From Flavobacterium alvei (GTDB taxonomy: Bacteria; Bacteroidota; Bacteroidia; Flavobacteriales; Flavobacteriaceae), in the NCBI RefSeq assembly GCF_002920895.1, contig NZ_PQVG01000006.1:124001-188000 (forward strand): a DNA stretch of 64,000 nt, read 5' to 3'. A model generated the notes under the pieces. It worked only from the letters and a program-made list of their open reading frames with translations, was not told where the DNA came from and did not search any database. Position 1 is the first letter of the stretch. Each line of letters starts with the position of its first letter. A program made the position numbers and the translations under genes. This document shows, in pieces, positions 1 through 64,000 of the stretch.

Positions 1-488
1 TGAACAGTATATGGTAATATTGGATCAATTATAAAATATTTTTTTCTGTAAAATTCAATTTGTTTTTTGTAAACCAGTTCGATGAATCTGTCAACTTCCA
101 ACGCATTCTTTTTTGTATATATAAAATAGAAAAGTTTTGAAGAATCAATATGCTTTTCATCATAATCCTCAAACAATGATTTTAATAAGAATATGGAACC
201 AAATGCAATTGAAAAAAACAGACTTAAAAGTAAATTTTTTGAGAGTTTTAAATATTCAGATGAGATATAAATTGCAAAAACAAAATTTAAAACAATTGAC
301 AAATAAGCAATTAAAGTAAAACCATTTTGTTTTGTTTTAGTAATAAAATGAGTGTTTTTTATTTCTTCTAACGGAATATTATATTTTAGTTTATGTTTTG
401 CTGTATTTAAATCTACAATTATCTCATCATCTAAGATCTCAAATAATTGCTTTTGACTTCGATATTTAATCTCTAGTTTATTATCCAT
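1..488 (-). CDS. Partial two-TM membrane protein, unknown function (cut by window edge)
   Basis: The reading frame is open from an ATG at 486-488 (minus strand) to the window edge, giving 162 residues with no stop, so the C-terminus is missing. A hydrophilic N-terminal stretch of about 55 residues is followed by two hydrophobic segments near residues 57-76 and 85-104, then a charged region rich in Lys, Tyr and Phe. This looks like a small inner-membrane protein with a short hairpin anchor and a cytosolic tail. It starts only 6 bp after the stop of the upstream oxidoreductase gene, so the two are probably co-transcribed. I do not recognise the family. Confidence in coding is good because the frame stays open for 488 bp in AT-rich DNA where stops are frequent. 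Confidence 0.7.
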   Translation of the reverse strand, partial: MDNKLEIKYRSQKQLFEILDDEIIVDLNTAKHKLKYNIPLEEIKNTHFITKTKQNGFTLIAYLSIVLNFVFAIYISSEYLKLSKNLLLSLFFSIAFGSIFLLKSLFEDYDEKHIDSSKLFYFIYTKKNALEVDRFIELVYKKQIEFYRKKYFIIDPILPYTV

Positions 489-494
489 TTATTA

Positions 495-1460
495 CTACTT
501 CTTAAAACAATCAATAATTTGATATGCCACTCTCAAAGCTTCTGTAGCTTGTTCCAAAGTTACAATAGGAGTAGTGTCATTATTGATGGCATCGGCAAAA
601 GATTCCAATTCGTCGAGAATGGCGTTGTTTTGCTCCACATCGGGATTGGAAAAGTAGATTTGTTTTTTTACACCTTCGGCATTTTGTAGAATAATATCAA
701 AATCTCCAGGAATTTCGGGAGCGTCTTTCATTTTTACCACCTCACATTTTTTTTCCAAAAAGTCCACCGAGATATAAGCATCTTTCTGGAAAAAGCGTGA
801 TTTACGCATATTTTTCAGGGAAATTCGACTTGCTGTTAGATTAGCAACACAGCCATTTTCGAATTCAATTCGAGCATTGGCAATATCAGGAGTTTCACTA
901 ATTACCGAAACTCCACTGGCGTGAATGTCTTTCACTTTTGATTTGACAACGCTCAAAATCGCATCAATATCGTGAATCATTAAGTCTAAAACTACGGGAA
1001 CATCAGTACCACGAGGATTGAATTCTGCCAAACGATGCGTTTCAATAAACATCGGATTTTCAATCATATTCTTGGTCGCTTTGAACGCAGGATTAAATCT
1101 TTCGACGTGACCTACTTGACCTTTTACATTGTATTCTTTGGCTAGTGCTATAATTTCTTCGGCTTCGGCAACCGTATTTGAAATTGGTTTTTCTATAAAG
1201 ACATGTTTACCCGATTTGATAGCCACTTTAGCACATTTGAAGTGAGAAAGTGTAGGTGTTACAATATCGATAACATCAACAGCGTGAATAAGAGTAGCAA
1301 TTGTGGAGAATTGTTTATAGCCAAATTCGTTGGCTACTTTTGCTCCGTTTTCTTGATTTTCGTCATAAAAACCAACTAATTCATATTTTTCAGATTGTTG
1401 TAATAATCTTAAATGTATTTTTCCAAGATGCCCAGCACCTAAAACCCCAACTTTTAACAT
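495..1460 (-). CDS. Gfo/Idh/MocA family NAD(P)-dependent oxidoreductase
   Basis: A 321-residue cytosolic dehydrogenase. The N-terminus (MLKVGVLGAGHLG) is a Rossmann nucleotide-binding motif, and the family's EKP motif (FIEKPISNT) lies near residue 90. The C-terminal half is the mixed alpha/beta substrate domain (GFO_IDH_MocA_C). Length is usual for the family. An ATG six codons upstream (1478) is possible, but the start at 1460 puts the Rossmann strand at the extreme N-terminus as in relatives, so I chose it. Substrate cannot be inferred; relatives act on sugars, inositol or their derivatives. It is followed 6 bp later by a small membrane protein gene, suggesting a two-gene unit. Confidence 0.88.
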   Translation of the reverse strand: MLKVGVLGAGHLGKIHLRLLQQSEKYELVGFYDENQENGAKVANEFGYKQFSTIATLIHAVDVIDIVTPTLSHFKCAKVAIKSGKHVFIEKPISNTVAEAEEIIALAKEYNVKGQVGHVERFNPAFKATKNMIENPMFIETHRLAEFNPRGTDVPVVLDLMIHDIDAILSVVKSKVKDIHASGVSVISETPDIANARIEFENGCVANLTASRISLKNMRKSRFFQKDAYISVDFLEKKCEVVKMKDAPEIPGDFDIILQNAEGVKKQIYFSNPDVEQNNAILDELESFADAINNDTTPIVTLEQATEALRVAYQIIDCFKK

Positions 1461-1591
1461 AAAAATGATTTTTAACAAATGTATAATTTATTTGTTTATT
1501 GTTTGAATTTTGGGTTTAAAGTTTTTGGAAAATCTTACTTGATTTTTGAGTTTTTTAAGTTTAATTTTACCGAAACAATTAACTCCAAATT

Positions 1592-2233
1592 TTGAAAGAT
1601 ACTGCCAAACATCAAGGGCTTCGCAATCAATTAGTAAGCCTTTTGAAAGAAAAAGGAATTACAGATAAAGCGGTTTTGGAAGCCATAAATAAAATTCCGA
1701 GACATCTGTTTTTAAATTCTAGCTTTTCAGATTATGCTTATCAAGATAAAGCATTTCCGATAGGAGCAGGGCAAACTATTTCGCAACCTTATACTGTGGC
1801 TTTTCAAAGTCAGTTGTTAGAAGTAAAAAAAGACGATAAAATTTTGGAAATTGGAACTGGTTCAGGTTATCAAACTGCTGTTTTGTGTTTGATGGGAGCC
1901 AAGGTTTACAGTGTCGAAAGACAAAAAGAATTATTCAAACAAACATCGGCATTATTACCCAAATTAGGTGTTAGACCTAAACATCTTTCTTTTGGTGATG
2001 GTTACAAAGGTTTGCCTAATCACGCTCCTTTTGATAGTATAATTGTAACGGCTGGTGCGCCAATAATTCCACAAGCTTTGATGGCTCAATTAAAAATAGG
2101 AGGAAGGATTGTGATTCCGGTGGGGGAAGACACACAAATTATGACACTTCTGATCCGGAAAAATGAAACTCAATTTGAGAAACATGAATTTGGTGATTTT
2201 AAATTTGTGCCTTTGTTAGAAAATAAAAAATAA
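1592..2233 (+). CDS. pcm: Protein-L-isoaspartate O-methyltransferase
   Basis: A 213-residue SAM-dependent enzyme that methylates L-isoaspartyl residues in damaged proteins so they can be repaired. Visible marks are the PCMT signature around residues 54-68 (FPIGAGQTISQPY), the SAM motif I ILEIGTGSGYQT at 84-95, and the post-motif segments YSVER and GDGYKGLP. The start appears to be TTG at 1592: an in-frame TAA lies at 1580-1582, no ATG occurs before the conserved region, and the N-terminus KDTAKHQGLRNQL matches the family's usual beginning. It stands alone between a divergent oxidoreductase and a large secreted protein gene. Confidence 0.93.
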   Translation: MKDTAKHQGLRNQLVSLLKEKGITDKAVLEAINKIPRHLFLNSSFSDYAYQDKAFPIGAGQTISQPYTVAFQSQLLEVKKDDKILEIGTGSGYQTAVLCLMGAKVYSVERQKELFKQTSALLPKLGVRPKHLSFGDGYKGLPNHAPFDSIIVTAGAPIIPQALMAQLKIGGRIVIPVGEDTQIMTLLIRKNETQFEKHEFGDFKFVPLLENKK

Positions 2234-2319
2234 AAGTAAAACTTACAAATAAAATATCTTTTTACATTAAAAATTGACAGAAATTATTACATTTACTCAT
2301 TAAATTTATACTTTACTTA

Positions 2320-5300
2320 ATGAGAAAAACATTTTATATAGTTTTACTACTATGTGCCAACTTTATTTACTCTCAAGATTACACCAATGTTATTAATTTA
2401 TTAATTAATAATAAAAGAGAAGAAGCTAGAAAGTTATTTGACAAACAATTTGATAAAACGAAAACAACAAATATTGATTTATTGTTTTTAGATGCTTTTA
2501 TTGATGAAGAATCGGGTAAAATAGATTTTGATGATACATTAATCCGAAATTTAGAAAAACTCCCTAATTCAGAAAATTATATTGCTCCTTTTATTAATAG
2601 AAATATGGTTCTTGCTAATATTTCTAATGGTCTTTGCAACGATTTGACCTATAAAAAAATTGATTTCTTGGCATCTTCGCCAAAGTTTGGAAAATTGCCT
2701 ATTGTAATATATCGCAAAGCTATTTTAGATCGAATAAGAATGAGATATGATAGTTCGTTAAAATTATTTGATGAACTTGGAGCTATAACTCAATGGCAGT
2801 TTTGTGGAGTATTCGAAAACTTAAACAGTAGCGGTTTAGATATTGAATATGAACCAGAATTGTATGCCAAAAATGACAAACTTTTTGATGCAAATAGTAA
2901 TGGAAAAATAGGGTGGTATAACCCTAAAGAAGCTTTGGCAGAAGGGTATCATTTTTTTGCAAATGAAGGCGAATATGGAAACGGAATAATTTATGCACAA
3001 ACCTTTATTCAAGCAAATGAAAAAAAAGATTATGTCTTGAGTTTTGGAGCAAATTCTGGTCTAAAAATATTTTTGAATGATAAAGAAATATATGTAAATC
3101 AGGATGTTAAGCGAACTAATTTAGACGCATATAATATAAAAATCGCATTGAAAAAAGGGAACAATAGATTATTGTTTAAATTAGAAATGCAAAATGGAGG
3201 GGATTATTTTTCGGCTCAAATTAAGAATTTAGACACTACAATTGCTAGGGATTTAAAGTTTTTGAACACTTTTCAGCCCTATGAAGTATCAATATTCGAG
3301 AATAGTAATGCTGAAGAAATAAAACTTAATTATGAACAATATTTTGATGAGTTAGTCAAAAAAAATCCTGATAATTTATTGTATCGTTTATTTCAGTTTA
3401 CAGCATACGAATCAAATTTTAAAAAAAACGAAGCATTTGAATCAATAGAAGGATTAGATAAGAAATATCCAAATAGCTCGTTTATAGCGAATTATTTTTT
3501 GAGATATTATGATTTACTAGGAGATGAAGCTGCAAAAAGACAAGAAATACTAAAAAATATAGAAAACAACGATATTGATTATTATTTAAATACATTTTCC
3601 AAATTTACTGATACTGCTTGGTTAACAAATACTTCTGTGCAAGAGTTAGAAAAATATAGAGATATATCCAAACAATATAAACAAAGATATGGAGAGTTGA
3701 TGTTTGATTTTATGTTGGCCTCAAGAAAAGCTGATATTGATGGGATGTTCAAGTATCTCAATGATTTAAATGAGAATTCGTATAATAATGAAAAGTTTAA
3801 GATACTTACAGCCAATTTGTATTCTAAATTGAAGAATGACAAGGCGAAATCAATAACTTTATTAGAAGAGATTTCGAAAGAAAAAAGTATTAACGAAGTA
3901 GAAAATTTGTTGATTAATTATTATAATGATATAAATAGAAAAGAAGAAGCTAAAAATATCATTACCAATAGAATAGACAAATTCCCTTGTCTTAATTCAT
4001 TTAGAAATGATTATATCTCCATCCTAACTGATGAAAACCAATATCAAAAAGCACTGGAATTAATAAATGAAAATCTAAGTTATTTTCCCTATTCATTTAC
4101 TAATTTAGAAAAAAAGGCCAATATTTATAGTTTGATGAAAAAAGATAAAGAAGCTGAAAAATATATCAGATTGTCTTTAGAACACAATTCAGAAAATGGA
4201 AATTTAAGAAAACAACTATACGACATTACAAAAACACCGGATGAAATAGAAGAGGTTGCAACTAAAAATTGCTACAAATTAGCAAATGAAAGAAAAAATT
4301 CAAAACTAAAAAGCGATTATGGAGTTGTAGTTTTATTAGACGAATATATTGTGAATATTTTGCCAGAGGGTGGTAGAAAGTCTAAATGCACTTATTTATA
4401 TGAAATAACATCCGAAAGCGGAATAGAAGAAATGAAAGAATATTCACTTGACTTGAGTAATACAATTTTAAAATCCGAAATTATTAAATCAGATGGTACA
4501 TTAGTCCCAGCCGAAAAGGGCGATGACACACTTGTATTTTCAAATTTAAAAATAGGAGATGTTATTTATATTCAATACGAAGTGCAAGAAAATACAACTG
4601 GGAGATTTTACAAAGATTTTAATATTTCCTGTTATTTTGATAGTAAATATCCATCTGTAGAATCTATTTTTGGACTTATTCACGAGCCGAATGTAAATTA
4701 TAGTACAGATTATAGTAACGGTTTGGTAGAATCAACTACAAAAAAAATAGGAAATAAAATAGGCACAGTTTGGAAACGAAATAATATACCAGCAATTCCT
4801 TTGTTAGAAAATTACTCTATAAATTTTAATGATCTAACTAATAAAGTAAGAGTAAGTACGATTAAATCGTGGAAAGATATATCAAACTGGTATGCTGATT
4901 TAGTTAAGAAAAATTTGAAAGTTGATAAAACTACAAAAACTGTATTTGATCAAATTTTTCCAGAAGGCTCACAAATTTTTTCACAAGAAGAAATAGCCAA
5001 AAAAATTTACTCCTACATAGAAACGAACATTAATTATAGTTCTTTAGATTTTAGACAAAGCGGTTATGTTCCGCAAAAACCTTCCAAAACAATTACAACA
5101 AGATTAGGAGATTGTAAGGATGTTTCAACTTTGTTTGTTGTCTTAGCACAGCAAGCTGGATTAAAAGCTAATTTAGTTTTGGTTTTAACCAATGACAATA
5201 GTTCAAATTCATTAAAATTGCCATCAAGAGATTTTAATCATTGTATCGTAAGAGTAACAATCGATAATAAAGAAGTATTTCTTGAACTTACAGATAAGTT

Positions 5301-6066
5301 TTTACCTTTCAAAGCATTGCCAATAACTTTATATAAAGCTCAGGCTCTTGTAATCTCTTTTGACAAAGCAATAAACGAAAATTCATCATTGATTAATATT
5401 CCTTTTGAAAATGCTATTCAAAATAGTGTTAAAACTTATTCTGTAGTTACCATAGATGATAAATTGAAATCGTTTGTAAATACGCATACTATTCAAGGAG
5501 CAAATAAATCGTACTATAACGAATTATTTTCATCTTCGACTACTGATGATGTTCGTTCAAAAGATTTTGAAAAGAATTTCAATAATCAATTAAAGAAGGT
5601 AGTTTCGTTGCAATCTGTTAAATTGGTCTCCAATGAAGTCTTTGATAAGGAGATTACTTTTGAATCAAAATTTTCAATTTCTGAAAGCTTACAAAAAGTG
5701 GGAAGTTTAAAAATTACTGAAATTCCATTTATTGATAATGTATACACAAGAGATATAATAGCCACCGATACTAGAAAATTTGATATACAATATATAGATT
5801 ATGAAAATAGTAATCAATATGATTCGGAAGTGATTTTAAATATTCCTTCAGATAAAACATTCTCTGAAATTCCAGAAAACAAATCATTCAATTTCCTTAA
5901 TCATAATTATTCAATAACATATCAATTAATAAATAATAATTCATTAAAAGTTAACAGGAAAGTAACAATTCCTTGGGATAATATTTCTACAACTCAGTAT
6001 GTAGAATTTAAAAAATTTGTTGAAAAAATCGTTGAAACTGAAGAACAAATAGTAGGATTTAAATAA
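2320..6066 (+). CDS. Large secreted DUF3857/transglutaminase-like protein with TPR-like region
   Basis: A 1248-residue exported protein. A signal peptide (about residues 1-19, ending IYSQ) is followed by a PA14-like or mixed region, then helical TPR-like repeats in roughly 330-620. A DUF3857-type beta domain occupies about 690-860. A transglutaminase-like cysteine-protease fold follows, with a recognisable catalytic triad: Cys932 in GDCKDVS, His974 in FNHC and Asp992 in LTDKF. The remaining C-terminal part looks like the beta-rich DUF2569/DUF3858-type tail. Such proteins are common and usually uncharacterised in Bacteroidota; a periplasmic or surface peptidase or transglutaminase is plausible. 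The gene is monocistronic and ends at a bidirectional terminator. Confidence 0.82.
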   Translation: MRKTFYIVLLLCANFIYSQDYTNVINLLINNKREEARKLFDKQFDKTKTTNIDLLFLDAFIDEESGKIDFDDTLIRNLEKLPNSENYIAPFINRNMVLANISNGLCNDLTYKKIDFLASSPKFGKLPIVIYRKAILDRIRMRYDSSLKLFDELGAITQWQFCGVFENLNSSGLDIEYEPELYAKNDKLFDANSNGKIGWYNPKEALAEGYHFFANEGEYGNGIIYAQTFIQANEKKDYVLSFGANSGLKIFLNDKEIYVNQDVKRTNLDAYNIKIALKKGNNRLLFKLEMQNGGDYFSAQIKNLDTTIARDLKFLNTFQPYEVSIFENSNAEEIKLNYEQYFDELVKKNPDNLLYRLFQFTAYESNFKKNEAFESIEGLDKKYPNSSFIANYFLRYYDLLGDEAAKRQEILKNIENNDIDYYLNTFSKFTDTAWLTNTSVQELEKYRDISKQYKQRYGELMFDFMLASRKADIDGMFKYLNDLNENSYNNEKFKILTANLYSKLKNDKAKSITLLEEISKEKSINEVENLLINYYNDINRKEEAKNIITNRIDKFPCLNSFRNDYISILTDENQYQKALELINENLSYFPYSFTNLEKKANIYSLMKKDKEAEKYIRLSLEHNSENGNLRKQLYDITKTPDEIEEVATKNCYKLANERKNSKLKSDYGVVVLLDEYIVNILPEGGRKSKCTYLYEITSESGIEEMKEYSLDLSNTILKSEIIKSDGTLVPAEKGDDTLVFSNLKIGDVIYIQYEVQENTTGRFYKDFNISCYFDSKYPSVESIFGLIHEPNVNYSTDYSNGLVESTTKKIGNKIGTVWKRNNIPAIPLLENYSINFNDLTNKVRVSTIKSWKDISNWYADLVKKNLKVDKTTKTVFDQIFPEGSQIFSQEEIAKKIYSYIETNINYSSLDFRQSGYVPQKPSKTITTRLGDCKDVSTLFVVLAQQAGLKANLVLVLTNDNSSNSLKLPSRDFNHCIVRVTIDNKEVFLELTDKFLPFKALPITLYKAQALVISFDKAINENSSLINIPFENAIQNSVKTYSVVTIDDKLKSFVNTHTIQGANKSYYNELFSSSTTDDVRSKDFEKNFNNQLKKVVSLQSVKLVSNEVFDKEITFESKFSISESLQKVGSLKITEIPFIDNVYTRDIIATDTRKFDIQYIDYENSNQYDSEVILNIPSDKTFSEIPENKSFNFLNHNYSITYQLINNNSLKVNRKVTIPWDNISTTQYVEFKKFVEKIVETEEQIVGFK

Positions 6067-6071
6067 AAACT

Positions 6072-6103
6072 ATCCCATTCATTACTACGAATGGGATTTT
6101 TTT
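6072..6103. terminator. Bidirectional intrinsic terminator
   Basis: ATCCCATTC (6072-6080) and GAATGGGAT (6089-6097) form a perfect 9-bp stem with an 8-nt loop. A run of T follows on the plus strand and A-rich sequence lies on the other side. It separates the convergent transglutaminase-like gene and the Fic gene. Confidence 0.75.
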
Positions 6104-7151
6104 ATTGACCAATAATTTCAAGATAACGTTCTAAACTTTCTTTCTCGATTTGAGCAATGAAGAAAAGAAAATCTTCTTTATTGTTTTTGGTTTGAGCAGT
6201 TTCTAGCGCATTATAATATTGTATTCTAGAGTCATAATCACCTTTGATATTGGCAATTACATAACCGTTTTGAAGCAAAATAAGATTCATAACCAAACGC
6301 GAAGTTCTGCCGTTCCCATCTATGAATGGATGAATAGTAACCAAACGTTCGTGAAGTTCAGCAGCTAAAACTATAGGATGTAAAGTGTTTTTATGAGTTT
6401 CATACCAAATAAAAAAATCTTCCATTTCCTTTGCAACCAAAAAAGGTTGAGGCGGCATAAACGAGCTCCCTTTTATCATTACTTGAACCTGACGATAACG
6501 ACCAGCATCTTCTGGATTTATGCCTCGCAAAATCAAATTGTGAATAGACAATACTTCGCGCTCGTTCAGAGGAGTGTTTTTGTCCATCAAATGTTTGATA
6601 TAAGCAATAGCTTCTTGATGATTGATAACTTCAAGATGTTCACGCATACTTTTTCCAGAAATGGTCAAACCTTCGTTTACGACTAAATCGGTTTCGCGAA
6701 GTGTCATAGTGTTTCCTTCGATGCGATTGCTTTCAAAAGTATATTCAAGTTCTAATGCTTGAGCTATTCTATAACTATCAAATTTGCGAAATTGGTCTAA
6801 TTTTGATTTCAAAATGTCAATTTCTCCAAGAATAGCCGACAAGTTTTTAGAAAGTGATTTTTTACTACTCGTATAACTGTTCTCTATTTCTTCACGAACC
6901 ATATTCATTGCTTTCAGAGCAAATTCATCCTGACCAATTTCATAAAGAATTTTCTCTTTGAGCCAAGCAACCATCAATGTTTCAAAATCTATTCCTAACA
7001 ATGAAGCTAATTTAAGCACTTGCTCTTTGGTTGGTTTTCGTGTGCCATTTTCGAACTTACTGATTAATGCTTGATCGATTCCTAAAATTTGAGCCACTTC
7101 TCTGGTTTTTAACCCTTTTTGTTCTCTTGCATTTTTGAGTAGCGTTTTCAT
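6102..7151 (-). CDS. Fic/DOC family AMP-transferase with N-terminal Xre-type HTH
   Basis: A 349-residue protein. Residues about 1-55 form an HTH_3 DNA-binding domain (KTREVAQILGIDQALISKFE). A helical linker follows, then a Fic domain with the full catalytic loop HPFIDGNGRTSR near residue 272. The N-terminal inhibitory motif (S/T)xxxE(G/N) appears as SNRIEGN near residue 140, as in class II Fic proteins whose AMP-transfer activity is self-inhibited. Fic enzymes with this loop usually transfer AMP from ATP to Ser, Thr or Tyr of target proteins. The first ATG at 7190 is 13 codons upstream; I prefer the ATG at 7151 because it begins directly at the HTH. No antitoxin-like partner gene is adjacent. 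The target is unknown; autoregulation through the HTH is an inference. Confidence 0.88.
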   Translation of the reverse strand: MKTLLKNAREQKGLKTREVAQILGIDQALISKFENGTRKPTKEQVLKLASLLGIDFETLMVAWLKEKILYEIGQDEFALKAMNMVREEIENSYTSSKKSLSKNLSAILGEIDILKSKLDQFRKFDSYRIAQALELEYTFESNRIEGNTMTLRETDLVVNEGLTISGKSMREHLEVINHQEAIAYIKHLMDKNTPLNEREVLSIHNLILRGINPEDAGRYRQVQVMIKGSSFMPPQPFLVAKEMEDFFIWYETHKNTLHPIVLAAELHERLVTIHPFIDGNGRTSRLVMNLILLQNGYVIANIKGDYDSRIQYYNALETAQTKNNKEDFLFFIAQIEKESLERYLEIIGQ

Positions 7152-7271
7152 TTTAAATTTGTTAAAAATTGTCTTGACAAAATTAGTCATAATTTATTAG
7201 ATAAAAAAAATAATACATAAAAAAGATTAAGTATTATTTTTTTTTGGGGATAAATCTGTTTAAAGATTTAA

Positions 7272-7913
7272 TTATTTTTTTGGAATAAATCCATCTTTTT
7301 TCATTTCTTGCATAACAGTTGCAATAACGCTATCAACTAAAAGTCCAACATCCGAACCATTAGATGATTTTGTTGTTCCAGTCCAAACTAATTTGTCAGA
7401 TTTCAACGAAAACACATTGGTTTCAATTAAATACGAAGTAGATTCTTGGTAATATCCTGGATCATAATAAATTGGAGAATACATTCCGTACCAACCGCCA
7501 AAACCGCCATAAACTCCGTATCCGCCATACATTCCACCATATCCACCATAATACATAGAAGTATTTGTTCCAGGAACATAATTTGTTTCTTTAACAGTGT
7601 CAACAAGACGCATTGTTACTACGGCATCATAATTTTCATCTTTAAGGATTTTTAATTTTTGATCTTTGGTCAAATCCAAACTAGTTCCATTTAAAATGGC
7701 ATAAGAAGAATGAAATTTTGGTCCAATAGAAGCAATTCTATTTTCGGTAACTCTTCTTGTAGCTTCATTTTTTACTAAAGCAACTACCAATATTTTTTTG
7801 AATTCTGTATTAGCTGTTGATGTGTCTGGGTCTCTCCAACTGCTAACAATTGCTGTTCCACTGCTACAACTAGCAAGAAAAATTAATGATAATCCAATTA
7901 AAAACTTTTTCAT
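7272..7913 (-). CDS. DUF4136-like lipoprotein with Gly/Tyr-rich loop
   Basis: A 213-residue predicted lipoprotein: signal peptide with lipobox LASC (Cys16), then an alpha/beta domain resembling DUF4136 (IVSSWRDP, ILVVALVKNEATRRVTENRI). In the middle sits a low-complexity segment rich in Gly and Tyr (about residues 119-150), followed by ETNVFSLKSDKLVWTGTT. It is clearly a paralogue of the lipoprotein at 32556-33197: same order, same motifs and same Gly/Tyr insertion. It is probably anchored in a periplasm-facing or outer-membrane leaflet. Function unknown. It stands alone between the Fic gene and smpB. Confidence 0.8.
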   Translation of the reverse strand: MKKFLIGLSLIFLASCSSGTAIVSSWRDPDTSTANTEFKKILVVALVKNEATRRVTENRIASIGPKFHSSYAILNGTSLDLTKDQKLKILKDENYDAVVTMRLVDTVKETNYVPGTNTSMYYGGYGGMYGGYGVYGGFGGWYGMYSPIYYDPGYYQESTSYLIETNVFSLKSDKLVWTGTTKSSNGSDVGLLVDSVIATVMQEMKKDGFIPKK

Positions 7914-8000
7914 ATTATTTTTTTATTTTTAGTTCGAGGTAAAAATAGGAATTAAATCAGAAAATGATTGCGAAATAAAGTAATTTATCAATAAATTAAT

Positions 8001-8453
8001 TTAGAAAGATTTTTTAATTCTATCTAGATCTCTTTTAGTGTCTTGTTCTTTTAGAGATTCGCGTTTGTCATAGGTTTTCTTTCCTTTGCAAAGCCCAATT
8101 TCTAGTTTTGCCATCCCTTTTTCATTGGTAAATAATTTCAAGGGAACGATTGTAAGTCCCTTTGCTTGAACACTTCTTGCCAATCCTTTGAGTTCACGTT
8201 TGTTTAGCAATAGTTTGCGTTCACTTCTGGCTTTGTGATTGAATTGATTTCCAAAAGCATATTCTTCGATGTAAGTGTTAATAGCAAAAAGTTCTGTACC
8301 ATTAAATTCGCAAAAACTTTCGGTAATATTGGCTTTTCCTAATCGAATAGATTTTATTTCAGTACCTGCCAAAACAATTCCAGCAGTAAATTTTTCGATT
8401 ATTTCATAATCAAATCGGGCTCTTTTGTTGAGTATGTTTATCGTTTTTAGCAT
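8001..8453 (-). CDS. smpB: SsrA-binding protein SmpB
   Basis: A 150-residue tmRNA-binding protein that delivers SsrA to stalled ribosomes in trans-translation. Conserved blocks are visible: NKRARFDYEI near the N-terminus, AGTEIKSIR, FNHKARSERKLLL and the C-terminal KGKKTYDKRESLKEQD, followed by the basic tail that enters the ribosomal A site. Length is typical. A promoter matching the flavobacterial consensus lies just upstream. The gene is divergent from the small VF530 gene. Confidence 0.96.
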   Translation of the reverse strand: MLKTINILNKRARFDYEIIEKFTAGIVLAGTEIKSIRLGKANITESFCEFNGTELFAINTYIEEYAFGNQFNHKARSERKLLLNKRELKGLARSVQAKGLTIVPLKLFTNEKGMAKLEIGLCKGKKTYDKRESLKEQDTKRDLDRIKKSF

Positions 8454-8460
8454 AGGTCAG

Positions 8461-8491
8461 CAAATGTAAATACAAATGTACGAAACGCCAA
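8461..8491 (-). promoter_or_regulatory. Predicted primary-sigma promoter of smpB
   Basis: On the minus strand, TTG (plus coordinates 8489-8491) and TACATTTG (8461-8468) are separated by 20 nt. This fits the flavobacterial consensus TTG-N17-23-TAnnTTTG and lies immediately upstream of the smpB ATG. A second TACATTTG lies a few bases further upstream. Confidence 0.5.
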
Positions 8492-8523
8492 ACAAATTGG
8501 TAAAAATGCCGTAAATTTGCCAA

Positions 8524-8754
8524 ATGGAAAAACAACAATCAAAAGATCCGCTTCACGGAATTACATTACAAAGAATTTTGGAACAACTCGTCGATTATTA
8601 TGGGTTTGATACTTTGGGTGAATTGATAAAAATTAAATGTTTTACTGATAATCCAAGTATAAAATCGAGTTTAACCTTTTTAAGAAAAACAGATTGGGCA
8701 AGAAAAAAAGTAGAAGATTTGTATGTAAGAACAATTCCTAAATTTAAGATCTAA
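8524..8754 (+). CDS. VF530 family small DNA-binding protein (DUF2132)
   Basis: A 76-residue protein matching the VF530/COG4628 pattern end to end: DPLHGITLQRILEQLVDYYG, CFTDNPSIKSSLTFLRKTDWAR and the KVEDLY tail. The family is a small helical fold reported as DNA-binding, with no settled physiological role. It is divergent from smpB, and its last four bases overlap the end of the convergent outer-membrane protein gene. Confidence 0.85.
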   Translation: MEKQQSKDPLHGITLQRILEQLVDYYGFDTLGELIKIKCFTDNPSIKSSLTFLRKTDWARKKVEDLYVRTIPKFKI

Positions 8755-9308
8755 TTTAATCTATAAGAAACCATAATTCCACCTCGGTAAGGCAACCAAT
8801 CTCCGCTACGATTCCAATTTTTGACATTTTCATACCTACCTGGAGTTCCGTCGTTATAGTGACCTTTATAATAACCTTGATGCCAACCTCCTCCAACAAA
8901 GAAATCCAGCAACCATCTGTCATTTAATTTTTTTTCATAACCAATTGTTGCTCCCAATTTGTACCCAAATCCATCTTCATATTTATTGGTACCCCAATAG
9001 TTCCATTTTTGGAGTTGATATCTGTCAGCTCCAGCGTGTCCCCCAAAATAAAAGCCATTGTATTTTTCCTGAAAATGATAGCGAACTTCAGTTACTAAAG
9101 AATAAAATTTCATTGGGTGATGTCCATTAAAGGATTCCCAAAAAGAAGCCATGACATCAGCCTGAAAAGTGAATTTTTTTCCAATACTGGTTTCTACTCC
9201 AATATTGGGCACTAATAATAAAGCAGTTACAGCATTTGCTTTTATATAGGTTTGAGAATGAGAACAAATTGAAAAGAATACTAATGTAAAAATGAAGATT
9301 TTTTTCAT
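8751..9308 (-). CDS. DUF3575-type outer-membrane beta-barrel protein
   Basis: A 185-residue protein with a signal peptide (cleavage around residue 18, ICSHSQ), then alternating amphipathic strands rich in aromatic residues and glycine (FYFGGHAGADRY, LGATIGYEKKL). It ends in the barrel-like strand GGIMVSYRLN. The pattern fits the DUF3575 family of small Bacteroidota outer-membrane barrels. Function unknown. The stop overlaps the stop region of the convergent VF530 gene by 4 nt. Confidence 0.75.
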   Translation of the reverse strand: MKKIFIFTLVFFSICSHSQTYIKANAVTALLLVPNIGVETSIGKKFTFQADVMASFWESFNGHHPMKFYSLVTEVRYHFQEKYNGFYFGGHAGADRYQLQKWNYWGTNKYEDGFGYKLGATIGYEKKLNDRWLLDFFVGGGWHQGYYKGHYNDGTPGRYENVKNWNRSGDWLPYRGGIMVSYRLN

Positions 9309-9389
9309 AAAAATAAAATTTACTAGTATATCATTTACAAACTAGTCTCGGCAAATATAGTAGAAATAGATTTAAAGGTTTTTAAAAAA

Positions 9390-9941
9390 TTACATATTAT
9401 TTATAATCGAGTAAATCACAGTATCCAAGAATCGCCCTTCATAATATTCATTTTCTTTTAAATGAGCTTCCTTTACAAACCCATTTTTTTGCAATACTTT
9501 TTCCGAAGCAAAATTTTTGGGATCAATAATTGCTTCAATTGAATGCAATTTAATTGAAGCAAAACCATAATTAACGACTTCATTTATCGCCTCTGAAACA
9601 ATCCCTTTTCCGTGATATTCTGGAAGTAGCATATAGCCAATTTCTGCTCGAAAATGTTCAGGTTGTATTCTGTAAAGCCCAATAATTCCAATCAGTTTAT
9701 CGTTGTTTTTTAATGTTATAGCCCAATTAATTCCTTCATTAGTGTCAATTTTTTCATCAATCATTGTAATATGTGCCAAAGCATCATCTTTGGTTTTTAC
9801 TAATGGTCTCGGAATGTATTTCATCACTTCCTTATCAGATCTAAGTGCAAAAATTTGTTCTACATCTTTGTTTACAACACGTCTTAGCAGCAAACGTTCG
9901 GTTTCAAGATTCGGAAAAGGATTGAAAATTAGGTTTATCAT
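9390..9941 (-). CDS. GNAT family N-acetyltransferase (RimJ/RimL-like)
   Basis: A 183-residue Acetyltransf_3-type enzyme that probably transfers acetyl from acetyl-CoA to an amine. The N-terminus LETERLLLRRV is the usual start of the RimJ/RimL branch. The acetyl-CoA loop appears as EYHGKGIVSEA, and the C-terminal NFASEKVLQKNGFVKE segment is characteristic. The substrate (ribosomal protein N-terminus, small amine or antibiotic) cannot be told from sequence. It starts 3 bp after the stop of the aldose epimerase-like gene, indicating a two-gene operon. Confidence 0.87.
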   Translation of the reverse strand: MINLIFNPFPNLETERLLLRRVVNKDVEQIFALRSDKEVMKYIPRPLVKTKDDALAHITMIDEKIDTNEGINWAITLKNNDKLIGIIGLYRIQPEHFRAEIGYMLLPEYHGKGIVSEAINEVVNYGFASIKLHSIEAIIDPKNFASEKVLQKNGFVKEAHLKENEYYEGRFLDTVIYSIINNM

Positions 9942-9944
9942 AAT

Positions 9945-10808
9945 TTATAAAATTTCAACACTATAATTAGATTTGAATGTTTCATTTTTTCTCAAAAGCT
10001 GAATGCCTTCTTTTTTCAAAAAGTCATCATATTCGTTTAAAGTATCAGAATAACCAAACCACGGTTCGATACATAAAAAAGGAGCATTTTGAACCGTCCA
10101 AATACCTAAATTTGGAAAATCATTAAAATTGACTTTAAGTATCGATTTTTCGTTTTTTAGAATGGTTATTGATTTGGATTCTAATGTTTTAAATACTAAA
10201 GCGTCTTTTTCGAACCACTGATAATTTAAACCAAGTTTTTTATTATCTAACTGAATTTCATTCGAGTTGTTTGAAATTAAACCTTCTTCCAGAAGATAAT
10301 ATTTTAGTGTTTCAGCTTGTTGAAATTCAAGACTATATTCTTCAAAATTTCCAGGCAATGCAAATGCAGGATGCGCTCCAATGGCAAATGGCAATGTTGT
10401 TTCAGATTTGTTAATAACCTTATAATCAATGTTTAATTTATTTTCATCCAATGAATAACAAATTTGCAATTCAAAGTCAAAAGGATATACTTTCTTAGTT
10501 TCTAATGTTGAAATTAAAGAAAACGTAGCACTTTCTTCTGATTTTTCAACTAATTCAAATTCCATTTCTCTAGCAAAACCGTGTCTGCTCAATTGAAATT
10601 GTTTTTGGTTGTACTTGTAAGTATTGTTTTTTAAAGTTCCCACAATTGGAAACAAAATCGGAGAATGTTTTCCCCAAAAGGCTGGATTTCCTTCCCAAAT
10701 ATATTCGGTATTTTGGTTGTTTTTTAAAGAAAATAATTCAGCTCCCATGTGTTTTATTTGAACTGTTAGATTCGCATTAGAAATTGTTGTAGTCAAAATA
10801 GTTGCCAA
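9945..10808 (-). CDS. Aldose 1-epimerase family protein (LacX-like)
   Basis: A 287-residue member of the galactose-mutarotase superfamily. It carries conserved RHGFAR, GAHPAFALPG and CIEPWFGYSD motifs, which hold the His and Glu that act as acid and base in mutarotases. No signal peptide is seen, so it is cytosolic. The LacX subgroup is likely to interconvert anomers of a hexose or hexose phosphate; the true substrate is unknown. It is the first gene of a minus-strand pair with the acetyltransferase, 3 bp apart. Confidence 0.87.
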   Translation of the reverse strand: MATILTTTISNANLTVQIKHMGAELFSLKNNQNTEYIWEGNPAFWGKHSPILFPIVGTLKNNTYKYNQKQFQLSRHGFAREMEFELVEKSEESATFSLISTLETKKVYPFDFELQICYSLDENKLNIDYKVINKSETTLPFAIGAHPAFALPGNFEEYSLEFQQAETLKYYLLEEGLISNNSNEIQLDNKKLGLNYQWFEKDALVFKTLESKSITILKNEKSILKVNFNDFPNLGIWTVQNAPFLCIEPWFGYSDTLNEYDDFLKKEGIQLLRKNETFKSNYSVEIL

Positions 10809-10970
10809 TTAGATTAATATTTTTTACTGAGCTGTAAATATATTCTATAAAATTAGATTTAAATAATAAAAAGTATTCAATTCTAAAGATGAAATTTTTA
10901 ACCAATATTTAAGTATTGTTTCTAAGTGCTACGTTTATTTTTCATTAATTTGCACTATAAAATTTAATAA

Positions 10971-12968
10971 ATGAAAAATATTTCTTTCAAAGTCCTCGTT
11001 CAATTTGTGTTTTTGATTGCTGTTTCAACTGTATGGTCACAACAAGCTTCTTCTTCAGCAAATCAAGTTTCAAAATATAATTATCAAGATGCTTTTGGTC
11101 CATTTTTCTATACAAAAAACGGTACAAACACGCGTTCAGCAAGCGGGCAACCTGGATTTGAATATTGGCAAAACAGAGCTGATTATCAATTATCTGCAAA
11201 ATTAGATGAGGCAAATAATGAAATTTCAGGAACCAGTAGTATATCTTATACTAATAATAGTCCAGACAAATTATCTTTTTTATGGTTGACTTTAGATCAA
11301 AATTTATTTAAAGATGATTCTCGAGGAAATGCTGTAATTCCTATAACAGGTAGTAGAAATGGTGCTCAAGGTCAGATATTTGATGGTGGTTTTAAAATTA
11401 AATCTGTTAAGATTATAGTTTCAAACAAAGGTGTTGCTACTGAAAAAGAAATTAAATATTTAATTACAGATACCAGAATGCAGGTTTTTCTTCCTCATGA
11501 ATTAAATTCAAAAGGAGGGAATGTTAAAATAAAAATCGATTTTTCATTTATAATTCCCAATGAAGGTTCAGATCGTATGGGAATTTTGGGAACTTCCAAT
11601 GGCAAGATTTTTAGCATTGCCCAATGGTATCCTAGAATGTGTGTTTATGACGATATTGTGGGATGGAATACTCATCCCTATCAAGGAGCCTCTGAATTTT
11701 ATTTGGAATACGGCGATTTTGATGTGAATATTACTGTGCCAAGCCATCATTTTGTGGTATGTTCAGGTGAATTAATCAACCCAAAAGAGGTATATTCTAT
11801 TGAACAACAAAAGCGTTGGGAACAAGCATCGAATAGCGATCAAACTGTTATAATTCGATCGGCTGATGAATTAAAAAAAAACTCAAATGCTGTTTCTACA
11901 TCTACTAAAACTTGGCATTTTAAAATTAAAAACTCTCGTGATGTGGCTTGGGCTTCGTCTGCTTCATTTATTTTAGATGCTGCTAGAATTAATTTACCAA
12001 GTGGAAAAAAATCGATAGCAATTTCTGCTTACCCAATCGAAAGTAATGGTAAAGGTGCTTGGAGCCGATCTACTGAATATACTAAAACTTCTATTGAAAA
12101 TTATTCCAAGAGATGGTTCGAATATCCATATCCAGCAGCTATAAATGTAGCAGGAATTCCTGGTGGTATGGAGTATCCAGGGATTGTTTTTTGTGAATAT
12201 AAAGACAAAGGGAAAGATTTGTGGGGCGTTACCGATCACGAATTTGGGCACATTTGGTTTCCAATGATTGTGGGGTCTAATGAACGTTTATTCGCTTGGA
12301 TGGACGAAGGTTTAAATACATTTATCAATTCAATTAGTGAAGAAGATTTTAACCAAGGAGAATACGATGAAAAACCTTTGGATATGCATGTTTTTTCAGA
12401 AAGATTTACAAATCCAAATCTAGAAACATTGATGGCTTCACCTGATAATATGAAAGAAATTAATATCGGAACTCTTGGATATAGAAAACCTGGTGCGGCC
12501 TTGGTTATTTTGCGTGAGCATATTTTGGGGCCTGAACGATTTGATTTTGCTCTACGCACTTATGTAGAGCGTTGGGCTTATAAACATCCTACACCTGATG
12601 ATTTTTTTAGAACGATTGAGAATGCTGCTGGCGAAGATTTAAGTTGGTTTTGGAGAGGATGGTTTGTTAATAATTGGCGTTTGGATCAAGGAATTAATTC
12701 TGTAAGTTATGTAAACGGCAATCCCCAATTGGGCGCTTTCATTATGATTGAAAATTTCGAGAAAATGGCGATGCCTGTAATTATGGACATTAAAACCAAA
12801 AGCGGAAAAGTTTCACGCCTCAAATTACCCGTAGAAATATGGCAAAAAAACGTGAATTGGACTTTTAAATACAATTCTACCGAAGAAATTGAAAGTATTG
12901 TTATTGACCCAGATCACGTTTTTCCAGATTCTAACGAAAGTAATAATACTTGGAAATCAGTCAAATAA
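10971..12968 (+). CDS. Secreted M1 family metallopeptidase
   Basis: A 665-residue exported zinc peptidase. The signal peptide ends near residue 24 (TVWSQ). An N-terminal beta domain follows. The catalytic domain has the substrate-recognition motif GGMEYPG at 398-404 and the zinc site HEFGH at 423-427, with the third ligand Glu in DEGLN about 18 residues on. The tail is beta-rich. It resembles the aminopeptidase N superfamily but has HEFGH instead of the HExAH common in cytosolic enzymes. It probably trims peptides in the periplasm or outside the cell. It is a single gene ended by a strong hairpin. A second, shorter M1 enzyme is encoded at 61085-62740. Confidence 0.9.
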
Positions 12969-12980
12969 CACTAAAAATAA

Positions 12981-13031
12981 ACCGCAGATTCGAAGATTAT
13001 CATTTTAATCTGCGAATCTGCGGTCTTTTTT
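12981..13031. terminator. Bidirectional terminator with long stem
   Basis: ACCGCAGATTCG (12981-12992) pairs perfectly with CGAATCTGCGGT (13013-13024). An inner AGATT/AATCT pairing extends the stem, and a T-rich tract follows on both strands. It lies between the convergent M1 peptidase and agmatine deiminase genes. Confidence 0.8.
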
Positions 13032-13047
13032 ATAAAAGGTTAAACTC

Positions 13048-14088
13048 TTATTCTGGAATTTGTTGACTCAAACAATGCAAAGTTCCAAAACCCCAAATCA
13101 AATCAATGGCGTTGATTCCAATAATTTCTCTATTGGGGAAACAATCGGCTATGATGTTCAAGGCAATTCTATCGTTTGAATCATTGAAAGTAGGCACCAA
13201 AACACAATTATTCAAAATCAGGAAATTAGCATAACTGGCCGGCAAGCGCAAACCGTCAAAATCGATACGTTTCGGCATTGGCAATTCCACAATTTTGGGA
13301 GATTTTCCGTTTTCCAACTTCGCGTTTTGCAGGCGTTTCAAATTGTCTTGCAAAGGTTTGTAGTTATTGTCTTTTGGGTCTTTTTCTACAATGGTAATGA
13401 TGGTGTCTTCGTTCACGAATCGGCATAAATCGTCGATATGACCGTGAGTATCATCGCCTTCAACTCCGTCACCTAGCCAAATCACGTTGGTAATCCCCAA
13501 ATATTCCTTGAAAACCGCTTCATAATCGGCTTTTGTAAAACCAGGATTCCGAACCTGAATATCAGGATGCATCAAGCATTCTTCGGATGTTAGTAACGTT
13601 CCTTTTCCGTTGCTGTCAATGGCTCCGCCTTCTACAATTACGGGTTTTCCGTTATACACGACTTGCGTAAGAGGAAGATTTAGAAACTCACTCACTTTCG
13701 CAGGCACGTGTTTGTCCAGATTGATGTTTTTATATTTTGCCCAACCGTTAAAATTGAAATTCAAGGCTTCTCTTTCCGTTCCGTTTTGAACAATAATTGG
13801 CCCCGAATCGCGCATCCAACTTCTATTGGTTTTATGAATGATGAAAGAAACATTGCTCATTTGAACAGTTGCAGTTTCGAGTATTTCCGAAACTTTCAAT
13901 TTTAGTTTTTCGTCGGCTACAACCAAAAAAACTTTTTCGAATGTGGCCACTTTTTTGATGAATTCCACAAAAGTCCATTGAATGGCTTCGTATTTTCCGG
14001 GCCAATCGTTGCCATTATGCGGAAAACACAATAAAATGCCTGATTGTTTTTCCCATTCAGCAGGAAAACGTCTGTTAGATGCACTCAT
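13048..14088 (-). CDS. aguA: Agmatine deiminase
   Basis: A 346-residue cytosolic enzyme of the Porphyromonas-type peptidylarginine deiminase superfamily that converts agmatine to N-carbamoylputrescine and ammonia. Seen motifs include FPAEWEKQSG and WMRDSGP near residues 90-97, and GDDTHGHIDD with the catalytic His and acidic residues. The nucleophilic Cys339 lies in TLHCLSQQIPE at the C-terminus. Length fits. It lies 3 bp downstream of the amidase gene that performs the next step, so the pair makes putrescine from agmatine. No arginine decarboxylase gene is in this window. Confidence 0.95.
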   Translation of the reverse strand: MSASNRRFPAEWEKQSGILLCFPHNGNDWPGKYEAIQWTFVEFIKKVATFEKVFLVVADEKLKLKVSEILETATVQMSNVSFIIHKTNRSWMRDSGPIIVQNGTEREALNFNFNGWAKYKNINLDKHVPAKVSEFLNLPLTQVVYNGKPVIVEGGAIDSNGKGTLLTSEECLMHPDIQVRNPGFTKADYEAVFKEYLGITNVIWLGDGVEGDDTHGHIDDLCRFVNEDTIITIVEKDPKDNNYKPLQDNLKRLQNAKLENGKSPKIVELPMPKRIDFDGLRLPASYANFLILNNCVLVPTFNDSNDRIALNIIADCFPNREIIGINAIDLIWGFGTLHCLSQQIPE

Positions 14089-14091
14089 AGA

Positions 14092-14979
14092 TTAGTCGAT
14101 TGCTCTTTTAGTAATATCTCCAAAAGCATCGATGCGTCTGTCTCTAAAGAAAGGCCAGTTTTGGCGCACATTTTCTTGTAAATCCAAATCCACTTCGGCA
14201 ATCAGGATTTCTTCTTTATCGTGAGAGGCTTGTGCCAAGATTTCGCCTTGTGGTCCAGCTATAAACGAAGAACCCCAAAATTGAATTCCTGCAGTTCCTT
14301 CAATATATTGTTCCAATCCAATTCTATTGGCAGCAGCTACATAAACGCCATTGGCGACAGCGTGACCTTTCATTACGTTCATCCAGGCACCGTGTTGGTT
14401 TTCGCCATATTGTTCTTTTTCTAAAGGATGCCAACCAATGGCTGTTGGGTAAAACAACACTTCGGCACCTTTTAAAGCAGTTATACGAGCCGCTTCGGGA
14501 TACCATTGATCCCAACAAATCAGTGTTCCAATATTTCCTTTTTTAGTTGGATTGTTTTTAAAACCTAAATCTCCTGGAGTAAAATAGAATTTTTCGTAAA
14601 AAGCAGGGTCGTCCGGAATGTGCATTTTACGATACAATCCCGCTTCCGAACCATCGGTGTCGATGATGTAGGCGCTGTTGTGGTAAATTCCCGCCATTCT
14701 TTTTTCGAAGAAAGGAACAATGATGACCACGCCCAATTCTTTTGCCAAAGCACTAAAAGCAATAAACGAAGTGCTGTACAAAGGTTCTGCCAAGGCAAAA
14801 TTATCTACGTCTTCACTTTGACAAAAATAGTGGCTGCTGTATAATTCGGGCAACGAAATCACTTCGGCACCTTGACTGGCAGCATCGCGAACCCACGACA
14901 AACATTTTTTTAAATTATTTTCGGCAACATCATTCAGATTCAATTGAATGACCGCTATTTTGTATTTATTCTTTGGCAT
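14092..14979 (-). CDS. aguB: N-carbamoylputrescine amidase
   Basis: A 295-residue nitrilase-superfamily amidohydrolase that hydrolyses N-carbamoylputrescine to putrescine, CO2 and ammonia. The catalytic triad is visible: Glu45 in LPELYSS, Lys118 in RKMHIPDD and Cys155 in ICWDQWYPE. The N-terminus KIAVIQLN is standard for the superfamily. Its stop and the start of aguA are 3 bp apart, so the two polyamine genes form an operon in the order aguB-aguA. Confidence 0.95.
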   Translation of the reverse strand: MPKNKYKIAVIQLNLNDVAENNLKKCLSWVRDAASQGAEVISLPELYSSHYFCQSEDVDNFALAEPLYSTSFIAFSALAKELGVVIIVPFFEKRMAGIYHNSAYIIDTDGSEAGLYRKMHIPDDPAFYEKFYFTPGDLGFKNNPTKKGNIGTLICWDQWYPEAARITALKGAEVLFYPTAIGWHPLEKEQYGENQHGAWMNVMKGHAVANGVYVAAANRIGLEQYIEGTAGIQFWGSSFIAGPQGEILAQASHDKEEILIAEVDLDLQENVRQNWPFFRDRRIDAFGDITKRAID

Positions 14980-15108
14980 AAGAGAAAAATTTTGACTGCA
15001 AAAATAGTTATTTTATAAAGAAGTAAGAAGGAATACCGATTGGATTTTTTGTCTCTTCAAATAGCCCCATACTAAAGTTAGAGTTATCAAAGGAAGATAA
15101 TTAAAACT

Positions 15109-15146
15109 AAAAAGCGTGAATTTTGTATAATCCACGCTTTTATATA
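15109..15146 (-). terminator. Intrinsic terminator of the pectinase genes
   Basis: Read on the minus strand, AAAAGCGTG and CACGCTTTTT pair around a 14-nt loop (plus coordinates 15109-15118 and 15133-15141). A T-rich stretch follows. It lies just downstream of the PL10 stop codon. Confidence 0.7.
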
Positions 15147-15150
15147 TATG

Positions 15151-16335
15151 CTATTTTTGCTTTAAAACATCTTCATTAGGAGCCCATTTTTTCTGCCATT
15201 CGGGATATTTTTTCAAAACCTTTGCAGGGTTGTAGGTGTACCAAGCATATCCGCTGCGTCTTTCGCGACTCACTTCGGCCAATGAATATAAATATTTGCT
15301 ATCGCGGTCGCAAAACAAAGGTTTTTCAGTTTCTAATTCGTAATAACGTGTCCAAATTGGGGGAGCAGTTGTATCGATTACAACTCTACAATCATCGGTA
15401 ACTTTTTTGTATTTGGATTCAAATTCAGGAGCTTGAAAAGTTTCAACTCGGGTATTGTAAATTTTTGAATCTGAAAACCATTTTACAGCCCCTTGAATAG
15501 ATTGGATTATTTTTTCATCTGGGTTTTTAATGTCCATTAAAAATAAAACGATTTCGGCACTTTCTCCATTACAAATACTTGGCGGTTCAAATTTTCTAGC
15601 CCAAGCTGGCAATAAAGTTATTTCGTCATGTTGTTGGCACCAAGCGGTCAGTTTTCCTTGATCGACAATTTGCATTTTCAGGATGCAGTCAATTCCTTTT
15701 TGATACCCTTCAGATACTTTTCTTTGGGTTTTGGCATCTATGAATTCATAATTAGGATTCTTATTTATTATTTTTTTTAGCAAATTCATAACGCCTATAT
15801 ACGCTCCATCGTTGAAGGTAATGTGGCGACTATATCCTTTTTCTAAAGGAAAATATTGTGGCCATCCGCCATTCGAAAATTGTGCCTTGAGAATAAAATC
15901 GATTCCTTTTAGACAACCTACTTTATATTTATCGTTTTTAGTTAGCGTGTAAACTTGAGCTAAATAATCGATATGGGTATAGGTGGTTGAATTGTCAAAA
16001 GTAGTGTGCAAGACTGATTTTGTTTTAACGACATCGTTTATTTGATCTTGAGTTAACACAGCTCGCATATCATAATTTTTGGGCCATCCACCATTGTCAC
16101 GCTGAAAATATAAAATGTTATCCGCTATTTTTTGGTATTCGGATTCTGGATATTGTGGCTGGTTGGGAACCGGGTTTACAATATTGGTTTCGTCTTTTAT
16201 GTGATACCAATGATTAACACCGTCTTGAAATGGCTTTGTGTTAATGATTGCATTAGACTGAGCATTTGTCAAAACTGAAGAAAAAACAGCTAGAATAAAG
16301 GCAAGAATTCTATAATTTATTGAAAAACTTTGCAT
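15151..16335 (-). CDS. Pectate lyase, polysaccharide lyase family 10
   Basis: A 394-residue secreted enzyme. The signal peptide ends near residue 25 (LTNAQS). The body carries the alternating NGGWP motifs of PL10 (QRDNGGWPKNYD, FSNGGWPQYFPL), the THIDYLAQVY segment, and the DTTAPPIWTRYYELE segment that holds the conserved Arg region of the (alpha/alpha)3 fold. It cleaves polygalacturonate by beta-elimination. The gene begins 17 bp after the GH28 gene, so both should be co-transcribed. It ends in an intrinsic terminator. Confidence 0.92.
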   Translation of the reverse strand: MQSFSINYRILAFILAVFSSVLTNAQSNAIINTKPFQDGVNHWYHIKDETNIVNPVPNQPQYPESEYQKIADNILYFQRDNGGWPKNYDMRAVLTQDQINDVVKTKSVLHTTFDNSTTYTHIDYLAQVYTLTKNDKYKVGCLKGIDFILKAQFSNGGWPQYFPLEKGYSRHITFNDGAYIGVMNLLKKIINKNPNYEFIDAKTQRKVSEGYQKGIDCILKMQIVDQGKLTAWCQQHDEITLLPAWARKFEPPSICNGESAEIVLFLMDIKNPDEKIIQSIQGAVKWFSDSKIYNTRVETFQAPEFESKYKKVTDDCRVVIDTTAPPIWTRYYELETEKPLFCDRDSKYLYSLAEVSRERRSGYAWYTYNPAKVLKKYPEWQKKWAPNEDVLKQK

Positions 16336-16352
16336 TATAATTTATTTATGCG

Positions 16353-18041
16353 TTATAATTTTACAGCACCTTTAGAAACAGTGTCTCCAATGGTAGTTTT
16401 TTGAAAAAAATCCAATTTTGGTGATGAAACCAATTCAATTTTCTCGCAAGCTGCTCCATTAATGTTCACTGCTTTTGGCGAAGTCGAATTAAAATCAATG
16501 TTTTTTAAGGATACATTTTTACCATTATATATGTCAAAAATAGTGCTCTCTTTGATATCCAATTTGATGTTGCTCAATTTGATTCCGTTGGCATCAATAA
16601 TTGAAAATCCTTTGTCAGCAGTTCCAATCAAGTTAGTGATTTCTATGTTTTCTAGATTCATTTCAGGCAGACCTTGTAAAAACACCGCTTGATAAGCACC
16701 TAAAATGGTTATGTTTTTAATAGAAATATTTTTGAATTGTGGTGTTTTTTCATCCACAGGTACAAATTTAGTACTCACAGTATTTCCACCTTCGGCCAAA
16801 GTTTCGGCTATGGATTTTCCTCCATAATAAAGATCGAAAGAAATGGCTTGCGATGGAATATCGGTCATAAAAATGTCAGAGATAAAAATATTTTCTACAA
16901 CACCACCGCGTCCACGGTTACTTTTGAAACGCAAACCAACGTCAGTTCCCATAAAAGAACAATTGGAAACGTGTAAATTTTTTACACCTCCAGACATTTC
17001 ACTCCCTACAGTAACACCTCCATGTCCGTGGTAAACAATATTATTTCTAACAATTACATTTTCGCAAGGAACTCCACGATCACGACCGTCTTTGTCTTTT
17101 CCTGATTTGATACAAATAGCATCGTCACCCACGTCAAAAGTAGAATTTTCGACCAATACATTTTTGCAAGATTCTACGTCTAGACCGTCACCATTTTGTG
17201 AAAACCAAGGATTACGAACGGTTAGATTTCGAATAATTAAATCTTCAATTAGCAGAGGATGAATATTCCAAGCTGGAGAATTTTGAAAAACTGGCCCGTC
17301 AAACAGGACTCTTTTACTGTTTTGAATGCTAACCAATACTGGACGAAGAAAATCGTGAATGGCTTCAAAATCTTCTTTGGTTTTTAAATCCAAACGCACA
17401 TTTTGGTCTGCACCAATAGAAGCTTTCATAAATGTTTCTGAGGGATACCAACTGTCTTTTTTGTCATTAAGTACTCCTCCAGAAGCCACAAATTTTTTCC
17501 ATTGGCTTTCTGTAAGTTTGCTTTTTTTGACTTGTCTCCAAACTTCGCCTGAACCGTCCCAAACACCTTTTCCAGTAAAAGCTATATTTTCTAGATTTTT
17601 CCCGTAAATAGGAGAGATGCAACGCCAGGTATTTAGTCCTTCAAAACTGGTTTCAACAAGTGGATACAAACTTTTATCGGTTGAAAATTTTATTAAAGCA
17701 CCAGTTTCAGCGTGCAATTCGATGTTGCTTTTCAAAATAATGGGACCTGTAAGCCAAATTCCTGCGGGGATTACTACTTTTCCACCACCTTTTTTAGATA
17801 CAGCTGCGATGGCATCGGCAAAAGCTTTTGTGTTTAAAACTTTTCCACCATTTACAGCACCAAAATCTTTGATATTGACAGTATTTTTGGGTATTATGGG
17901 TTCTTTAACTTTAGACATTTTAAATTCAATGCCTTGGTAAGTTTCGTTAGCCTTTGAATTTTGAGCTAAACTGTTATTAGACCAGCTTGTTACAACTACT
18001 GTCAAGGCGATGCATAATAAGTTAATTGGGTTTGTTTTCAT
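16353..18041 (-). CDS. Glycoside hydrolase family 28 (polygalacturonase-like)
   Basis: A 562-residue secreted enzyme; the signal peptide ends near residue 27 (NNSLAQ). Right-handed beta-helix repeats are visible. The GH28 catalytic blocks occur in order: NGDGLD (about residue 281), GDDAICIKSG (about 302), HGHGG (about 335) and RFKSNRGRGG (about 368). These supply the three acidic residues, His and Arg/Lys needed to hydrolyse galacturonan links. It acts together with the PL10 lyase 17 bp downstream on pectin or its fragments. No SusC/SusD pair is nearby, so uptake must be encoded elsewhere. Confidence 0.93.
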   Translation of the reverse strand: MKTNPINLLCIALTVVVTSWSNNSLAQNSKANETYQGIEFKMSKVKEPIIPKNTVNIKDFGAVNGGKVLNTKAFADAIAAVSKKGGGKVVIPAGIWLTGPIILKSNIELHAETGALIKFSTDKSLYPLVETSFEGLNTWRCISPIYGKNLENIAFTGKGVWDGSGEVWRQVKKSKLTESQWKKFVASGGVLNDKKDSWYPSETFMKASIGADQNVRLDLKTKEDFEAIHDFLRPVLVSIQNSKRVLFDGPVFQNSPAWNIHPLLIEDLIIRNLTVRNPWFSQNGDGLDVESCKNVLVENSTFDVGDDAICIKSGKDKDGRDRGVPCENVIVRNNIVYHGHGGVTVGSEMSGGVKNLHVSNCSFMGTDVGLRFKSNRGRGGVVENIFISDIFMTDIPSQAISFDLYYGGKSIAETLAEGGNTVSTKFVPVDEKTPQFKNISIKNITILGAYQAVFLQGLPEMNLENIEITNLIGTADKGFSIIDANGIKLSNIKLDIKESTIFDIYNGKNVSLKNIDFNSTSPKAVNINGAACEKIELVSSPKLDFFQKTTIGDTVSKGAVKL

Positions 18042-18196
18042 TCTTATTTTTTGATTAATATTATAATTTACTTTTAATTTGAATTTGTTGCTATTTTAAA
18101 TTTATTAGTTCCTTAACAATAACCAGACCGTTTTTGATATTTAACTTCAAGTTGATTGAATCTTGATTTTGTTATTACTTTTGATATTTTACATTT

Positions 18197-18874
18197 TTAA
18201 GATTGAATAAAATCTTTTGGATTTACTTCTTTTTGGGTAATTCGAATTTTATAAATTGCACCTTTAAACCAGTTTATTTTACTCATTCGAACTCCAATAG
18301 AGGTTTGTCCTGTTTGAATCGGTGAGAAAGGGAAATCTTCGCGTAATTCTTGTTTGCCATCAACAAAAGTGGCGCGATTTTTTGAGGTTACAATAAAGGC
18401 AACATGATACCATTTTTCTAAGGGATGAATTAATTTTTCGTCGATTAGTGTTTTTTTATTAGTTCCAGAAGCTGCATAACCATCAAAATACCAATTGTTT
18501 TCTAAAGCTCTAATTTCGAGTAGCATTCGATCGCCTTTGCTTTCGCCAATATGTAGAATTCTTTGTTCAAATTGACCGTTAAGTTCAGGTTTGAATAGCA
18601 TTTCTACCGTAAATTCTTGAAGTGATTGTAGCGGAAGTTCATTCAGAAAAATGGCATCGTCTGTTCCGTTAAAAGAAACGGCATCTCCAAAAGGGGAAGA
18701 AACAATTTTAGGATTGCCACTAATTTCGATAGTATTTGATTTTTGTCGAAGCAAATCAGCGATTATCCATTCGGTTTTTTTGTTTGAATTGTTATTTAAT
18801 TCTTGACTTTGTCCCTTCAAAACGATGGAACAACCTATAAAAAGCAATGCAAATAGTCGTGAATTTGTTCTCAT
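18197..18874 (-). CDS. Secreted LamG/concanavalin A-like domain protein
   Basis: A 225-residue exported protein. After a signal peptide (about residues 1-23), a single jelly-roll LamG domain fills the rest: FNGTDDAIFLNELPL, FTVEMLFKPE, LEKWYHVAFIV, ATFVDGKQ, and the final strand GAIYKIRITQKEV. Such domains bind carbohydrate or act as glycan hydrolases. It lies 155 bp upstream of the GH28 gene on the same strand, so a role in pectin binding or breakdown is a reasonable inference. No catalytic residues can be assigned. Confidence 0.78.
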   Translation of the reverse strand: MRTNSRLFALLFIGCSIVLKGQSQELNNNSNKKTEWIIADLLRQKSNTIEISGNPKIVSSPFGDAVSFNGTDDAIFLNELPLQSLQEFTVEMLFKPELNGQFEQRILHIGESKGDRMLLEIRALENNWYFDGYAASGTNKKTLIDEKLIHPLEKWYHVAFIVTSKNRATFVDGKQELREDFPFSPIQTGQTSIGVRMSKINWFKGAIYKIRITQKEVNPKDFIQS

Positions 18875-19056
18875 TTATTGGCCATACCATTTGAATTTTA
18901 AATAATGCAATCGATTACTCAAAAGTATTTAAAAAATGAGTATTTTCCAATTATTATTAGATAAATTATTAATTAGTAAATTTAGTATTCAAAATAGTGT
19001 AAAATTCTTAGTCAACTGCTGTATTTAGAGTTGTAGATTATGATTTTTATGTAGAT

Positions 19057-19926
19057 TTATTTTTTTTCAAAAAGCAGTTTGATTAGGGTTACAATTCCAA
19101 AAACTAGGAATCCAATCACAAGTCCAAAGCTAAACTCTCTAACTGTTGAAGGCCATTGATTGAATAAATGATGCAGAAAATCGATATTGTGTGCAAAGAT
19201 GCCGCCAGCTACTAAAATCAGCGCAATAGTACCAATTACGGCTAGACTTTTGATTACTTTTGGTAAGGCTTGAACTAGTATGTTTCCTATAAATTTGTTT
19301 ATACTACGCTCTTTAGAATTCAGTCCAATAAGTTTGTATCCCAATTCGTCCATTCTAACAATTAGAGCTACAATACCGTAAACACCAATGGTTGCGAGTA
19401 TGGCAATAATAGAAACAACCACGATTTGCGAGCTAATGGGTTGTTCAATTACTGTGCCAAGAGCAATGATAACTATTTCTACTGATAAAATAAAATCAGT
19501 CACTATAGCCGATTTTATTTTGTCTTTTTCGAGTGCCAAAATTTCTTCTTCGGTGTATTCTTGAATCTTTATTTCGGTTGAAATGTGTTTATGAGGAAAG
19601 AAATATTCGTATATTTTTTCGGCTCCTTCGTAGGCCAAGAAAAGTCCACCCAATACTAAAATGATACTAATTGCCAAAGGAAAAAAAGCACTCAGAAGGA
19701 AGGCAATGGGCAAAATGATTAATTTATTGATTAATGAACCTTTGGCAATGGCTAACAACACTGGAATTTCTCTTGAGGAAATAAATCCAGATGCTTTTTC
19801 GGCATTTACAGCCAAATCATCACCCAAAATTCCAGCCGTTTTTTTGGCTGCAACCTTACTCATTATTGCCACATCATCCATAATGGCTGCAATATCATCT
19901 AAAAGCGCGAAAAAACCTGATGCCAT
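19057..19926 (-). CDS. DUF808 family integral membrane protein (YedI-like)
   Basis: A 289-residue multi-pass membrane protein. The N-terminus MASGFFALLDDIAAIMDDVA and the GILGDDLAVNAEKASGF segment are the recognisable DUF808 marks. Several hydrophobic segments follow around residues 68-100, 145-190 and 220-285. The function of the family is not established. It is monocistronic, with about 180 bp of AT-rich sequence upstream of the neighbouring LamG gene in which I saw nothing definite. Confidence 0.87.
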   Translation of the reverse strand: MASGFFALLDDIAAIMDDVAIMSKVAAKKTAGILGDDLAVNAEKASGFISSREIPVLLAIAKGSLINKLIILPIAFLLSAFFPLAISIILVLGGLFLAYEGAEKIYEYFFPHKHISTEIKIQEYTEEEILALEKDKIKSAIVTDFILSVEIVIIALGTVIEQPISSQIVVVSIIAILATIGVYGIVALIVRMDELGYKLIGLNSKERSINKFIGNILVQALPKVIKSLAVIGTIALILVAGGIFAHNIDFLHHLFNQWPSTVREFSFGLVIGFLVFGIVTLIKLLFEKK

Positions 19927-20041
19927 ATAATTGTTTTAGAAATTGATTGATTTTTGAATTTTTGATGGTGCGAAAATACTATTTTTTGATGGGAAACAGT
20001 ATGGAATTTTAGTAGTTTAAATGCTTAATATTTTCCGTTTT

Positions 20042-20698
20042 TTACCTTGATTCTAATATTTGAATTAAATCTAAAGGATGGTTTAAAATATATTTTGCTC
20101 CAGTGGCAAATAATTCTGATTCTGGTCTATAGCCCCATAAAACACCAACTGCCAATATATTAGCATTAGTTGCTGTTTGCATATCAATTCCAGAATCGCC
20201 AACAAAAATCATTTCTTCGGGCTTTAATTCTAATTTTTTACAAATTTCTAAAGCTTCAAACGGGTTGGGTTTTTTAAGTGATTCGATACTCAAACCTACA
20301 ACTTCAATAAAATAGTTTGGAAATAAAACGGCAACAATTTTCTTGCTGAGTTCATCGGCTTTATTAGAGAAAACACTCAGTTTTATGTTGTGAGCCTTCA
20401 GATAATCTAATAATTCGATAATGCCTTCATAATATTTTGTTTGGTGGGTACAATTCTCACGATACACTTCAATCATCAATTGGAAACAATGATCTATTTG
20501 TGTTTCGTCGTTATGAGAAGAGGGGAGTGCTTTACTAACTAGATTTCGGAGTCCGCTTCCAACAAAATATTGATAATCTTCATAACTATGAGTTGGGAAA
20601 TTGTGACTTTTCAGCACGCTATTCATAGCATTTGCAATATCTTCAACCGAATTGACTAATGTTCCGTCTAAATCAAAAATAATTCCTTTATACTTCAT
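20042..20698 (-). CDS. gph: HAD phosphatase, phosphoglycolate phosphatase-like
   Basis: A 218-residue HAD-superfamily hydrolase with a helical cap. Motif I is DLDGTLVNS (nucleophile Asp near residue 9), motif II is FSNKADE, a Lys follows in SLKKPNP, and motif IV is GDSGIDMQTATNA. The cap and length fit the Gph branch that dephosphorylates 2-phosphoglycolate from DNA repair. Other small phosphate esters are possible. It is a single gene on the minus strand. Confidence 0.85.
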   Translation of the reverse strand: MKYKGIIFDLDGTLVNSVEDIANAMNSVLKSHNFPTHSYEDYQYFVGSGLRNLVSKALPSSHNDETQIDHCFQLMIEVYRENCTHQTKYYEGIIELLDYLKAHNIKLSVFSNKADELSKKIVAVLFPNYFIEVVGLSIESLKKPNPFEALEICKKLELKPEEMIFVGDSGIDMQTATNANILAVGVLWGYRPESELFATGAKYILNHPLDLIQILESR

Positions 20699-21034
20699 TT
20701 TTATTTTTTGAGTTGGGGTTTATATCTTGGATATGTTTTTATAATTTTTGATTAAATTCTTAAGAATTGAACCAATTTCCGTGCAGTAAAATTAGTTAAA
20801 AATTGAGAGAGTAAAATGGTTGTAGCTTGTAAATAATCTGTTTTTTTTAGTTGAAGAAAAGCCATAAAATAATAAACTACCCTCAAAAAGTTAAACACTA
20901 TTTGGGGTAGTCTATTAAGATTTTACTAAAAACACATAAATTTTACTGGATTTTTTACTCGACTTTCGAGTTGTATCTCAATCACAATATTTTTTAAAAG
21001 GATAAAAGTAAAATTTTGTTTAGTTTATAATATT
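20699..21034. other. Intergenic region with no gene found
   Basis: AT-rich 336-bp stretch between gph and ilvD, both minus strand. Apart from one hairpin (20877-20910) I see no ORF or recognisable promoter. Confidence 0.5.
20877..20910 (-). terminator. Probable intrinsic terminator of ilvD
   Basis: CTACCCTCAAA (20877-20887) pairs with TTTGGGGTAG (20901-20910) with one bulged T and a 13-nt loop. On the minus strand it is followed by a TTTATTATTTT tract. It lies about 125 bp past the ilvD stop. Confidence 0.5.
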
Positions 21035-22726
21035 CTAAAACAAATCGGTTTTTAATACAGCGCCGCTACTAGCATTGGTAACTAAACTTCTGTATTGTCC
21101 CAACCATTTTGATGTGATTACTTTTTTCAAAGGAACAAACTCGGATTTTCTTTTAGCGATTTCTTCCTCGCTTAAATTCACAGAAAGAATGTATTGATCT
21201 ACATCAATATGAATTTCATCACCGTCTTTTAGTAATCCAATCATTCCACCTTCGGCAGCTTCTGGGCTTACGTGTCCAATACTTGCTCCACGGGTTGCTC
21301 CACTAAATCTACCATCGGTGATTAAGGCTACTTTTGAGCCTAGTCCCATTCCCATAATCAAGGAAGTTGGAGCTAGCATTTCTTGCATTCCTGGACCACC
21401 TTTTGGCCCTTCATAACGAATCACAACTACATCACCAGCTTTTACCTTTCCGCTAGTAATTCCGTTAACAGCTTCTTGTTGACCATCAAAACAGACTGCA
21501 GTTCCTGTAAAAACGCGGTCTCCAGTAATTCCAGCAGTTTTGATAACAGCACCTTGTTCGGCAAGATTTCCATACAAAATAGCTAAACCTCCCACTTGAG
21601 AATAGGGATTATCGATGGTGTGAATAATTGAAGTATCTTTTATGAAAGCGTCTTTTATTTTTTCTAAAATTGTTTCTCCGCTTATGGTAAGGTTATCTAT
21701 AAGAATAGAATCTCCTCTTTTGGTCATTTCTTTCATTACAGCATTTACGCCACCAGCAGTATTAATATCTTCCATGTGAACAGTAGAAAGAGATGGTGAA
21801 ATTTTAGCAATATGTGACACTTTTTTAGAGATGCTATTGATATCTTCAAGATTGAAATTCACATCGGCTTCTTTTGCAATAGCTAGCATGTGTAAAACGG
21901 TATTCGAACTTCCACCCATTGCCATATCTACTGCAAATGCATTTCGTACAGCATTTTCGTTTAAGATATTTTTGAGTTTGAATTTTTTAGATTGCGCTTC
22001 GTCTTTTGCTATTTCGCAAATTCTTCTGGCAGCACTTCTATACAATTGTTCACGCTCTTTGGTCAGTGCTAAAATAGTTCCATTTCCAGGAAGTGCAATT
22101 CCCATGGCTTCCATAAGAGTATTCATGGAGTTTGCGGTAAACATTCCAGAGCAACTTCCGCCACTTGGACAAGCATTGCACTCAATGTCTTTAAGTTCGG
22201 CTTCATTGATTTGACCTGCTTCAAATTTTCCAACCGCTTCAAAAGCTGTGGCTAAGTCAATAGGTGTTCCGTCTTTGGTATATCCTTTTTTCATTGGACC
22301 ACCGCTTACAAATACAGTAGGAACATTAACTCTTAAGGCTCCCATAATCATACCCGGAACAATTTTATCACAGTTTGGAATGGCAATCATGGCGTCCAAT
22401 TTGTGTGCATTCATTACGGTTTCGATCGAGCTGGCTATCAGTTCTCTTGAAGGTAATGAAAATAGCATTCCGTCATGTCCCATGGCAATACCATCATCTA
22501 CACCAATAGTGTTGAATTCAAAAGGAACACAGCCGTTTGCTTTGATTTCTTCTTTTATAATTTTGGCTACTCTGTCTAAAAAAAAGTGACCCGGAATGAT
22601 TTCAATAAATGAATTGGCCACACCAATAAACGGTTTGTCAAAATCGGCATCGGTCAATCCTGTTGCTCTAAATAATGATCTATGGGGTGCTCTTTGATAC
22701 CCTTTTTTTACTTCATCACTTCTCAT
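21035..22726 (-). CDS. ilvD: Dihydroxy-acid dehydratase
   Basis: A 563-residue Fe-S enzyme of valine, isoleucine and leucine synthesis that converts dihydroxy acids to 2-keto acids. Cluster cysteines and their contexts are visible: NCDKIVPGM and [17 protein letters not shown]. The signature [14 protein letters not shown] and the C-terminal [20 protein letters not shown] complete the pattern. Full length. The other ilv and leu genes are not in the window; a likely single-gene unit with about 180 bp of upstream AT-rich sequence. Confidence 0.96.
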
Positions 22727-22908
22727 GTTGTTGTTTTTATTTTTTAATATATGTACGACTTGTTTTTGTTAAAAGATTAGACAATCTTCTAGAATAACTG
22801 CAAAAGTACATAAAATCCTTAGGGGATAAAATAATAATTGTATTCAGGTTGCAAATTTAGAATTGCAAAAAGATTTTTTTTTATTGAAAGGGGAGTTTCA
22901 AGTGTTTT

Positions 22909-23715
22909 TTAGGATAAAATTTCAGTAAGGTTCAAATTTTGGAAAATAAATTCGTCTTCAAGGAAATTATCTTCTTGAAAGGATTTCGTTAAATTTGAAA
23001 TGTGATTTACCACTTCGCCAATAACTATAATGGCTGGGGAAGAAATTTGTTGATTAGCAACTATTTTGGTTATTGAGTTTATGGTTCCAACTACTTTTTT
23101 CTGACTGTTTTTTGTTCCGTTTTGAATGATAGCTATGGGCAAATTATCGGTTCGGTTGTTTTGATAAATGGAGATGATTTCGTCTAATTTGTTCATTCCC
23201 ATCAGAATAACCACTGTTGCCGAAGATTTTGAAGCCAAAGTTACATCTTTGGATAATTTATGGTCAGAAGTAGTACCCGTTATTACCCAAAAACTTTCTG
23301 AAATTCCTCTTTGTGTCAAACTAATTCCGTTGGATGCAGGAACACCTAAAGCTGATGAAATTCCCGGAACAATTGCCGTTTGTATTCCAAAACGTTGAGC
23401 ATATTCAATTTCTTCACTTCCTCGACCGAAAACAAAAGGGTCGCCACCTTTTAGCCTTACTACGTGTCCAAAACGTTTGGCTTGTGAAACAATAAGTTGA
23501 TTGATTTGGTCTTGGCTATAAGCGTGACAACCCAATCGTTTGCCAACAAAAATGCATGTTGCTTTGGTAGCGTAGTGTAATAATTCTTCATTTACGAGTG
23601 CATCATACAAGACTACATCAGCACTTTCAAGGGCTTTGATGGCTTTGAGAGTAATTAATTCTACATCTCCAGGACCAGCTCCCACAACGGTTAATTTTGA
23701 ATTATTCGTTTGCAT
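22909..23715 (-). CDS. cobA: Uroporphyrinogen-III C-methyltransferase
   Basis: A 268-residue SAM-dependent tetrapyrrole methylase making precorrin-2 for siroheme or cobalamin. Motifs: VGAGPGDVELITLKA at the N-terminus, ADVVLYDALV, LKGGDPFVFGRGSEE, and PGISSALGVPASNGISLTQRG. It lacks the CysG dehydrogenase/ferrochelatase part, so it is the short SUMT form. A flavobacterium would need siroheme for sulfite or nitrite reductase; none of these genes is adjacent. A SulP-family permease lies 13 kb away, with no direct link visible. Confidence 0.93.
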   Translation of the reverse strand: MQTNNSKLTVVGAGPGDVELITLKAIKALESADVVLYDALVNEELLHYATKATCIFVGKRLGCHAYSQDQINQLIVSQAKRFGHVVRLKGGDPFVFGRGSEEIEYAQRFGIQTAIVPGISSALGVPASNGISLTQRGISESFWVITGTTSDHKLSKDVTLASKSSATVVILMGMNKLDEIISIYQNNRTDNLPIAIIQNGTKNSQKKVVGTINSITKIVANQQISSPAIIVIGEVVNHISNLTKSFQEDNFLEDEFIFQNLNLTEILS

Positions 23716-24051
23716 AATTTTCTCGTTTAAATTAAGATTATTTTGATGTTTGGTAAATAAATAATTTTAATATGATTTAAAATTAAGTAAAAATACTTAT
23801 GCAAATATAATTAAAAAATACGTAGTTTGGCATAAAAATTAAATAAAGTTAATTGCAATTTAAAAACGAATTAAAAGATACAAATTCAAAATAAAAACAG
23901 TTTGTATTAATTTTTTTATGGTTGTAAATTTTTAAATTTGCAAAGTAAATCAATACTTTTAGTTTTTTTTTAACAGAATAAAACTTAAAGGTTGATGCTT
24001 AGATTTTTAAATCCAGTAAATAAAGAGTTTAATAATATAAATATATTCGCA
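23716..24051. other. AT-rich intergenic region, nothing definite
   Basis: About 336 bp between divergent cobA and the short ORF at 24052. It is extremely A+T-rich. I see a TAAATTTG at 23933-23940, like a -7 element, but no TTG at the right spacing. No riboswitch-like structure is convincing. Confidence 0.4.
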
Positions 24052-24165
24052 ATGAAAAATAAGTCATTACATCTACTGATTATAATTTTTTTAAGCGCTC
24101 AAACTTTTGCTCAAGTCTATACTGATAAAGTTGTCAATAGTATAAAATCAGATTCTTTACTGTAA
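24052..24165 (+). pseudogene. Short signal-peptide ORF, probable 5' remnant of an exported protein gene
   Basis: A 37-codon ORF begins with a good signal peptide (IIIFLSAQTFAQ) followed by VYTDKVVNSIKSDSLL and a stop. The sequence after the cleavage site resembles, from memory, the start of a longer Bacteroidota outer-membrane barrel family (pattern YTDKVVKSIKKDS). Only about 16 mature residues remain, and the stop lies in a small hairpin with a T tract. A deletion remnant is my preferred reading. A real tiny secreted peptide is the alternative. Confidence 0.45.
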
Positions 24166-24175
24166 TCTGTTTTTT
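24149..24175 (+). terminator. Weak intrinsic terminator
   Basis: CAGATT (24149-24154) and AATCTG (24164-24169) pair around a 9-nt loop and are followed by six T. It overlaps the stop of the short ORF and precedes the patatin gene by about 25 bp. Confidence 0.45.
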
Positions 24176-24201
24176 AGTTTTATAATTAAACATGAGACAA
24201 T

Positions 24202-26457
24202 ATGACGAAAATTACCTTTTCATTTCCAAAAGTATTTCTATTTACTATTTTCTTACTATTTTTTTATACAAATTTTTTGTGGTCACAACAACGTCCTAAG
24301 ATTGGTTTAGTTTTAAGCGGTGGTGGAGCAAAAGGTATTGCACATATTGGAGTTCTGAAAGCTATCGATAGTGCAGGACTAAAAATTGATTATGTCACTG
24401 GAACTAGTATGGGTAGTATCATTGGAGGTATGTATTCTATTGGTTACTCTGGAAATGAGATAGAAAAAATCACCAAAAAACTAAATTGGGATGAATTATT
24501 GAGCGGAAAACCCATTTATAAATATGTTGGAATTGACGAAAAAGACGAATTTGGGCAGTATTCAGCCGAAGTAGGTATAAAAAAAGGAAAGTTACAAATT
24601 GGTACAGGATTGATTGATTCTCAAGAATTAATGCTTGTTTTAAACAGGATTTTTTTACCAGCCTATAACATCAAAGATTTCTCTAAATTCAATATTCCGT
24701 TTAAATGTATTGCAACTGATTTATCTAATGGAAAAGCGGTAGTGATTTCAGATGGCGATATTGTAAAAGCGGTACGTTCAAGTATGGCAATTCCTAGTGT
24801 TTTTACAGCCGTTGACCATCAAAAGACAAAACTCGTGGATGGTGGAATTGTTAGGAACTTTCCAGTCAAAGATATTAAAGAGATGGGAGCCAATATTGTA
24901 ATTGGAGTAAACCTTTTTACAGGGCTTCCAGATATTGAAAAACTCGAAAATGTATTAGATGTTTTTTATCAAATAACGCAATATCGCGATGCCGATGATT
25001 TAGTCGAAGAAAAAAAATTGTGTAATCTTGTTATTGAACCTAATTTAGATAAATATAGCGCAGGTAGTTTTGATGCTACAGATTCGATTATGGATATTGG
25101 AAATGCTGTTGGAAAATTATATTATCCCTATTTTAAGAAATTGGCCGATTCATTAAATGCAAAATATCCTGTAAAATACGACCCTTACAACAGATTGCCA
25201 AAAGTAGAAAACATTATTATTGATGATATTGGATATGTTGGAATTGAAAAAACAAGTGAAAACTTATTGCTTCAAAAACTGGGTATTCAATTGGGAAAAT
25301 CATATTCTCCAAAACAAATTAATGATGGATTTCGTAAAGCATTCGCTAGTCGATATTATGATAATATTCATTATTCATTAGAACCTACATCAGAAGGGCA
25401 CGCCAAGTTGATTTGTATAGTAAAAGAAAAAGCTGTAAACCAAATAAAAGTAGGGTTATCATTCCATTCCTTCACAGGAGCAGCTCTTTTATTCAATTTT
25501 ACTGCTAGAGATTTGTTGTTAAATAAATCTAGAACTATGGCCAAATTAGCTATAGGTGAAAATTTTAGAGTTTTACTAGAACACAAACAAATTTTTGGAC
25601 CAAAAGCCAATAATTTTTTTAATCTTAGTTTAGAAAAACAAAATCTTCCTTTGTACATATATGATGGAAGTAGAATTTTAAACGAATATGAAATTGGATA
25701 TGGTCAAATCGATATCAATTATTCCAGAGCCTTTAATAATTGGAGCTTAACTTCTGGAATGAATTACCAAAGTAATAATTTTGGACCAGTAGTGGTAGAA
25801 TCTGAGTCTTATAAAGGAAAAATAAAGCACTTTTTTGCTTATTTATCAGCAGAATCAAATACGACCGATAGGGTAAATTTTCCAACTCAAGGTCATTTGT
25901 TTTTTGCTCAAGCAGGAATTGTTTTTGATAGAAAAGCAAATGTAGATTTGACAAATCTAGATGGTTCCTCTCAGGATGTTTCTTTTCTTATAAGACAGCA
26001 ACAGTTTTACAGATTTATTATAAATTTTTCAAAGTTTAATTCTTTAAGCAAAAAAATGGTGTTGTTTTACAATCTGCAAACTAGTATTGCACCTGAATCT
26101 AATGGTTTTATTGTTGATAATTTTTATCTAGGAGGGATTCAACAATTATTTAGACAGCAGGTAGCTTTTACTGGACTAAAAGAAGAGCAAATAAATTCAA
26201 CATCTATAGCAACTGCATTACTCGGATTGCAATATAATTTTGTTAGTAATTTGTTTTTAACAGGAAGAGCAAATACAGGTATCTATGATTTTAGTAATAA
26301 AAATAAAACATGGGATTCTAATGCTGTGAAAAATATTAATGGTTTTTCTTTGGGAATAGGGTATAATTTAAGTATGATGCCTATAGAATTAAATGCCATG
26401 TATTCTCCAGAAATCGGAAAATTTTATACTCACATAAAAATGGGATTCGTGTTTTAA
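24202..26457 (+). CDS. Patatin-like phospholipase with C-terminal Omp85-type barrel
   Basis: A 751-residue outer-membrane protein. Signal peptide (about 1-28, FLWSQ), then a patatin lipase domain with oxyanion loop GGGAKG at 40-45, nucleophile Ser69 in GTSMG and Asp213 in DGG. The Ser-Asp dyad is intact. A POTRA-like segment (about 330-420) and a surface-antigen/Omp85 barrel fill the rest up to IKMGFVF. The architecture matches PlpD-type (type Vd) patatin-barrel proteins, in which the lipase is displayed or held in the periplasm. It cleaves acyl esters of phospholipids by analogy. It opens a long plus-strand run of envelope genes. Confidence 0.9.
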   Translation: MTKITFSFPKVFLFTIFLLFFYTNFLWSQQRPKIGLVLSGGGAKGIAHIGVLKAIDSAGLKIDYVTGTSMGSIIGGMYSIGYSGNEIEKITKKLNWDELLSGKPIYKYVGIDEKDEFGQYSAEVGIKKGKLQIGTGLIDSQELMLVLNRIFLPAYNIKDFSKFNIPFKCIATDLSNGKAVVISDGDIVKAVRSSMAIPSVFTAVDHQKTKLVDGGIVRNFPVKDIKEMGANIVIGVNLFTGLPDIEKLENVLDVFYQITQYRDADDLVEEKKLCNLVIEPNLDKYSAGSFDATDSIMDIGNAVGKLYYPYFKKLADSLNAKYPVKYDPYNRLPKVENIIIDDIGYVGIEKTSENLLLQKLGIQLGKSYSPKQINDGFRKAFASRYYDNIHYSLEPTSEGHAKLICIVKEKAVNQIKVGLSFHSFTGAALLFNFTARDLLLNKSRTMAKLAIGENFRVLLEHKQIFGPKANNFFNLSLEKQNLPLYIYDGSRILNEYEIGYGQIDINYSRAFNNWSLTSGMNYQSNNFGPVVVESESYKGKIKHFFAYLSAESNTTDRVNFPTQGHLFFAQAGIVFDRKANVDLTNLDGSSQDVSFLIRQQQFYRFIINFSKFNSLSKKMVLFYNLQTSIAPESNGFIVDNFYLGGIQQLFRQQVAFTGLKEEQINSTSIATALLGLQYNFVSNLFLTGRANTGIYDFSNKNKTWDSNAVKNINGFSLGIGYNLSMMPIELNAMYSPEIGKFYTHIKMGFVF

Positions 26458-26558
26458 AAACTAAGGATTTTTAACTATTTTTATTATAATTAAATTATGT
26501 ATTTTGTCCAATATAATTTACGAAAAACATTTCATTTGTTATGAAAAAGGAACTTAAA

Positions 26559-26591
26559 TTGTATTTTGTTAAACAAAATTTCTTACTTTTG
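26559..26591 (+). promoter_or_regulatory. Predicted primary-sigma promoter
   Basis: TTG at 26559-26561 and TACTTTTG at 26584-26591, spacing 22 nt, fit TTG-N17-23-TAnnTTTG. It lies 45 bp upstream of the barrel gene starting at 26637. Confidence 0.5.
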
Positions 26592-26636
26592 ATATATTTT
26601 TTATAAAAAACTAACTTTAACCTAAAAACAAAAATT

Positions 26637-27257
26637 ATGAAAAAATTAGTACTTATTGCTGGAATCTTTTTATGTGCGTTTGGAGCAAAAGCCCAAAACC
26701 AAGGAGATATTAGTCTAGATTTGTATGGTGGTTATACTTTTCAAGACAAGATTTATGCAGATGCAGCTTATGTAGCAGTTAAGGATGCTTTTCAATATGG
26801 TGCTGGTATTGAGTTTTATGCAAGAAGTACTAAATCAATTGAATTGAAATATCTTAGAATGGACACTAAAACGCCTATCTATAGATTTAATGAAACACAA
26901 CTCAATTCAGGTGATGATAGTTCAGCTATAAATTATGTTTTGATTGCTGGAAATAATTATTTTCCAACAGGAAATCCTAAAGTTCTTCCTTTTGCAGGTT
27001 TAGGTTTAGGAGTAGGATGGGCATCTGGAGATCAAAGTACTTCTGCACGATTTGCTTGGGATTTAAAAGCAGGTGTTAAAATTAAAACTTCGGATTCAGT
27101 TTCTTTAAAATTACAAGCTTATTTCCAAACAATCTGGGCTAGCTATGGTTCTGATGCTGTTTTCTATCCAGGTTATGGAACGGTTTATTATCCTAGCGAT
27201 GCTTCACTTTACCAATTCGGATTGGGAGCTGCCATTTCTTTTGATTTCAAACACTAA
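26637..27257 (+). CDS. Outer-membrane beta-barrel protein
   Basis: A 206-residue exported protein with signal peptide ending GAKAQ near residue 20. Amphipathic strands follow (ISLDLYGGYTF, YGAGIEFYAR, SIELKYLRMD, FAGLGLGVGW) and a final strand FGLGAAISFDFKH. Pattern and size fit an eight-stranded OmpA/OmpX-like barrel (porin-family or OMP_b-brl type). Function unknown. It has its own promoter and terminator. Confidence 0.8.
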   Translation: MKKLVLIAGIFLCAFGAKAQNQGDISLDLYGGYTFQDKIYADAAYVAVKDAFQYGAGIEFYARSTKSIELKYLRMDTKTPIYRFNETQLNSGDDSSAINYVLIAGNNYFPTGNPKVLPFAGLGLGVGWASGDQSTSARFAWDLKAGVKIKTSDSVSLKLQAYFQTIWASYGSDAVFYPGYGTVYYPSDASLYQFGLGAAISFDFKH

Positions 27258-27273
27258 TATAATCAAACAAATT

Positions 27274-27311
27274 AAAACCGCATTATCTACTTGATATGCG
27301 GTTTTTTTTTG
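27274..27311 (+). terminator. Intrinsic terminator
   Basis: AAAACCGCAT (27274-27283) pairs with ATGCGGTTTT (27296-27305), perfect 10-bp stem with 12-nt loop, then a T tract. It terminates the barrel gene at 26637. Confidence 0.82.
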
Positions 27312-27347
27312 TTCCTAGTTTCTTCTGCTGTAGAATTTATTATTTCA

Positions 27348-27635
27348 ATGAGGGAAATTCCAACCATGCGATATCAGGGCGATATTACTGCTTTGGCAGA
27401 AACAGAGTGGAGATGGGATTTTACCAATCGTCATAGTTTAGTTACATTTTCGGGTACAGCCAAAGCATTTGATAGTGGTGATACATTTAGAAATTCATCT
27501 TGGAGAGTTTCAGGCGGAGCTGGTTGGAGGTATTTATTAGCTAGAAAACTGAAACTTAGAGCAGGAATTGATGTTGCCAGAGGTCCAGAGGAATGGGCAT
27601 ATTATATCGTTTTTGGAACAAATTGGGTTAAGTAA
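27348..27635 (+). pseudogene. 3' remnant of an Omp85/BamA-like surface-antigen gene
   Basis: A 95-codon ORF (ATG at 27348; frame open from 27291) translates to the end of an outer-membrane barrel: MREIPTMRYQGD, TEWRWDFTNRHSLVTFSG, GAGWRYLLARKLKLRAGID and the closing strand YYIVFGTNWVK. There is no signal peptide, and the frame begins inside the terminator of the preceding gene. The mature N-terminal barrel and any POTRA are absent. Relatives are several hundred residues long, for example the protein at 33369-34619 here. It should not be able to insert alone, so a deletion remnant is most likely. Confidence 0.7.
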
Positions 27636-27699
27636 ATAGGTTCAATTATTAGAGTTTTTTTTTGATTTTAAAAATGAATAGTATCAAATAGTAAAATAA

Positions 27700-28584
27700 A
27701 TGGGGATAAAAAATACAAATCAATTCTTTAGTAATACCAAAAATTGGCTGACAATGTTCATCAGTTTTTATTGTATTTCTGTTTTTAGCCAAGATCTAGA
27801 ACCACGAGCATATGCCAGCGTTCCTAAAGGAATGAATGTCTTAGCTGTTGGATATGGTTTTATTAAAGGAAATGTACTTACAGATCCATCATTGCCAATT
27901 AATGATTTTATAATTAATACTCAAAGTTTAGGGGTAAATTATATTCACAGTTTTGCTATTTCAAAAAAACTAGCCAGAGTGCAAGTATCACTACCGTTTG
28001 CTGATATGAGGGGAAGAATGATGCAAAATGGAGAAGAAATCACTGGCTCTAGGTCTGGTATGGCGGATATGCGCATTCGTTTTGGAATTAATTTAACGGG
28101 GCTGCCAGCTCAAGAAAGAAAAGATTTTAAACCCAATAAGGAAAAAGCTGTTTTAGGAGTAAGTTTTGTAACTTCTATTCCAACAGGACGTTACTATGAA
28201 GATAAAAAAATTAATCTTGGCAGTAATCGTTGGGCATTTAAACCCGAAATTGGTGTTTCAAGAAAGTTCAAAAATGTCTATGCAGAAGCTTATTTAGGTA
28301 CTTGGTTTTATGCTAATAATACAGAATATTTGACCAATAAAGTATTAAAACAAAACCCGACCCTAACTTTACAAGCCCATGCTAGCTATTATTTTAAAAA
28401 CCAAATGTGGGTTGGTTTAAACACCAATTGGTATAAAGTTGGAAAAACAACCATTGACGGACAAGTTTCAAATGATGTATTGAATGATTGGAGAGTTGGT
28501 GCAACTTATTCGGTTCCAATTGCAAAAGCTCACGCTTTGAGATTGCAATTTCACACAGGGCTAATGTCTAATTTTAGGACTTAA
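27700..28584 (+). CDS. Outer-membrane transporter-like barrel (phenol MetA-degradation family type)
   Basis: A 294-residue exported protein. The signal peptide is long, ending near residue 31 (ISVFSQ). The mature part begins LEPRAYASVPKGMNVLAVGYGF, a start typical of the MetA-pathway-of-phenol-degradation/transporter family (PF13557-like). Barrel strands follow (VNYIHSFAI, RVQVSLPFADMRG, MRIRFGINLTG, VSFVTSIPTGRYY). The role is unknown; proteins of this type are often assigned as outer-membrane channels without proof. It lies between a gene remnant and the DUF4251 gene. Confidence 0.75.
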   Translation: MGIKNTNQFFSNTKNWLTMFISFYCISVFSQDLEPRAYASVPKGMNVLAVGYGFIKGNVLTDPSLPINDFIINTQSLGVNYIHSFAISKKLARVQVSLPFADMRGRMMQNGEEITGSRSGMADMRIRFGINLTGLPAQERKDFKPNKEKAVLGVSFVTSIPTGRYYEDKKINLGSNRWAFKPEIGVSRKFKNVYAEAYLGTWFYANNTEYLTNKVLKQNPTLTLQAHASYYFKNQMWVGLNTNWYKVGKTTIDGQVSNDVLNDWRVGATYSVPIAKAHALRLQFHTGLMSNFRT

Positions 28585-28661
28585 TTATGATTCAATTACA
28601 CTAGCTTATCAATATATATTCTTTTAAAAAAATAATTTTCAGTTTGATTTTATATTATAAC

Positions 28662-28695
28662 TTGAATTCAATTTTAGATACTATTTTTACATTTG
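28662..28695 (+). promoter_or_regulatory. Predicted primary-sigma promoter
   Basis: TTG at 28662-28664 and TACATTTG at 28688-28695, spacing 23 nt. It lies about 45 bp upstream of the DUF4251 gene start. Confidence 0.5.
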
Positions 28696-28741
28696 TTAAA
28701 TGATTAAAAAGTACTGTTAACAATTTTAAATATTATAGAAT

Positions 28742-29278
28742 ATGAAAACTAAATTCAATTGCAGCTTAATTAGTATTTTATGTATTACTCTATTTTCTTT
28801 TGCCACTGGATTTACACAAGAGAAAACTAAAAAACAAATAAAGGAAGAACAAAAATTAGAAAAGCAAAAGCAAATTGCGCTTTTAATCGAATCTAAAGAA
28901 TTTGTTTTTTCGGCTACTAAAATGTCTCCACAAGGAGCGAGGATCGTAAATTTAACATCAGATTATACTGTTGAATATCATCCTGATTTAATTAAGAGTT
29001 ATTTACCTTTTGCAGGTAGAGGCTATGGTGGAATTGGATATGGAGGAGATGATGGAATGAAATTTGAAGGGAAACCTACCGTTTATACTGTCGAAAAAAC
29101 AAAAAAAGCCTATGTCATTAAAACAGATGTTAAAGGAAAACAGGATTCGTTTTCTATGATGTTGACTGTTTATTTTGAGGGCTCAGCAACTCTGTCTATC
29201 AACAGTAATCATAGAAGTTCAATATCTTATGATGGAGATATTCAGGTGTTTAAGAAAGTCACAAATACAGAAAAATAA
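28742..29278 (+). CDS. DUF4251 family exported protein
   Basis: A 178-residue secreted protein. Signal peptide about 1-25 (FATGFTQ), then a charged helix rich in Lys and Glu (EKTKKQIKEEQKLEKQKQ). A compact beta domain follows with the family pattern FVFSATKMSPQGARIVNLTSDY, a Gly-rich turn (GRGYGGIGYGG), and FEGSATLSINSNHRSSISYDG. DUF4251 proteins are periplasmic or surface proteins of unknown role. It precedes the octaheme cytochrome gene by 61 bp, so the two may be linked functionally. Confidence 0.8.
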   Translation: MKTKFNCSLISILCITLFSFATGFTQEKTKKQIKEEQKLEKQKQIALLIESKEFVFSATKMSPQGARIVNLTSDYTVEYHPDLIKSYLPFAGRGYGGIGYGGDDGMKFEGKPTVYTVEKTKKAYVIKTDVKGKQDSFSMMLTVYFEGSATLSINSNHRSSISYDGDIQVFKKVTNTEK

Positions 29279-29339
29279 TTTAAATTTTTATTAATAAGAC
29301 AGTAAATACTAATTAAAATTTTGGCATAAAAGAATTAAA

Positions 29340-31577
29340 ATGTATAAAAAATCCTTTGTTTTAGTATTGATCTCCATAGTACTACTTGTTGTATTTAGAG
29401 TATTTATTGTAGATAGTTGCACCTCAAAATATATTAAATATTCAGACATCACATCGCAATCTTCAGCTTATGTTGGCGATCAATCTTGCAAGAAATGTCA
29501 CGCTGTTGAATTTAAAGATTGGAAACATTCAGACCATTATATGTCTATGTTGCCTCCAAACGATTCGACCGTTAAAGGAGATTTTAACAATGTTACTTTT
29601 TCAGCAGACGGAGTCAATAGTCGTTTCTATAAAAAAGGAGCTAAATTCTATATCAATACCGAAGGTGATGATGGTAAAAATCACGATTTTGAAGTAAAAT
29701 ACATTTTTGGTTACAAACCCTTACAGCAATATTTAGTTCAATTTCCGGGAGGTAAAATGCAAGTTCCGAGATTGAGTTGGGATGTCAATAAAAAGAAATG
29801 GTTCAACCAATATGCAGGACAAAAAATTCCTTCGCACGATTGGTTGCATTGGACTGGAAATGCACAAAACTGGAATACAATGTGTGCTTCTTGCCATTCT
29901 ACAAATCTTAGGAAGAATTATGATATTAAAACCGATACGTATAAAACAAGTTACAGCATCATCAATGTAAGTTGCGAAAGCTGTCACGGAGGCGGAAAAA
30001 ACCATATCGATTTTATAAATGGTGATTATAAAACTGGAACGAAAGTAGCTGGAAGTTTCATGAAATTGGCCAAAAATTCCAAACAAACAGAAGAGCTAAA
30101 TACTTGCGCACCTTGTCATGCAAGAGTTTCAGAATTGAGTGGTTCTCACATTGATAGTAAGGAAATTATGGATAATTATATCCCCCAAATTCCTGACACC
30201 GAAAACTATCATGCTGATGGCCAGGTAGATGATGAAGATTATATTTATACCTCTTTTTTGCAAAGTAGAATGTTTCACAAAGGTGTTACTTGCAGCACTT
30301 GTCATAATCCACATTCTGCAAAACTGAAACGCACGGGTAATCAAACTTGTACGCTGTGCCATGTTCCTACAAAATATGATGTTCCTAAGCATACTTTTCA
30401 CAAAAAAGGAACTCCAGCTGCCGAATGTAAAAACTGTCATATGCCAGGCAAATATTATATGGGAAATGATTATCGTCACGATCATAGTTTTAGAGTGCCT
30501 AGACCCGATTTGTCTGTAAAATATGGAACTCCAAATGCTTGTAGCAACTGTCATAAAGACAAATCAGAGAAAGTTTTGGCCGATGCAATTGTAAAATGGT
30601 ATGGTCCTAAAAGAAAATATCATTTTGCCGAAGATTTGATTCCTGGAAGTAAGTTGGATGCCAATAGTGAAAAACATTTAACCAAACTGATTAACAATAA
30701 ATTTGTACCTAAAATAATCAAAGCTACAGCCACTTTTTATTTAGCCAATATTCAAACAGAAACAAGTTTGAATACACTTTTGGCTCGATTAGCAAGTAAG
30801 GAAGCTCAAATTAGGTATCGTGCTCTAAGAAGTTTAGCATCCTTTCCTTCAGATCGTTGGATTGAAGCAGTTGGTCCGTTACTTTCAGACAAAGTGAGAT
30901 CAGTTCGAATTGCTGCTGCCGATCTTTATATTATAATTCCAAAAGAACAACTGCCCTCACAATATGAAAAAGCATTTTCGTTAGCGCAAATCGAATTAGA
31001 AAAATCATTGCGGTATCAAACCGATTTTTCGACTGGAAATGTGATGTTAGCTGATTATTATTTAAAATTGAAAGATTACGATAATGCCGAAAAATTTTAT
31101 TTGCGAGGTCTAAAAAAAGACAGCAATATGAATTATGCTTTGCTCAATTTATCGGCTGCATATAATTCGCAAGGTAAAAATATACAAGCATTGCAAACAT
31201 TAGAATTAGCTTTGAAAAATGATTCTAAAAATGATCGAATATATTACAATATGGCTTTGTTGCAGAATGAAATGAATAATATTCCAGCTGCTGAAAAGGC
31301 TTTTTCAAAAGCAGTTGAATTGAAATCATCAAATCCAAGAGTCTATTATAATTATGGATTACTATTGAGCCAAAGCAAAAAAAATAAAGAAGCTGAAGCT
31401 GTTTTGCTTAAAGGAATCGCTATAAACCCATCATTTCCTGATTTGTATTATGCGCTAACTTATGTCTATATACAAACTAATAATAAGCTGAAAGCGCTGC
31501 AAACAGGTATGAAATTGAAACAGTTAGATCCTAATAATCCAAATTACCAAGAAATGTTTAAAAACTTTGGAATATAA
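29340..31577 (+). CDS. Octaheme c-type cytochrome with HEAT-like and TPR repeats
   Basis: A 745-residue exported protein. The N-terminal hydrophobic segment (residues 7-24) is an anchor or signal. Eight CxxCH heme motifs start at residues 50, 182, 212, 256, 318, 337, 363 and 401. Together with extra His residues they resemble cytochrome c554-type multiheme proteins. A HEAT-like segment (about 440-545) and a TPR region (about 575-745) follow. It probably transfers electrons in the periplasm, with the helical repeats binding a partner. No quinol oxidase, nitrite reductase or cytochrome-maturation gene is adjacent. The substrate or terminal acceptor is unknown. Confidence 0.88.
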   Translation: MYKKSFVLVLISIVLLVVFRVFIVDSCTSKYIKYSDITSQSSAYVGDQSCKKCHAVEFKDWKHSDHYMSMLPPNDSTVKGDFNNVTFSADGVNSRFYKKGAKFYINTEGDDGKNHDFEVKYIFGYKPLQQYLVQFPGGKMQVPRLSWDVNKKKWFNQYAGQKIPSHDWLHWTGNAQNWNTMCASCHSTNLRKNYDIKTDTYKTSYSIINVSCESCHGGGKNHIDFINGDYKTGTKVAGSFMKLAKNSKQTEELNTCAPCHARVSELSGSHIDSKEIMDNYIPQIPDTENYHADGQVDDEDYIYTSFLQSRMFHKGVTCSTCHNPHSAKLKRTGNQTCTLCHVPTKYDVPKHTFHKKGTPAAECKNCHMPGKYYMGNDYRHDHSFRVPRPDLSVKYGTPNACSNCHKDKSEKVLADAIVKWYGPKRKYHFAEDLIPGSKLDANSEKHLTKLINNKFVPKIIKATATFYLANIQTETSLNTLLARLASKEAQIRYRALRSLASFPSDRWIEAVGPLLSDKVRSVRIAAADLYIIIPKEQLPSQYEKAFSLAQIELEKSLRYQTDFSTGNVMLADYYLKLKDYDNAEKFYLRGLKKDSNMNYALLNLSAAYNSQGKNIQALQTLELALKNDSKNDRIYYNMALLQNEMNNIPAAEKAFSKAVELKSSNPRVYYNYGLLLSQSKKNKEAEAVLLKGIAINPSFPDLYYALTYVYIQTNNKLKALQTGMKLKQLDPNNPNYQEMFKNFGI

Positions 31578-31724
31578 TAGAAAGTTGATTTTTTTTATTA
31601 ATTTTATGATAATCAATGCCAAAGAGGCAGTGTTGACTATTTTTTTTCTGAATTTCAAAAGGATAGTTTTTTTTTGTGAATTTGGATTTATACATTTATT
31701 CATTATTAACATAAATAAACTCTT

Positions 31725-32510
31725 ATGAAAAAAACTTACTTACAACAGATTAAAAGGCTATTATTTTTTTCGTTTGTTTTTGTACTATTTTCATTAAACG
31801 CAAATGCACAAACATCGGAAAGCATTGAAAAACCAGAAAAAGAGTTTAAAAACACGATACATTTCAACATAACAAACCCATTAATTTTTGGGGGTAAATC
31901 GTTAATTTTTGGTTACGAAAGAGTGTTGAAAAACAATCAAACTTTTTCTATTAATATTGGTCAGGCTGGGCTTCCATCATTTAATTTTGTTAACGATGCT
32001 GAGTTCAAATCCAATACAATTCTAAGCGAAGGAGGATTTCATCTTTCAGGAGATTATCGTTTTTATTTGTCTAAATTAAACAAATATAATGCTCCAAGAG
32101 GCGTTTATATTGGCCCTTATATTTCGCACAATACATTTGATAAAAAGCATTCTTGGCAATATCAACCTGATGATGCTGCAAGTCTTACAACGGTTGAATC
32201 AGATATGAATATTAAAATAAATCAAATTGGTTTTCAATTAGGATATCAATTTGTTTTTTGGAAACGATTTTCAGTCGATATGATTCTAATTGGCCCAGGA
32301 ATTGCAACCTATAAAATTAAAGCAGATATTGGAGGAAATTTATCAGACGAAGACCGACAAAAATTCTTAGATAAATTGAATGAAGCATTAAAAGATAAAT
32401 TTCCAGGCTATGATGGTCTTGATTTAGATGGTGAATTTCAAAAGAAAGGAACTGTTTCGACCACAAGTTTTGGTTATAGATATATGATTCAAATAGGGTA
32501 TAGATTTTAA
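31725..32510 (+). CDS. Outer-membrane beta-barrel protein (DUF3575-like)
   Basis: A 261-residue exported protein. Signal peptide about 1-28 (SLNANAQ), then strands INIGQAGLPSF, GGFHLSGDYRFYLS, RGVYIGPYISHN and QIGFQLGYQFVFWKRF. The final strand SFGYRYMIQIGYRF ends in Phe, as expected for barrel assembly. The sequence between strands carries a charged insertion (about 205-240). Function unknown. It lies 45 bp upstream of the Gly/Tyr-rich lipoprotein, suggesting a pair. Confidence 0.75.
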   Translation: MKKTYLQQIKRLLFFSFVFVLFSLNANAQTSESIEKPEKEFKNTIHFNITNPLIFGGKSLIFGYERVLKNNQTFSINIGQAGLPSFNFVNDAEFKSNTILSEGGFHLSGDYRFYLSKLNKYNAPRGVYIGPYISHNTFDKKHSWQYQPDDAASLTTVESDMNIKINQIGFQLGYQFVFWKRFSVDMILIGPGIATYKIKADIGGNLSDEDRQKFLDKLNEALKDKFPGYDGLDLDGEFQKKGTVSTTSFGYRYMIQIGYRF

Positions 32511-32555
32511 ATAAATAGAAACAATAAATAGTTACTAACAAACATTAAAACAATT

Positions 32556-33197
32556 ATGAAAATCAAATTATTATTATCCGCATTGGCAATTAGTTTATTA
32601 GTTGGATGTAGTCCATCAACTCAAATTGTTAAAACTTGGTCTGATCCATCCTTGAATGCAGGATCTGTTAAGGCATATGACAAAGTTTTAGTAATTGCTC
32701 AATTAAAAGATGATTCTTCTAGAAGAATTGCCGAAGATAAAATTGTTGCCTCTTCGCCTAAAGGTAACTTTATAGCTTCCTACAATTATTTAAAACCAGA
32801 TCAACAAGACCAAAAATTAGTAGTTGCTGATTTATTGAAAGATGGTATTGAAGCCATTATTTTAATGCGTTTGACAGATATTACTAAAACTACTGATTAT
32901 GTTCAAGGCACCGCTTATTATGGTGGTTGGGGCTATGGTGGTGGATATTATGGAGGTTATAGAGGCTGGGGATACGGAGGTAGTATTTATGGTACTCCAG
33001 GATATTATGAAGAAAATAAAACGTATTATGTTGAAACCAATATTTATGACGTAAAATCGAATAAATTACTATGGTCAGGAACAACTTCAACACTGAATCC
33101 TAGTAAAACAAATGAAGCTATAGACGGAATTATTGCTGCAGTTAAAACGGAATTGAATAACAAAGGACTTATTAAAAAGGAAGAAGTTAAAAAATAA
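32556..33197 (+). CDS. DUF4136-like lipoprotein with Gly/Tyr-rich loop (paralogue of 7272-7913)
   Basis: A 213-residue lipoprotein with lipobox LVGC (Cys18) and STQIVKTWSDPS at the start of the domain. Motifs DDSSRRIAEDKI, ILMRLTDITKTTDYVQGT and YYVETNIYDVKSNKLLWSGTT follow the same order as the protein at 7272-7913. The inserted loop (about 126-150) is almost entirely Gly and Tyr with Trp. Both are the same length, which supports recent duplication. Function unknown; a surface or outer-membrane association is inferred. Confidence 0.8.
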   Translation: MKIKLLLSALAISLLVGCSPSTQIVKTWSDPSLNAGSVKAYDKVLVIAQLKDDSSRRIAEDKIVASSPKGNFIASYNYLKPDQQDQKLVVADLLKDGIEAIILMRLTDITKTTDYVQGTAYYGGWGYGGGYYGGYRGWGYGGSIYGTPGYYEENKTYYVETNIYDVKSNKLLWSGTTSTLNPSKTNEAIDGIIAAVKTELNNKGLIKKEEVKK

Positions 33198-33217
33198 TTC
33201 CCTTTTCTAACTTGAAT

Positions 33218-33268
33218 AAACAGATTATAAAGCAACAATTGTTGCTTTATAATCTGTTTTCTTTTGTA
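33218..33268. terminator. 42-bp perfect palindrome acting as terminator
   Basis: A perfect inverted repeat covers 33218-33259, centred between 33238 and 33239 (core AGCAACAATTGTTGCT). T-rich sequence follows on the right. It lies downstream of the lipoprotein gene and could terminate either strand. Confidence 0.75.
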
Positions 33269-33368
33269 ATAATTCATTCAATTTTCAAAAGTATTTTATG
33301 AAAAAATAAAGAAACTTTCCTTTATGAACTATACCTGTTTTTTAGCTTTAAAATTATAAATTTGCAGT

Positions 33369-34619
33369 ATGAATAAAAAAGGAATAATTAGTTTTAGTCT
33401 AATATTTATTGTTTGGGCACAATTTAGCATCAAAGCCCAAAATTTTGGTGATTCAATAAAACCATGCCCTATAAAATCATTACCCGAACTTTTTAAAAAA
33501 AAAGATTCGGTTCTTATAGTAAAACCTCAAAAAAACAACTTTTTTCTTATTATTCCAATAATTGGTTCGCAACCTGCAACGGGATTTTCATACGGATTTG
33601 TGACTCAATATACTTTCAAAGGAAAAAAAATAGATGACAAATATTCGTCTATTAATCTCGGAGCAACATTCACCGAAAAAAAGCAGCTGCTTCTCAATTT
33701 CAAAAATAGTGTGATGCTAAAAAATAATAATATTTATCTTAGTGGTGATTGGCGTTTTTATATTTTTTCACAACCCAATTATGGTTTAGGAACAGATATT
33801 ATTCCTCGCGCTTCAAAAGATGACGATTTTGATTTGAATGCGCTGAAAGAGCCTATGAATTATAATTATTTTAAGTTCCATCAAACTGCCTCTTGGGAGG
33901 TTAAAAATAATTATTATGTTGGAGCCGGAGTTCATTTAGACTGGTACACCACTATTACTGACGAAAACTTAGATATTGCAAACGGTCAGTTTACCAATCA
34001 TTATAATTACAGTCAAAAATATGGATTTAATGATAAAGAATATGTAGTAAATGGAGCAAGCTTGAATTTATTATACGACTCTAGAGACAATCAAATAAAT
34101 ACCAATCGAGGTATGTTTGCCAATATCAATTATAGATTTAATCCTGCATTAACCAAAAGTCAATATGCTAGTAGTGTGTTGTTTATGGAATATCGCTATT
34201 TTTTGCCTTTAAGCAAGTATAATGAGCAACATGTCTTTAGTTTATGGGCCACAGGTCAGTTTGTAACCACGGGCAATGTCCCTTATTTAAATTTACCATC
34301 AATCGGCTGGGATCAAAGGAGTAGGAGCGGAAAAGGTTATACTCAAGGACTATTTCGTGGACAAAAAATGGTGTATCTTGAAACCGAATATCGTTTTCCA
34401 ATCACTTGCAATCAGCTAATTAGTGGAACTTTATTTGCCAATTTCACTTCGGCTAGCGATAAAGATCGTGACATTAAATTGTTTCAATATATTCAGCCTG
34501 CCGTTGGAGTTGGGCTGCGAATTTTAATTGACAAAGCCACTAGAACCAATCTAATTTTTAACTATGCTTGGGGACGCCATTCTAAAGCTTTTTATCTAAA
34601 TGCTGGTGAATCTTTTTAA
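33369..34619 (+). CDS. Omp85-type surface-antigen outer-membrane protein
   Basis: A 416-residue exported barrel protein. Signal peptide about 1-23 (SIKAQ), a Lys-rich linker, then strands such as SQPATGFSYGFVTQYTFKG, LYLSGDWRFYI-like strands, LLYDSRDNQINTNRGMFANI, and FRGQKMVYLETEYRFPI. The motif LYDSRDNQINTNRG is the Omp85/BamA signature near strand 9-10, and the tail LIFNYAWGRHSKAFYLNAGESF matches the end of this family. There are no POTRA domains, so it is a short surface-antigen (BamA/TamA-like) protein, possibly related to the lost gene at 27348. Confidence 0.83.
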   Translation: MNKKGIISFSLIFIVWAQFSIKAQNFGDSIKPCPIKSLPELFKKKDSVLIVKPQKNNFFLIIPIIGSQPATGFSYGFVTQYTFKGKKIDDKYSSINLGATFTEKKQLLLNFKNSVMLKNNNIYLSGDWRFYIFSQPNYGLGTDIIPRASKDDDFDLNALKEPMNYNYFKFHQTASWEVKNNYYVGAGVHLDWYTTITDENLDIANGQFTNHYNYSQKYGFNDKEYVVNGASLNLLYDSRDNQINTNRGMFANINYRFNPALTKSQYASSVLFMEYRYFLPLSKYNEQHVFSLWATGQFVTTGNVPYLNLPSIGWDQRSRSGKGYTQGLFRGQKMVYLETEYRFPITCNQLISGTLFANFTSASDKDRDIKLFQYIQPAVGVGLRILIDKATRTNLIFNYAWGRHSKAFYLNAGESF

Positions 34620-34685
34620 AATTAAAACATTCTTGTTTTTAGTGATTTAAACACTCCGGTTACTTCTAATTATAAATACTAATAG

Positions 34686-34717
34686 TTGATAAATATAAAG
34701 GCTAAATTGTATATTTG
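34686..34717 (+). promoter_or_regulatory. Predicted primary-sigma promoter
   Basis: TTG at 34686-34688 and TATATTTG at 34710-34717, spacing 21 nt. It lies about 62 bp upstream of the ATG at 34780. Confidence 0.55.
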
Positions 34718-34779
34718 TATAGAAAAAATAATTATTTTTGAAGTAAATTAACAAAATAATAATTACAAAAGATATCATT

Positions 34780-35262
34780 ATGAAAAAAGTATTTTTAATC
34801 TTATTAGTGGCTGTTACAACGGGTGTTTTTTCTCAAACATCTGACAAAGAAGATCTTGAAGTAATTCAAGGCATTTACGGAAAATCTAAAAAAGAATTAG
34901 CTGTAGCTTATATGGCAATTCCAGAAGCACAAAGTGTTGCATTTTGGAAAACATATGATGAATTCGAAATGGAACGCAAAGCATTAGGTAAAGCTAAAGT
35001 AGCCATCATCAATGATTATGCGAGCAATTATGCGGGACTTACTGATGAAAGTGCTGATAAAATTGCAAAGGAAAGCCTAAAAAACAATGCTGACTACCAA
35101 AAATTACTATCAAAATATTATGGTAAATACAAAAAAGTAGTTGGAGCTGTTAGTGCTGCAAAAATAATTCAGTTTGAAAATTACATGCAAACCACAGTTA
35201 ATTCTGAAATGCAGGAAGCAATTCCATTTATTGGTGAAATGGAAGCAATAAAAACAAAATAA
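34780..35262 (+). CDS. Secreted helical protein, unknown function
   Basis: A 160-residue exported protein. Signal peptide about 1-19 (TGVFSQ), then a mainly alpha-helical Lys/Ala-rich body with no cysteines and no recognised motif. A short stretch FWKTYDEFEMERKALGKAKV recalls helical periplasmic proteins of the Spy/LTXXQ kind, but the LTxxQ motif is not present. It has its own promoter and terminator. I cannot name a function. Confidence 0.75.
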   Translation: MKKVFLILLVAVTTGVFSQTSDKEDLEVIQGIYGKSKKELAVAYMAIPEAQSVAFWKTYDEFEMERKALGKAKVAIINDYASNYAGLTDESADKIAKESLKNNADYQKLLSKYYGKYKKVVGAVSAAKIIQFENYMQTTVNSEMQEAIPFIGEMEAIKTK

Positions 35263-35280
35263 TTAGATTTCAATAAATAT

Positions 35281-35316
35281 AAAACGTAGTGAATTTAGTT
35301 TACTACGTTTTTTTTA
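35281..35316 (+). terminator. Intrinsic terminator
   Basis: AAAACGTAGT (35281-35290) pairs with ACTACGTTTT (35302-35311), perfect 10-bp stem, 11-nt loop, followed by T run. It ends the gene at 34780. Confidence 0.82.
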
Positions 35317-35373
35317 TATAGTAATTGAATATTTGGTATTTCATTATTATTCAAACCACAAAACATTTTTATT

Positions 35374-35805
35374 ATGAAAAAAATAGTTTCAATTCTAATC
35401 CTTACAGGCTTGACTTTTATAGCTTGCAAATCAAATCAATCAGCAATGAAAACCTCAAAATCTTTAGAAGGAAATTGGGAATTGAATTATATTTCGGGGC
35501 CAAGAATAGCCTTTAATGGATTATATCCCAATAAAAAGCCCACAATTTCTTTCGATTTGAAAGAAAATAAAGTTTCTGGGAACAATGGATGTAATCAATA
35601 TTTTGGAACACTTCAAGTTGATGGTAATAAGATTAATTTTAAACATTCAAAAATGGGAATGTCAATGATGGCTTGTCAAGGCAATGGCGATCAGGTTTTT
35701 ATGAATACTTTAGAAAAAATTGATTCCTATTCTATTTCTGAAGATGGGAAAATATTAAATTTTATTATGGGAGACATTGCCATGATGCGCTTTGAAAAAA
35801 AATAA
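35374..35805 (+). CDS. META/HslJ-domain lipoprotein
   Basis: A 143-residue lipoprotein with a lipobox ending at Cys18 (TFIACKS). The META domain shows EGNWELNYISG, SGNNGCNQYFGTLQVDGNKINF and MGMSMMAC, the usual conserved blocks with two cysteines. META-domain proteins of the HslJ family are associated with heat, antibiotic or redox stress but lack a firm biochemical role. It is 19 bp ahead of the NlpE-like gene and 19 bp further lies the K+ channel gene, so all three appear to form one operon. Confidence 0.85.
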   Translation: MKKIVSILILTGLTFIACKSNQSAMKTSKSLEGNWELNYISGPRIAFNGLYPNKKPTISFDLKENKVSGNNGCNQYFGTLQVDGNKINFKHSKMGMSMMACQGNGDQVFMNTLEKIDSYSISEDGKILNFIMGDIAMMRFEKK

Positions 35806-35824
35806 CATATAATTCAATTTTAAA

Positions 35825-36274
35825 ATGAAAATAGTGCTATTACTTTGTGCTTCTTTACTCTTTCTTTCTTGTAAAAAAGAAGTAAAACAATCAGAAATCA
35901 ATACCGATAAAATTGCAAATGTTCCTGTAAAAGTTCCAGCAGATTCTCATAATTCTCAAAATTCTTTAGACTGGCAAGGAACTTACAAAGGCGTAACTCC
36001 TTGTGCCGATTGTGAAGGAATTGAAACAGAAATAGTTTTGAATGCTGACTTAACATTTACACTCAAAACCAAATATCTTGGCAAAGATGATGGAAAAGTA
36101 TTTGAGGAAAAAGGTGTTTTTTCTTGGGACAAAACAGGAGGAATAATTTATTTGGATGGTTTGAAAAACAGACCAAATCAGTACAAAGTTGGAGAAAATC
36201 AACTAATTCAACTGGATATGGAAGGACATGTGATAAGTGGAAGTTTGGCTGAGAAATATATTTTAAAAAAATAA
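35825..36274 (+). CDS. NlpE-like copper-resistance domain lipoprotein
   Basis: A 149-residue lipoprotein: lipobox LFLSC (Cys16), a linker, then an NlpE_N-type barrel with the CxxC motif PCADCEG and the pattern LDWQGTYKG, EIVLNADLTFTLKTKYLGKD, GGIIYLDGL. NlpE senses envelope or copper stress in enterobacteria through CpxA; here only the N-terminal domain is present and no Cpx system is adjacent. Sensing or periplasmic metal/redox buffering is an inference. Confidence 0.85.
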   Translation: MKIVLLLCASLLFLSCKKEVKQSEINTDKIANVPVKVPADSHNSQNSLDWQGTYKGVTPCADCEGIETEIVLNADLTFTLKTKYLGKDDGKVFEEKGVFSWDKTGGIIYLDGLKNRPNQYKVGENQLIQLDMEGHVISGSLAEKYILKK

Positions 36275-36293
36275 GAACCTTTTATTTAAAATT

Positions 36294-37001
36294 ATGAAAA
36301 AACCTTTTTTATCCAAGTTAAAAGATGTATTCTCTGCGGATGGTAGAAAAAATAAATCAGCTGTAGCTAATGGTATTCTTTTGGTTTTTACCTTAATTGC
36401 CATTTTTATACTCCCTATTTTTCCTAGAGAAAGTATCAACTTTTTTTACAATGTGACTATAACTGGAATTTTTGTATTTGCTGTTTTTGCGCTTAAAAAA
36501 CATCATCTTTTTTTTGTATATAGTGCTTTTTTTCTCTCTTTTTTGGTTTGGATTTCATTCATTAGTAATTACAATTTATTGAAAATTGGATTTCGATTTC
36601 TCAATTTCATATTTCTGTTATTCCTTGTTGCTAGTTTAATAGGTCAAATTTCATCTACAGCTACGGTAACTGTCAAAGTAATTGTAGATTCTATAACGGG
36701 TTATTTTTTATTAGGTTTTGCTTTTAGTCTTGTTGTAGTACTTGTTTCAGTTACTTTTCCAAATGCTTATAATGTGAGTTTTTCTGAACGATTAGATTCA
36801 GGAATGGTAGAGCCCATACAGGATAATATTTATTATACTTTTATGACTTTTACCACAACAGGCTATGGCGATGTTGTTCCTACTCATCCTGTGTCAAAAT
36901 CATTAGCTGTTTTGATTAGTGCTTCTGGACAACTTTATGTTGCTATAATCATTGCGATGTTAATAGGGAAGTATGCTAGTGCTCCTTCAAAGTCAAAATA
37001 A
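36294..37001 (+). CDS. Potassium channel family protein
   Basis: A 235-residue inner-membrane protein. About five hydrophobic segments precede the pore (residues 25-43, 52-67, 70-90, 98-117, 133-155). The pore loop has the K+ selectivity filter TTGYGD at 188-193, followed by a last transmembrane helix (203-225). No RCK/TrkA_N domain follows, so gating by ligand is not visible. It is the last gene of a three-gene run with two stress-type lipoproteins, suggesting a role in ion balance during envelope stress. Confidence 0.88.
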   Translation: MKKPFLSKLKDVFSADGRKNKSAVANGILLVFTLIAIFILPIFPRESINFFYNVTITGIFVFAVFALKKHHLFFVYSAFFLSFLVWISFISNYNLLKIGFRFLNFIFLLFLVASLIGQISSTATVTVKVIVDSITGYFLLGFAFSLVVVLVSVTFPNAYNVSFSERLDSGMVEPIQDNIYYTFMTFTTTGYGDVVPTHPVSKSLAVLISASGQLYVAIIIAMLIGKYASAPSKSK

Positions 37002-37027
37002 TGAGTTCTTTCTAATTTCTGACAGTT

Positions 37028-38707
37028 TTAAGAATTATTTTTTGTGGATTCCGTCACCAAATCATCAACCGAAATAAAGCGACTAATGTGTCCGAGTAGC
37101 TCTTCTAAATTCTCAGAGCGTATTATATCACGTACTTCAGAACGGGCTTCGGCAATTTTCAAAGCTATGTTTTTTGCTTTCAAATCGTTAAATAGATTTT
37201 TTAAAAACCGTGTTCCTGAAATATCAACAAGCGGAGAGGAATTCAAATCTATTATTACAGTTTTTATAGCATTAGTTTCTCCATTAATTTTTGCCCAAAT
37301 CTGTTCTTTGATGTTTTCAACATTAAAATAAAGGATAGAAGATTCAATTCTAACAATCAAAACCCCCTTGATGTTTTCATTATCTGGGTGGCGTTCTAAA
37401 TCAGAATACCGTTTGGTTCCTGGTATTCTTCCTAAAAAGGCCACATTGGGTTTTGAAGTAGCTTTTAGCAATATCAATAAAGTGAATATTGCTGCTAGTA
37501 ATACTCCTGTCAAGATTCCCCAAATGAGTACACCAACAAGAGCAATCATTGCAATATAAAATTCTTGTTTATTGATTTTATATAAATGCTTCATTTCTTT
37601 TAAATCGAATAATCCTCGAATGGCCACGAGCACAATTGAGGCAAGAATTACTGATGGCAAGTATTGCAACATTTCAGTCAAAAACAGAAGGCAACAAGCA
37701 ATTGTGGCTGATGCAAATACTAAGGATAAAGGCGTTTTGGCTCCTGCTGCATCATTAACAGCAGATTGTGATAATCCTCCTGCAACAGGGTATCCTTGAC
37801 CTAAGGCAACGGCTGCATTGGCAACACCAAGAGCTAGTAATTCCTGTCGGTTGTTAATGAAATAACCATTTTTTTGCGCCAGTGTTCTTGCTGCCGAAAC
37901 ACTTTCGATATAAGACAAAAGAAAACAAGCAGTCGCAAGGGGAAGTACGCCATCAACATCTCTAATACGAAGGGTAGGTAAATGAAATTCGGGAAGGCCA
38001 GAAGGGATTATTCCAACGGTTGTAATGTTTTGAGCACCCAATGATGTTGAAAGTATGAGTACTATAGAAACAATTACTATCAAAATAGCAATGGGTTTTC
38101 CAGGCATCATTTTTTCGCCAAAAATTAGAATTATAATGGCAACAATTCCAAAAATTAGCACAGTAATATTGGTTTCTGAAAGTTGCTGTAGGAGTGTAAT
38201 AATGCGGTCTATGAAATTTTCGCCTCCACCTTTCACACCAAATAATTTGGGTAATTGGGTTAATCCAATGGTCAATGCTGCACCCGCTTTGAAGCCTACC
38301 AAAACGGTTTCGCTAATAAAATTAATTATGCCATTCAATCTCAATAAATAAGCAAGAATGGCTAGACCCGCAAAGACTAATGCCGTTAATGAAGCAATAT
38401 CAGCCCATCGCTGCACATCTCCGTTTGCCATACCAGCAATTGTAGTTCCAATAACTAAAGAAATTGCCGAAGTGGGACCAATCGCCAATTGTTTACTAGT
38501 GCCCAGCATCGCATAAATTAGTCCACCAATAAGGTAGCCGTAAACTCCATATTGTGGGGGCAATCCTGCTAGTGTTGCATAGGCCAATGAGACAGGAATT
38601 CCATAGGCCGCTAAAGTTATTCCAGCGATTAAATCTTTTTTTGCTAATGATTTAGAATATCCTTTGAGCCAGTCAATAGGAGGGAATAGATCACTTGATA
38701 ATTTCAT
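37028..38707 (-). CDS. SulP family anion permease with STAS domain
   Basis: A 559-residue inner-membrane transporter. About 11-14 hydrophobic segments in residues 20-420 include the SulP pattern AGITLAAYGIPVSLAYATLAGLPPQYG (split here by eye) and SYIESVSAARTLAQKNGY. A C-terminal STAS domain (about 435-550, DLNSSPLVDISGTRFL) follows. It probably carries sulfate, bicarbonate or a related anion with H+ or Na+; the substrate is not certain. It lies 17 bp after the PPK2 gene on the same strand, so they are likely co-transcribed. Confidence 0.9.
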   Translation of the reverse strand: MKLSSDLFPPIDWLKGYSKSLAKKDLIAGITLAAYGIPVSLAYATLAGLPPQYGVYGYLIGGLIYAMLGTSKQLAIGPTSAISLVIGTTIAGMANGDVQRWADIASLTALVFAGLAILAYLLRLNGIINFISETVLVGFKAGAALTIGLTQLPKLFGVKGGGENFIDRIITLLQQLSETNITVLIFGIVAIIILIFGEKMMPGKPIAILIVIVSIVLILSTSLGAQNITTVGIIPSGLPEFHLPTLRIRDVDGVLPLATACFLLSYIESVSAARTLAQKNGYFINNRQELLALGVANAAVALGQGYPVAGGLSQSAVNDAAGAKTPLSLVFASATIACCLLFLTEMLQYLPSVILASIVLVAIRGLFDLKEMKHLYKINKQEFYIAMIALVGVLIWGILTGVLLAAIFTLLILLKATSKPNVAFLGRIPGTKRYSDLERHPDNENIKGVLIVRIESSILYFNVENIKEQIWAKINGETNAIKTVIIDLNSSPLVDISGTRFLKNLFNDLKAKNIALKIAEARSEVRDIIRSENLEELLGHISRFISVDDLVTESTKNNS

Positions 38708-38724
38708 AAATGAAATGAGTAAAA

Positions 38725-39693
38725 TTATTTTTCCTCTAATAAAGCTTTTTTTACAGTTTGTAATTCAGCTAATTTTTCAGCACTCACAGTAGGATACTCT
38801 AATTCCATTTCGTCTAATGCGTTAATAATAGCCGATGCGATAGCAATTCTAGCATAGGATTTGTTATCGGCTGGAATCACATACCAAGGCGATTTTTCGG
38901 TCGAGGTATTTTTGATTAACTCTTCATAGGCAAACATGTAATCATCCCAAAAACCTCGTTCTTTGGCATCGGCGGCACTAAATTTCCAATTTTTATCTGG
39001 ATCATCAACGCGTTCTATAAAGCGTTCTTTTTGTTCTTTTTTGGATACATTTAGAAAAAATTTGATGACAACAGTTCCATTTCTATTTAAATATTTTTCG
39101 AAATTACGAATATCCTGAAACCGATCTTCCCATATGTCCTTGGTAATTAATTTTTCGGGAAGTTTTTGTCCTTTCAAAATTTGTTCGTGAACTCTAACCA
39201 CTAATACTTCTTCATAGTAGGAACGATTAAAAATACCGATGCGACCTCGTTCTGGCAAATGTTTTTGACAACGCCATAAAAAATCGTGATCCAATTCTTC
39301 AGAACTTGGCGCTTTGAATGAGGATACTTGACACCCCTGAGGATTTACTCCAGACATCACATGTTTGATAGCACCATCTTTGCCTGCAGCATCCATCGCT
39401 TGAAAAATAAGTAAAAGAGACCATTTGTCTTGAGCATACAAAATATCTTGCATTGCTGCTAATGCATCAACTCCTAGTTGTAAAGTTTCGTTTACCAATG
39501 TTTTACCTTCTTCACCCAAATCAAAACTAGCTTTGGTTTCGTATTCTTTCAGTTTAAAATCTTCGCCTTTTCCTACACAATATTGTTTGGAGAAATTTTT
39601 AGCTCTTTTTATGAGTTCCTTTTTGCTTAAAGTGTTTAATTCTTTGGCATTTTTCTCAAAGTTGTTTGATTTTTTGTTATTTGATTTTGCCAT
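38725..39693 (-). CDS. ppk2: Polyphosphate kinase 2 family protein
   Basis: A 322-residue cytosolic PPK2-type polyphosphate:nucleotide phosphotransferase. Walker A is DAAGKDG at 101-107. The lid/Walker B region IFNRSYYEEVLVVRVH lies at 154-169, and EDRFQDIRNFEKYLN follows. It uses polyphosphate to phosphorylate AMP or ADP (or the reverse); the class cannot be fixed from sequence. An extra basic N-terminal tail of about 25 residues precedes the domain. It is the first gene of a likely unit with the SulP permease. Confidence 0.92.
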   Translation of the reverse strand: MAKSNNKKSNNFEKNAKELNTLSKKELIKRAKNFSKQYCVGKGEDFKLKEYETKASFDLGEEGKTLVNETLQLGVDALAAMQDILYAQDKWSLLLIFQAMDAAGKDGAIKHVMSGVNPQGCQVSSFKAPSSEELDHDFLWRCQKHLPERGRIGIFNRSYYEEVLVVRVHEQILKGQKLPEKLITKDIWEDRFQDIRNFEKYLNRNGTVVIKFFLNVSKKEQKERFIERVDDPDKNWKFSAADAKERGFWDDYMFAYEELIKNTSTEKSPWYVIPADNKSYARIAIASAIINALDEMELEYPTVSAEKLAELQTVKKALLEEK

Positions 39694-40324
39694 AATTTTA
39701 AAATTTTTTATTTTTTTGAGTGAAATATTTCGTTATAAAAAATGTGTAAACACGAATCAGATATGCTGTAATTTTAATGTATGAAAAGCCAATGTATTAC
39801 GAATTGTTACTTCAAAAATAGTGATTTTTTTTATAAATTTAACGAAGTTCCTTGTGCATTATTGTTGCTCATAAAATGCAATTAGTGATACTTAATATCA
39901 ATAATCTAAGATTGTTTTTTAATTTTAGTTTTGGAATGAATCAGAAAAAAATATGACAAGTGACGATATATTGTTAAAAATAAATTTGATCGAACTCTCT
40001 TATACAGTATTTTGCGAATAGTACAATCTTGAAGATGCTTTGTAAATTAGTAATTACTGAATTATACGATGATGAAAAGGGGTTATGGTGCTTGGTGTTT
40101 TTTGTTGCAGTAATAGTGGGGAATTTTACATGTATTTGAAGACTAGCTAATTTATTTTGATAGATATTAGTTTGAAAATTGAATTTATTAAGTTAAATAA
40201 AGAATGTTAAGAAAAATTTAATTAGATTTGTTTTTACAGAAAGTAAGAGCATACTTAGTAAATTAAATCTAATATTCTAACCATTATAAGTAAACTATTT
40301 ATACATCAAAATTAAAAATTGAAT
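39694..40324. other. Intergenic region with no convincing gene
   Basis: About 630 bp between the divergent ppk2 and RND efflux genes. All frames contain many stops, and the longest ORFs are a few tens of codons with no recognisable motif. A TAGATTTG (40223-40230) resembles a -7 element upstream of the efflux operon but lacks a well-spaced TTG. No regulator gene for the pump is here. Confidence 0.5.
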
Positions 40325-41473
40325 ATGAAACAAGCATACTTTTTACCAGCATTATTATCAGTTTTTATAATGTCATCCTGCAAAAAAGAAGCCGCTCCAG
40401 AGATGAAGCCTCTTGAAATTGCTGTCACTCAAGTGGTAGAACAAGATGTTCGACTAGAATCTGAATATACTGGGCAAACCTTCGGGCAATCTGACATTCA
40501 AATTAATCCAAGAGTGGATGGTTTGATAGAAAGTTTAAATTTTAAAGAAGGTAGTGTTGTTACCAAAGGACAATTACTATACACTATTGATCCCTTACCT
40601 TTTCGTGAAAAAGTACATCAAGCCGAAGGAGCATTGGCAGAGGTGGAAGCCAAATTAGCCAGAACTAAATCTGATTATGATATGATGGCACCCTTGGCCA
40701 AAATGAACGCTGTAAGCCAAAGAGAATTGATTGCAGCCAAAGAAGCTTACAACGCTTCTATAGCTTCAATAAAAGCATCTAAAGCTAATTTAGAAGCTGC
40801 AAGAATACAATTAGGCTATTGTAGGATTGTATCTCCAATTACAGGAATGATTGGGATTTCTAAAGTGAGAGTCGGCGATTATGTGCGACCTGGAGCAGGA
40901 TCGGTTTTAAATACAGTTTCAGATTTGGGAGATGTAAGGGTTCGTTTTACTTTGAGCGAACAAGAATTTCTTAGAATTTATAGAGAAATAAATAAACCAG
41001 ATTCAAACTTAAAAGGAATTGGACAGTCCGTTACATTAAAATTATCCGATGGATCCCAATATCCGCAGATAGGAAAAGTAAGTTTTGCCGACAGACAAAT
41101 TGATCCAACTACTGGTGCGATTACATTTGAAGCCGCATTTCCAAATCCTGATAAGTTATTACGACCTGGACAATATGTAAAAGTGGGCGTGGTTACAGAT
41201 GTTCGCAAAGACGCATTAGTAATTCCTCAACGTGCTGTAATCGAAATGCAAGGAATTTATCAAGTCTATGTTTTGGGAGACAGCAGCAAAGTACAGATGC
41301 AAATTATCAAACCAGGTCCTTCTTATAAAGATGGTTATGTTATAGAAGATGGTCTGAAAACTGGTGACAAAATCGCTATGGGAGGTACTTCATTATTGAA
41401 AAACGGAAGTGTTATCGTTCCAAAAATCACACCTTGGCAACCCGGTCAGGTAGCAACTTCAGCAACTAAATAA
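40325..41473 (+). CDS. RND efflux periplasmic adaptor lipoprotein (AcrA/MexA type)
   Basis: A 382-residue membrane-fusion protein. A lipid signal with lipobox ending in Cys (IMSSCKKE) anchors it. The biotinyl-lipoyl half-motifs (INPRVDGLIESLNFKEGSVV and SPITGMIGISKVRVGDYV) flank a coiled-coil hairpin (about 85-150), followed by beta-barrel and MP domains. I chose the ATG at 40325 rather than the upstream TTG at 40319, because it starts directly at the signal peptide. It is the first gene of a three-gene pump operon. Confidence 0.93.
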   Translation: MKQAYFLPALLSVFIMSSCKKEAAPEMKPLEIAVTQVVEQDVRLESEYTGQTFGQSDIQINPRVDGLIESLNFKEGSVVTKGQLLYTIDPLPFREKVHQAEGALAEVEAKLARTKSDYDMMAPLAKMNAVSQRELIAAKEAYNASIASIKASKANLEAARIQLGYCRIVSPITGMIGISKVRVGDYVRPGAGSVLNTVSDLGDVRVRFTLSEQEFLRIYREINKPDSNLKGIGQSVTLKLSDGSQYPQIGKVSFADRQIDPTTGAITFEAAFPNPDKLLRPGQYVKVGVVTDVRKDALVIPQRAVIEMQGIYQVYVLGDSSKVQMQIIKPGPSYKDGYVIEDGLKTGDKIAMGGTSLLKNGSVIVPKITPWQPGQVATSATK

Positions 41474-41490
41474 TTTAGAGAATAATCATT

Positions 41491-44400
41491 ATGGGAGAAT
41501 TTTTCGTTCGAAGACCGATTGTTGCTATGGTAATCAGTATCATCATTGTGATACTTGGATTGTTAGCATTACAGAAAACACCTGTTTCACAATATCCAGA
41601 TATTAACCCACCAGTTGTAAAAATTACTACTAGTTTCACTGGTGCCAATGCGTTGAATGTGGAGCAAGCCGTTGCAACTCCTATTGAGCAAAAAGTAAAT
41701 GGGGTAGAGCAAATGCTTTATATGAAATCTACCAATACATCTGATGGAGCCTGTACAATTGAGGTAACTTTTGATGTAGGAACCAATTTGGATAACGCCA
41801 ATATGTTGACGCAAAACAGGCAAAATCAATCGTCACCATTTATGCCAGCGAGTGTAAAACAACAAGGGGTAGTGGTGAAAAAATCATTGTCATTCCCGAT
41901 GATGTTGTTTACTGTTACTTCAACAAATCCAAAATACGATGCTAAGTTTTTGAATAACTATGCCAGTATCAATATTGTGGATCAATTGGCGCGAATCAAA
42001 GGAGTTGGAGAAGTTTCTTTATTTGGAGGAAGCGATTATTCGATGCGTGTTTGGTTAAAGGCAGATGTAATGTCTAAACTTGGTGTAACAGTTGAGGATG
42101 TAAAAAATGCCTTGAATGCCCAAAATATGATTAGTCCTGGAGGAAAATTTGGAGCAGAACCAGCACCAATGGGAACTGATTTTACCTATGGAGTTACGTT
42201 ACAAGATCGATTGGTTACCGAAAAACAATTTGCCAATATCGTTGTTCGAAGTAAAGACGATGGCGCTCAGGTTTTGTTAAGCGACATCTCTCGTATTGAA
42301 TTAGGGACAGAAAATTACAGTTCAACCGCTAGAAGAAATGGGTCGCCTAGTGCTGTAATTGCTTTGTATCAAATGCCGGGCAGTAATGCGCTTGAAGTAG
42401 CCGAAATAGCAAAAAAGGCTATGAAGGAAATGGCTGAAAAATTTCCTAAAGACATAGAATATCAAGAGTCATTAGATACAACTCTCGCTATTACAGCAGG
42501 TGTTGAAGATATTGTTCACACTCTTTTTGAAGCCATTATTTTAGTAATATTAGTGGTGTTTATCTTTCTTCAAAATTGGCGTGCGACATTAATTCCTTTG
42601 ATAACAGTCCCCGTATCATTAATTGGAACAATTGCTGTTTTTCCAATGTTAGGTTTCTCAATCAATACATTGTCTTTATTGGGATTAGTATTAGCTATTG
42701 GTATTGTGGTTGATGATGCCATTGTGGTGGTGGAGGCCGTTATCCATCATATTGAACACGGAAAAACACCCAAAGAAGCCACAATTCAAGCGATGAAAGA
42801 AGTTTCAGGTCCAGTAATTGCCATTGCTTTAATTTTGTGTGCCGTATTTATTCCTGTTGCTATGACTCCTGGAATTACAGGCCGTTTTTACCAACAATTT
42901 GCCATAACCATTGCCGTTTCTGTAGCGTTCTCGGCATTTAGTGCCTTGTCGTTGAGTCCCGCTCTTTGTGCAATGTTGTTGAAACCCACAAAACCAGTTG
43001 AAGAACAAACAGGATGGCTGGCGAAATTTTTTGCTGGTTTCAATAGAATTTTCAATAATGTTACGGGTGGTTATTTAAAAGGAGCTACTTTTTTTGCCAA
43101 AAAATCAATGCGAATTGTAGCCTTACTTGGAATCATCTTAGTGGCTGTTGTATTGTTAGGAAAGAAAATACCACCAGGATTTATTCCTGAAGAAGATCAA
43201 GGATATGCATTGGTTAATATTTCATTACCTCCTGCATCTTCACTACAACGAACTAATGAAATCTCGAAGAAAGTAGATGGTTTCTTAAAGGAAGAGGAAT
43301 CAATACTTTCTTACACCACAATCAACGGATTTAGTATGCTTACCAGTTCGTATCAACCCAACAGCGCATTTATATTTATATCCTTAAAACCTTGGGAAGA
43401 AAGATCAGAAACGGCCAAACAATTTATTGATAAGTTAAACAAAAAACTATCAACTCAAATTACCAATGCTACAGCATTTTCATTTGGTCCACCTGCTATT
43501 CAAGGATTGGGAGCATCTGCGGGTTTCAGTTTGATGTTGCAGGATAGAGGTGGAAATTCGCCACAATATCTGGCACAACAAACCCAAGCCTTTATTGCAG
43601 CAGCTCAAAAACGTCCTGAAATAAAAAGGATTTACACGACTTTTAATGCCGGAACTCCTCAAGTAAAATTAGAGATTGATAACGACAAAGCAATGAAATT
43701 AGGTGTGCCTGTTTCTAAAGTTACCGAAGCCTTAGGCGCTTTCTTAGGAGGTAGTTATGTCAATGATTTTAACCGTTTTGGGCGTCAGTACAAAGTGTAT
43801 TTGCAAGGAGAAGCAGTTGATCGTGTGAAGCCTGAAAACTTGAACCTGATTTATGTAAAAAACAGCAATGGTGATATGTTGCCTATATCAACATTAGTTA
43901 CAGCAACAAAAGTGACAGGACCTGATTTTACTAATAGATTGAATTTATTTCGTGCTGCCGAAATAGGAGGAAGTCCAAATGATGGATATAGTAGTGCACA
44001 AGCATTGACAGCTTTGGAAGAAGTTGCCAAAGAGACCTTACCAGCTGATATGAGTTATGATTATATCAACTTGTCTTACCAAGAAAAACACTCGCCAGGA
44101 GGTGGAACTGTGTTTTTAATGGCGTTAATATTTGTCTTTTTAATTCTTGCTGCACAATACGAAAGCTGGAAATTACCATTTAGTGTATTGCTTGGCGCAC
44201 CTTTAGCCGTATTTGGCGCATTTTTAGGCTTATTCTTAGCACGAATAGGAAGTGATGCTTATGTCAACAATGTATTTGCGCAAATTGGACTCGTATTGCT
44301 AATTGGACTCGTCGCCAAAAATGCAATTCTTATTGTAGAATTTGCCAAAGAAGAATATGAAAAAGGAGTGCCACTTTATGAAGCCGCAATGGTAGCGGCC

Positions 44401-44658
44401 AAACTTCGTTTTCGACCCATTTTGATGACGGCATTTGCCTTCATTCTTGGAGTTGTTCCGTTGCTTACAGCTACTGGAGCAGGATCTCAAGCACGTATTG
44501 TAATGGGAATGGCAGTATTTAGCGGAATGTTAATAGCCACAGTTCTTGGGGTATTAATTGTACCTGGACTTTATGTAATGATCGAAAATATTGGCAAAAA
44601 GAAAGAAGTAGTTACAAATGACGAAATTAATTCAAATACAACAAGTCATGAGGAATAA
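41491..44658 (+). CDS. RND multidrug efflux transporter (AcrB/HAE1 family)
   Basis: A 1055-residue inner-membrane transporter with 12 expected transmembrane helices and two large periplasmic loops. Marks: FFVRRPIVAMVISIIIVILG at TM1, the periplasmic PSVKQQGV-type loop, LGLVLAIGIVVDDAIVVVE in TM4 with the proton-relay Asp pair (DD), and GLVAKNAILIVEFA in TM10. It exports drugs, bile salts, dyes or metabolites driven by protons. It starts 17 bp after the adaptor gene, and the outer-membrane gene overlaps its end, forming one operon. Confidence 0.96.
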   Translation: MGEFFVRRPIVAMVISIIIVILGLLALQKTPVSQYPDINPPVVKITTSFTGANALNVEQAVATPIEQKVNGVEQMLYMKSTNTSDGACTIEVTFDVGTNLDNANMLTQNRQNQSSPFMPASVKQQGVVVKKSLSFPMMLFTVTSTNPKYDAKFLNNYASINIVDQLARIKGVGEVSLFGGSDYSMRVWLKADVMSKLGVTVEDVKNALNAQNMISPGGKFGAEPAPMGTDFTYGVTLQDRLVTEKQFANIVVRSKDDGAQVLLSDISRIELGTENYSSTARRNGSPSAVIALYQMPGSNALEVAEIAKKAMKEMAEKFPKDIEYQESLDTTLAITAGVEDIVHTLFEAIILVILVVFIFLQNWRATLIPLITVPVSLIGTIAVFPMLGFSINTLSLLGLVLAIGIVVDDAIVVVEAVIHHIEHGKTPKEATIQAMKEVSGPVIAIALILCAVFIPVAMTPGITGRFYQQFAITIAVSVAFSAFSALSLSPALCAMLLKPTKPVEEQTGWLAKFFAGFNRIFNNVTGGYLKGATFFAKKSMRIVALLGIILVAVVLLGKKIPPGFIPEEDQGYALVNISLPPASSLQRTNEISKKVDGFLKEEESILSYTTINGFSMLTSSYQPNSAFIFISLKPWEERSETAKQFIDKLNKKLSTQITNATAFSFGPPAIQGLGASAGFSLMLQDRGGNSPQYLAQQTQAFIAAAQKRPEIKRIYTTFNAGTPQVKLEIDNDKAMKLGVPVSKVTEALGAFLGGSYVNDFNRFGRQYKVYLQGEAVDRVKPENLNLIYVKNSNGDMLPISTLVTATKVTGPDFTNRLNLFRAAEIGGSPNDGYSSAQALTALEEVAKETLPADMSYDYINLSYQEKHSPGGGTVFLMALIFVFLILAAQYESWKLPFSVLLGAPLAVFGAFLGLFLARIGSDAYVNNVFAQIGLVLLIGLVAKNAILIVEFAKEEYEKGVPLYEAAMVAAKLRFRPILMTAFAFILGVVPLLTATGAGSQARIVMGMAVFSGMLIATVLGVLIVPGLYVMIENIGKKKEVVTNDEINSNTTSHEE

Positions 44659-46015
44659 ATTAAAAATAGTTGTTATTATTCTTGTACTTGCCATTCTTCC
44701 AGTTGGTTGTTTGGTAGGATCTAAATATAAAAAACCAGAAGACCAAAATGCTACGAATTTTAGAAACGGTGCTGCTAATATTGATACATTAGCTTCTGTT
44801 GTCAATGTAAAATGGTTTGATCTTTTTAATGATGATGTTCTAAAAGGCTTAATAAACAAAGGCTTGGCTAATAACTATGATATGAGAATTGCGATGGCTC
44901 GTATTGAACGTAGCAGAGCAGAACTTGGTTATACTAAAGCTGATTTGTTGCCAGCTATTGGATATGGAGCAAAAGTGAACAGCAATGAAAAAGCATTTCC
45001 AGTTTCTAATGCTTCGGCTTCACTTTCTTGGGAATTGGACTTTTGGGGGAAAATTCGTCACGAGAATAGAGCTGTTCAAAATGAATTGTTGGCTAGCGAA
45101 GAAGGTCGAAAAGTAATTCTTTCGAATCTTGTAAGTGATATTGCTGTTTCCTATTTTCAACTTCGTGATTTTGACAATCGATTGTTGATTGCCGAGAAAA
45201 CCTTGGAATCAAGACAAAAAGGTTATGATATCATCAATCAAAGATTTAAATCAGGGTATGTTTCAGAAGTTGATTTGGTACAAATTGAACAACAAGTTGC
45301 CATTGCCGAAGCAACTATTCCCGCTATTAAACGCCAAATAACTGTTCTTGAAAACAAAATTTCAATTCTAATTGGTCAAGCACCAGCACCAATAGAACGA
45401 GGTAAAACCAATTCAGAACTTCAAATAGCTAGTACTATTCCGGTTTCAATTCCATCTATTTTGTTAAAAAACAGACCGGATGTGAATCAAGCCGAACGAT
45501 TGTATATGGCTGCCAACGAGCGAATAGGTGTGGCGCAAGCAATGCGTTTTCCATCGTTTAACATTGCAGCATTAGCTGGTTTTGCTAATAGTTCTGTCAG
45601 CAATTTATTTGATGGTTCTTCCTATTTGCAAAATGCTAGTGCAGGTGTAACTGGACCGATTTTTAATTTTGGAAAAAACAAAAGAAGAGTAGAAATCTAC
45701 CGTCAAATTGCTGAAGAATCAAGACTTTCTTACCAAAAAACTTGTATTACGGCGGTTGCCGAAGTGGAGCAAGCTTTGCAAAACGTAAGAACTTACAAAG
45801 AAGAATGGACAGCTCGAAACCGTCAAGTAATCGCTGCCAGAAAGAACTTAGAATTATCAAATGCCAGATATTATAACGGTTATGTTTCTTATCTTGAAGT
45901 TATTGATATTGAACGTTCTTTGTTTGATGCTGAATTAAAACTTTCGGAATTAGCACAAAATCAATTAAGTTCTACTATCGAATTGTATAGAGCTTTAGGT
46001 GGTGGTTGGAATTAG
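44648..46015 (+). CDS. Outer-membrane efflux lipoprotein (NodT/OprM type)
   Basis: A 455-residue TolC-like channel component. A lipoprotein signal with lipobox LPVGC (Cys20 of this start) fits the usual start of this family. Two OEP repeats follow, with ELDFWGKIRHENRA, LLKNRPDVNQAERL and GPIFNFGKNKRR, the conserved segments of the barrel and helical barrel. The upstream ATG at 44618 would add 10 residues in front of the signal; I prefer the ATG at 44648. The start overlaps the end of the transporter gene by 11 bp. Confidence 0.92.
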   Translation: MRNKLKIVVIILVLAILPVGCLVGSKYKKPEDQNATNFRNGAANIDTLASVVNVKWFDLFNDDVLKGLINKGLANNYDMRIAMARIERSRAELGYTKADLLPAIGYGAKVNSNEKAFPVSNASASLSWELDFWGKIRHENRAVQNELLASEEGRKVILSNLVSDIAVSYFQLRDFDNRLLIAEKTLESRQKGYDIINQRFKSGYVSEVDLVQIEQQVAIAEATIPAIKRQITVLENKISILIGQAPAPIERGKTNSELQIASTIPVSIPSILLKNRPDVNQAERLYMAANERIGVAQAMRFPSFNIAALAGFANSSVSNLFDGSSYLQNASAGVTGPIFNFGKNKRRVEIYRQIAEESRLSYQKTCITAVAEVEQALQNVRTYKEEWTARNRQVIAARKNLELSNARYYNGYVSYLEVIDIERSLFDAELKLSELAQNQLSSTIELYRALGGGWN

Positions 46016-46037
46016 TTCATTTTCAAAAATATATTTT

Positions 46038-46069
46038 AAAAACTTGTCTTCTATTGGCAAGTTTTTTTT
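46038..46069 (+). terminator. Intrinsic terminator of the efflux operon
   Basis: AAAAACTTG (46038-46046) pairs with CAAGTTTTT (46058-46066) across an 11-nt loop and is followed by T. It lies about 25 bp after the operon's last stop. Confidence 0.8.
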
Positions 46070-46083
46070 GTGATCCAAATAAA

Positions 46084-46117
46084 AAAGGGCTACTCACCAA
46101 TAGTGAAATAGCCCTTT
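46084..46117 (-). terminator. Intrinsic terminator of the transporter gene on the minus strand
   Basis: AAAGGGCTA (46084-46092) pairs with TAGCCCTTT (46109-46117), perfect 9-bp stem with a 16-nt loop. On the minus strand it is followed by a run of T. It lies 20 bp past the stop of the AspT-like gene. Confidence 0.75.
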
Positions 46118-46137
46118 GGGTTGAAATATATAGAGTA

Positions 46138-47838
46138 TCAACTCGCAAAAAGCAAGATGAGTAATTGGGCCACTAAAATTCTACTGATAGTCACTAATGG
46201 GTAAACTGTTGCATAGGATTGATTAGGTATATCAGAATCCAAATATTTTGTACTAAAAGCTAAGGCAGCTGGATCGGTATAAGAACCACTCATAATTCCG
46301 ACCATTTGATAGAAATTTAATTTAAAAACAAATCGGCTAATCAATACTAATATCGTCAATGGAATGAAAGTGATAAAACAGCCATAATAAATCCACATCC
46401 AGCCATTATTTTCAATAAAACTATCATAAAAACCATGACCTGCTTTAATTCCTACTGCAGCAAAAAATAAACAGATACCAAAATCTTTCATAAAGTGAAT
46501 AGCACCATTATTGATATAAGAGTGAATGACCCCAACACCGCCATATCTACTAATAAATAAAGCAGCTAAAAGTGGTCCTGCAGCCAATCCTAATTTTAGA
46601 GGAACTGGCAAAGAAGGAATAAAAAATGGAATAGAACCAATGACCACACCAAAAATCAAACCTCCAAAAAGAGAGAGAAAATCAGGTTCCAAAAGTATTT
46701 TTTTAGAATTTCCAATCAATTTTTCTGCTTCTTCAATGGCTTGTCTATTTCCAACAACCATTAAAGTATCTCCATAAAACAACTCTAGTGAAGGTTGTGC
46801 TAGAAGTTCTAATCCTGAACGAATAACACGAGTGACTCTAACATCATATTGATTATATAAATCCAATTGTGCCAATGTTTTATGAGTAGCTGTTTTTTGG
46901 GTTACACTTATGATTTTTGTTGTAATATCATCTTCAGACTCAATAAATAAATCGGTTGAAACTTTACCAACATTTTCAATAAAATTATCAATATCTTTTT
47001 GTTTTGCTACAACCATCAAAACGTCTTTGTGATTGACAATAGCATCTAATGATGGAGAATATACAATGGTAGTTCCGCTATGTTTCTGTCTCGAAATAAT
47101 TACATTTTCAATTTTGAATTCTTTCAAAATTTGTTTAATAGTTTTTCCAAAAACAGCAGGATTTGTCACTCTACATTTTTGACGAACAATTTTATTTTCA
47201 GAATCTTTATTTTTCTCTTGGAGTAACTTAACTTCTTTATTTAAATCAATTTTCAAAAAGTTTTTGGCTAAAATGATTATAAGAATAATTCCAAAAACCC
47301 CAACAGGATATGTAATCGCATAAGCAATGGCTGGATCCGAAAAGTGATCGGCTGGGAGGTTTAACTGTTTCTGAATTTCAATAAGAGTAGATTTTGCAGC
47401 CCCCAAACCAGGTGTGTTTGTTACCGAACCTGACATTAATCCAACAGCATTTTCTACTTTAATGTTTGCCAACAAATGAATAAGATAGGTGATAATTCCC
47501 CCTAAAAATACAGTTCCAACACCTAAAGCATTAAACACCAAACCTTCTTTTTTAAAGGATGAAAAGAAAGTAGGTCCTACTTGAATACCAATTCCATAAA
47601 CAAATAATATCAATCCAAATTCACGAACAAATTGAATCAATTCAGAATTCATTGTAAAACCTAAATGACCTAAGAAAAGACCAACAAACATTACAGCAGA
47701 AACTCCTAATGAAATATTTCCAAACTTTACTTTACCAACAAAAAAACCGACACTTATAGCCAAAAATAATACAATTAGTGACTGTGTCATCTCCGGCTCA
47801 TCAGTCGGAGTGAATAAAAATCTAAACCATTCGAACAT
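46138..47838 (-). CDS. Aspartate-alanine exchanger (AAE/YidE) family transporter
   Basis: A 566-residue inner-membrane protein with two homologous hydrophobic halves and two cytosolic TrkA_C (RCK_C) domains in the middle (about 205-370). Repeated MSGSVTNTPGLGAA and MSGSYTDPAALAF motifs at the same place in each half identify the AAE family (AspT-related, YidE/YbjL). The substrate is likely an amino acid or dicarboxylate such as aspartate, alanine or succinate, unknown here. It follows the ThrE-like gene by 43 bp on the same strand. Confidence 0.88.
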   Translation of the reverse strand: MFEWFRFLFTPTDEPEMTQSLIVLFLAISVGFFVGKVKFGNISLGVSAVMFVGLFLGHLGFTMNSELIQFVREFGLILFVYGIGIQVGPTFFSSFKKEGLVFNALGVGTVFLGGIITYLIHLLANIKVENAVGLMSGSVTNTPGLGAAKSTLIEIQKQLNLPADHFSDPAIAYAITYPVGVFGIILIIILAKNFLKIDLNKEVKLLQEKNKDSENKIVRQKCRVTNPAVFGKTIKQILKEFKIENVIISRQKHSGTTIVYSPSLDAIVNHKDVLMVVAKQKDIDNFIENVGKVSTDLFIESEDDITTKIISVTQKTATHKTLAQLDLYNQYDVRVTRVIRSGLELLAQPSLELFYGDTLMVVGNRQAIEEAEKLIGNSKKILLEPDFLSLFGGLIFGVVIGSIPFFIPSLPVPLKLGLAAGPLLAALFISRYGGVGVIHSYINNGAIHFMKDFGICLFFAAVGIKAGHGFYDSFIENNGWMWIYYGCFITFIPLTILVLISRFVFKLNFYQMVGIMSGSYTDPAALAFSTKYLDSDIPNQSYATVYPLVTISRILVAQLLILLFAS

Positions 47839-47881
47839 AATATTTATATTTAGTAATTAGAAAAAGAGTTAAAGTTAATAT

Positions 47882-49258
47882 TTAGGAATTTCTTGCAAAC
47901 AGTTTTTTTATCATCACATTCAAGTCTTTTCCTTTAACGGTGTATGATTTGAAAACCACAACTGGAAATGCTACTCCAAGGGCTAATGCAAATAGGATAA
48001 ATACGGTAGAAATTCCATAAGAAAAAGTTTGAATTACTTCTTCAACAGATGGTTTTTGACCTTTGTCTCCACTAATCCAATCAATCATTCCCATCATAAA
48101 TTCATAACTTATCAAACCTGGAATCATATTAATTACAGCTGGAATCATAAAAATGATAGGAGGAGTATGTGCTCTGTGTGCAAAATACATTCCAGAGAGA
48201 CCTACAAAACATGAAGCAACAAAAATGGATAAAATTAGATTGACGTCTAATTCCTTAAACAAAAGAAATTTTATAAAATAACCAAGTCCACCAAGAATAA
48301 ATACAGTCCAAAGAGCTCTTCGAGGAGTATTGAACATCAAAGCAAACCCAACAGAAGTTACTCCTCCAAGTAATATTTTAGAAAGATAAATGCCTCCCAT
48401 ACTGGTTATTTCTAATCCCTCTTTAATTTGAATTTGTAGTTGAGACATATCAAATACATTTAAATCATTAATAAAAGGATTGCTAAAAATTAAATTCGAA
48501 ACATAAAATCCAAAGGCAATCATCAATACAAGCATAAAACTGTATATAAATCGCGATGTTCCAGATTCAAAATACCCTTCGAGATAATCAATAAAGGCAT
48601 TAATCATTACTGCGCCAGGAATAAGATATAAGACTGATACCACCATAGCTTCTTTTATCTGTATATTAAATATTACACCTGTTAAATGAATAAATAATGT
48701 AGAAATCGTAGCGCCAATGAAAAAAGCAACCATGTGATTGTGATGCTTTAACATCAACTCCCTTCTGACATAATAGCCAAATAATGTCGAAAAATAAACT
48801 ATTAAAGATTGCAGCCAATCTCCATCAAATAACAAACAAAGAGCAACGCTAGCAAGTGGAGCCAAAGCATATAACTGTAAACTTGAATAGACTTTCTTTG
48901 CTTTTATTTGTTTTAAAATGGCTTTAATTTCGGCAATTGAAATTTTATTTTCAAAAACATCCCACGATAAAATGCTGATTTCTGAAACAGTTTCAAAATT
49001 CAATCCTTTAGCCTTAATTGTTTTAGCAAGAGTATGCGCTTTAAATTTGTTTTGTTTGTAAACAGATATTACAAATCCAGTATATGTTAAAACTAGTTCG
49101 CAATGATAACCAAGACCTACAGCAATTCTTTCTAAATTTCTAATGATTCTAGCTGTATGGGCTCCACTAGTAATCATCATCTCTCCAATTTCAGTTAGTA
49201 AATGTAGAACAGATTGTGTCTTCCTGTCTTCAATCAACTTATTCGGTTCGTCAAACAT
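47882..49258 (-). CDS. Threonine/serine exporter (ThrE) family protein
   Basis: A 458-residue inner-membrane protein with an N-terminal DUF1212-type domain (SVLHLLTEIGEMMITSGAHT, beginning of the ThrE domain) and a C-terminal ThrE_2/DUF3815-like domain. About ten hydrophobic helices are seen from residue 150 on. Relatives export threonine and serine. The ORF is first in a minus-strand pair with the AAE transporter. Its upstream region is shared with the divergent pckA gene. Confidence 0.88.
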   Translation of the reverse strand: MFDEPNKLIEDRKTQSVLHLLTEIGEMMITSGAHTARIIRNLERIAVGLGYHCELVLTYTGFVISVYKQNKFKAHTLAKTIKAKGLNFETVSEISILSWDVFENKISIAEIKAILKQIKAKKVYSSLQLYALAPLASVALCLLFDGDWLQSLIVYFSTLFGYYVRRELMLKHHNHMVAFFIGATISTLFIHLTGVIFNIQIKEAMVVSVLYLIPGAVMINAFIDYLEGYFESGTSRFIYSFMLVLMIAFGFYVSNLIFSNPFINDLNVFDMSQLQIQIKEGLEITSMGGIYLSKILLGGVTSVGFALMFNTPRRALWTVFILGGLGYFIKFLLFKELDVNLILSIFVASCFVGLSGMYFAHRAHTPPIIFMIPAVINMIPGLISYEFMMGMIDWISGDKGQKPSVEEVIQTFSYGISTVFILFALALGVAFPVVVFKSYTVKGKDLNVMIKKLFARNS

Positions 49259-49323
49259 ATCTTGTTAATTAATATTTAATTAATATATTTCTGTACTGTA
49301 AAATTAGTAATTTATTATTTAGG

Positions 49324-49414
49324 AAATATGATAATTATCATATAAAAAACCTCGGGAAGCCTTGAAAACAAAGAAAACGTTTTCGTAGATTTTTTGAAAA
49401 TATGATAATTATCA
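49324..49414. promoter_or_regulatory. Compound palindromic operator region upstream of pckA
   Basis: A 17-bp sequence centred on TGATAATTATCA occurs twice (49324-49340 and 49398-49414), identical and 74 bp apart. The first copy lies inside an 18-bp perfect palindrome (49326-49343). A 12-bp palindrome GAAAACGTTTTC lies at 49373-49384 between them. The second copy abuts the putative -33 element of pckA. Binding sites for one or two dimeric regulators are inferred; the regulators are not in the window. Confidence 0.6.
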
Positions 49415-49417
49415 GGT

Positions 49418-49444
49418 TTGTTAGATAAGAATTTCGTAAATTTG
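49418..49444 (+). promoter_or_regulatory. Predicted primary-sigma promoter of pckA
   Basis: TTG at 49418-49420 and TAAATTTG at 49437-49444, spacing 16 nt, close to the flavobacterial consensus. It lies 42 bp upstream of the pckA ATG and just downstream of the second palindrome. Confidence 0.5.
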
Positions 49445-49486
49445 AAGAAGAAATAAAACAAAAACAATAAACAACAAATAACAATT

Positions 49487-51127
49487 ATGAAAAACATTAA
49501 AATTATTCAAGAGTTACACGATTTAGGAATTACAGGGTATCATGAAGTTGCATATAATCCTTCTTATGAAGAGTTGTATCAAGCAGAAGTATCTCATAAA
49601 AGAAAAGGTTTCGAAAAAGGAGCTTTGACAGATACAGGATGTGTGGCCGTAAAAACAGGAATCTTTACAGGACGTTCTCCTAAAGATAGATATATTGTAA
49701 AAGATGATGTAACTAAAGATACCATTTGCTGGGACAAAGAGTCAGGAATTAGTTCTCCTAACTATCCAACAACCAAAGAAGTTTGGGACGATTTAAAAGC
49801 TCTTACTTTAGAGCAACTTTCCACTTCACCTAAATTATATGTTGTAGATGCATTTTGTGGTACAAACGTAGATACAAGACTTAAAGTTCGTTTCGTAATG
49901 GAAGTAGCTTGGCAAGCACATTTTGTAACTAATATGTTTATTCGACCTTCAATTTATGAATTGGAAAACTTTGGTGAACCTGATTTCATTGTAATGAATG
50001 CTTCTAAAGCAACTAATCCAAACTGGAAAGAACAAGGTTTAAATTCTGAAAACTTCGTATTATTTAATCTTACTGAAAAAATTCAAATAATCGGTGGTAC
50101 TTGGTACGGTGGAGAAATGAAAAAAGGAATGTTCGCTATGATGAACTACTACTTGCCTCTAAAAGGAATGGCTTCTATGCACTGTTCAGCAAACGTTGGA
50201 CCAGAAGGCGATGTTGCCGTATTCTTCGGTCTTTCAGGAACAGGAAAAACTACTTTATCTGCCGACCCAAAAAGATATTTAATCGGTGATGACGAACACG
50301 GATGGGATAATAATGGTGTTTTCAACTACGAAGGTGGATGTTATGCAAAAGTAATTGACCTTAGTGAACAAAACGAACCAGACATTTGGAGAGCTATCAA
50401 AAGAGATGCTTTATTAGAAAATGTTATCGTAGATGAATACGGAGAAATTGATTATTACGATCATTCAATTACTGAAAACTCAAGAGTATCTTACCCAATT
50501 TACCACATTAGTAAAATTGTTTTACCTTCAAAAGCAGGACACGCTAGCAAAATAATCTATCTTTCTGCTGATGCTTTTGGAGTTTTACCTCCAGTTTCAA
50601 TCTTGACAGAAGATCAAGCGGCATACCACTTCCTTTGCGGATATACTTCTAAATTAGCAGGAACCGAAAGAGGAATTACTGCTCCAGAACCTTCTTTCTC
50701 TCCAGCATTTGGTGAAGCTTTCTTGACTTTGCACCCAACACAATATTCTAAAACATTGATTGGAAAAATGAAAGAACACGGAGCTAAAGCCTACCTTGTA
50801 AACACAGGTTGGAACGGAACAGGAAAAAGAATTTCTTTGAAAAACACTAGAGCTATCATAGATGCAATCATCAATGGAGATATCAATAAAACCGAAACTA
50901 AAACGGTTCCTTTCTTGAACTTAACTTTCCCAACTGCATTACCAAATGTAAGCGAAGGAATTTTAGATCCTAGATTTACATACGCTACTGAAGGTGAATG
51001 GGAAGCTAAAGCTAAAGATTTATCTGCTCGTTACATCAAATATTTTGAACAATATACAGGTAATGAAGAAGGAAAACGTTTAGTAGCTGCTGGCCCTTCA
51101 TTAGAAGAAAAAGCTGTAGAAGTATAA
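49487..51127 (+). CDS. pckA: Phosphoenolpyruvate carboxykinase (ATP)
   Basis: A 546-residue cytosolic enzyme converting oxaloacetate and ATP to PEP, ADP and CO2 at the gluconeogenic branch point. Visible are the metal/substrate motif TGRSPKDRY, the P-loop (kinase-1a) [11 protein letters not shown], the kinase-2 motif GDDEHGWD, and SVSYP-type sequences. Length is normal. The upstream region has two palindromic repeats and a promoter, so regulation by carbon or nitrogen status is plausible. It is divergent from the ThrE-like gene and is a single gene. Confidence 0.97.
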
Positions 51128-51235
51128 TAGTCCCTAATTAGTACTAATTTTAAACCATCTGCGAGTGTAGTTTTTAAATTAGACAACTCTTCAGGTGGTT
51201 TTTAACAATTTGTTTGTATTAAGTTAAATTAAAAA

Positions 51236-51267
51236 TTGTTTTGTAAAGATATTTTCTAGTATATTTG
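51236..51267 (+). promoter_or_regulatory. Predicted promoter of the histidine operon
   Basis: TTG at 51236-51238 and TATATTTG at 51260-51267, spacing 21 nt, fit the flavobacterial consensus. It lies 35 bp upstream of the his leader ORF. Confidence 0.6.
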
Positions 51268-51301
51268 CACTCGAATAAAAGGATTTTTTAATAAAAAAGT
51301 T

Positions 51302-51361
51302 ATGTTATCAATTCAATTGCATCACCATCATTTACAGTATTGCTCTCAAGCGATGTGTTAA
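51302..51361 (+). CDS. Histidine operon leader peptide
   Basis: A 19-codon ORF (ATG at 51302, TAA at 51359-51361) encodes MLSIQLHHHHLQYCSQAMC, with four consecutive His codons (51320-51331, CAT CAC CAT CAT). It lies between a promoter and a strong terminator immediately ahead of hisG. This is the classical layout for attenuation: ribosomes stall at the His run when His-tRNA is scarce, which prevents the terminator. A 7-bp complement, ATTTACA (51330-51336) with TGTAAAT (51371-51377), could form an alternative structure. No Shine-Dalgarno motif is clear, as is usual in this phylum. Confidence 0.88.
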   Translation: MLSIQLHHHHLQYCSQAMC

Positions 51362-51389
51362 TGGTATGTGTGTAAATCATCATATTTTA

Positions 51390-51425
51390 AAACCCGTTTG
51401 AGTACATCAAACGGGTTTTTTATTT
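51390..51425 (+). terminator. Attenuator terminator of the his operon
   Basis: AAACCCGTTTGA (51390-51401) pairs perfectly with TCAAACGGGTTT (51407-51418), 12-bp stem with 5-nt loop GTACA, then a T-rich tract. It begins 28 nt after the leader stop and ends about 57 bp before hisG, as expected for attenuation. Confidence 0.9.
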
Positions 51426-51481
51426 CCTAAATGTTGTATTCAAACAAAATTGTAAAACAACAACAAAAAACAACAACAAAA

Positions 51482-52339
51482 ATGAGTACTTTAAAAATTG
51501 CCATTCAAAAATCAGGACGCTTAAACGAAGACAGTATCCAAATTCTAAAAGATTGCGGAATTTCCATCAACAACGGAAATGACCAATTAAAAGCCGAAGC
51601 AACAAACTTTCCTTTGGAAGTTTTGTATCTTAGAAATTCCGATATTCCCCAATATTTAATTGATGGAGTGGTAGATATTGCCATTGTAGGCGACAATCTT
51701 TTGGTCGAAAAAGGAAAAAACATCAAGGTAATCCAGAAGTTAGGATTTTCTAAATGCAAAGTTTCCGTAGCCGTTCCAAAAGCTTTCGAATACAAATCCA
51801 TAAAAGACTTGGAAGGAATGCGTATCGCCACTTCTTATCCAAACACCGTTATCGAATATTTTGCCAAATTCGGAATGACCGTTGACATTCACCAAATCTC
51901 GGGTTCGGTTGAAATCGCGCCAAACATCGGTCTTGCCGACGGAATCGTGGACATCGTTTCCAGCGGAAGCACTTTGTTTAAAAACAATTTGAAAGAAGTG
52001 GAAGTGATTTTCAAGAGCGAAGCTGTTTTGGCGGTTTCTCCAAAAGTGACTCCAGAAGTTCAATCGATTATCGACACGCTTCAATTCCGAATCGAATCGG
52101 TTTTGAGAGCCAGAAAATCAAAATACATTTTGATGAACGTTCCCAACGACAAAATTGAAGCTATTGGTAAAATTCTTCCTGTTTTAAAGAGTTTAACAGT
52201 AATGCCGTTGGCAGAAGAAGGCTGGAGCAGCGTTCATTCCGTAATCGACAAAGACACTTTTTGGGATGTCATCGACCAATTGAAAGAAGCCGGAGCCGAA
52301 GGAATTTTAGTTTGTCCAATCGAGAAAATGGTACTATAA
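51482..52339 (+). CDS. hisG: ATP phosphoribosyltransferase
   Basis: A 285-residue first enzyme of histidine synthesis (long form with C-terminal ACT-like regulatory domain). Marks: STLKIAIQKSGRLNEDS, VDIAIVGDNL, GLADGIVDIVSSGSTL (PRPP-binding region) and the tail VPNDKIEAIGKILPVLKSLTVMPL. I start at ATG 51482; an in-frame ATG at 51431 would add 17 Gln/Lys/Thr-rich residues that overlap the end of the attenuator and have no family counterpart. First structural gene of the his operon, likely feedback-inhibited by His. Confidence 0.96.
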   Translation: MSTLKIAIQKSGRLNEDSIQILKDCGISINNGNDQLKAEATNFPLEVLYLRNSDIPQYLIDGVVDIAIVGDNLLVEKGKNIKVIQKLGFSKCKVSVAVPKAFEYKSIKDLEGMRIATSYPNTVIEYFAKFGMTVDIHQISGSVEIAPNIGLADGIVDIVSSGSTLFKNNLKEVEVIFKSEAVLAVSPKVTPEVQSIIDTLQFRIESVLRARKSKYILMNVPNDKIEAIGKILPVLKSLTVMPLAEEGWSSVHSVIDKDTFWDVIDQLKEAGAEGILVCPIEKMVL

Positions 52340-52371
52340 AAATATTGGAATTTATCTTAATGATATAAAAA

Positions 52372-53664
52372 ATGAACAAAATATTCAATCCAAAACCCGA
52401 AACTTGGTCTTCCATTCTAAAAAGACCAACTCAAACCATCGACGATATTGAAGTTACCGTGAAAGAAATTTTCAAGGAAATTCAAAAAAAAGGAGATGAG
52501 GCTGTTGCCAAATATACTTCACTGTTCGATGGTGTTCTATTTGAAAACATAGAAGTTTCACCATCAGAAATAGAGCAAGCCATTGCAACTATTTCCGACG
52601 AATTGAAAACCGCCATTCAATTGGCAAAATCGAACATAGAAAAATTCCATTCGGCTCAAAAAACGGCTAGAGTAGAAATAGAAACAGTAGAAGGAGTGCA
52701 ATGTTGGCAGGAAAAAAGACCAATTCAAAAAATTGGTTTGTATATTCCAGGAGGAACAGCGCCTTTGTTTTCAACAGTTTTGATGCTTGCCGTTCCTGCC
52801 AATATCGCAGGTTGCAACGAAATTGTTTTGTGTTCGCCACCGGACAAAAGCGGAAACATTAATCCAGCGATTTTATATGCCGCCAATTTATGTGGTGTGA
52901 CCAAAATATTGAAAGTAGGCGGAATTCAGGCTATTGCAGGAATGACTTTCGGAACAAAATCAATTCCAAAAGTGTACAAGATTTTTGGACCTGGAAATCA
53001 GTTTGTGACTGTAGCCAAACAATTGGCAACTCAATATGGTGTGGCAATTGATATGCCGGCCGGGCCTTCTGAATTGTTGATTGTGGCCGATGACACTGCC
53101 TTTCCAGCTTTCATCGCTTCCGATTTGTTGTCGCAAGCGGAACACGGAACCGACAGTCAGGTTATTTTGGTTTCAACTTCATTGGAATTGATTGATAAAG
53201 TGGAAAAAGAAATTCAAAAACAACTGGAAGTTTTGCCAAGAAAAGCCATTGCCGAAAAAGCCATTGCTAATTCCAAACTGATTTTTGTCGAAAATGATAA
53301 AACTGCTTTGGAATTAATCGATGAATATGGTCCAGAACACTTCATTATTTGCACCAAAGACGAAGATTTTTATGTACGTAATATAGGAAATGCAGGTTCG
53401 GTTTTCATTGGAAGTTATACGCCGGAAAGTGCTGGAGATTATGCTTCAGGAACCAATCACACCTTGCCAACCAACGGATATGCCAAGAATTACAGCGGCG
53501 TGAATCTGGATAGTTTTACCAAATCGATGACCTTTCAAAAGATATCCGAAAAAGGAATTCAAAATATTGGCAAAGCGATAGAAATTATGGCTGAAGTCGA
53601 AGGATTGCAAGCGCACAAAAATGCAGTTACTTTGAGATTGAAAGATTTAAAAATTGAAAAATAA
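52372..53664 (+). CDS. hisD: Histidinol dehydrogenase
   Basis: A 430-residue Zn- and NAD-dependent enzyme oxidising histidinol to histidine. Conserved segments: YIPGGTAPLFSTVLMLAVPA, GPGNQFVTVAKQLA, DMPAGPSELLIVAD, SQAEHGTDSQ and GSVFIGSYTPESAGDYASGTNH, holding the Zn ligands (Gln, His, Asp, His). Full length. It begins 32 bp after hisG. A short repeat-like spacer follows before hisC. Confidence 0.97.
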   Translation: MNKIFNPKPETWSSILKRPTQTIDDIEVTVKEIFKEIQKKGDEAVAKYTSLFDGVLFENIEVSPSEIEQAIATISDELKTAIQLAKSNIEKFHSAQKTARVEIETVEGVQCWQEKRPIQKIGLYIPGGTAPLFSTVLMLAVPANIAGCNEIVLCSPPDKSGNINPAILYAANLCGVTKILKVGGIQAIAGMTFGTKSIPKVYKIFGPGNQFVTVAKQLATQYGVAIDMPAGPSELLIVADDTAFPAFIASDLLSQAEHGTDSQVILVSTSLELIDKVEKEIQKQLEVLPRKAIAEKAIANSKLIFVENDKTALELIDEYGPEHFIICTKDEDFYVRNIGNAGSVFIGSYTPESAGDYASGTNHTLPTNGYAKNYSGVNLDSFTKSMTFQKISEKGIQNIGKAIEIMAEVEGLQAHKNAVTLRLKDLKIEK

Positions 53665-53729
53665 AATCAGCTTTTATCCGTGTTTTTGCTTTAGCAAATC
53701 CGTTTTATCAGCGTCCAAAATATAATGTA
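53665..53729 (+). repeat. Intergenic repeat-like spacer (hisD-hisC)
   Basis: A 65-bp gap with an imperfect internal repeat (CTTTTATCCGTG and GTTTTATCAGCG) and a small TTTGC-TTTA-GCAAA hairpin. It looks like the short dispersed repeats common in flavobacterial genomes, but this is a visual judgement. Confidence 0.35.
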
Positions 53730-54782
53730 ATGAATGTTTTTAATATAAATAATTTAGTCCGTGAAAACGTCAAGTCGATGAAGCCTTATTCTTCGGCACG
53801 TGACGAATTTGAGGATTTTGACACAGCGGATATGATTTTCTTGGATGCCAATGAAAATCCGTTCCAGAATGGCGTGAATCGTTATCCAGATCCACAACAA
53901 TGCAGCGTGAAAGTAGTTTTGGCAAAACAAAAAAACGTAAATACCAATCAAATTTTGTTAGGAAACGGAAGTGACGAAGTATTGGATTTGCTATTCAGAG
54001 CTTTTTGCGAGCCAAAAATTGACAACATTATTTCATTGCCACCAACTTACGGAATGTATGGCGTTTTGTCAAACCTGAATAACATTGAAAACAGAGAAGT
54101 TTTACTTTCGACAGATTTTCAGCCACAAGTAGAAAAAATTTTAGATGCTGTTGACGAAAATACTAAAATTATCTTTTTATGTTCGCCAAATAATCCAACG
54201 GGAAATTCTTTTACGACAGAAAGTGTAACCACTTTATTGGAAAAATTCAATGGCTTTATTGTGATTGACGAAGCTTATATTGACTTTTCAGATAAAGCAA
54301 GCTGGTTAGAAAAATTAAACCAATATCCGAATTTGATTGTCACACAAACTTTGTCAAAAGCCTATGGTTTAGCGGGAATTCGTTTGGGAATTTGTTATGC
54401 TTCTGCCGAGGTAATTGCAGTTTTGAACAAAATCAAACCGCCTTATAACGTAAACGAACTGACGCAGTTGAGAGCTTTGGAAAGATTGAGCGATACCGAT
54501 AAAATTAAATCTGAAATAGCTTCCATTATTGCACAAAGAGAGGAATTACTTAAAGTATTGGTTGACGTGAAATTTGTTAAAAAAATCTATCCAACGGAAG
54601 CCAATTTCATCTTGATAAAGGTGGATGACGCCAACAAACGATACGACGAATTGATTGCCAAAGGAATCGTGATTCGCAACAGAACGACTCAACCTTTATG
54701 TGAAAATACTTTACGTTTGACTATTGGAACGAAAGAAGAAAACAAGAAATTAATTGAAGCATTAAAGAAGATTGGTAACTAA
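53730..54782 (+). CDS. hisC: Histidinol-phosphate aminotransferase
   Basis: A 350-residue PLP-dependent class I/II aminotransferase converting imidazole-acetol phosphate and glutamate to histidinol phosphate. Marks: LDANENPFQNGVNRYPDPQ at the N-terminus, GNGSDEVLDLLFRAF, CSPNNPTGNSF, DEAYIDF, and the PLP-binding region TLSKAYGLAGIRLG with the Schiff-base Lys. Full length. Its stop is 2 bp before the start of the extra HEPN-like gene. Confidence 0.96.
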   Translation: MNVFNINNLVRENVKSMKPYSSARDEFEDFDTADMIFLDANENPFQNGVNRYPDPQQCSVKVVLAKQKNVNTNQILLGNGSDEVLDLLFRAFCEPKIDNIISLPPTYGMYGVLSNLNNIENREVLLSTDFQPQVEKILDAVDENTKIIFLCSPNNPTGNSFTTESVTTLLEKFNGFIVIDEAYIDFSDKASWLEKLNQYPNLIVTQTLSKAYGLAGIRLGICYASAEVIAVLNKIKPPYNVNELTQLRALERLSDTDKIKSEIASIIAQREELLKVLVDVKFVKKIYPTEANFILIKVDDANKRYDELIAKGIVIRNRTTQPLCENTLRLTIGTKEENKKLIEALKKIGN

Positions 54783-54784
54783 TT

Positions 54785-55402
54785 ATGCTAGACAAAATTA
54801 ATCATACACCTAGAGGATTAGTTATAGAACTTTCTGTTAAAACTGAAGAGGCTGTAAATCTTATTTTATCTAAATTATTAGGGATTAAGCCTGAAGAATC
54901 TCGTTCTTTTGGTAATTCTAGTCAGGCTCTTAGTTTTAATGCCAAAGCAAATTTATTGCTTGATCTTAATCAATTAGACAAGTTGCAAAGAGAAAAATTC
55001 CAGATATTTATGGAAATTAGGAACAAATTTGCTCATCTTAATTCTGTTGATACATTTGAAAAATGTTTTGCTTTAATGGGTAATTATCAAAGATTAAAAA
55101 AAATATTTGAAGTAGACGAAGATGGAGAATCTATCGAGAAAGATATGGAATTAATGTTTTGTATTTTATCTATTGATATAACTTCTATAATTGGAACAAT
55201 AAGAGAAAATGTTACCAAAAATATGGCAGTAAAATATACTCAAAGGAAATTTTTCGAAGCAATTAAAGAAAATAGAGAAGAATATAAAAAACATAATCCA
55301 TTAGATGTTAATGCGATTGACAATTTTATTAAGTTTATAAAAAACATTCTTACTGAGGAAATTGACAGAAAAATTAAAAACAACACTCCCCCTCATATTT
55401 AA
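54785..55402 (+). CDS. HEPN/MtlR-like helical protein inserted in the his operon
   Basis: A 205-residue, mostly helical protein without signal peptide. The middle block (residues 45-84, [20 protein letters not shown] then [16 protein letters not shown]) ends in RNKFAH at 79-84. This fits the HEPN RNase-type motif R-x4-H and resembles MtlR/DUF4145-like proteins. The C-terminus is Lys/Asn-rich. It starts 2 bp after hisC, ends 19 bp before hisB, and is more A+T-rich than its his neighbours. No cognate MNT partner is adjacent. Histidine synthesis has no known step for it; acquired cargo or an unknown regulator are both possible. Confidence 0.7.
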
Positions 55403-55421
55403 AAAAAACAATAGTTATAAA

Positions 55422-56558
55422 ATGAAAAAAGTACTTTTTATAGATCGCGACGGAACGATGGTTTTAGAGCCAAACGATTATCAATTAGACAGTTTCGAAA
55501 AATTGGAATTTTATCCAAAAGCCTTTCAATATCTAGGAAAAATCGCTGCTGAATTGGATTTCGAATTGGTGATGGTGACCAATCAGGATGGTTTAGGAAC
55601 GGATTCACATCCAGAAGCCAACTTTTGGCCAGTGCACAATTTGGTGATGAAAGCTTTCGAAAATGAAGGTGTTGTTTTTAGCGATGTCCTGATTGACAAA
55701 ACATTTCCTCACGAAAACGTGCCAACCCGCAAACCTGGTACTGCTATGTTGACGAAATACATCAATAATCCTGAATATGATTTGGCAAATTCGTTCGTAA
55801 TTGGAGACAGAATAACCGATGTGGAATTGGCGAAAAATTTGGGTTCAAAAGCTATTTTTATCAGCACGGACGAAGAGTTGGGAAGTGATGAAATTTCGTC
55901 AAAAAGACACGAATTGGATGCCGTTATTGCTTTGCAAACCACGGAATGGAAAACCATTTACGAGTTTTTGAAATTAAAGGAACGTTCGGCTTCCATTACC
56001 AGAAAAACGCACGAAACCGATATTTACATCAACTTAAACCTTGACGGAACCGGGAAAAGTAAAATTGATACCGGAATTGCTTTTTTCGACCATATGCTCG
56101 ACCAAATTGCGCGTCACGGTCAAATGGATCTTGAAATTTTGGTAAAAGGAGATTTAGAAGTCGATGAACACCACACGATTGAAGACACAGCAATTGCCTT
56201 GGGAGAAGTTTTTGCCAAAGCATTAGGAAATAAACTAGGAATAGAAAGATATGGTTTTTGTTTGCCAATGGACGATTGTTTGTCCCAAGTAGCCATTGAT
56301 TTTGGCGGTAGAAACTGGTTGGTTTGGGAAACGGAATTCAAACGTGAAATGGTGGGCAAAATGCCAACGGAAATGTTCTATCATTTCTTCAAATCCTTTT
56401 CGGACGGAGCCAAAGCCAACATCAACATTAAAGCCGAAGGCGATAATGAACACCATAAAATTGAAGCTATTTTCAAGGCTTTCGCCAAAGCAATAAAAGT
56501 AGCCGTAAAACGCGACACTGAGAAGATGATTTTGCCATCAACAAAAGGAATGTTATAA
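55422..56558 (+). CDS. hisB: Bifunctional histidinol-phosphatase/imidazoleglycerol-phosphate dehydratase
   Basis: A 378-residue fusion. The N-terminal HAD phosphatase (motif [12 protein letters not shown], then [10 protein letters not shown] and [14 protein letters not shown]) is followed by the IGPD dehydratase half ([29 protein letters not shown], and the second metal-binding run [17 protein letters not shown]). Both active sites look intact. I begin at the ATG 55422; the ORF from 55362 would add 20 residues overlapping the preceding gene. It is the normal his fusion seen in Bacteroidota and enterobacteria. Confidence 0.96.
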
Positions 56559-56568
56559 ATTAGGAAGC

Positions 56569-56646
56569 TTGGAGTTGGAAGCTTGAAGTAAAATATGCTT
56601 TTTCCAACTCCCAACTCCCAACTCCCAACTTCTAACTTCCAACTAA
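56569..56646. repeat. Tandem 7-bp repeat with inverted arm (hisB-hisH)
   Basis: Six 7-bp units (CCAACTC x3, then CCAACTT, CTAACTT, CCAACTA) cover 56605-56646. GGAGTTGGAA at 56572-56581 is complementary to TTCCAACTCC at 56603-56612, giving a 10-bp stem around a 21-nt loop. It lies in the 94-bp gap between hisB and hisH, and the tail abuts the hisH start region. Confidence 0.7.
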
Positions 56647-56652
56647 AAAACA

Positions 56653-57234
56653 ATGAAAATAGTAATCATAAATTACGGAGCAGGAAATATTCAAAGCATT
56701 ATGTTTGCCATCGAAAGATTGGGATACAAAGCGGTTTTGAGCAACGATCCTGACGAAATAAAAGCAGCCGACAAAGTGATTTTTCCTGGTGTAGGGGAAG
56801 CGAGTTATGCAATGAAAATGTTAAAAGAAAGCGGTTTGGACACTTTGATTCCGACATTAAAGCAACCCGTTTTTGGAATTTGTCTGGGAATGCAGTTGAT
56901 GTGCAACCATTCGGAAGAAGGCGATACCAAAGGTTTGGGGATTTTTGATGTAAATGTGGTCAAATTTTCCAAAAAAGTCAAGGTACCACAAATGGGTTGG
57001 AATGTTATTTACAACTTGAAATCAGATCTTTTCAAAGGAATTGCCGAAAAAGAATATATGTATTTGGTTCATAGTTTTTACGCACCAATTTGCGCCGAAA
57101 CCATTGCCACAACAGATTATGAATTGGAATATTCCTCAGCATTGGAAAACGATAATTTCTACGGAACGCAATTTCATCCTGAGAAAAGTGGGGATGTTGG
57201 AGAGAAAATCTTGGATAATTTCTTGAAACTTTAA
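56653..57234 (+). CDS. hisH: Imidazole glycerol phosphate synthase glutaminase subunit
   Basis: A 193-residue class I glutamine amidotransferase providing ammonia to HisF. The N-terminus IVIINYGAGNIQSI is typical; the catalytic Cys77 lies in GICLGMQLM, and the His/Glu pair is in QFHPEKSG. Length is usual. It is preceded by the tandem repeat and followed by hisA after a 72-bp spacer with a dispersed 25-bp sequence. Confidence 0.96.
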   Translation: MKIVIINYGAGNIQSIMFAIERLGYKAVLSNDPDEIKAADKVIFPGVGEASYAMKMLKESGLDTLIPTLKQPVFGICLGMQLMCNHSEEGDTKGLGIFDVNVVKFSKKVKVPQMGWNVIYNLKSDLFKGIAEKEYMYLVHSFYAPICAETIATTDYELEYSSALENDNFYGTQFHPEKSGDVGEKILDNFLKL

Positions 57235-57272
57235 AATTTAAATAGCAAAAATCAATTTCAATGGCAATTTCA

Positions 57273-57297
57273 AATCTAAAATCTGAACTCTAAAATC
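57273..57297. repeat. Copy 1 of a 25-bp identical repeat in the his operon
   Basis: The 25 bases at 57273-57297 are identical to those at 58878-58902 (they begin AATCTAAAATC and end TCTAAAATC). This copy lies in the hisH-hisA gap. Confidence 0.75.
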
Positions 57298-57306
57298 ATA
57301 AATGGA

Positions 57307-58029
57307 ATGAGAATAATACCTGCAATAGACATCATTGAAGGAAAATGTGTTCGCTTGTCGAAAGGCGATTACAATACCAAAATCATATACAACGAAAATC
57401 CGCTGGAAGTAGCCAAAGAATTTGAAGCCCACGGAATCGAATATTTGCATTTGGTGGATTTGGATGGTGCAAAATCAAGCAAAATTGTCAATTATAAAAT
57501 ACTGGAACAAATAGCTTCGCAAACCAAATTAAAAATTGATTTTGGTGGCGGATTGAAAGCCGATTCTGATTTAAAAATTGCTTTTGAAAGCGGTGCCAAT
57601 CAAATTACTGGTGGAAGCATTGCAGTAAAAAATCGTGCTATTTTTGAAAAATGGATTGCAGAATATGGTTCAGATAAAATCATTTTGGGGGCTGATGCCA
57701 ATAACGAAAAAGTAGCGGTTTCAGGCTGGCTAGAAGATTCGAATGAAGATTTGGTGCCGTTTATTCAGGAGTATCAAAATAAAGGAATTCAATACGTAAT
57801 TTGTACTGATATTGCAAAAGACGGAATGTTGGAAGGTCCAAGTTTTGATTTGTATGAAAAGATTTTAAAACAAGCGGAAGGATTGAAATTAATCGCTTCA
57901 GGGGGAATTTCCACTTTTGATGAATTGCCTAAATTAGCTGAATTGGGCTGTGAAGGAACTATTATCGGTAAAGCGATTTATGAAGGAAGAATTTCGTTGA
58001 AACAACTAGAAGAGTTTATAATAAAATAG
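57307..58029 (+). CDS. hisA: Phosphoribosylformimino-5-aminoimidazole carboxamide ribotide isomerase
   Basis: A 240-residue (beta/alpha)8 enzyme. The N-terminus [21 protein letters not shown], the DLDGAK segment, GGGLK, and [20 protein letters not shown] are the expected marks, with the catalytic Asp residues in AIDI and TDIAKDG. It performs the Amadori rearrangement step. The next gene, hisF, is separated by a repeat-containing 99-bp spacer. Confidence 0.96.
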
Positions 58030-58033
58030 ATTG

Positions 58034-58115
58034 TTTCACAAAGAAACTCAAAGAATGCGCAAAGATTCTCAAAGAATTTTGCGTATCTCTGTGAAACCTT
58101 TGTGAATCTCTGTGT
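58034..58115. repeat. Imperfect inverted repeat element (hisA-hisF)
   Basis: TTTCACAAAGA (58034-58044) is complementary, with one mismatch, to TCTCTGTGAAA (58086-58096). Several further CAAAGA units lie on the left and TGTGAATCTCTGTG on the right, so the whole spacer can fold. It looks like a flavobacterial REP-like element. Confidence 0.6.
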
Positions 58116-58128
58116 AATAGAAATAAAA

Positions 58129-58884
58129 ATGCTTACAAAAAGAATAATCCCTTGCCTCGATATCAAAAACGGACGAACCGTTAAAGGCGTTAATTTCGTG
58201 GACTTGCGTGATGCTGGTGATCCAGTGGAATTGGCCAAAATCTATTCGGATGAAGGGGCTGATGAATTGGTTTTCCTTGATATTTCGGCAACGGAAGAAA
58301 GAAGAAGAACCTTGGTTGATTTGGTTCGAAAAGTGGCCGCAACAATCAATATTCCGTTTACGGTGGGTGGAGGAATTTCGGCTGTTGAAGATGTGGAAGT
58401 TTTGCTTCAAAACGGTGCAGATAAGGTTTCTATCAATTCATCGGCAGTGAAAAACCCACAATTGATTAACGATTTGGCACAGAAATTTGGAAGCCAATGT
58501 GTGGTTGTGGCGATTGATGCAAAACAAATTGACGGCGAATGGATGGTGCATTTGGTGGGAGGAAAAGTGCCAACAGAAATTAAATTATTCGATTGGGCAC
58601 AAGAAGTGGAACAACGTGGAGCAGGAGAAATCCTTTTCACCTCGATGAATCACGACGGAACCAAAAATGGTTTTGCCAACGAAGCTTTGGCTAAATTATC
58701 TGAATTAGTCAATATTCCGATAATTGCTTCGGGCGGAGCAGGGAATATTCAGCATTTTGTTGATACCTTTGTCGAAGGAAAATCGGATGCAGCTTTGGCG
58801 GCAAGTGTATTCCATTTCAAGGAAATTGAAATCAAAACTTTAAAAAAAGAACTTAAAAAAAATAACATAGAAGTTAGAATCTAA
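58129..58884 (+). CDS. hisF: Imidazole glycerol phosphate synthase cyclase subunit
   Basis: A 251-residue (beta/alpha)8 cyclase. N-terminal [29 protein letters not shown], and the second phosphate site [15 protein letters not shown] are clear, with the catalytic Asp in CLDIK. It joins with HisH to make IGP and AICAR. The open frame extends upstream to 58102, but the ATG at 58129 matches the family start, so I use it. The repeat copy 2 overlaps its stop codon. Confidence 0.96.
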
Positions 58885-58902
58885 AATCTGAACTCTAAAA
58901 TC
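58878..58902. repeat. Copy 2 of a 25-bp identical repeat in the his operon
   Basis: Identical to 57273-57297 over 25 bases. It spans the hisF stop codon (58882-58884) and the start of the hisF-hisI gap. Confidence 0.75.
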
Positions 58903-58912
58903 TAAAATACTA

Positions 58913-59509
58913 ATGAACATAGATATCAAAAGCGCACACGGATTAATTCCTGCCATAATTCAAGATTCAGAAACCAAAAACGTCCTGATGTTGGGCTATA
59001 TGAACGAAGAATCGCTTCAAAAAACAATTGAAACTCAAAAAATAACTTTTTACAGCCGTTCCAAACAAAGACTTTGGACAAAAGGCGAGGAGAGTGGCAA
59101 CTTTTTAGAACTAGTTGATATTAAAAATGATTGCGATGGCGACACGCTTTTGATTCAGGCAAAACCCGTTGGCCCTACTTGTCATACTGGTGCAGATACT
59201 TGTTGGCAAGAGCCTAACAATCAGGAGTATGGATTTATTTCTAAATTAGAAAAAACCATCAAAACTCGCAGAGAAAATGCCGATTCTGAAAAGAGTTATG
59301 TTGCTTCTTTATTTGAAAAAGGAATCAACAAGATTGCCCAAAAAGTGGGAGAAGAAGCCGTGGAAGTGGTTATTGAAGCCAAAGACAACAATGACCATTT
59401 ATTTTTGGATGAAAGTGCCGATTTGCTTTTTCATTATTTGATTCTTTTGCAAGCCAAAGGATTTCAATTGAATGATGTGATAAATGTATTAAAAGGCCGT
59501 CAAAAATAA
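58913..59509 (+). CDS. hisI: Bifunctional phosphoribosyl-AMP cyclohydrolase/phosphoribosyl-ATP pyrophosphatase
   Basis: A 198-residue HisIE fusion. The N-terminal cyclohydrolase domain has LMLGYMNEESLQKT, FYSRSKQRLWTKGEESGN, DCDGDTLL and the zinc-binding cysteines in PTCHTGADTCW. The C-terminal pyrophosphatase domain has KRIAQKVGEEAVE-like KIAQKVGEEAVEVVIEAK and DESADLLFHYLILL. It is the last gene of the operon and ends at a strong terminator. Confidence 0.96.
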   Translation: MNIDIKSAHGLIPAIIQDSETKNVLMLGYMNEESLQKTIETQKITFYSRSKQRLWTKGEESGNFLELVDIKNDCDGDTLLIQAKPVGPTCHTGADTCWQEPNNQEYGFISKLEKTIKTRRENADSEKSYVASLFEKGINKIAQKVGEEAVEVVIEAKDNNDHLFLDESADLLFHYLILLQAKGFQLNDVINVLKGRQK

Positions 59510-59531
59510 AAAATAGTCTATTTTTAGCAAT

Positions 59532-59573
59532 AAAAACCCAATAGTAATGCGAATTTACTATTGGGTTTTTCTT
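59532..59573 (+). terminator. Intrinsic terminator of the his operon
   Basis: AAAAACCCAATAGTAA (59532-59547) pairs perfectly with TTACTATTGGGTTTTT (59555-59570), 16-bp stem with a 7-nt loop, then T-rich sequence. It lies 22 bp after the hisI stop. Confidence 0.88.
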
Positions 59574-59639
59574 TTATATCCAATACCAATCCACTATATT
59601 TACTCATTATTACAAAGTGTAACATAATAGAGTGAAAAG

Positions 59640-61070
59640 ATGCAAACAACTACAATTAAAAACCTCAATAATTTTACTGGAACTGTTTTAATTCCTGTTT
59701 TCGAGACTTATTCTAAAAGTTTAGTGCCAATTGAATTTCAGGGAGTTTCGGTTGCTTCTAAAGTATTTTATGGAAAAAAAGATACACATTATATGATTGA
59801 AAAATATGATTGTGTACATATCTTCATCGGTTTAGGAAAAGAAATTGATTATTCCTCTTTGAAAACTATTTTCCGAAGAATAGCTTACAATCAAAAAGAA
59901 TCTTTTGGTACTAATGTAGCTTTAGTTTTGCCAGAACAATTTTCACCTGAACAAGTAGAAGCCGCTATTTCTGGGCTTTATTTAGGAAGTTATGATTTAG
60001 GACATTTTAAAAAAACAGAGAAACACCCCTTTTTAAATGAAAATTTTGAATTGGCCCTAATTTCCAAGAAAGATATAGCTAACACGATTTCTAAAGCGAT
60101 AAAAATAGCCAATGCTCAATTAGAAACGCTTCGTTTGGTCGATTTGCCACCCAATACTGTTACTCCTAAATACCTATCGAATTGGGCGAATCAAAGTGGT
60201 GAAAAATACGGTTTTACAGTAGAAACTTTAGGTTTTGAGGCGTGTAAAAAAGCAGGTTTAGGTTCTTTTTTGGCTGTTGGAAAAGGCAGCGAAAACGAGC
60301 CTCAATTTGTCATAATGAACTACGTTCCTAAAAATGTGAATGCCAAAACCAAACATGTTGGGTTGGTGGGAAAAGGAATTACGTATGATACCGGTGGATT
60401 GAATATTAAGACTTCGGCTATGCTGGATATGAAATGTGATATGGCTGGAGGAGCAGCTGTTTTTGGAGCTATGCAACTCGTTGCCGATTTGAATTTGCCT
60501 GTAAAAGTCACTGCGATTGTACCTTGTGCTGAAAATGCTGTGGATGCCAAATCCTTTGTAGCCAGTGATGTCATTCATTCCTATAACGGAACTTCGATAG
60601 AAATTATCGACACCGATGCCGAAGGGCGATTGGTTTTAGCCGATGGATTGTCATATTTAATCAAAAATTTCAAACCCGAATATATTATTGATATTGCAAC
60701 ATTAACAGGAAGTGCGATGGGAACTTTTGGTCACGAATGTGCGGCGTTGTTTACCAATAATGAACTTGTTTCCAAAAAACTGCAAGAATCAGGCGATGCC
60801 ATTGGCGAAAGACTTTGGCCGTTGCCGCTTTGGGATTGCTACAAATCCGATATAGAAAGTGAGATTGCAGATGTCAAGAATTATAGCGGAAAACCATTGG
60901 CTGGAGCCATAACAGCCGCCAAATTTTTAGAATATTTCACTGATAATCATAAAGCTTGGGCACATTTGGATATTGCAGGAGTAGCGTTTGGTAACGACGA
61001 ATTTGCCAAAAGCAAACACGCCACGGCTTATGGTGTTCATTTATTGACTAAATTTATTGAGAATTTGTAA
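59640..61070 (+). CDS. Leucyl aminopeptidase family protein (M17)
   Basis: A 476-residue cytosolic metallo-aminopeptidase. The C-terminal catalytic half has GKGITYDTGGLNIKTSAMLDMKCDMAGGAA and the metal-binding IDTDAEGRLVLADGLSY (NTDAEGR-like with Asp in place of Asn). IATLTGSAMGTFGHECAALFT follows. The N-terminal domain is less conserved. It removes N-terminal residues from peptides. It lies 14 bp ahead of the second M1 peptidase, which suggests a peptide-use operon. Confidence 0.92.
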   Translation: MQTTTIKNLNNFTGTVLIPVFETYSKSLVPIEFQGVSVASKVFYGKKDTHYMIEKYDCVHIFIGLGKEIDYSSLKTIFRRIAYNQKESFGTNVALVLPEQFSPEQVEAAISGLYLGSYDLGHFKKTEKHPFLNENFELALISKKDIANTISKAIKIANAQLETLRLVDLPPNTVTPKYLSNWANQSGEKYGFTVETLGFEACKKAGLGSFLAVGKGSENEPQFVIMNYVPKNVNAKTKHVGLVGKGITYDTGGLNIKTSAMLDMKCDMAGGAAVFGAMQLVADLNLPVKVTAIVPCAENAVDAKSFVASDVIHSYNGTSIEIIDTDAEGRLVLADGLSYLIKNFKPEYIIDIATLTGSAMGTFGHECAALFTNNELVSKKLQESGDAIGERLWPLPLWDCYKSDIESEIADVKNYSGKPLAGAITAAKFLEYFTDNHKAWAHLDIAGVAFGNDEFAKSKHATAYGVHLLTKFIENL

Positions 61071-61084
61071 ATAAGTTTGTTTAT

Positions 61085-62740
61085 ATGAAATCCTATTTAA
61101 CTCTAATTTGTTTCTCCTTACTGATTTTCTATAGTGCAAAATCCCAAAATCTTCTTGATGGAAAAGCAGAGGTATTCACCAGACAAGATACTTTAAGAGG
61201 CAGTATTACTAAAGAAAGAGCTTGGTGGGATGTAAAATATTACCATTTAGATGTCAAAGTTAATCCTACCGATAGTACCATTTCGGGTTCGAATACCATT
61301 CGTTATAAGGTTTTGAAATCCTATAATCGAATGCAAATTGACTTGCAAAAACCGATGGAGATTTCCAAAGTGACCCAAGATGGCAAAGAGTTAAAATTGG
61401 AAAGAGACGAAAATGTTTTTTATATCAATTTAGTAGAACCACAAAATGTTGGAGACATAAAAGAAGTTGTTGTTTTCTATGGTGGTAAGCCCAAAATTGC
61501 AGTAAATCCACCTTGGGATGGTGGCATTACCTGGAGCAAAGACAAGAACGGAAAACCTTTTATTGCCTCGACTTGTCAGGGATTGGGTGCCAGTGTTTGG
61601 TGGCCTTGCAAAGACCATATGTATGATGAAGTCGATAATATGCTCATCAGCGTGAATGTTCCCAAGAATTTAACGGATGTTTCCAACGGTCGTTTGCAAA
61701 GTATAATCGATTTGAAAGATGGCACCAAAACCTTCAATTGGTATGTTTCGAACCCAATTAATAATTATGGAGTGAATATCAACATCGGGGATTATGTTTC
61801 ATTTTCAGAAGTTTTCAAAGGAGAGAAAGGCGATTTAGATTGCGAATATTATGTTTTGAGAGATGATTTAGAAAAAGCCAAAATTCAATTCAAAGATGTG
61901 CCACGAATGTTGAAAGCTTTCGAACATTGGTTTGGTCCTTATCCGTTTTATGAAGATAGTTACAAATTGGTACAAGCGCCTTATTTGGGAATGGAACATC
62001 AAAGTTGTGTTACTTATGGCAATGGTTTTCAAAATGGATATTTAGGCAGAGATTTGAGCGGAACAGGTTGGGGATTGAAATTCGATTTTATCATCATTCA
62101 CGAATCGGGTCACGAATGGTTTGCCAATAATATTACCTACAAAGACATTGCCGATATGTGGATTCACGAGAGTTTCACCAACTATTCAGAAAGTCTTTTT
62201 GTCGAATATTACTACGGAAAAGAAGCTGGAGCCGAATATGTTAGAGGAACCCGAAAAGGAATTAAAAACGACAAACCCATCATTGGACAATATGATGTAA
62301 ACAATGAAGGCTCGGGTGATATGTATCCAAAAGGTGGAAATATGCTGCACACTTTGCGTCAAATTGTAAATGATGCCCCAAAATGGAGAACTATTTTACG
62401 AGGTTTGAACAGTACTTTTTACCATCAAACTGTTACCACCAAGCAAATTGAAGATTATTTGAGTAAAGCTGTCGGTTTAGATTTGAATCCATTTTTCAAT
62501 CAATATTTGAGAGCTATTAGAATTCCAACTTTCGAATATAAGTTTCTGAAAGGTAAACTTTCTTATCGTTGGACAAATTGTGTTCCTGATTTCGATATGC
62601 CAGTAAAAGTCACCATAAACGGAAAAACAAAATGGTTAAAACCTCAAGCAGAATGGACGAATCTGCCACAAACTTCTAAAAATTTAAAGTTGGAAGTGGA
62701 TAAGGATTTTTATGTGAATGTTTTGAAAATTGAGTCTTAA
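61085..62740 (+). CDS. Secreted M1 family metallopeptidase
   Basis: A 551-residue exported zinc peptidase. Signal peptide about 1-21 (FYSAKSQ). The aminopeptidase N-type beta domain (YYHLDVKVNPTDSTISGSNTIRY) is followed by GMEHQSCVTYGN and the zinc site HESGH at 339-343, with the third ligand Glu in HESFTNYSE about 18 residues on. The tail is shorter than in the 665-residue M1 protein at 10971. It follows the M17 gene by 14 bp. Its stop overlaps the convergent small gene by 4 nt. Confidence 0.92.
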   Translation: MKSYLTLICFSLLIFYSAKSQNLLDGKAEVFTRQDTLRGSITKERAWWDVKYYHLDVKVNPTDSTISGSNTIRYKVLKSYNRMQIDLQKPMEISKVTQDGKELKLERDENVFYINLVEPQNVGDIKEVVVFYGGKPKIAVNPPWDGGITWSKDKNGKPFIASTCQGLGASVWWPCKDHMYDEVDNMLISVNVPKNLTDVSNGRLQSIIDLKDGTKTFNWYVSNPINNYGVNINIGDYVSFSEVFKGEKGDLDCEYYVLRDDLEKAKIQFKDVPRMLKAFEHWFGPYPFYEDSYKLVQAPYLGMEHQSCVTYGNGFQNGYLGRDLSGTGWGLKFDFIIIHESGHEWFANNITYKDIADMWIHESFTNYSESLFVEYYYGKEAGAEYVRGTRKGIKNDKPIIGQYDVNNEGSGDMYPKGGNMLHTLRQIVNDAPKWRTILRGLNSTFYHQTVTTKQIEDYLSKAVGLDLNPFFNQYLRAIRIPTFEYKFLKGKLSYRWTNCVPDFDMPVKVTINGKTKWLKPQAEWTNLPQTSKNLKLEVDKDFYVNVLKIES

Positions 62741-63138
62741 ATCCCTTGAACTTCAAACAACTGCACTTGACTTTTCAATCTTTCGATGAGCATTCCCATC
62801 ATTCTTTTGTTGAGGCTTGAAGAGTTTTTGATGTACTGCGCATATTCGTCGATGGTGAAAAGTGCGATAATCATTCCTTTCAAGGCATTTCGGAATTTGA
62901 TGTCTTTTTGAATCGCATTTTCGATGGCAGTCAATTTTTTTTCAACTGAAAAAGTATCGAAATGAATTCGATTTTTACCCAAATAATTGATGAACGAAGC
63001 GATAAACAAATCATTTTGTAGCTTCAAAATAGGGCGAAGTACTTCGTTTTGAAATAATTCATCTGCCGAGGATTGAGGAGTTACGATACCAATGGTTTCA
63101 CCTCTAAATTCTTTCAAAAAAACATCTCTTTGATCCAT
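62737..63138 (-). CDS. Small conserved helical protein, unknown function
   Basis: A 133-residue cytosolic protein from the ATG at 63138 (MDQRDVFLKEFRGETIG). Conserved-looking blocks are TPQSSADELFQNEVLRPILKLQ, FINYLGKNRIHF, IENAIQKDIKFRNALKG and LNKRMMGMLIERLKSQVQLF. The pattern is recurrent in Flavobacteriia, sometimes labelled glyoxalase without evidence; I see no glyoxalase metal ligands. The open frame extends upstream to 63219, but that part is low-complexity (FFLFLKKKK) and lies across the divergent promoter region. Function unknown. Confidence 0.78.
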   Translation of the reverse strand: MDQRDVFLKEFRGETIGIVTPQSSADELFQNEVLRPILKLQNDLFIASFINYLGKNRIHFDTFSVEKKLTAIENAIQKDIKFRNALKGMIIALFTIDEYAQYIKNSSSLNKRMMGMLIERLKSQVQLFEVQGI

Positions 63139-63207
63139 CTTTTTTTTCTTTAAAAATAAAAAAAAAGAGATAGAAAACCTTATTTTCGCCAATATAAAAA
63201 AAACAAT

Positions 63208-63597
63208 ATGCGATTTCATACTAGAAAATGGGTAAAACCCGAAGATTTAAACCCAAACGGTAGTTTATTTGGCGGAAAATTATTAGCTTGGATTGACGAA
63301 GAATTGGCTTTATACACTATAATTCAATTGGAAAACTCAAGAATTGTAACCAAGCATATGTCTGAAATTAATTTCAGAAGCTCGGCCCGTCAAGGCGATA
63401 TTATCGAAATAGGAATTGATGTGGTTCGTTTTGGTAAAACTTCGCTTACTTTGATTTGTGAGGCTCGAAATATGATGACACGCGAAACCATTATTACTAT
63501 CGAGAGCACCACGATGGTTAACCTTGGTCCTGATGGTAAGCCAAAAGCGCACGGAAAAACAGAAATTGAATATGTAAAAGACCGTCTAGAGGACTAA
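63208..63597 (+). CDS. Acyl-CoA thioesterase (hotdog fold, YciA-like)
   Basis: A 129-residue hotdog-fold thioesterase. The pattern MRFHTRKWVKPEDLNPNGSLFGG-KLLAWIDEELAL holds the helix of the fold with the conserved Asn/Gly and the acidic residue (DEE). The strand segments follow (SEINFRSSARQGDIIEIGIDVVRFGKTSLTL). It hydrolyses acyl-CoA thioesters and probably forms an oligomer. It is divergent from the small gene at 62737-63138. The tail KPKAHGKTE is typical. Confidence 0.88.
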   Translation: MRFHTRKWVKPEDLNPNGSLFGGKLLAWIDEELALYTIIQLENSRIVTKHMSEINFRSSARQGDIIEIGIDVVRFGKTSLTLICEARNMMTRETIITIESTTMVNLGPDGKPKAHGKTEIEYVKDRLED

Positions 63598-63634
63598 TTG
63601 TTTCAATTCTGTTTTCAAAAATAATTTTTGAGGG

Positions 63635-63919
63635 TTATATTTTTCTTAAATACTTTTTCTCAATATAAAAAGTGGCAAAGGGAAGTAGTGAGGCTCCTAA
63701 AATAATAATCAAAGTTTGGTTATTCCATTCTTGGATTTTTTTTAGCCAAACCGCCAAAAGTACATATCCTATAAACAGCAGACCGTGAGTCATCCCTAAT
63801 GGATTCAACAAACTATGGTAAAGTTCAATATTAGAATGTTTGATATAAAGCATATTAAAGAATAAAACTAAATAAGAGATACCTTCTAGGATGGCGATGT
63901 TTTTGAATACTTTTAGCAT
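63635..63919 (-). CDS. DUF3817 family integral membrane protein
   Basis: A 94-residue protein from the ATG at 63919 with three hydrophobic segments. The family pattern is IAILEGISYLVLFFNMLYIK, GMTHGLLFIGYVLLAVW and a C-terminal LPFATFYIEKK. DUF3817 (YdzA-like) proteins are small membrane proteins of unknown role. The open frame reaches the window edge at 64000, but the first 27 residues do not fit the family, so I use the internal ATG. Confidence 0.82.
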   Translation of the reverse strand: MLKVFKNIAILEGISYLVLFFNMLYIKHSNIELYHSLLNPLGMTHGLLFIGYVLLAVWLKKIQEWNNQTLIIILGASLLPFATFYIEKKYLRKI

Positions 63920-64000
63920 AAAATGACTTTTAATTTTTGGTACGGCAAAACTAATGATTATCGTTGATTTTAAGAATGTCATTTCTGAAACAATTAACAT

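Follow-up and report, generated by a model that had tools for sequence, protein, structure and literature searches.

In enterobacteria, the his attenuator (hisL; Rfam RF00514) combines a leader peptide carrying a run of histidines with alternative RNA pairings and an intrinsic terminator before hisG. The his leader of E. coli contains seven His codons in a row, and attenuation of this kind requires coupling between the ribosome and RNA polymerase. Control of two steps by one leader is known from the trp genes of Bacillus subtilis, where TRAP, the tryptophan-activated RNA-binding protein, works a single switch that acts on both transcription termination and translation of the first gene. Leaders related to those described below may, reportedly, also have been treated by Lopatovskaya et al. 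(2010).

In the passages available from a 2010 survey of premature terminators, leader peptide systems are said to have been shown, to its authors' knowledge, only in Proteobacteria and Actinobacteria, with Firmicutes then added (PMC2965389). Excerpts of other papers describe short ORFs in B. thetaiotaomicron 5' UTRs as reminiscent of leader peptides (PMC7366714), count short leader genes near structural genes with Bacteroidetes included (PMC4833913), and state that Bacteroidia ribosomes do not recognise Shine-Dalgarno sequences (PMC9976891); the word 'leader' is absent from the excerpted text of a paper on the his genes of the superphylum (PMC8305728). The closest description comes from a 2021 study whose passages place hisG of F. 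psychrophilum among structured 5' elements that are present in other Flavobacteriaceae genera and lack Rfam hits, and report strong clues for leader-peptide attenuation upstream of the amino-acid operons of that species (PMC9723704). Judged from these passages, that hisG element is very probably a relative's copy of the one analysed here, and the base finding of a his attenuator in Flavobacterium is thus known in outline from that paper; unlike the present analysis, the passages do not give segments, covariation or a downstream pairing.

We analysed a 64,000-nt stretch of Flavobacterium alvei DNA (the window), which belongs to a 3.82-Mb genome in 22 contigs. From position 51482, Pfam matches gave the order HisG, HisD, an aminotransferase (HisC position), a 205-aa ORF, HisB, a glutamine amidotransferase (HisH position), two His_biosynth proteins (HisA and HisF positions) and HisIE, the gene letters being assigned from Pfam together with gene order. 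The genes are presumably co-transcribed. HisG of the window and HisG of Flavobacterium fluvii share 98% identity. The 205-aa ORF (54785-55402, + strand), which lies between the hisC-like aminotransferase gene and hisB, had no Pfam match at E <= 0.001.

The region before hisG is best read as a classic attenuator of the his gene cluster, in which the ribosome would sense histidyl-tRNA and thereby control transcription termination; we put the probability at about 0.92. Computation established its parts, predicted folds, alternative pairings and conservation (Table 1), and from them we infer leader translation, stalling, termination and read-through.

Table 1 Elements of the his leader region, in window coordinates
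Feature	Position	Strand	Basis
Promoter (upstream TTG/TTTTG element and TATATTTG), predicted	51236..51267	+	fits TAnnTTTG
Leader peptide ORF, MLSIQLHHHHLQYCSQAMC and TAA	51302..51361	+	sequence, conservation
1:2 stem holding the His codons	51317..51375	+	-18.6 kcal/mol for 51310-51385; 3/200 shuffles as good
Four His codons (CAT CAC CAT CAT), putative sensing site within the 1:2 stem	51320..51331	+	sequence; conservation
Segment 2, CUCAAGCG, antiterminator 5' strand	51345..51352	+	fold; conservation
Intrinsic terminator (3:4), 13-bp stem, 5-nt loop, U-run	51389..51421	+	fold, -17.9 kcal/mol
Segment 3, part for 2:3, CGUUUGAG	51395..51402	+	fold; conservation
Segment 3, part for 3:5 (second half of 5' arm, and loop), GUUUGAGUACA	51396..51406	+	pairing, covariation
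Segment 5, UGUAUUCAAAC, downstream of the terminator	51435..51445	+	11 bp with segment 3, one G-U
hisG, first gene of the his gene cluster	51482..52339	+	Pfam HisG and HisG_C
Segment 6, UGAGUAC, overlapping the hisG start; possible partner 51436-51442	51483..51489	+	7 bp, one G-U; weak in this species

The promoter, the 19-codon leader and the four His codons before hisG, on which the original prediction was built, were all confirmed in the sequence. A predicted promoter contains TATATTTG at 51260-51267, which matches TAnnTTTG, the consensus of the Bacteroidota promoter element. The leader ORF occupies 51302-51358, is followed by TAA and translates as MLSIQLHHHHLQYCSQAMC. The predicted terminator was also found, with a stem one base pair longer than the perfect 12 bp originally given: 51389-51401 pairs with 51407-51419 around the loop GTACA, with six T at 51416-51421. 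Leader RNA 51272-51425 folded at -40 kcal/mol, compared with -22.3 ± 3.2 kcal/mol for dinucleotide shuffles (0/200 as good), and the terminator alone also folded better than its shuffles (z -6.0, 0/200).

No clear antiterminator had been seen in the original prediction, and this proved wrong. Segment 2 (CUCAAGCG, 51345-51352) pairs with CGUUUGAG (51395-51402) over 8 bp with one G-U, and this 2:3 pairing with its upper stem is the minimum-energy fold of 51338-51404 alone (-15.1 kcal/mol; 1/200 shuffles as good), a stretch in which the first part of the leader is out of play and the 3' arm of the terminator is not yet made. When that arm was added (51338-51425), the terminator won at -26.4 kcal/mol; therefore the antiterminator would have to form first and the order of synthesis would matter, as in other attenuators. 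In the predicted 1:2 stem, 51349-51352 are paired and 51345-51348 form the apical loop, so that the stem would block the antiterminator in part only, because half of segment 2 lies in its loop. The three mutually exclusive pairings amount to -18.6 (1:2), -15.1 (2:3) and -17.9 (3:4) kcal/mol, each on its own stretch, and on these predicted folds the 1:2 / 2:3 / 3:4 anatomy of an attenuator is complete. The 7-bp alternative pairing proposed earlier, 51330-51336 with 51371-51377, is present as letters but does not enter the predicted fold, where 51330 pairs near 51362. An earlier reservation that the exact mechanism may differ is eased by the antiterminator, which reached -8.6 kcal/mol or better in 103/104 loci (L073 was misplaced by the script), these loci being the ones already chosen for the 3:5 pairing described below.

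In the proposed mechanism, a ribosome supplied with enough His-tRNA would complete the leader peptide, and segment 2 would leave segment 3 free; the terminator 3:4 would then form and transcription would end before hisG. When His-tRNA is short, the ribosome would stall at the four His codons and open the 1:2 stem, segment 2 (CUCAAGCG) would pair with segment 3 (CGUUUGAG) before the 3' arm of the terminator is made, and the genes would be read. The locus thus shows what characterises amino-acid attenuators, namely a small leader ORF ahead of the biosynthetic genes in which codons for the product amino acid stand in a row, an intrinsic terminator between leader and first gene and, according to predicted folds and conservation, an antiterminator that excludes the terminator and is opposed by a sensing-codon stem covering half of segment 2. 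The best Rfam match by bits was His_leader RF00514 (51319-51424, 28.7 bits, E 0.0058); it spans the full model and stays below the gathering cut-off of 49 bits, at which Rfam gave no match, and an unrelated Enterococcus sRNA family had a lower E-value (0.00026). The His-run leader, the alternative pairings and the intrinsic terminator before hisG are shared with the enterobacterial attenuator. In contrast to the E. coli leader, the run here has four His codons, the sequence and the promoter differ, and a segment 5 after the U-run pairs with the terminator arm and loop.

Conservation was examined in the DNA upstream of hisG at 246 loci, comprising 70 of 101 genus matches, 70 of 103 family matches, and 29 order, 50 class and 27 phylum loci; they were the best-scoring matches plus those next in rank, a few skipped, and not a random draw. 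The samples overlap: the window's locus recurs in the family sample (L092), L131 is from the same genome as L049, the order sample includes genus loci L113 and L122 and family loci L123 and L130, and L183, from the phylum sample, is a member of the class. His leaders, defined as peptides of 6-50 aa that lie within 320 nt of hisG and have three or more His in a stretch of seven residues, were present in 69/70 genus, 68/70 family-sample, 13/29 order-sample, 44/50 class-sample and 25/27 phylum-sample loci, and in 0-4% of base-shuffled upstream regions. The one genus miss, L019, ends at a contig edge, and the family misses L213 and L219 have two His in seven. Terminators were located by a generic finder in 69/70 genus, 69/69 family (without L092), 44/50 class and 19/27 phylum loci. 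Among titled records (the best 80 of 543 confirmed, which overlap the genus sample; 2/80 were too short), a run of exactly four His was present in 78/78, of which 73 were titled Flavobacterium, and so was a terminator (78/78). The F. johnsoniae record (L320), for example, contained MISNQLHHHHFHYCSQAMC, a terminator, segment 5 as UUUGUACUCAAAC, and ATGAGTAC. These results support the reading as a his attenuator, together with its anatomy.

Loss of the His codons with the terminator kept, the outcome named beforehand as counting against the attenuator, was absent in the genus but did occur in 16/29 order-sample loci (L108-L110, L112, L114, L115, L117-L120, L124-L129), which all belong to a single genus with 0.6-Mb genomes, a size that suggests endosymbionts. 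In 16/16 of them the His leader is missing, and hisG is still preceded by a terminator-like hairpin (AAGCTTAC..GTAAGCTT). His-leader attenuators thus appear to precede hisG in most sampled Bacteroidota outside this one reduced-genome genus. Because attenuation needs ribosome-polymerase coupling, such leaders would make it simple to test in vivo whether the two are coupled in this phylum, where translation initiation is unusual. Of seven phylum-sample loci with a His-rich leader (L162-L164, L169, L177, L179, L181), five, all but L164 and L179, gave no terminator with the finder; a GATGTCC / GGACATC-type hairpin enclosing part of the His codons was seen by eye in L162-L164, L169 and L186. A different read-out is likely for the phylum-sample leaders without a terminator.

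TAnnTTTG lay within 60 nt of the leader in 69/69 genus leaders, and the exact element was not found near the leader in 46/69 family-sample loci. In some loci the leader starts just 4-8 nt past an exact TAnnTTTG (8/69 family, 3/13 order, 7/46 class and 6/22 phylum leaders; L086, L094, L102, L145, L147 and L152 are among them). Because of this spacing, such attenuator leaders may be translated from a nearly leaderless transcript. The 2:3 pairing was compared in the 132 loci with a flavobacterial terminator, which gave 21 distinct octamer pairs; when the register was chosen by best pairing, the 168 positions comprised 130 Watson-Crick, 27 G-U, 1 A-C and 10 other combinations. Segment 2 reads CTCAAGCG in 85/132 loci and CTCAGGCG or a variant in the remainder. 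Since this pairing is kept across loci, the conserved peptide end, 'QA' followed by R, S, K, N or M, is best read as an RNA constraint.

A pairing segment downstream of the terminator had been missed in the original prediction. Segment 5 (UGUAUUCAAAC) is complementary to GUUUGAGUACA, a stretch made up of the terminator loop and the adjoining half of the 5' arm. When the 69 genus sequences were aligned, conservation reached 0.89 in the block 51434-51445, whose limits we chose, and 0.67 and 0.64 in its neighbours. A strict terminator pattern matched 128/246 loci (126 distinct) and missed 8 genus loci, L019 among them; with it, 3:5 reached P <= 0.05 against shuffled downstream regions in 61/61 genus loci (59 at P <= 0.01), 41/55 family-sample loci (36 at P <= 0.01; the window as L092 included) and 9/10 other loci (9 at P <= 0.01; L113, L122 and L130 included, L123 being the miss). 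Using the generic finder, P <= 0.01 was obtained in 66/69 genus, 38/66 family, 10/23 order, 1/40 class and 1/18 phylum loci, the ten order loci being three of the genus, L130 of the family, five of three other families, and L118, which is trivial (+0.2 kcal/mol). The class-sample cases, L157 (P <= 0.01) and L247 (P 0.02), have a flavobacterial-type terminator and belong to other orders; those of the phylum sample, L164 (P <= 0.01) and L179 (P 0.03), do not resemble the window element. Where there is no flavobacterial-type terminator, almost all sampled loci lacked the pairing. Among the best 80 of 543 titled records, 76/78 had 3:5 at -12 kcal/mol or better, and two were weaker, namely L249 at -10.0, from the nearest relative F. 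fluvii, and L252 at -10.4.

Both strands of 3:5 differ between genera with complementarity kept (GUUUGAGUAAAUC/GAUUUACUCAAAC, GUUUGAGACAAUC/GAUUGUUUCAAAC, GUUUGAGUAGUUC/GAACUGCUCAAAC, GUUUGAGCAAUUC/GAAUUGCUCAGGC). Covariation in the loop cannot be put down to the terminator, since loop positions are not part of its stem. When only the arm half was used to fix the register (115/126 loci could be anchored, giving 50 distinct loop pairs), pairing extended to 2.90 of the 4 loop positions, compared with 1.86 ± 0.13 when loop partners were dealt anew (0/5000), a permutation that deals letters among related species; outside the genus sample the values were 2.76 and 1.74 (38 distinct pairs). On a rough hisG tree (115 leaves, 141 nt of hisG), 13 double, pair-keeping branch changes fell at loop positions (null mean 2.06, maximum 6 in 200). 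The same tree gave 37 losses and 19 gains of loop pairs, so loop pairing is not rigid. Comparison of these sequences makes it well supported that 3:5 is kept by compensatory change in Flavobacterium and many relatives. In the titles, abstract openings and passages of the literature searched, we did not find a pairing segment downstream of a his terminator; within that literature, segment 5 is a conserved part of a known kind of switch that we did not find described, and it stands as a conserved, covarying addition to the textbook arrangement. As a general feature of terminators segment 5 was rejected: only 1/19 terminator-like entries in the window, that of his, has it (the 19 entries represent 16 places, three counted on both strands, and several are AT-rich and weak), and none was seen by eye at a trpE-like or pheA-like gene of the same genome. 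L101, L123 and L202, where 3:5 is absent, have a CCCG..CGGG-like hairpin followed by a T-rich stretch and ATCCCG..CGGAT where segment 5 would be.

Segment 5 would act only in read-through RNA, because it is transcribed after the termination decision. It is possible, though at somewhat less than an even chance, that 3:5 influences how stable the mRNA is, how it is processed or how ribosomes approach upstream of hisG, and that its similarity to the gene start is incidental. This agrees with its position, since segment 5 ended 12-46 nt before the AUG (median 24) and never over it in 104 loci, and with L088, L196, L201 and L218, which have 3:5 without start-region pairing; but three of the 13 loci with other starts (L088, L196, L218) do pair with hisG -12..+60 at P <= 0.04, uncorrected. 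Such a role would leave the association with an ATGAGT start and the fixed AGT codon, both given below, unexplained, and we know of no processing site upstream of hisG, which also counts against it. At the DNA level, segment 5 and the terminator arm make up an inverted repeat, but that this repeat serves as an operator instead of an RNA pairing is scarcely credible. Among 54 distinct pairs, positions that are not Watson-Crick were G-U 76 times and A-C 6 times in the sense of the hisG RNA (3:5 at P <= 0.01, at least 8 Watson-Crick pairs, with such pairs alone setting the register); the energy restriction favours G-U, and at loop positions alone in all anchored loci the counts were 10 and 12. 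The letters also change between genera with 3:5 kept, and the operator was rejected on the G-U/A-C skew and this covariation. A second sensor has been considered in the mini-ORF MCVNHHILKPV (51366-51401, +; it ends inside the terminator stem), translation of which would enter the terminator. Its pattern, with HH, matches 41/69 genus loci but is unmatched in 28/69, the reading past HHI differs by locus (LKPV, LRTRLSTSN, LKTRLSTSN or an early stop), and by eye it is absent in family loci; the variable reading and the 28 unmatched loci led us to reject it as very improbable. Its CAUCAU probably repeats the His codons since both pair with AUGGUAUG.

A translational gate added to the attenuator would make use of the resemblance at the gene start: letters of the terminator arm and loop recur in the Flavobacterium hisG start, AUGAGUAC, and segment 5 can therefore cover the start codon instead. 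In read-through RNA that keeps the terminator hairpin, a free segment 5 would pair with the hisG start (5:6) and block initiation, whereas in RNA made via the antiterminator state, segment 5 would capture segment 3 (3:5) and leave the start open. For such a gate speaks that 5:6 beat shuffles at P <= 0.05 in 56/61 genus loci compared with 3/40 ORF starts of the window, but only 19/55 other family-sample loci reached this level and the species of the window itself shows weak 5:6 pairing (-7.4, P 0.045). Among the best 80 of 543 titled records, Ser2 of hisG is AGT in 77/78, and the third base of codon 3 varies (ACT 44, ACA 22, ACG 10, ACC 2). Outside the genus sample, an ATGAGT start accompanied 35/44 loci with 3:5 and 4/20 without it, with kinship ignored and genus loci L113 and L122 among the 64; ATGAGT was nevertheless missing in 13/104 loci with 3:5, and on the rough tree only 5/17 changes of 3:5 coincided with a like change of start and 6/8 gains of 3:5 fell on branches without ATGAGT. 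The estimated barrier to 3:5 was lower from 2:3 than from 3:4 in 104/104 loci (mean 13.7 vs 23.6 kcal/mol), but 3:4 was the more stable full fold in 101/104, and from 2:3 the path to 3:5 was easier than that to 3:4 in only 40/104. Mean AUG accessibility rose from 0.33 (3:4) to 0.49 (3:5) in 91 ATGAGT loci, but the gain exceeded 0.2 in only 26/91, with a loss in 2, and accessibility rose equally in 13 non-ATGAGT loci (0.45 to 0.61), so the rise does not depend on the start mimic. This equal rise and the gains of 3:5 mostly without ATGAGT lower the odds of a gate a little, and we regard it as unlikely. The full two-level switch, in which segment 3 would choose among partners 2, 4 and 5, the hisG start codon would mimic segment 3, and the choice made by the stalled ribosome would be remembered in the read-through mRNA and decide hisG translation, is likewise doubtful. 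If segment 5 does gate translation, one ribosome-sensing event would control two steps, and Flavobacterium and its relatives would have a two-level switch in a phylum whose ribosomes do without Shine-Dalgarno pairing and are tuned by start-site structure. In terms of the TRAP logic, the stalled ribosome would be the sensor here, the translational layer being hypothetical.

Returning to the attenuator itself, other amino-acid genes were inspected by eye. Within 300 nt upstream of ilvD (21050-22687, - strand), no leader rich in branched-chain residues with a terminator was found. Elsewhere in the same genome, a trpE-like gene (L333) is preceded by a WWW leader, MKTILNNTWWWNNLRQTS, and a pheA-like gene (L332) by an F/Y-rich leader, MSSNRFYFSNTYYFFFRK, each followed by a terminator-like hairpin; both loci are likely further leader-peptide attenuators.
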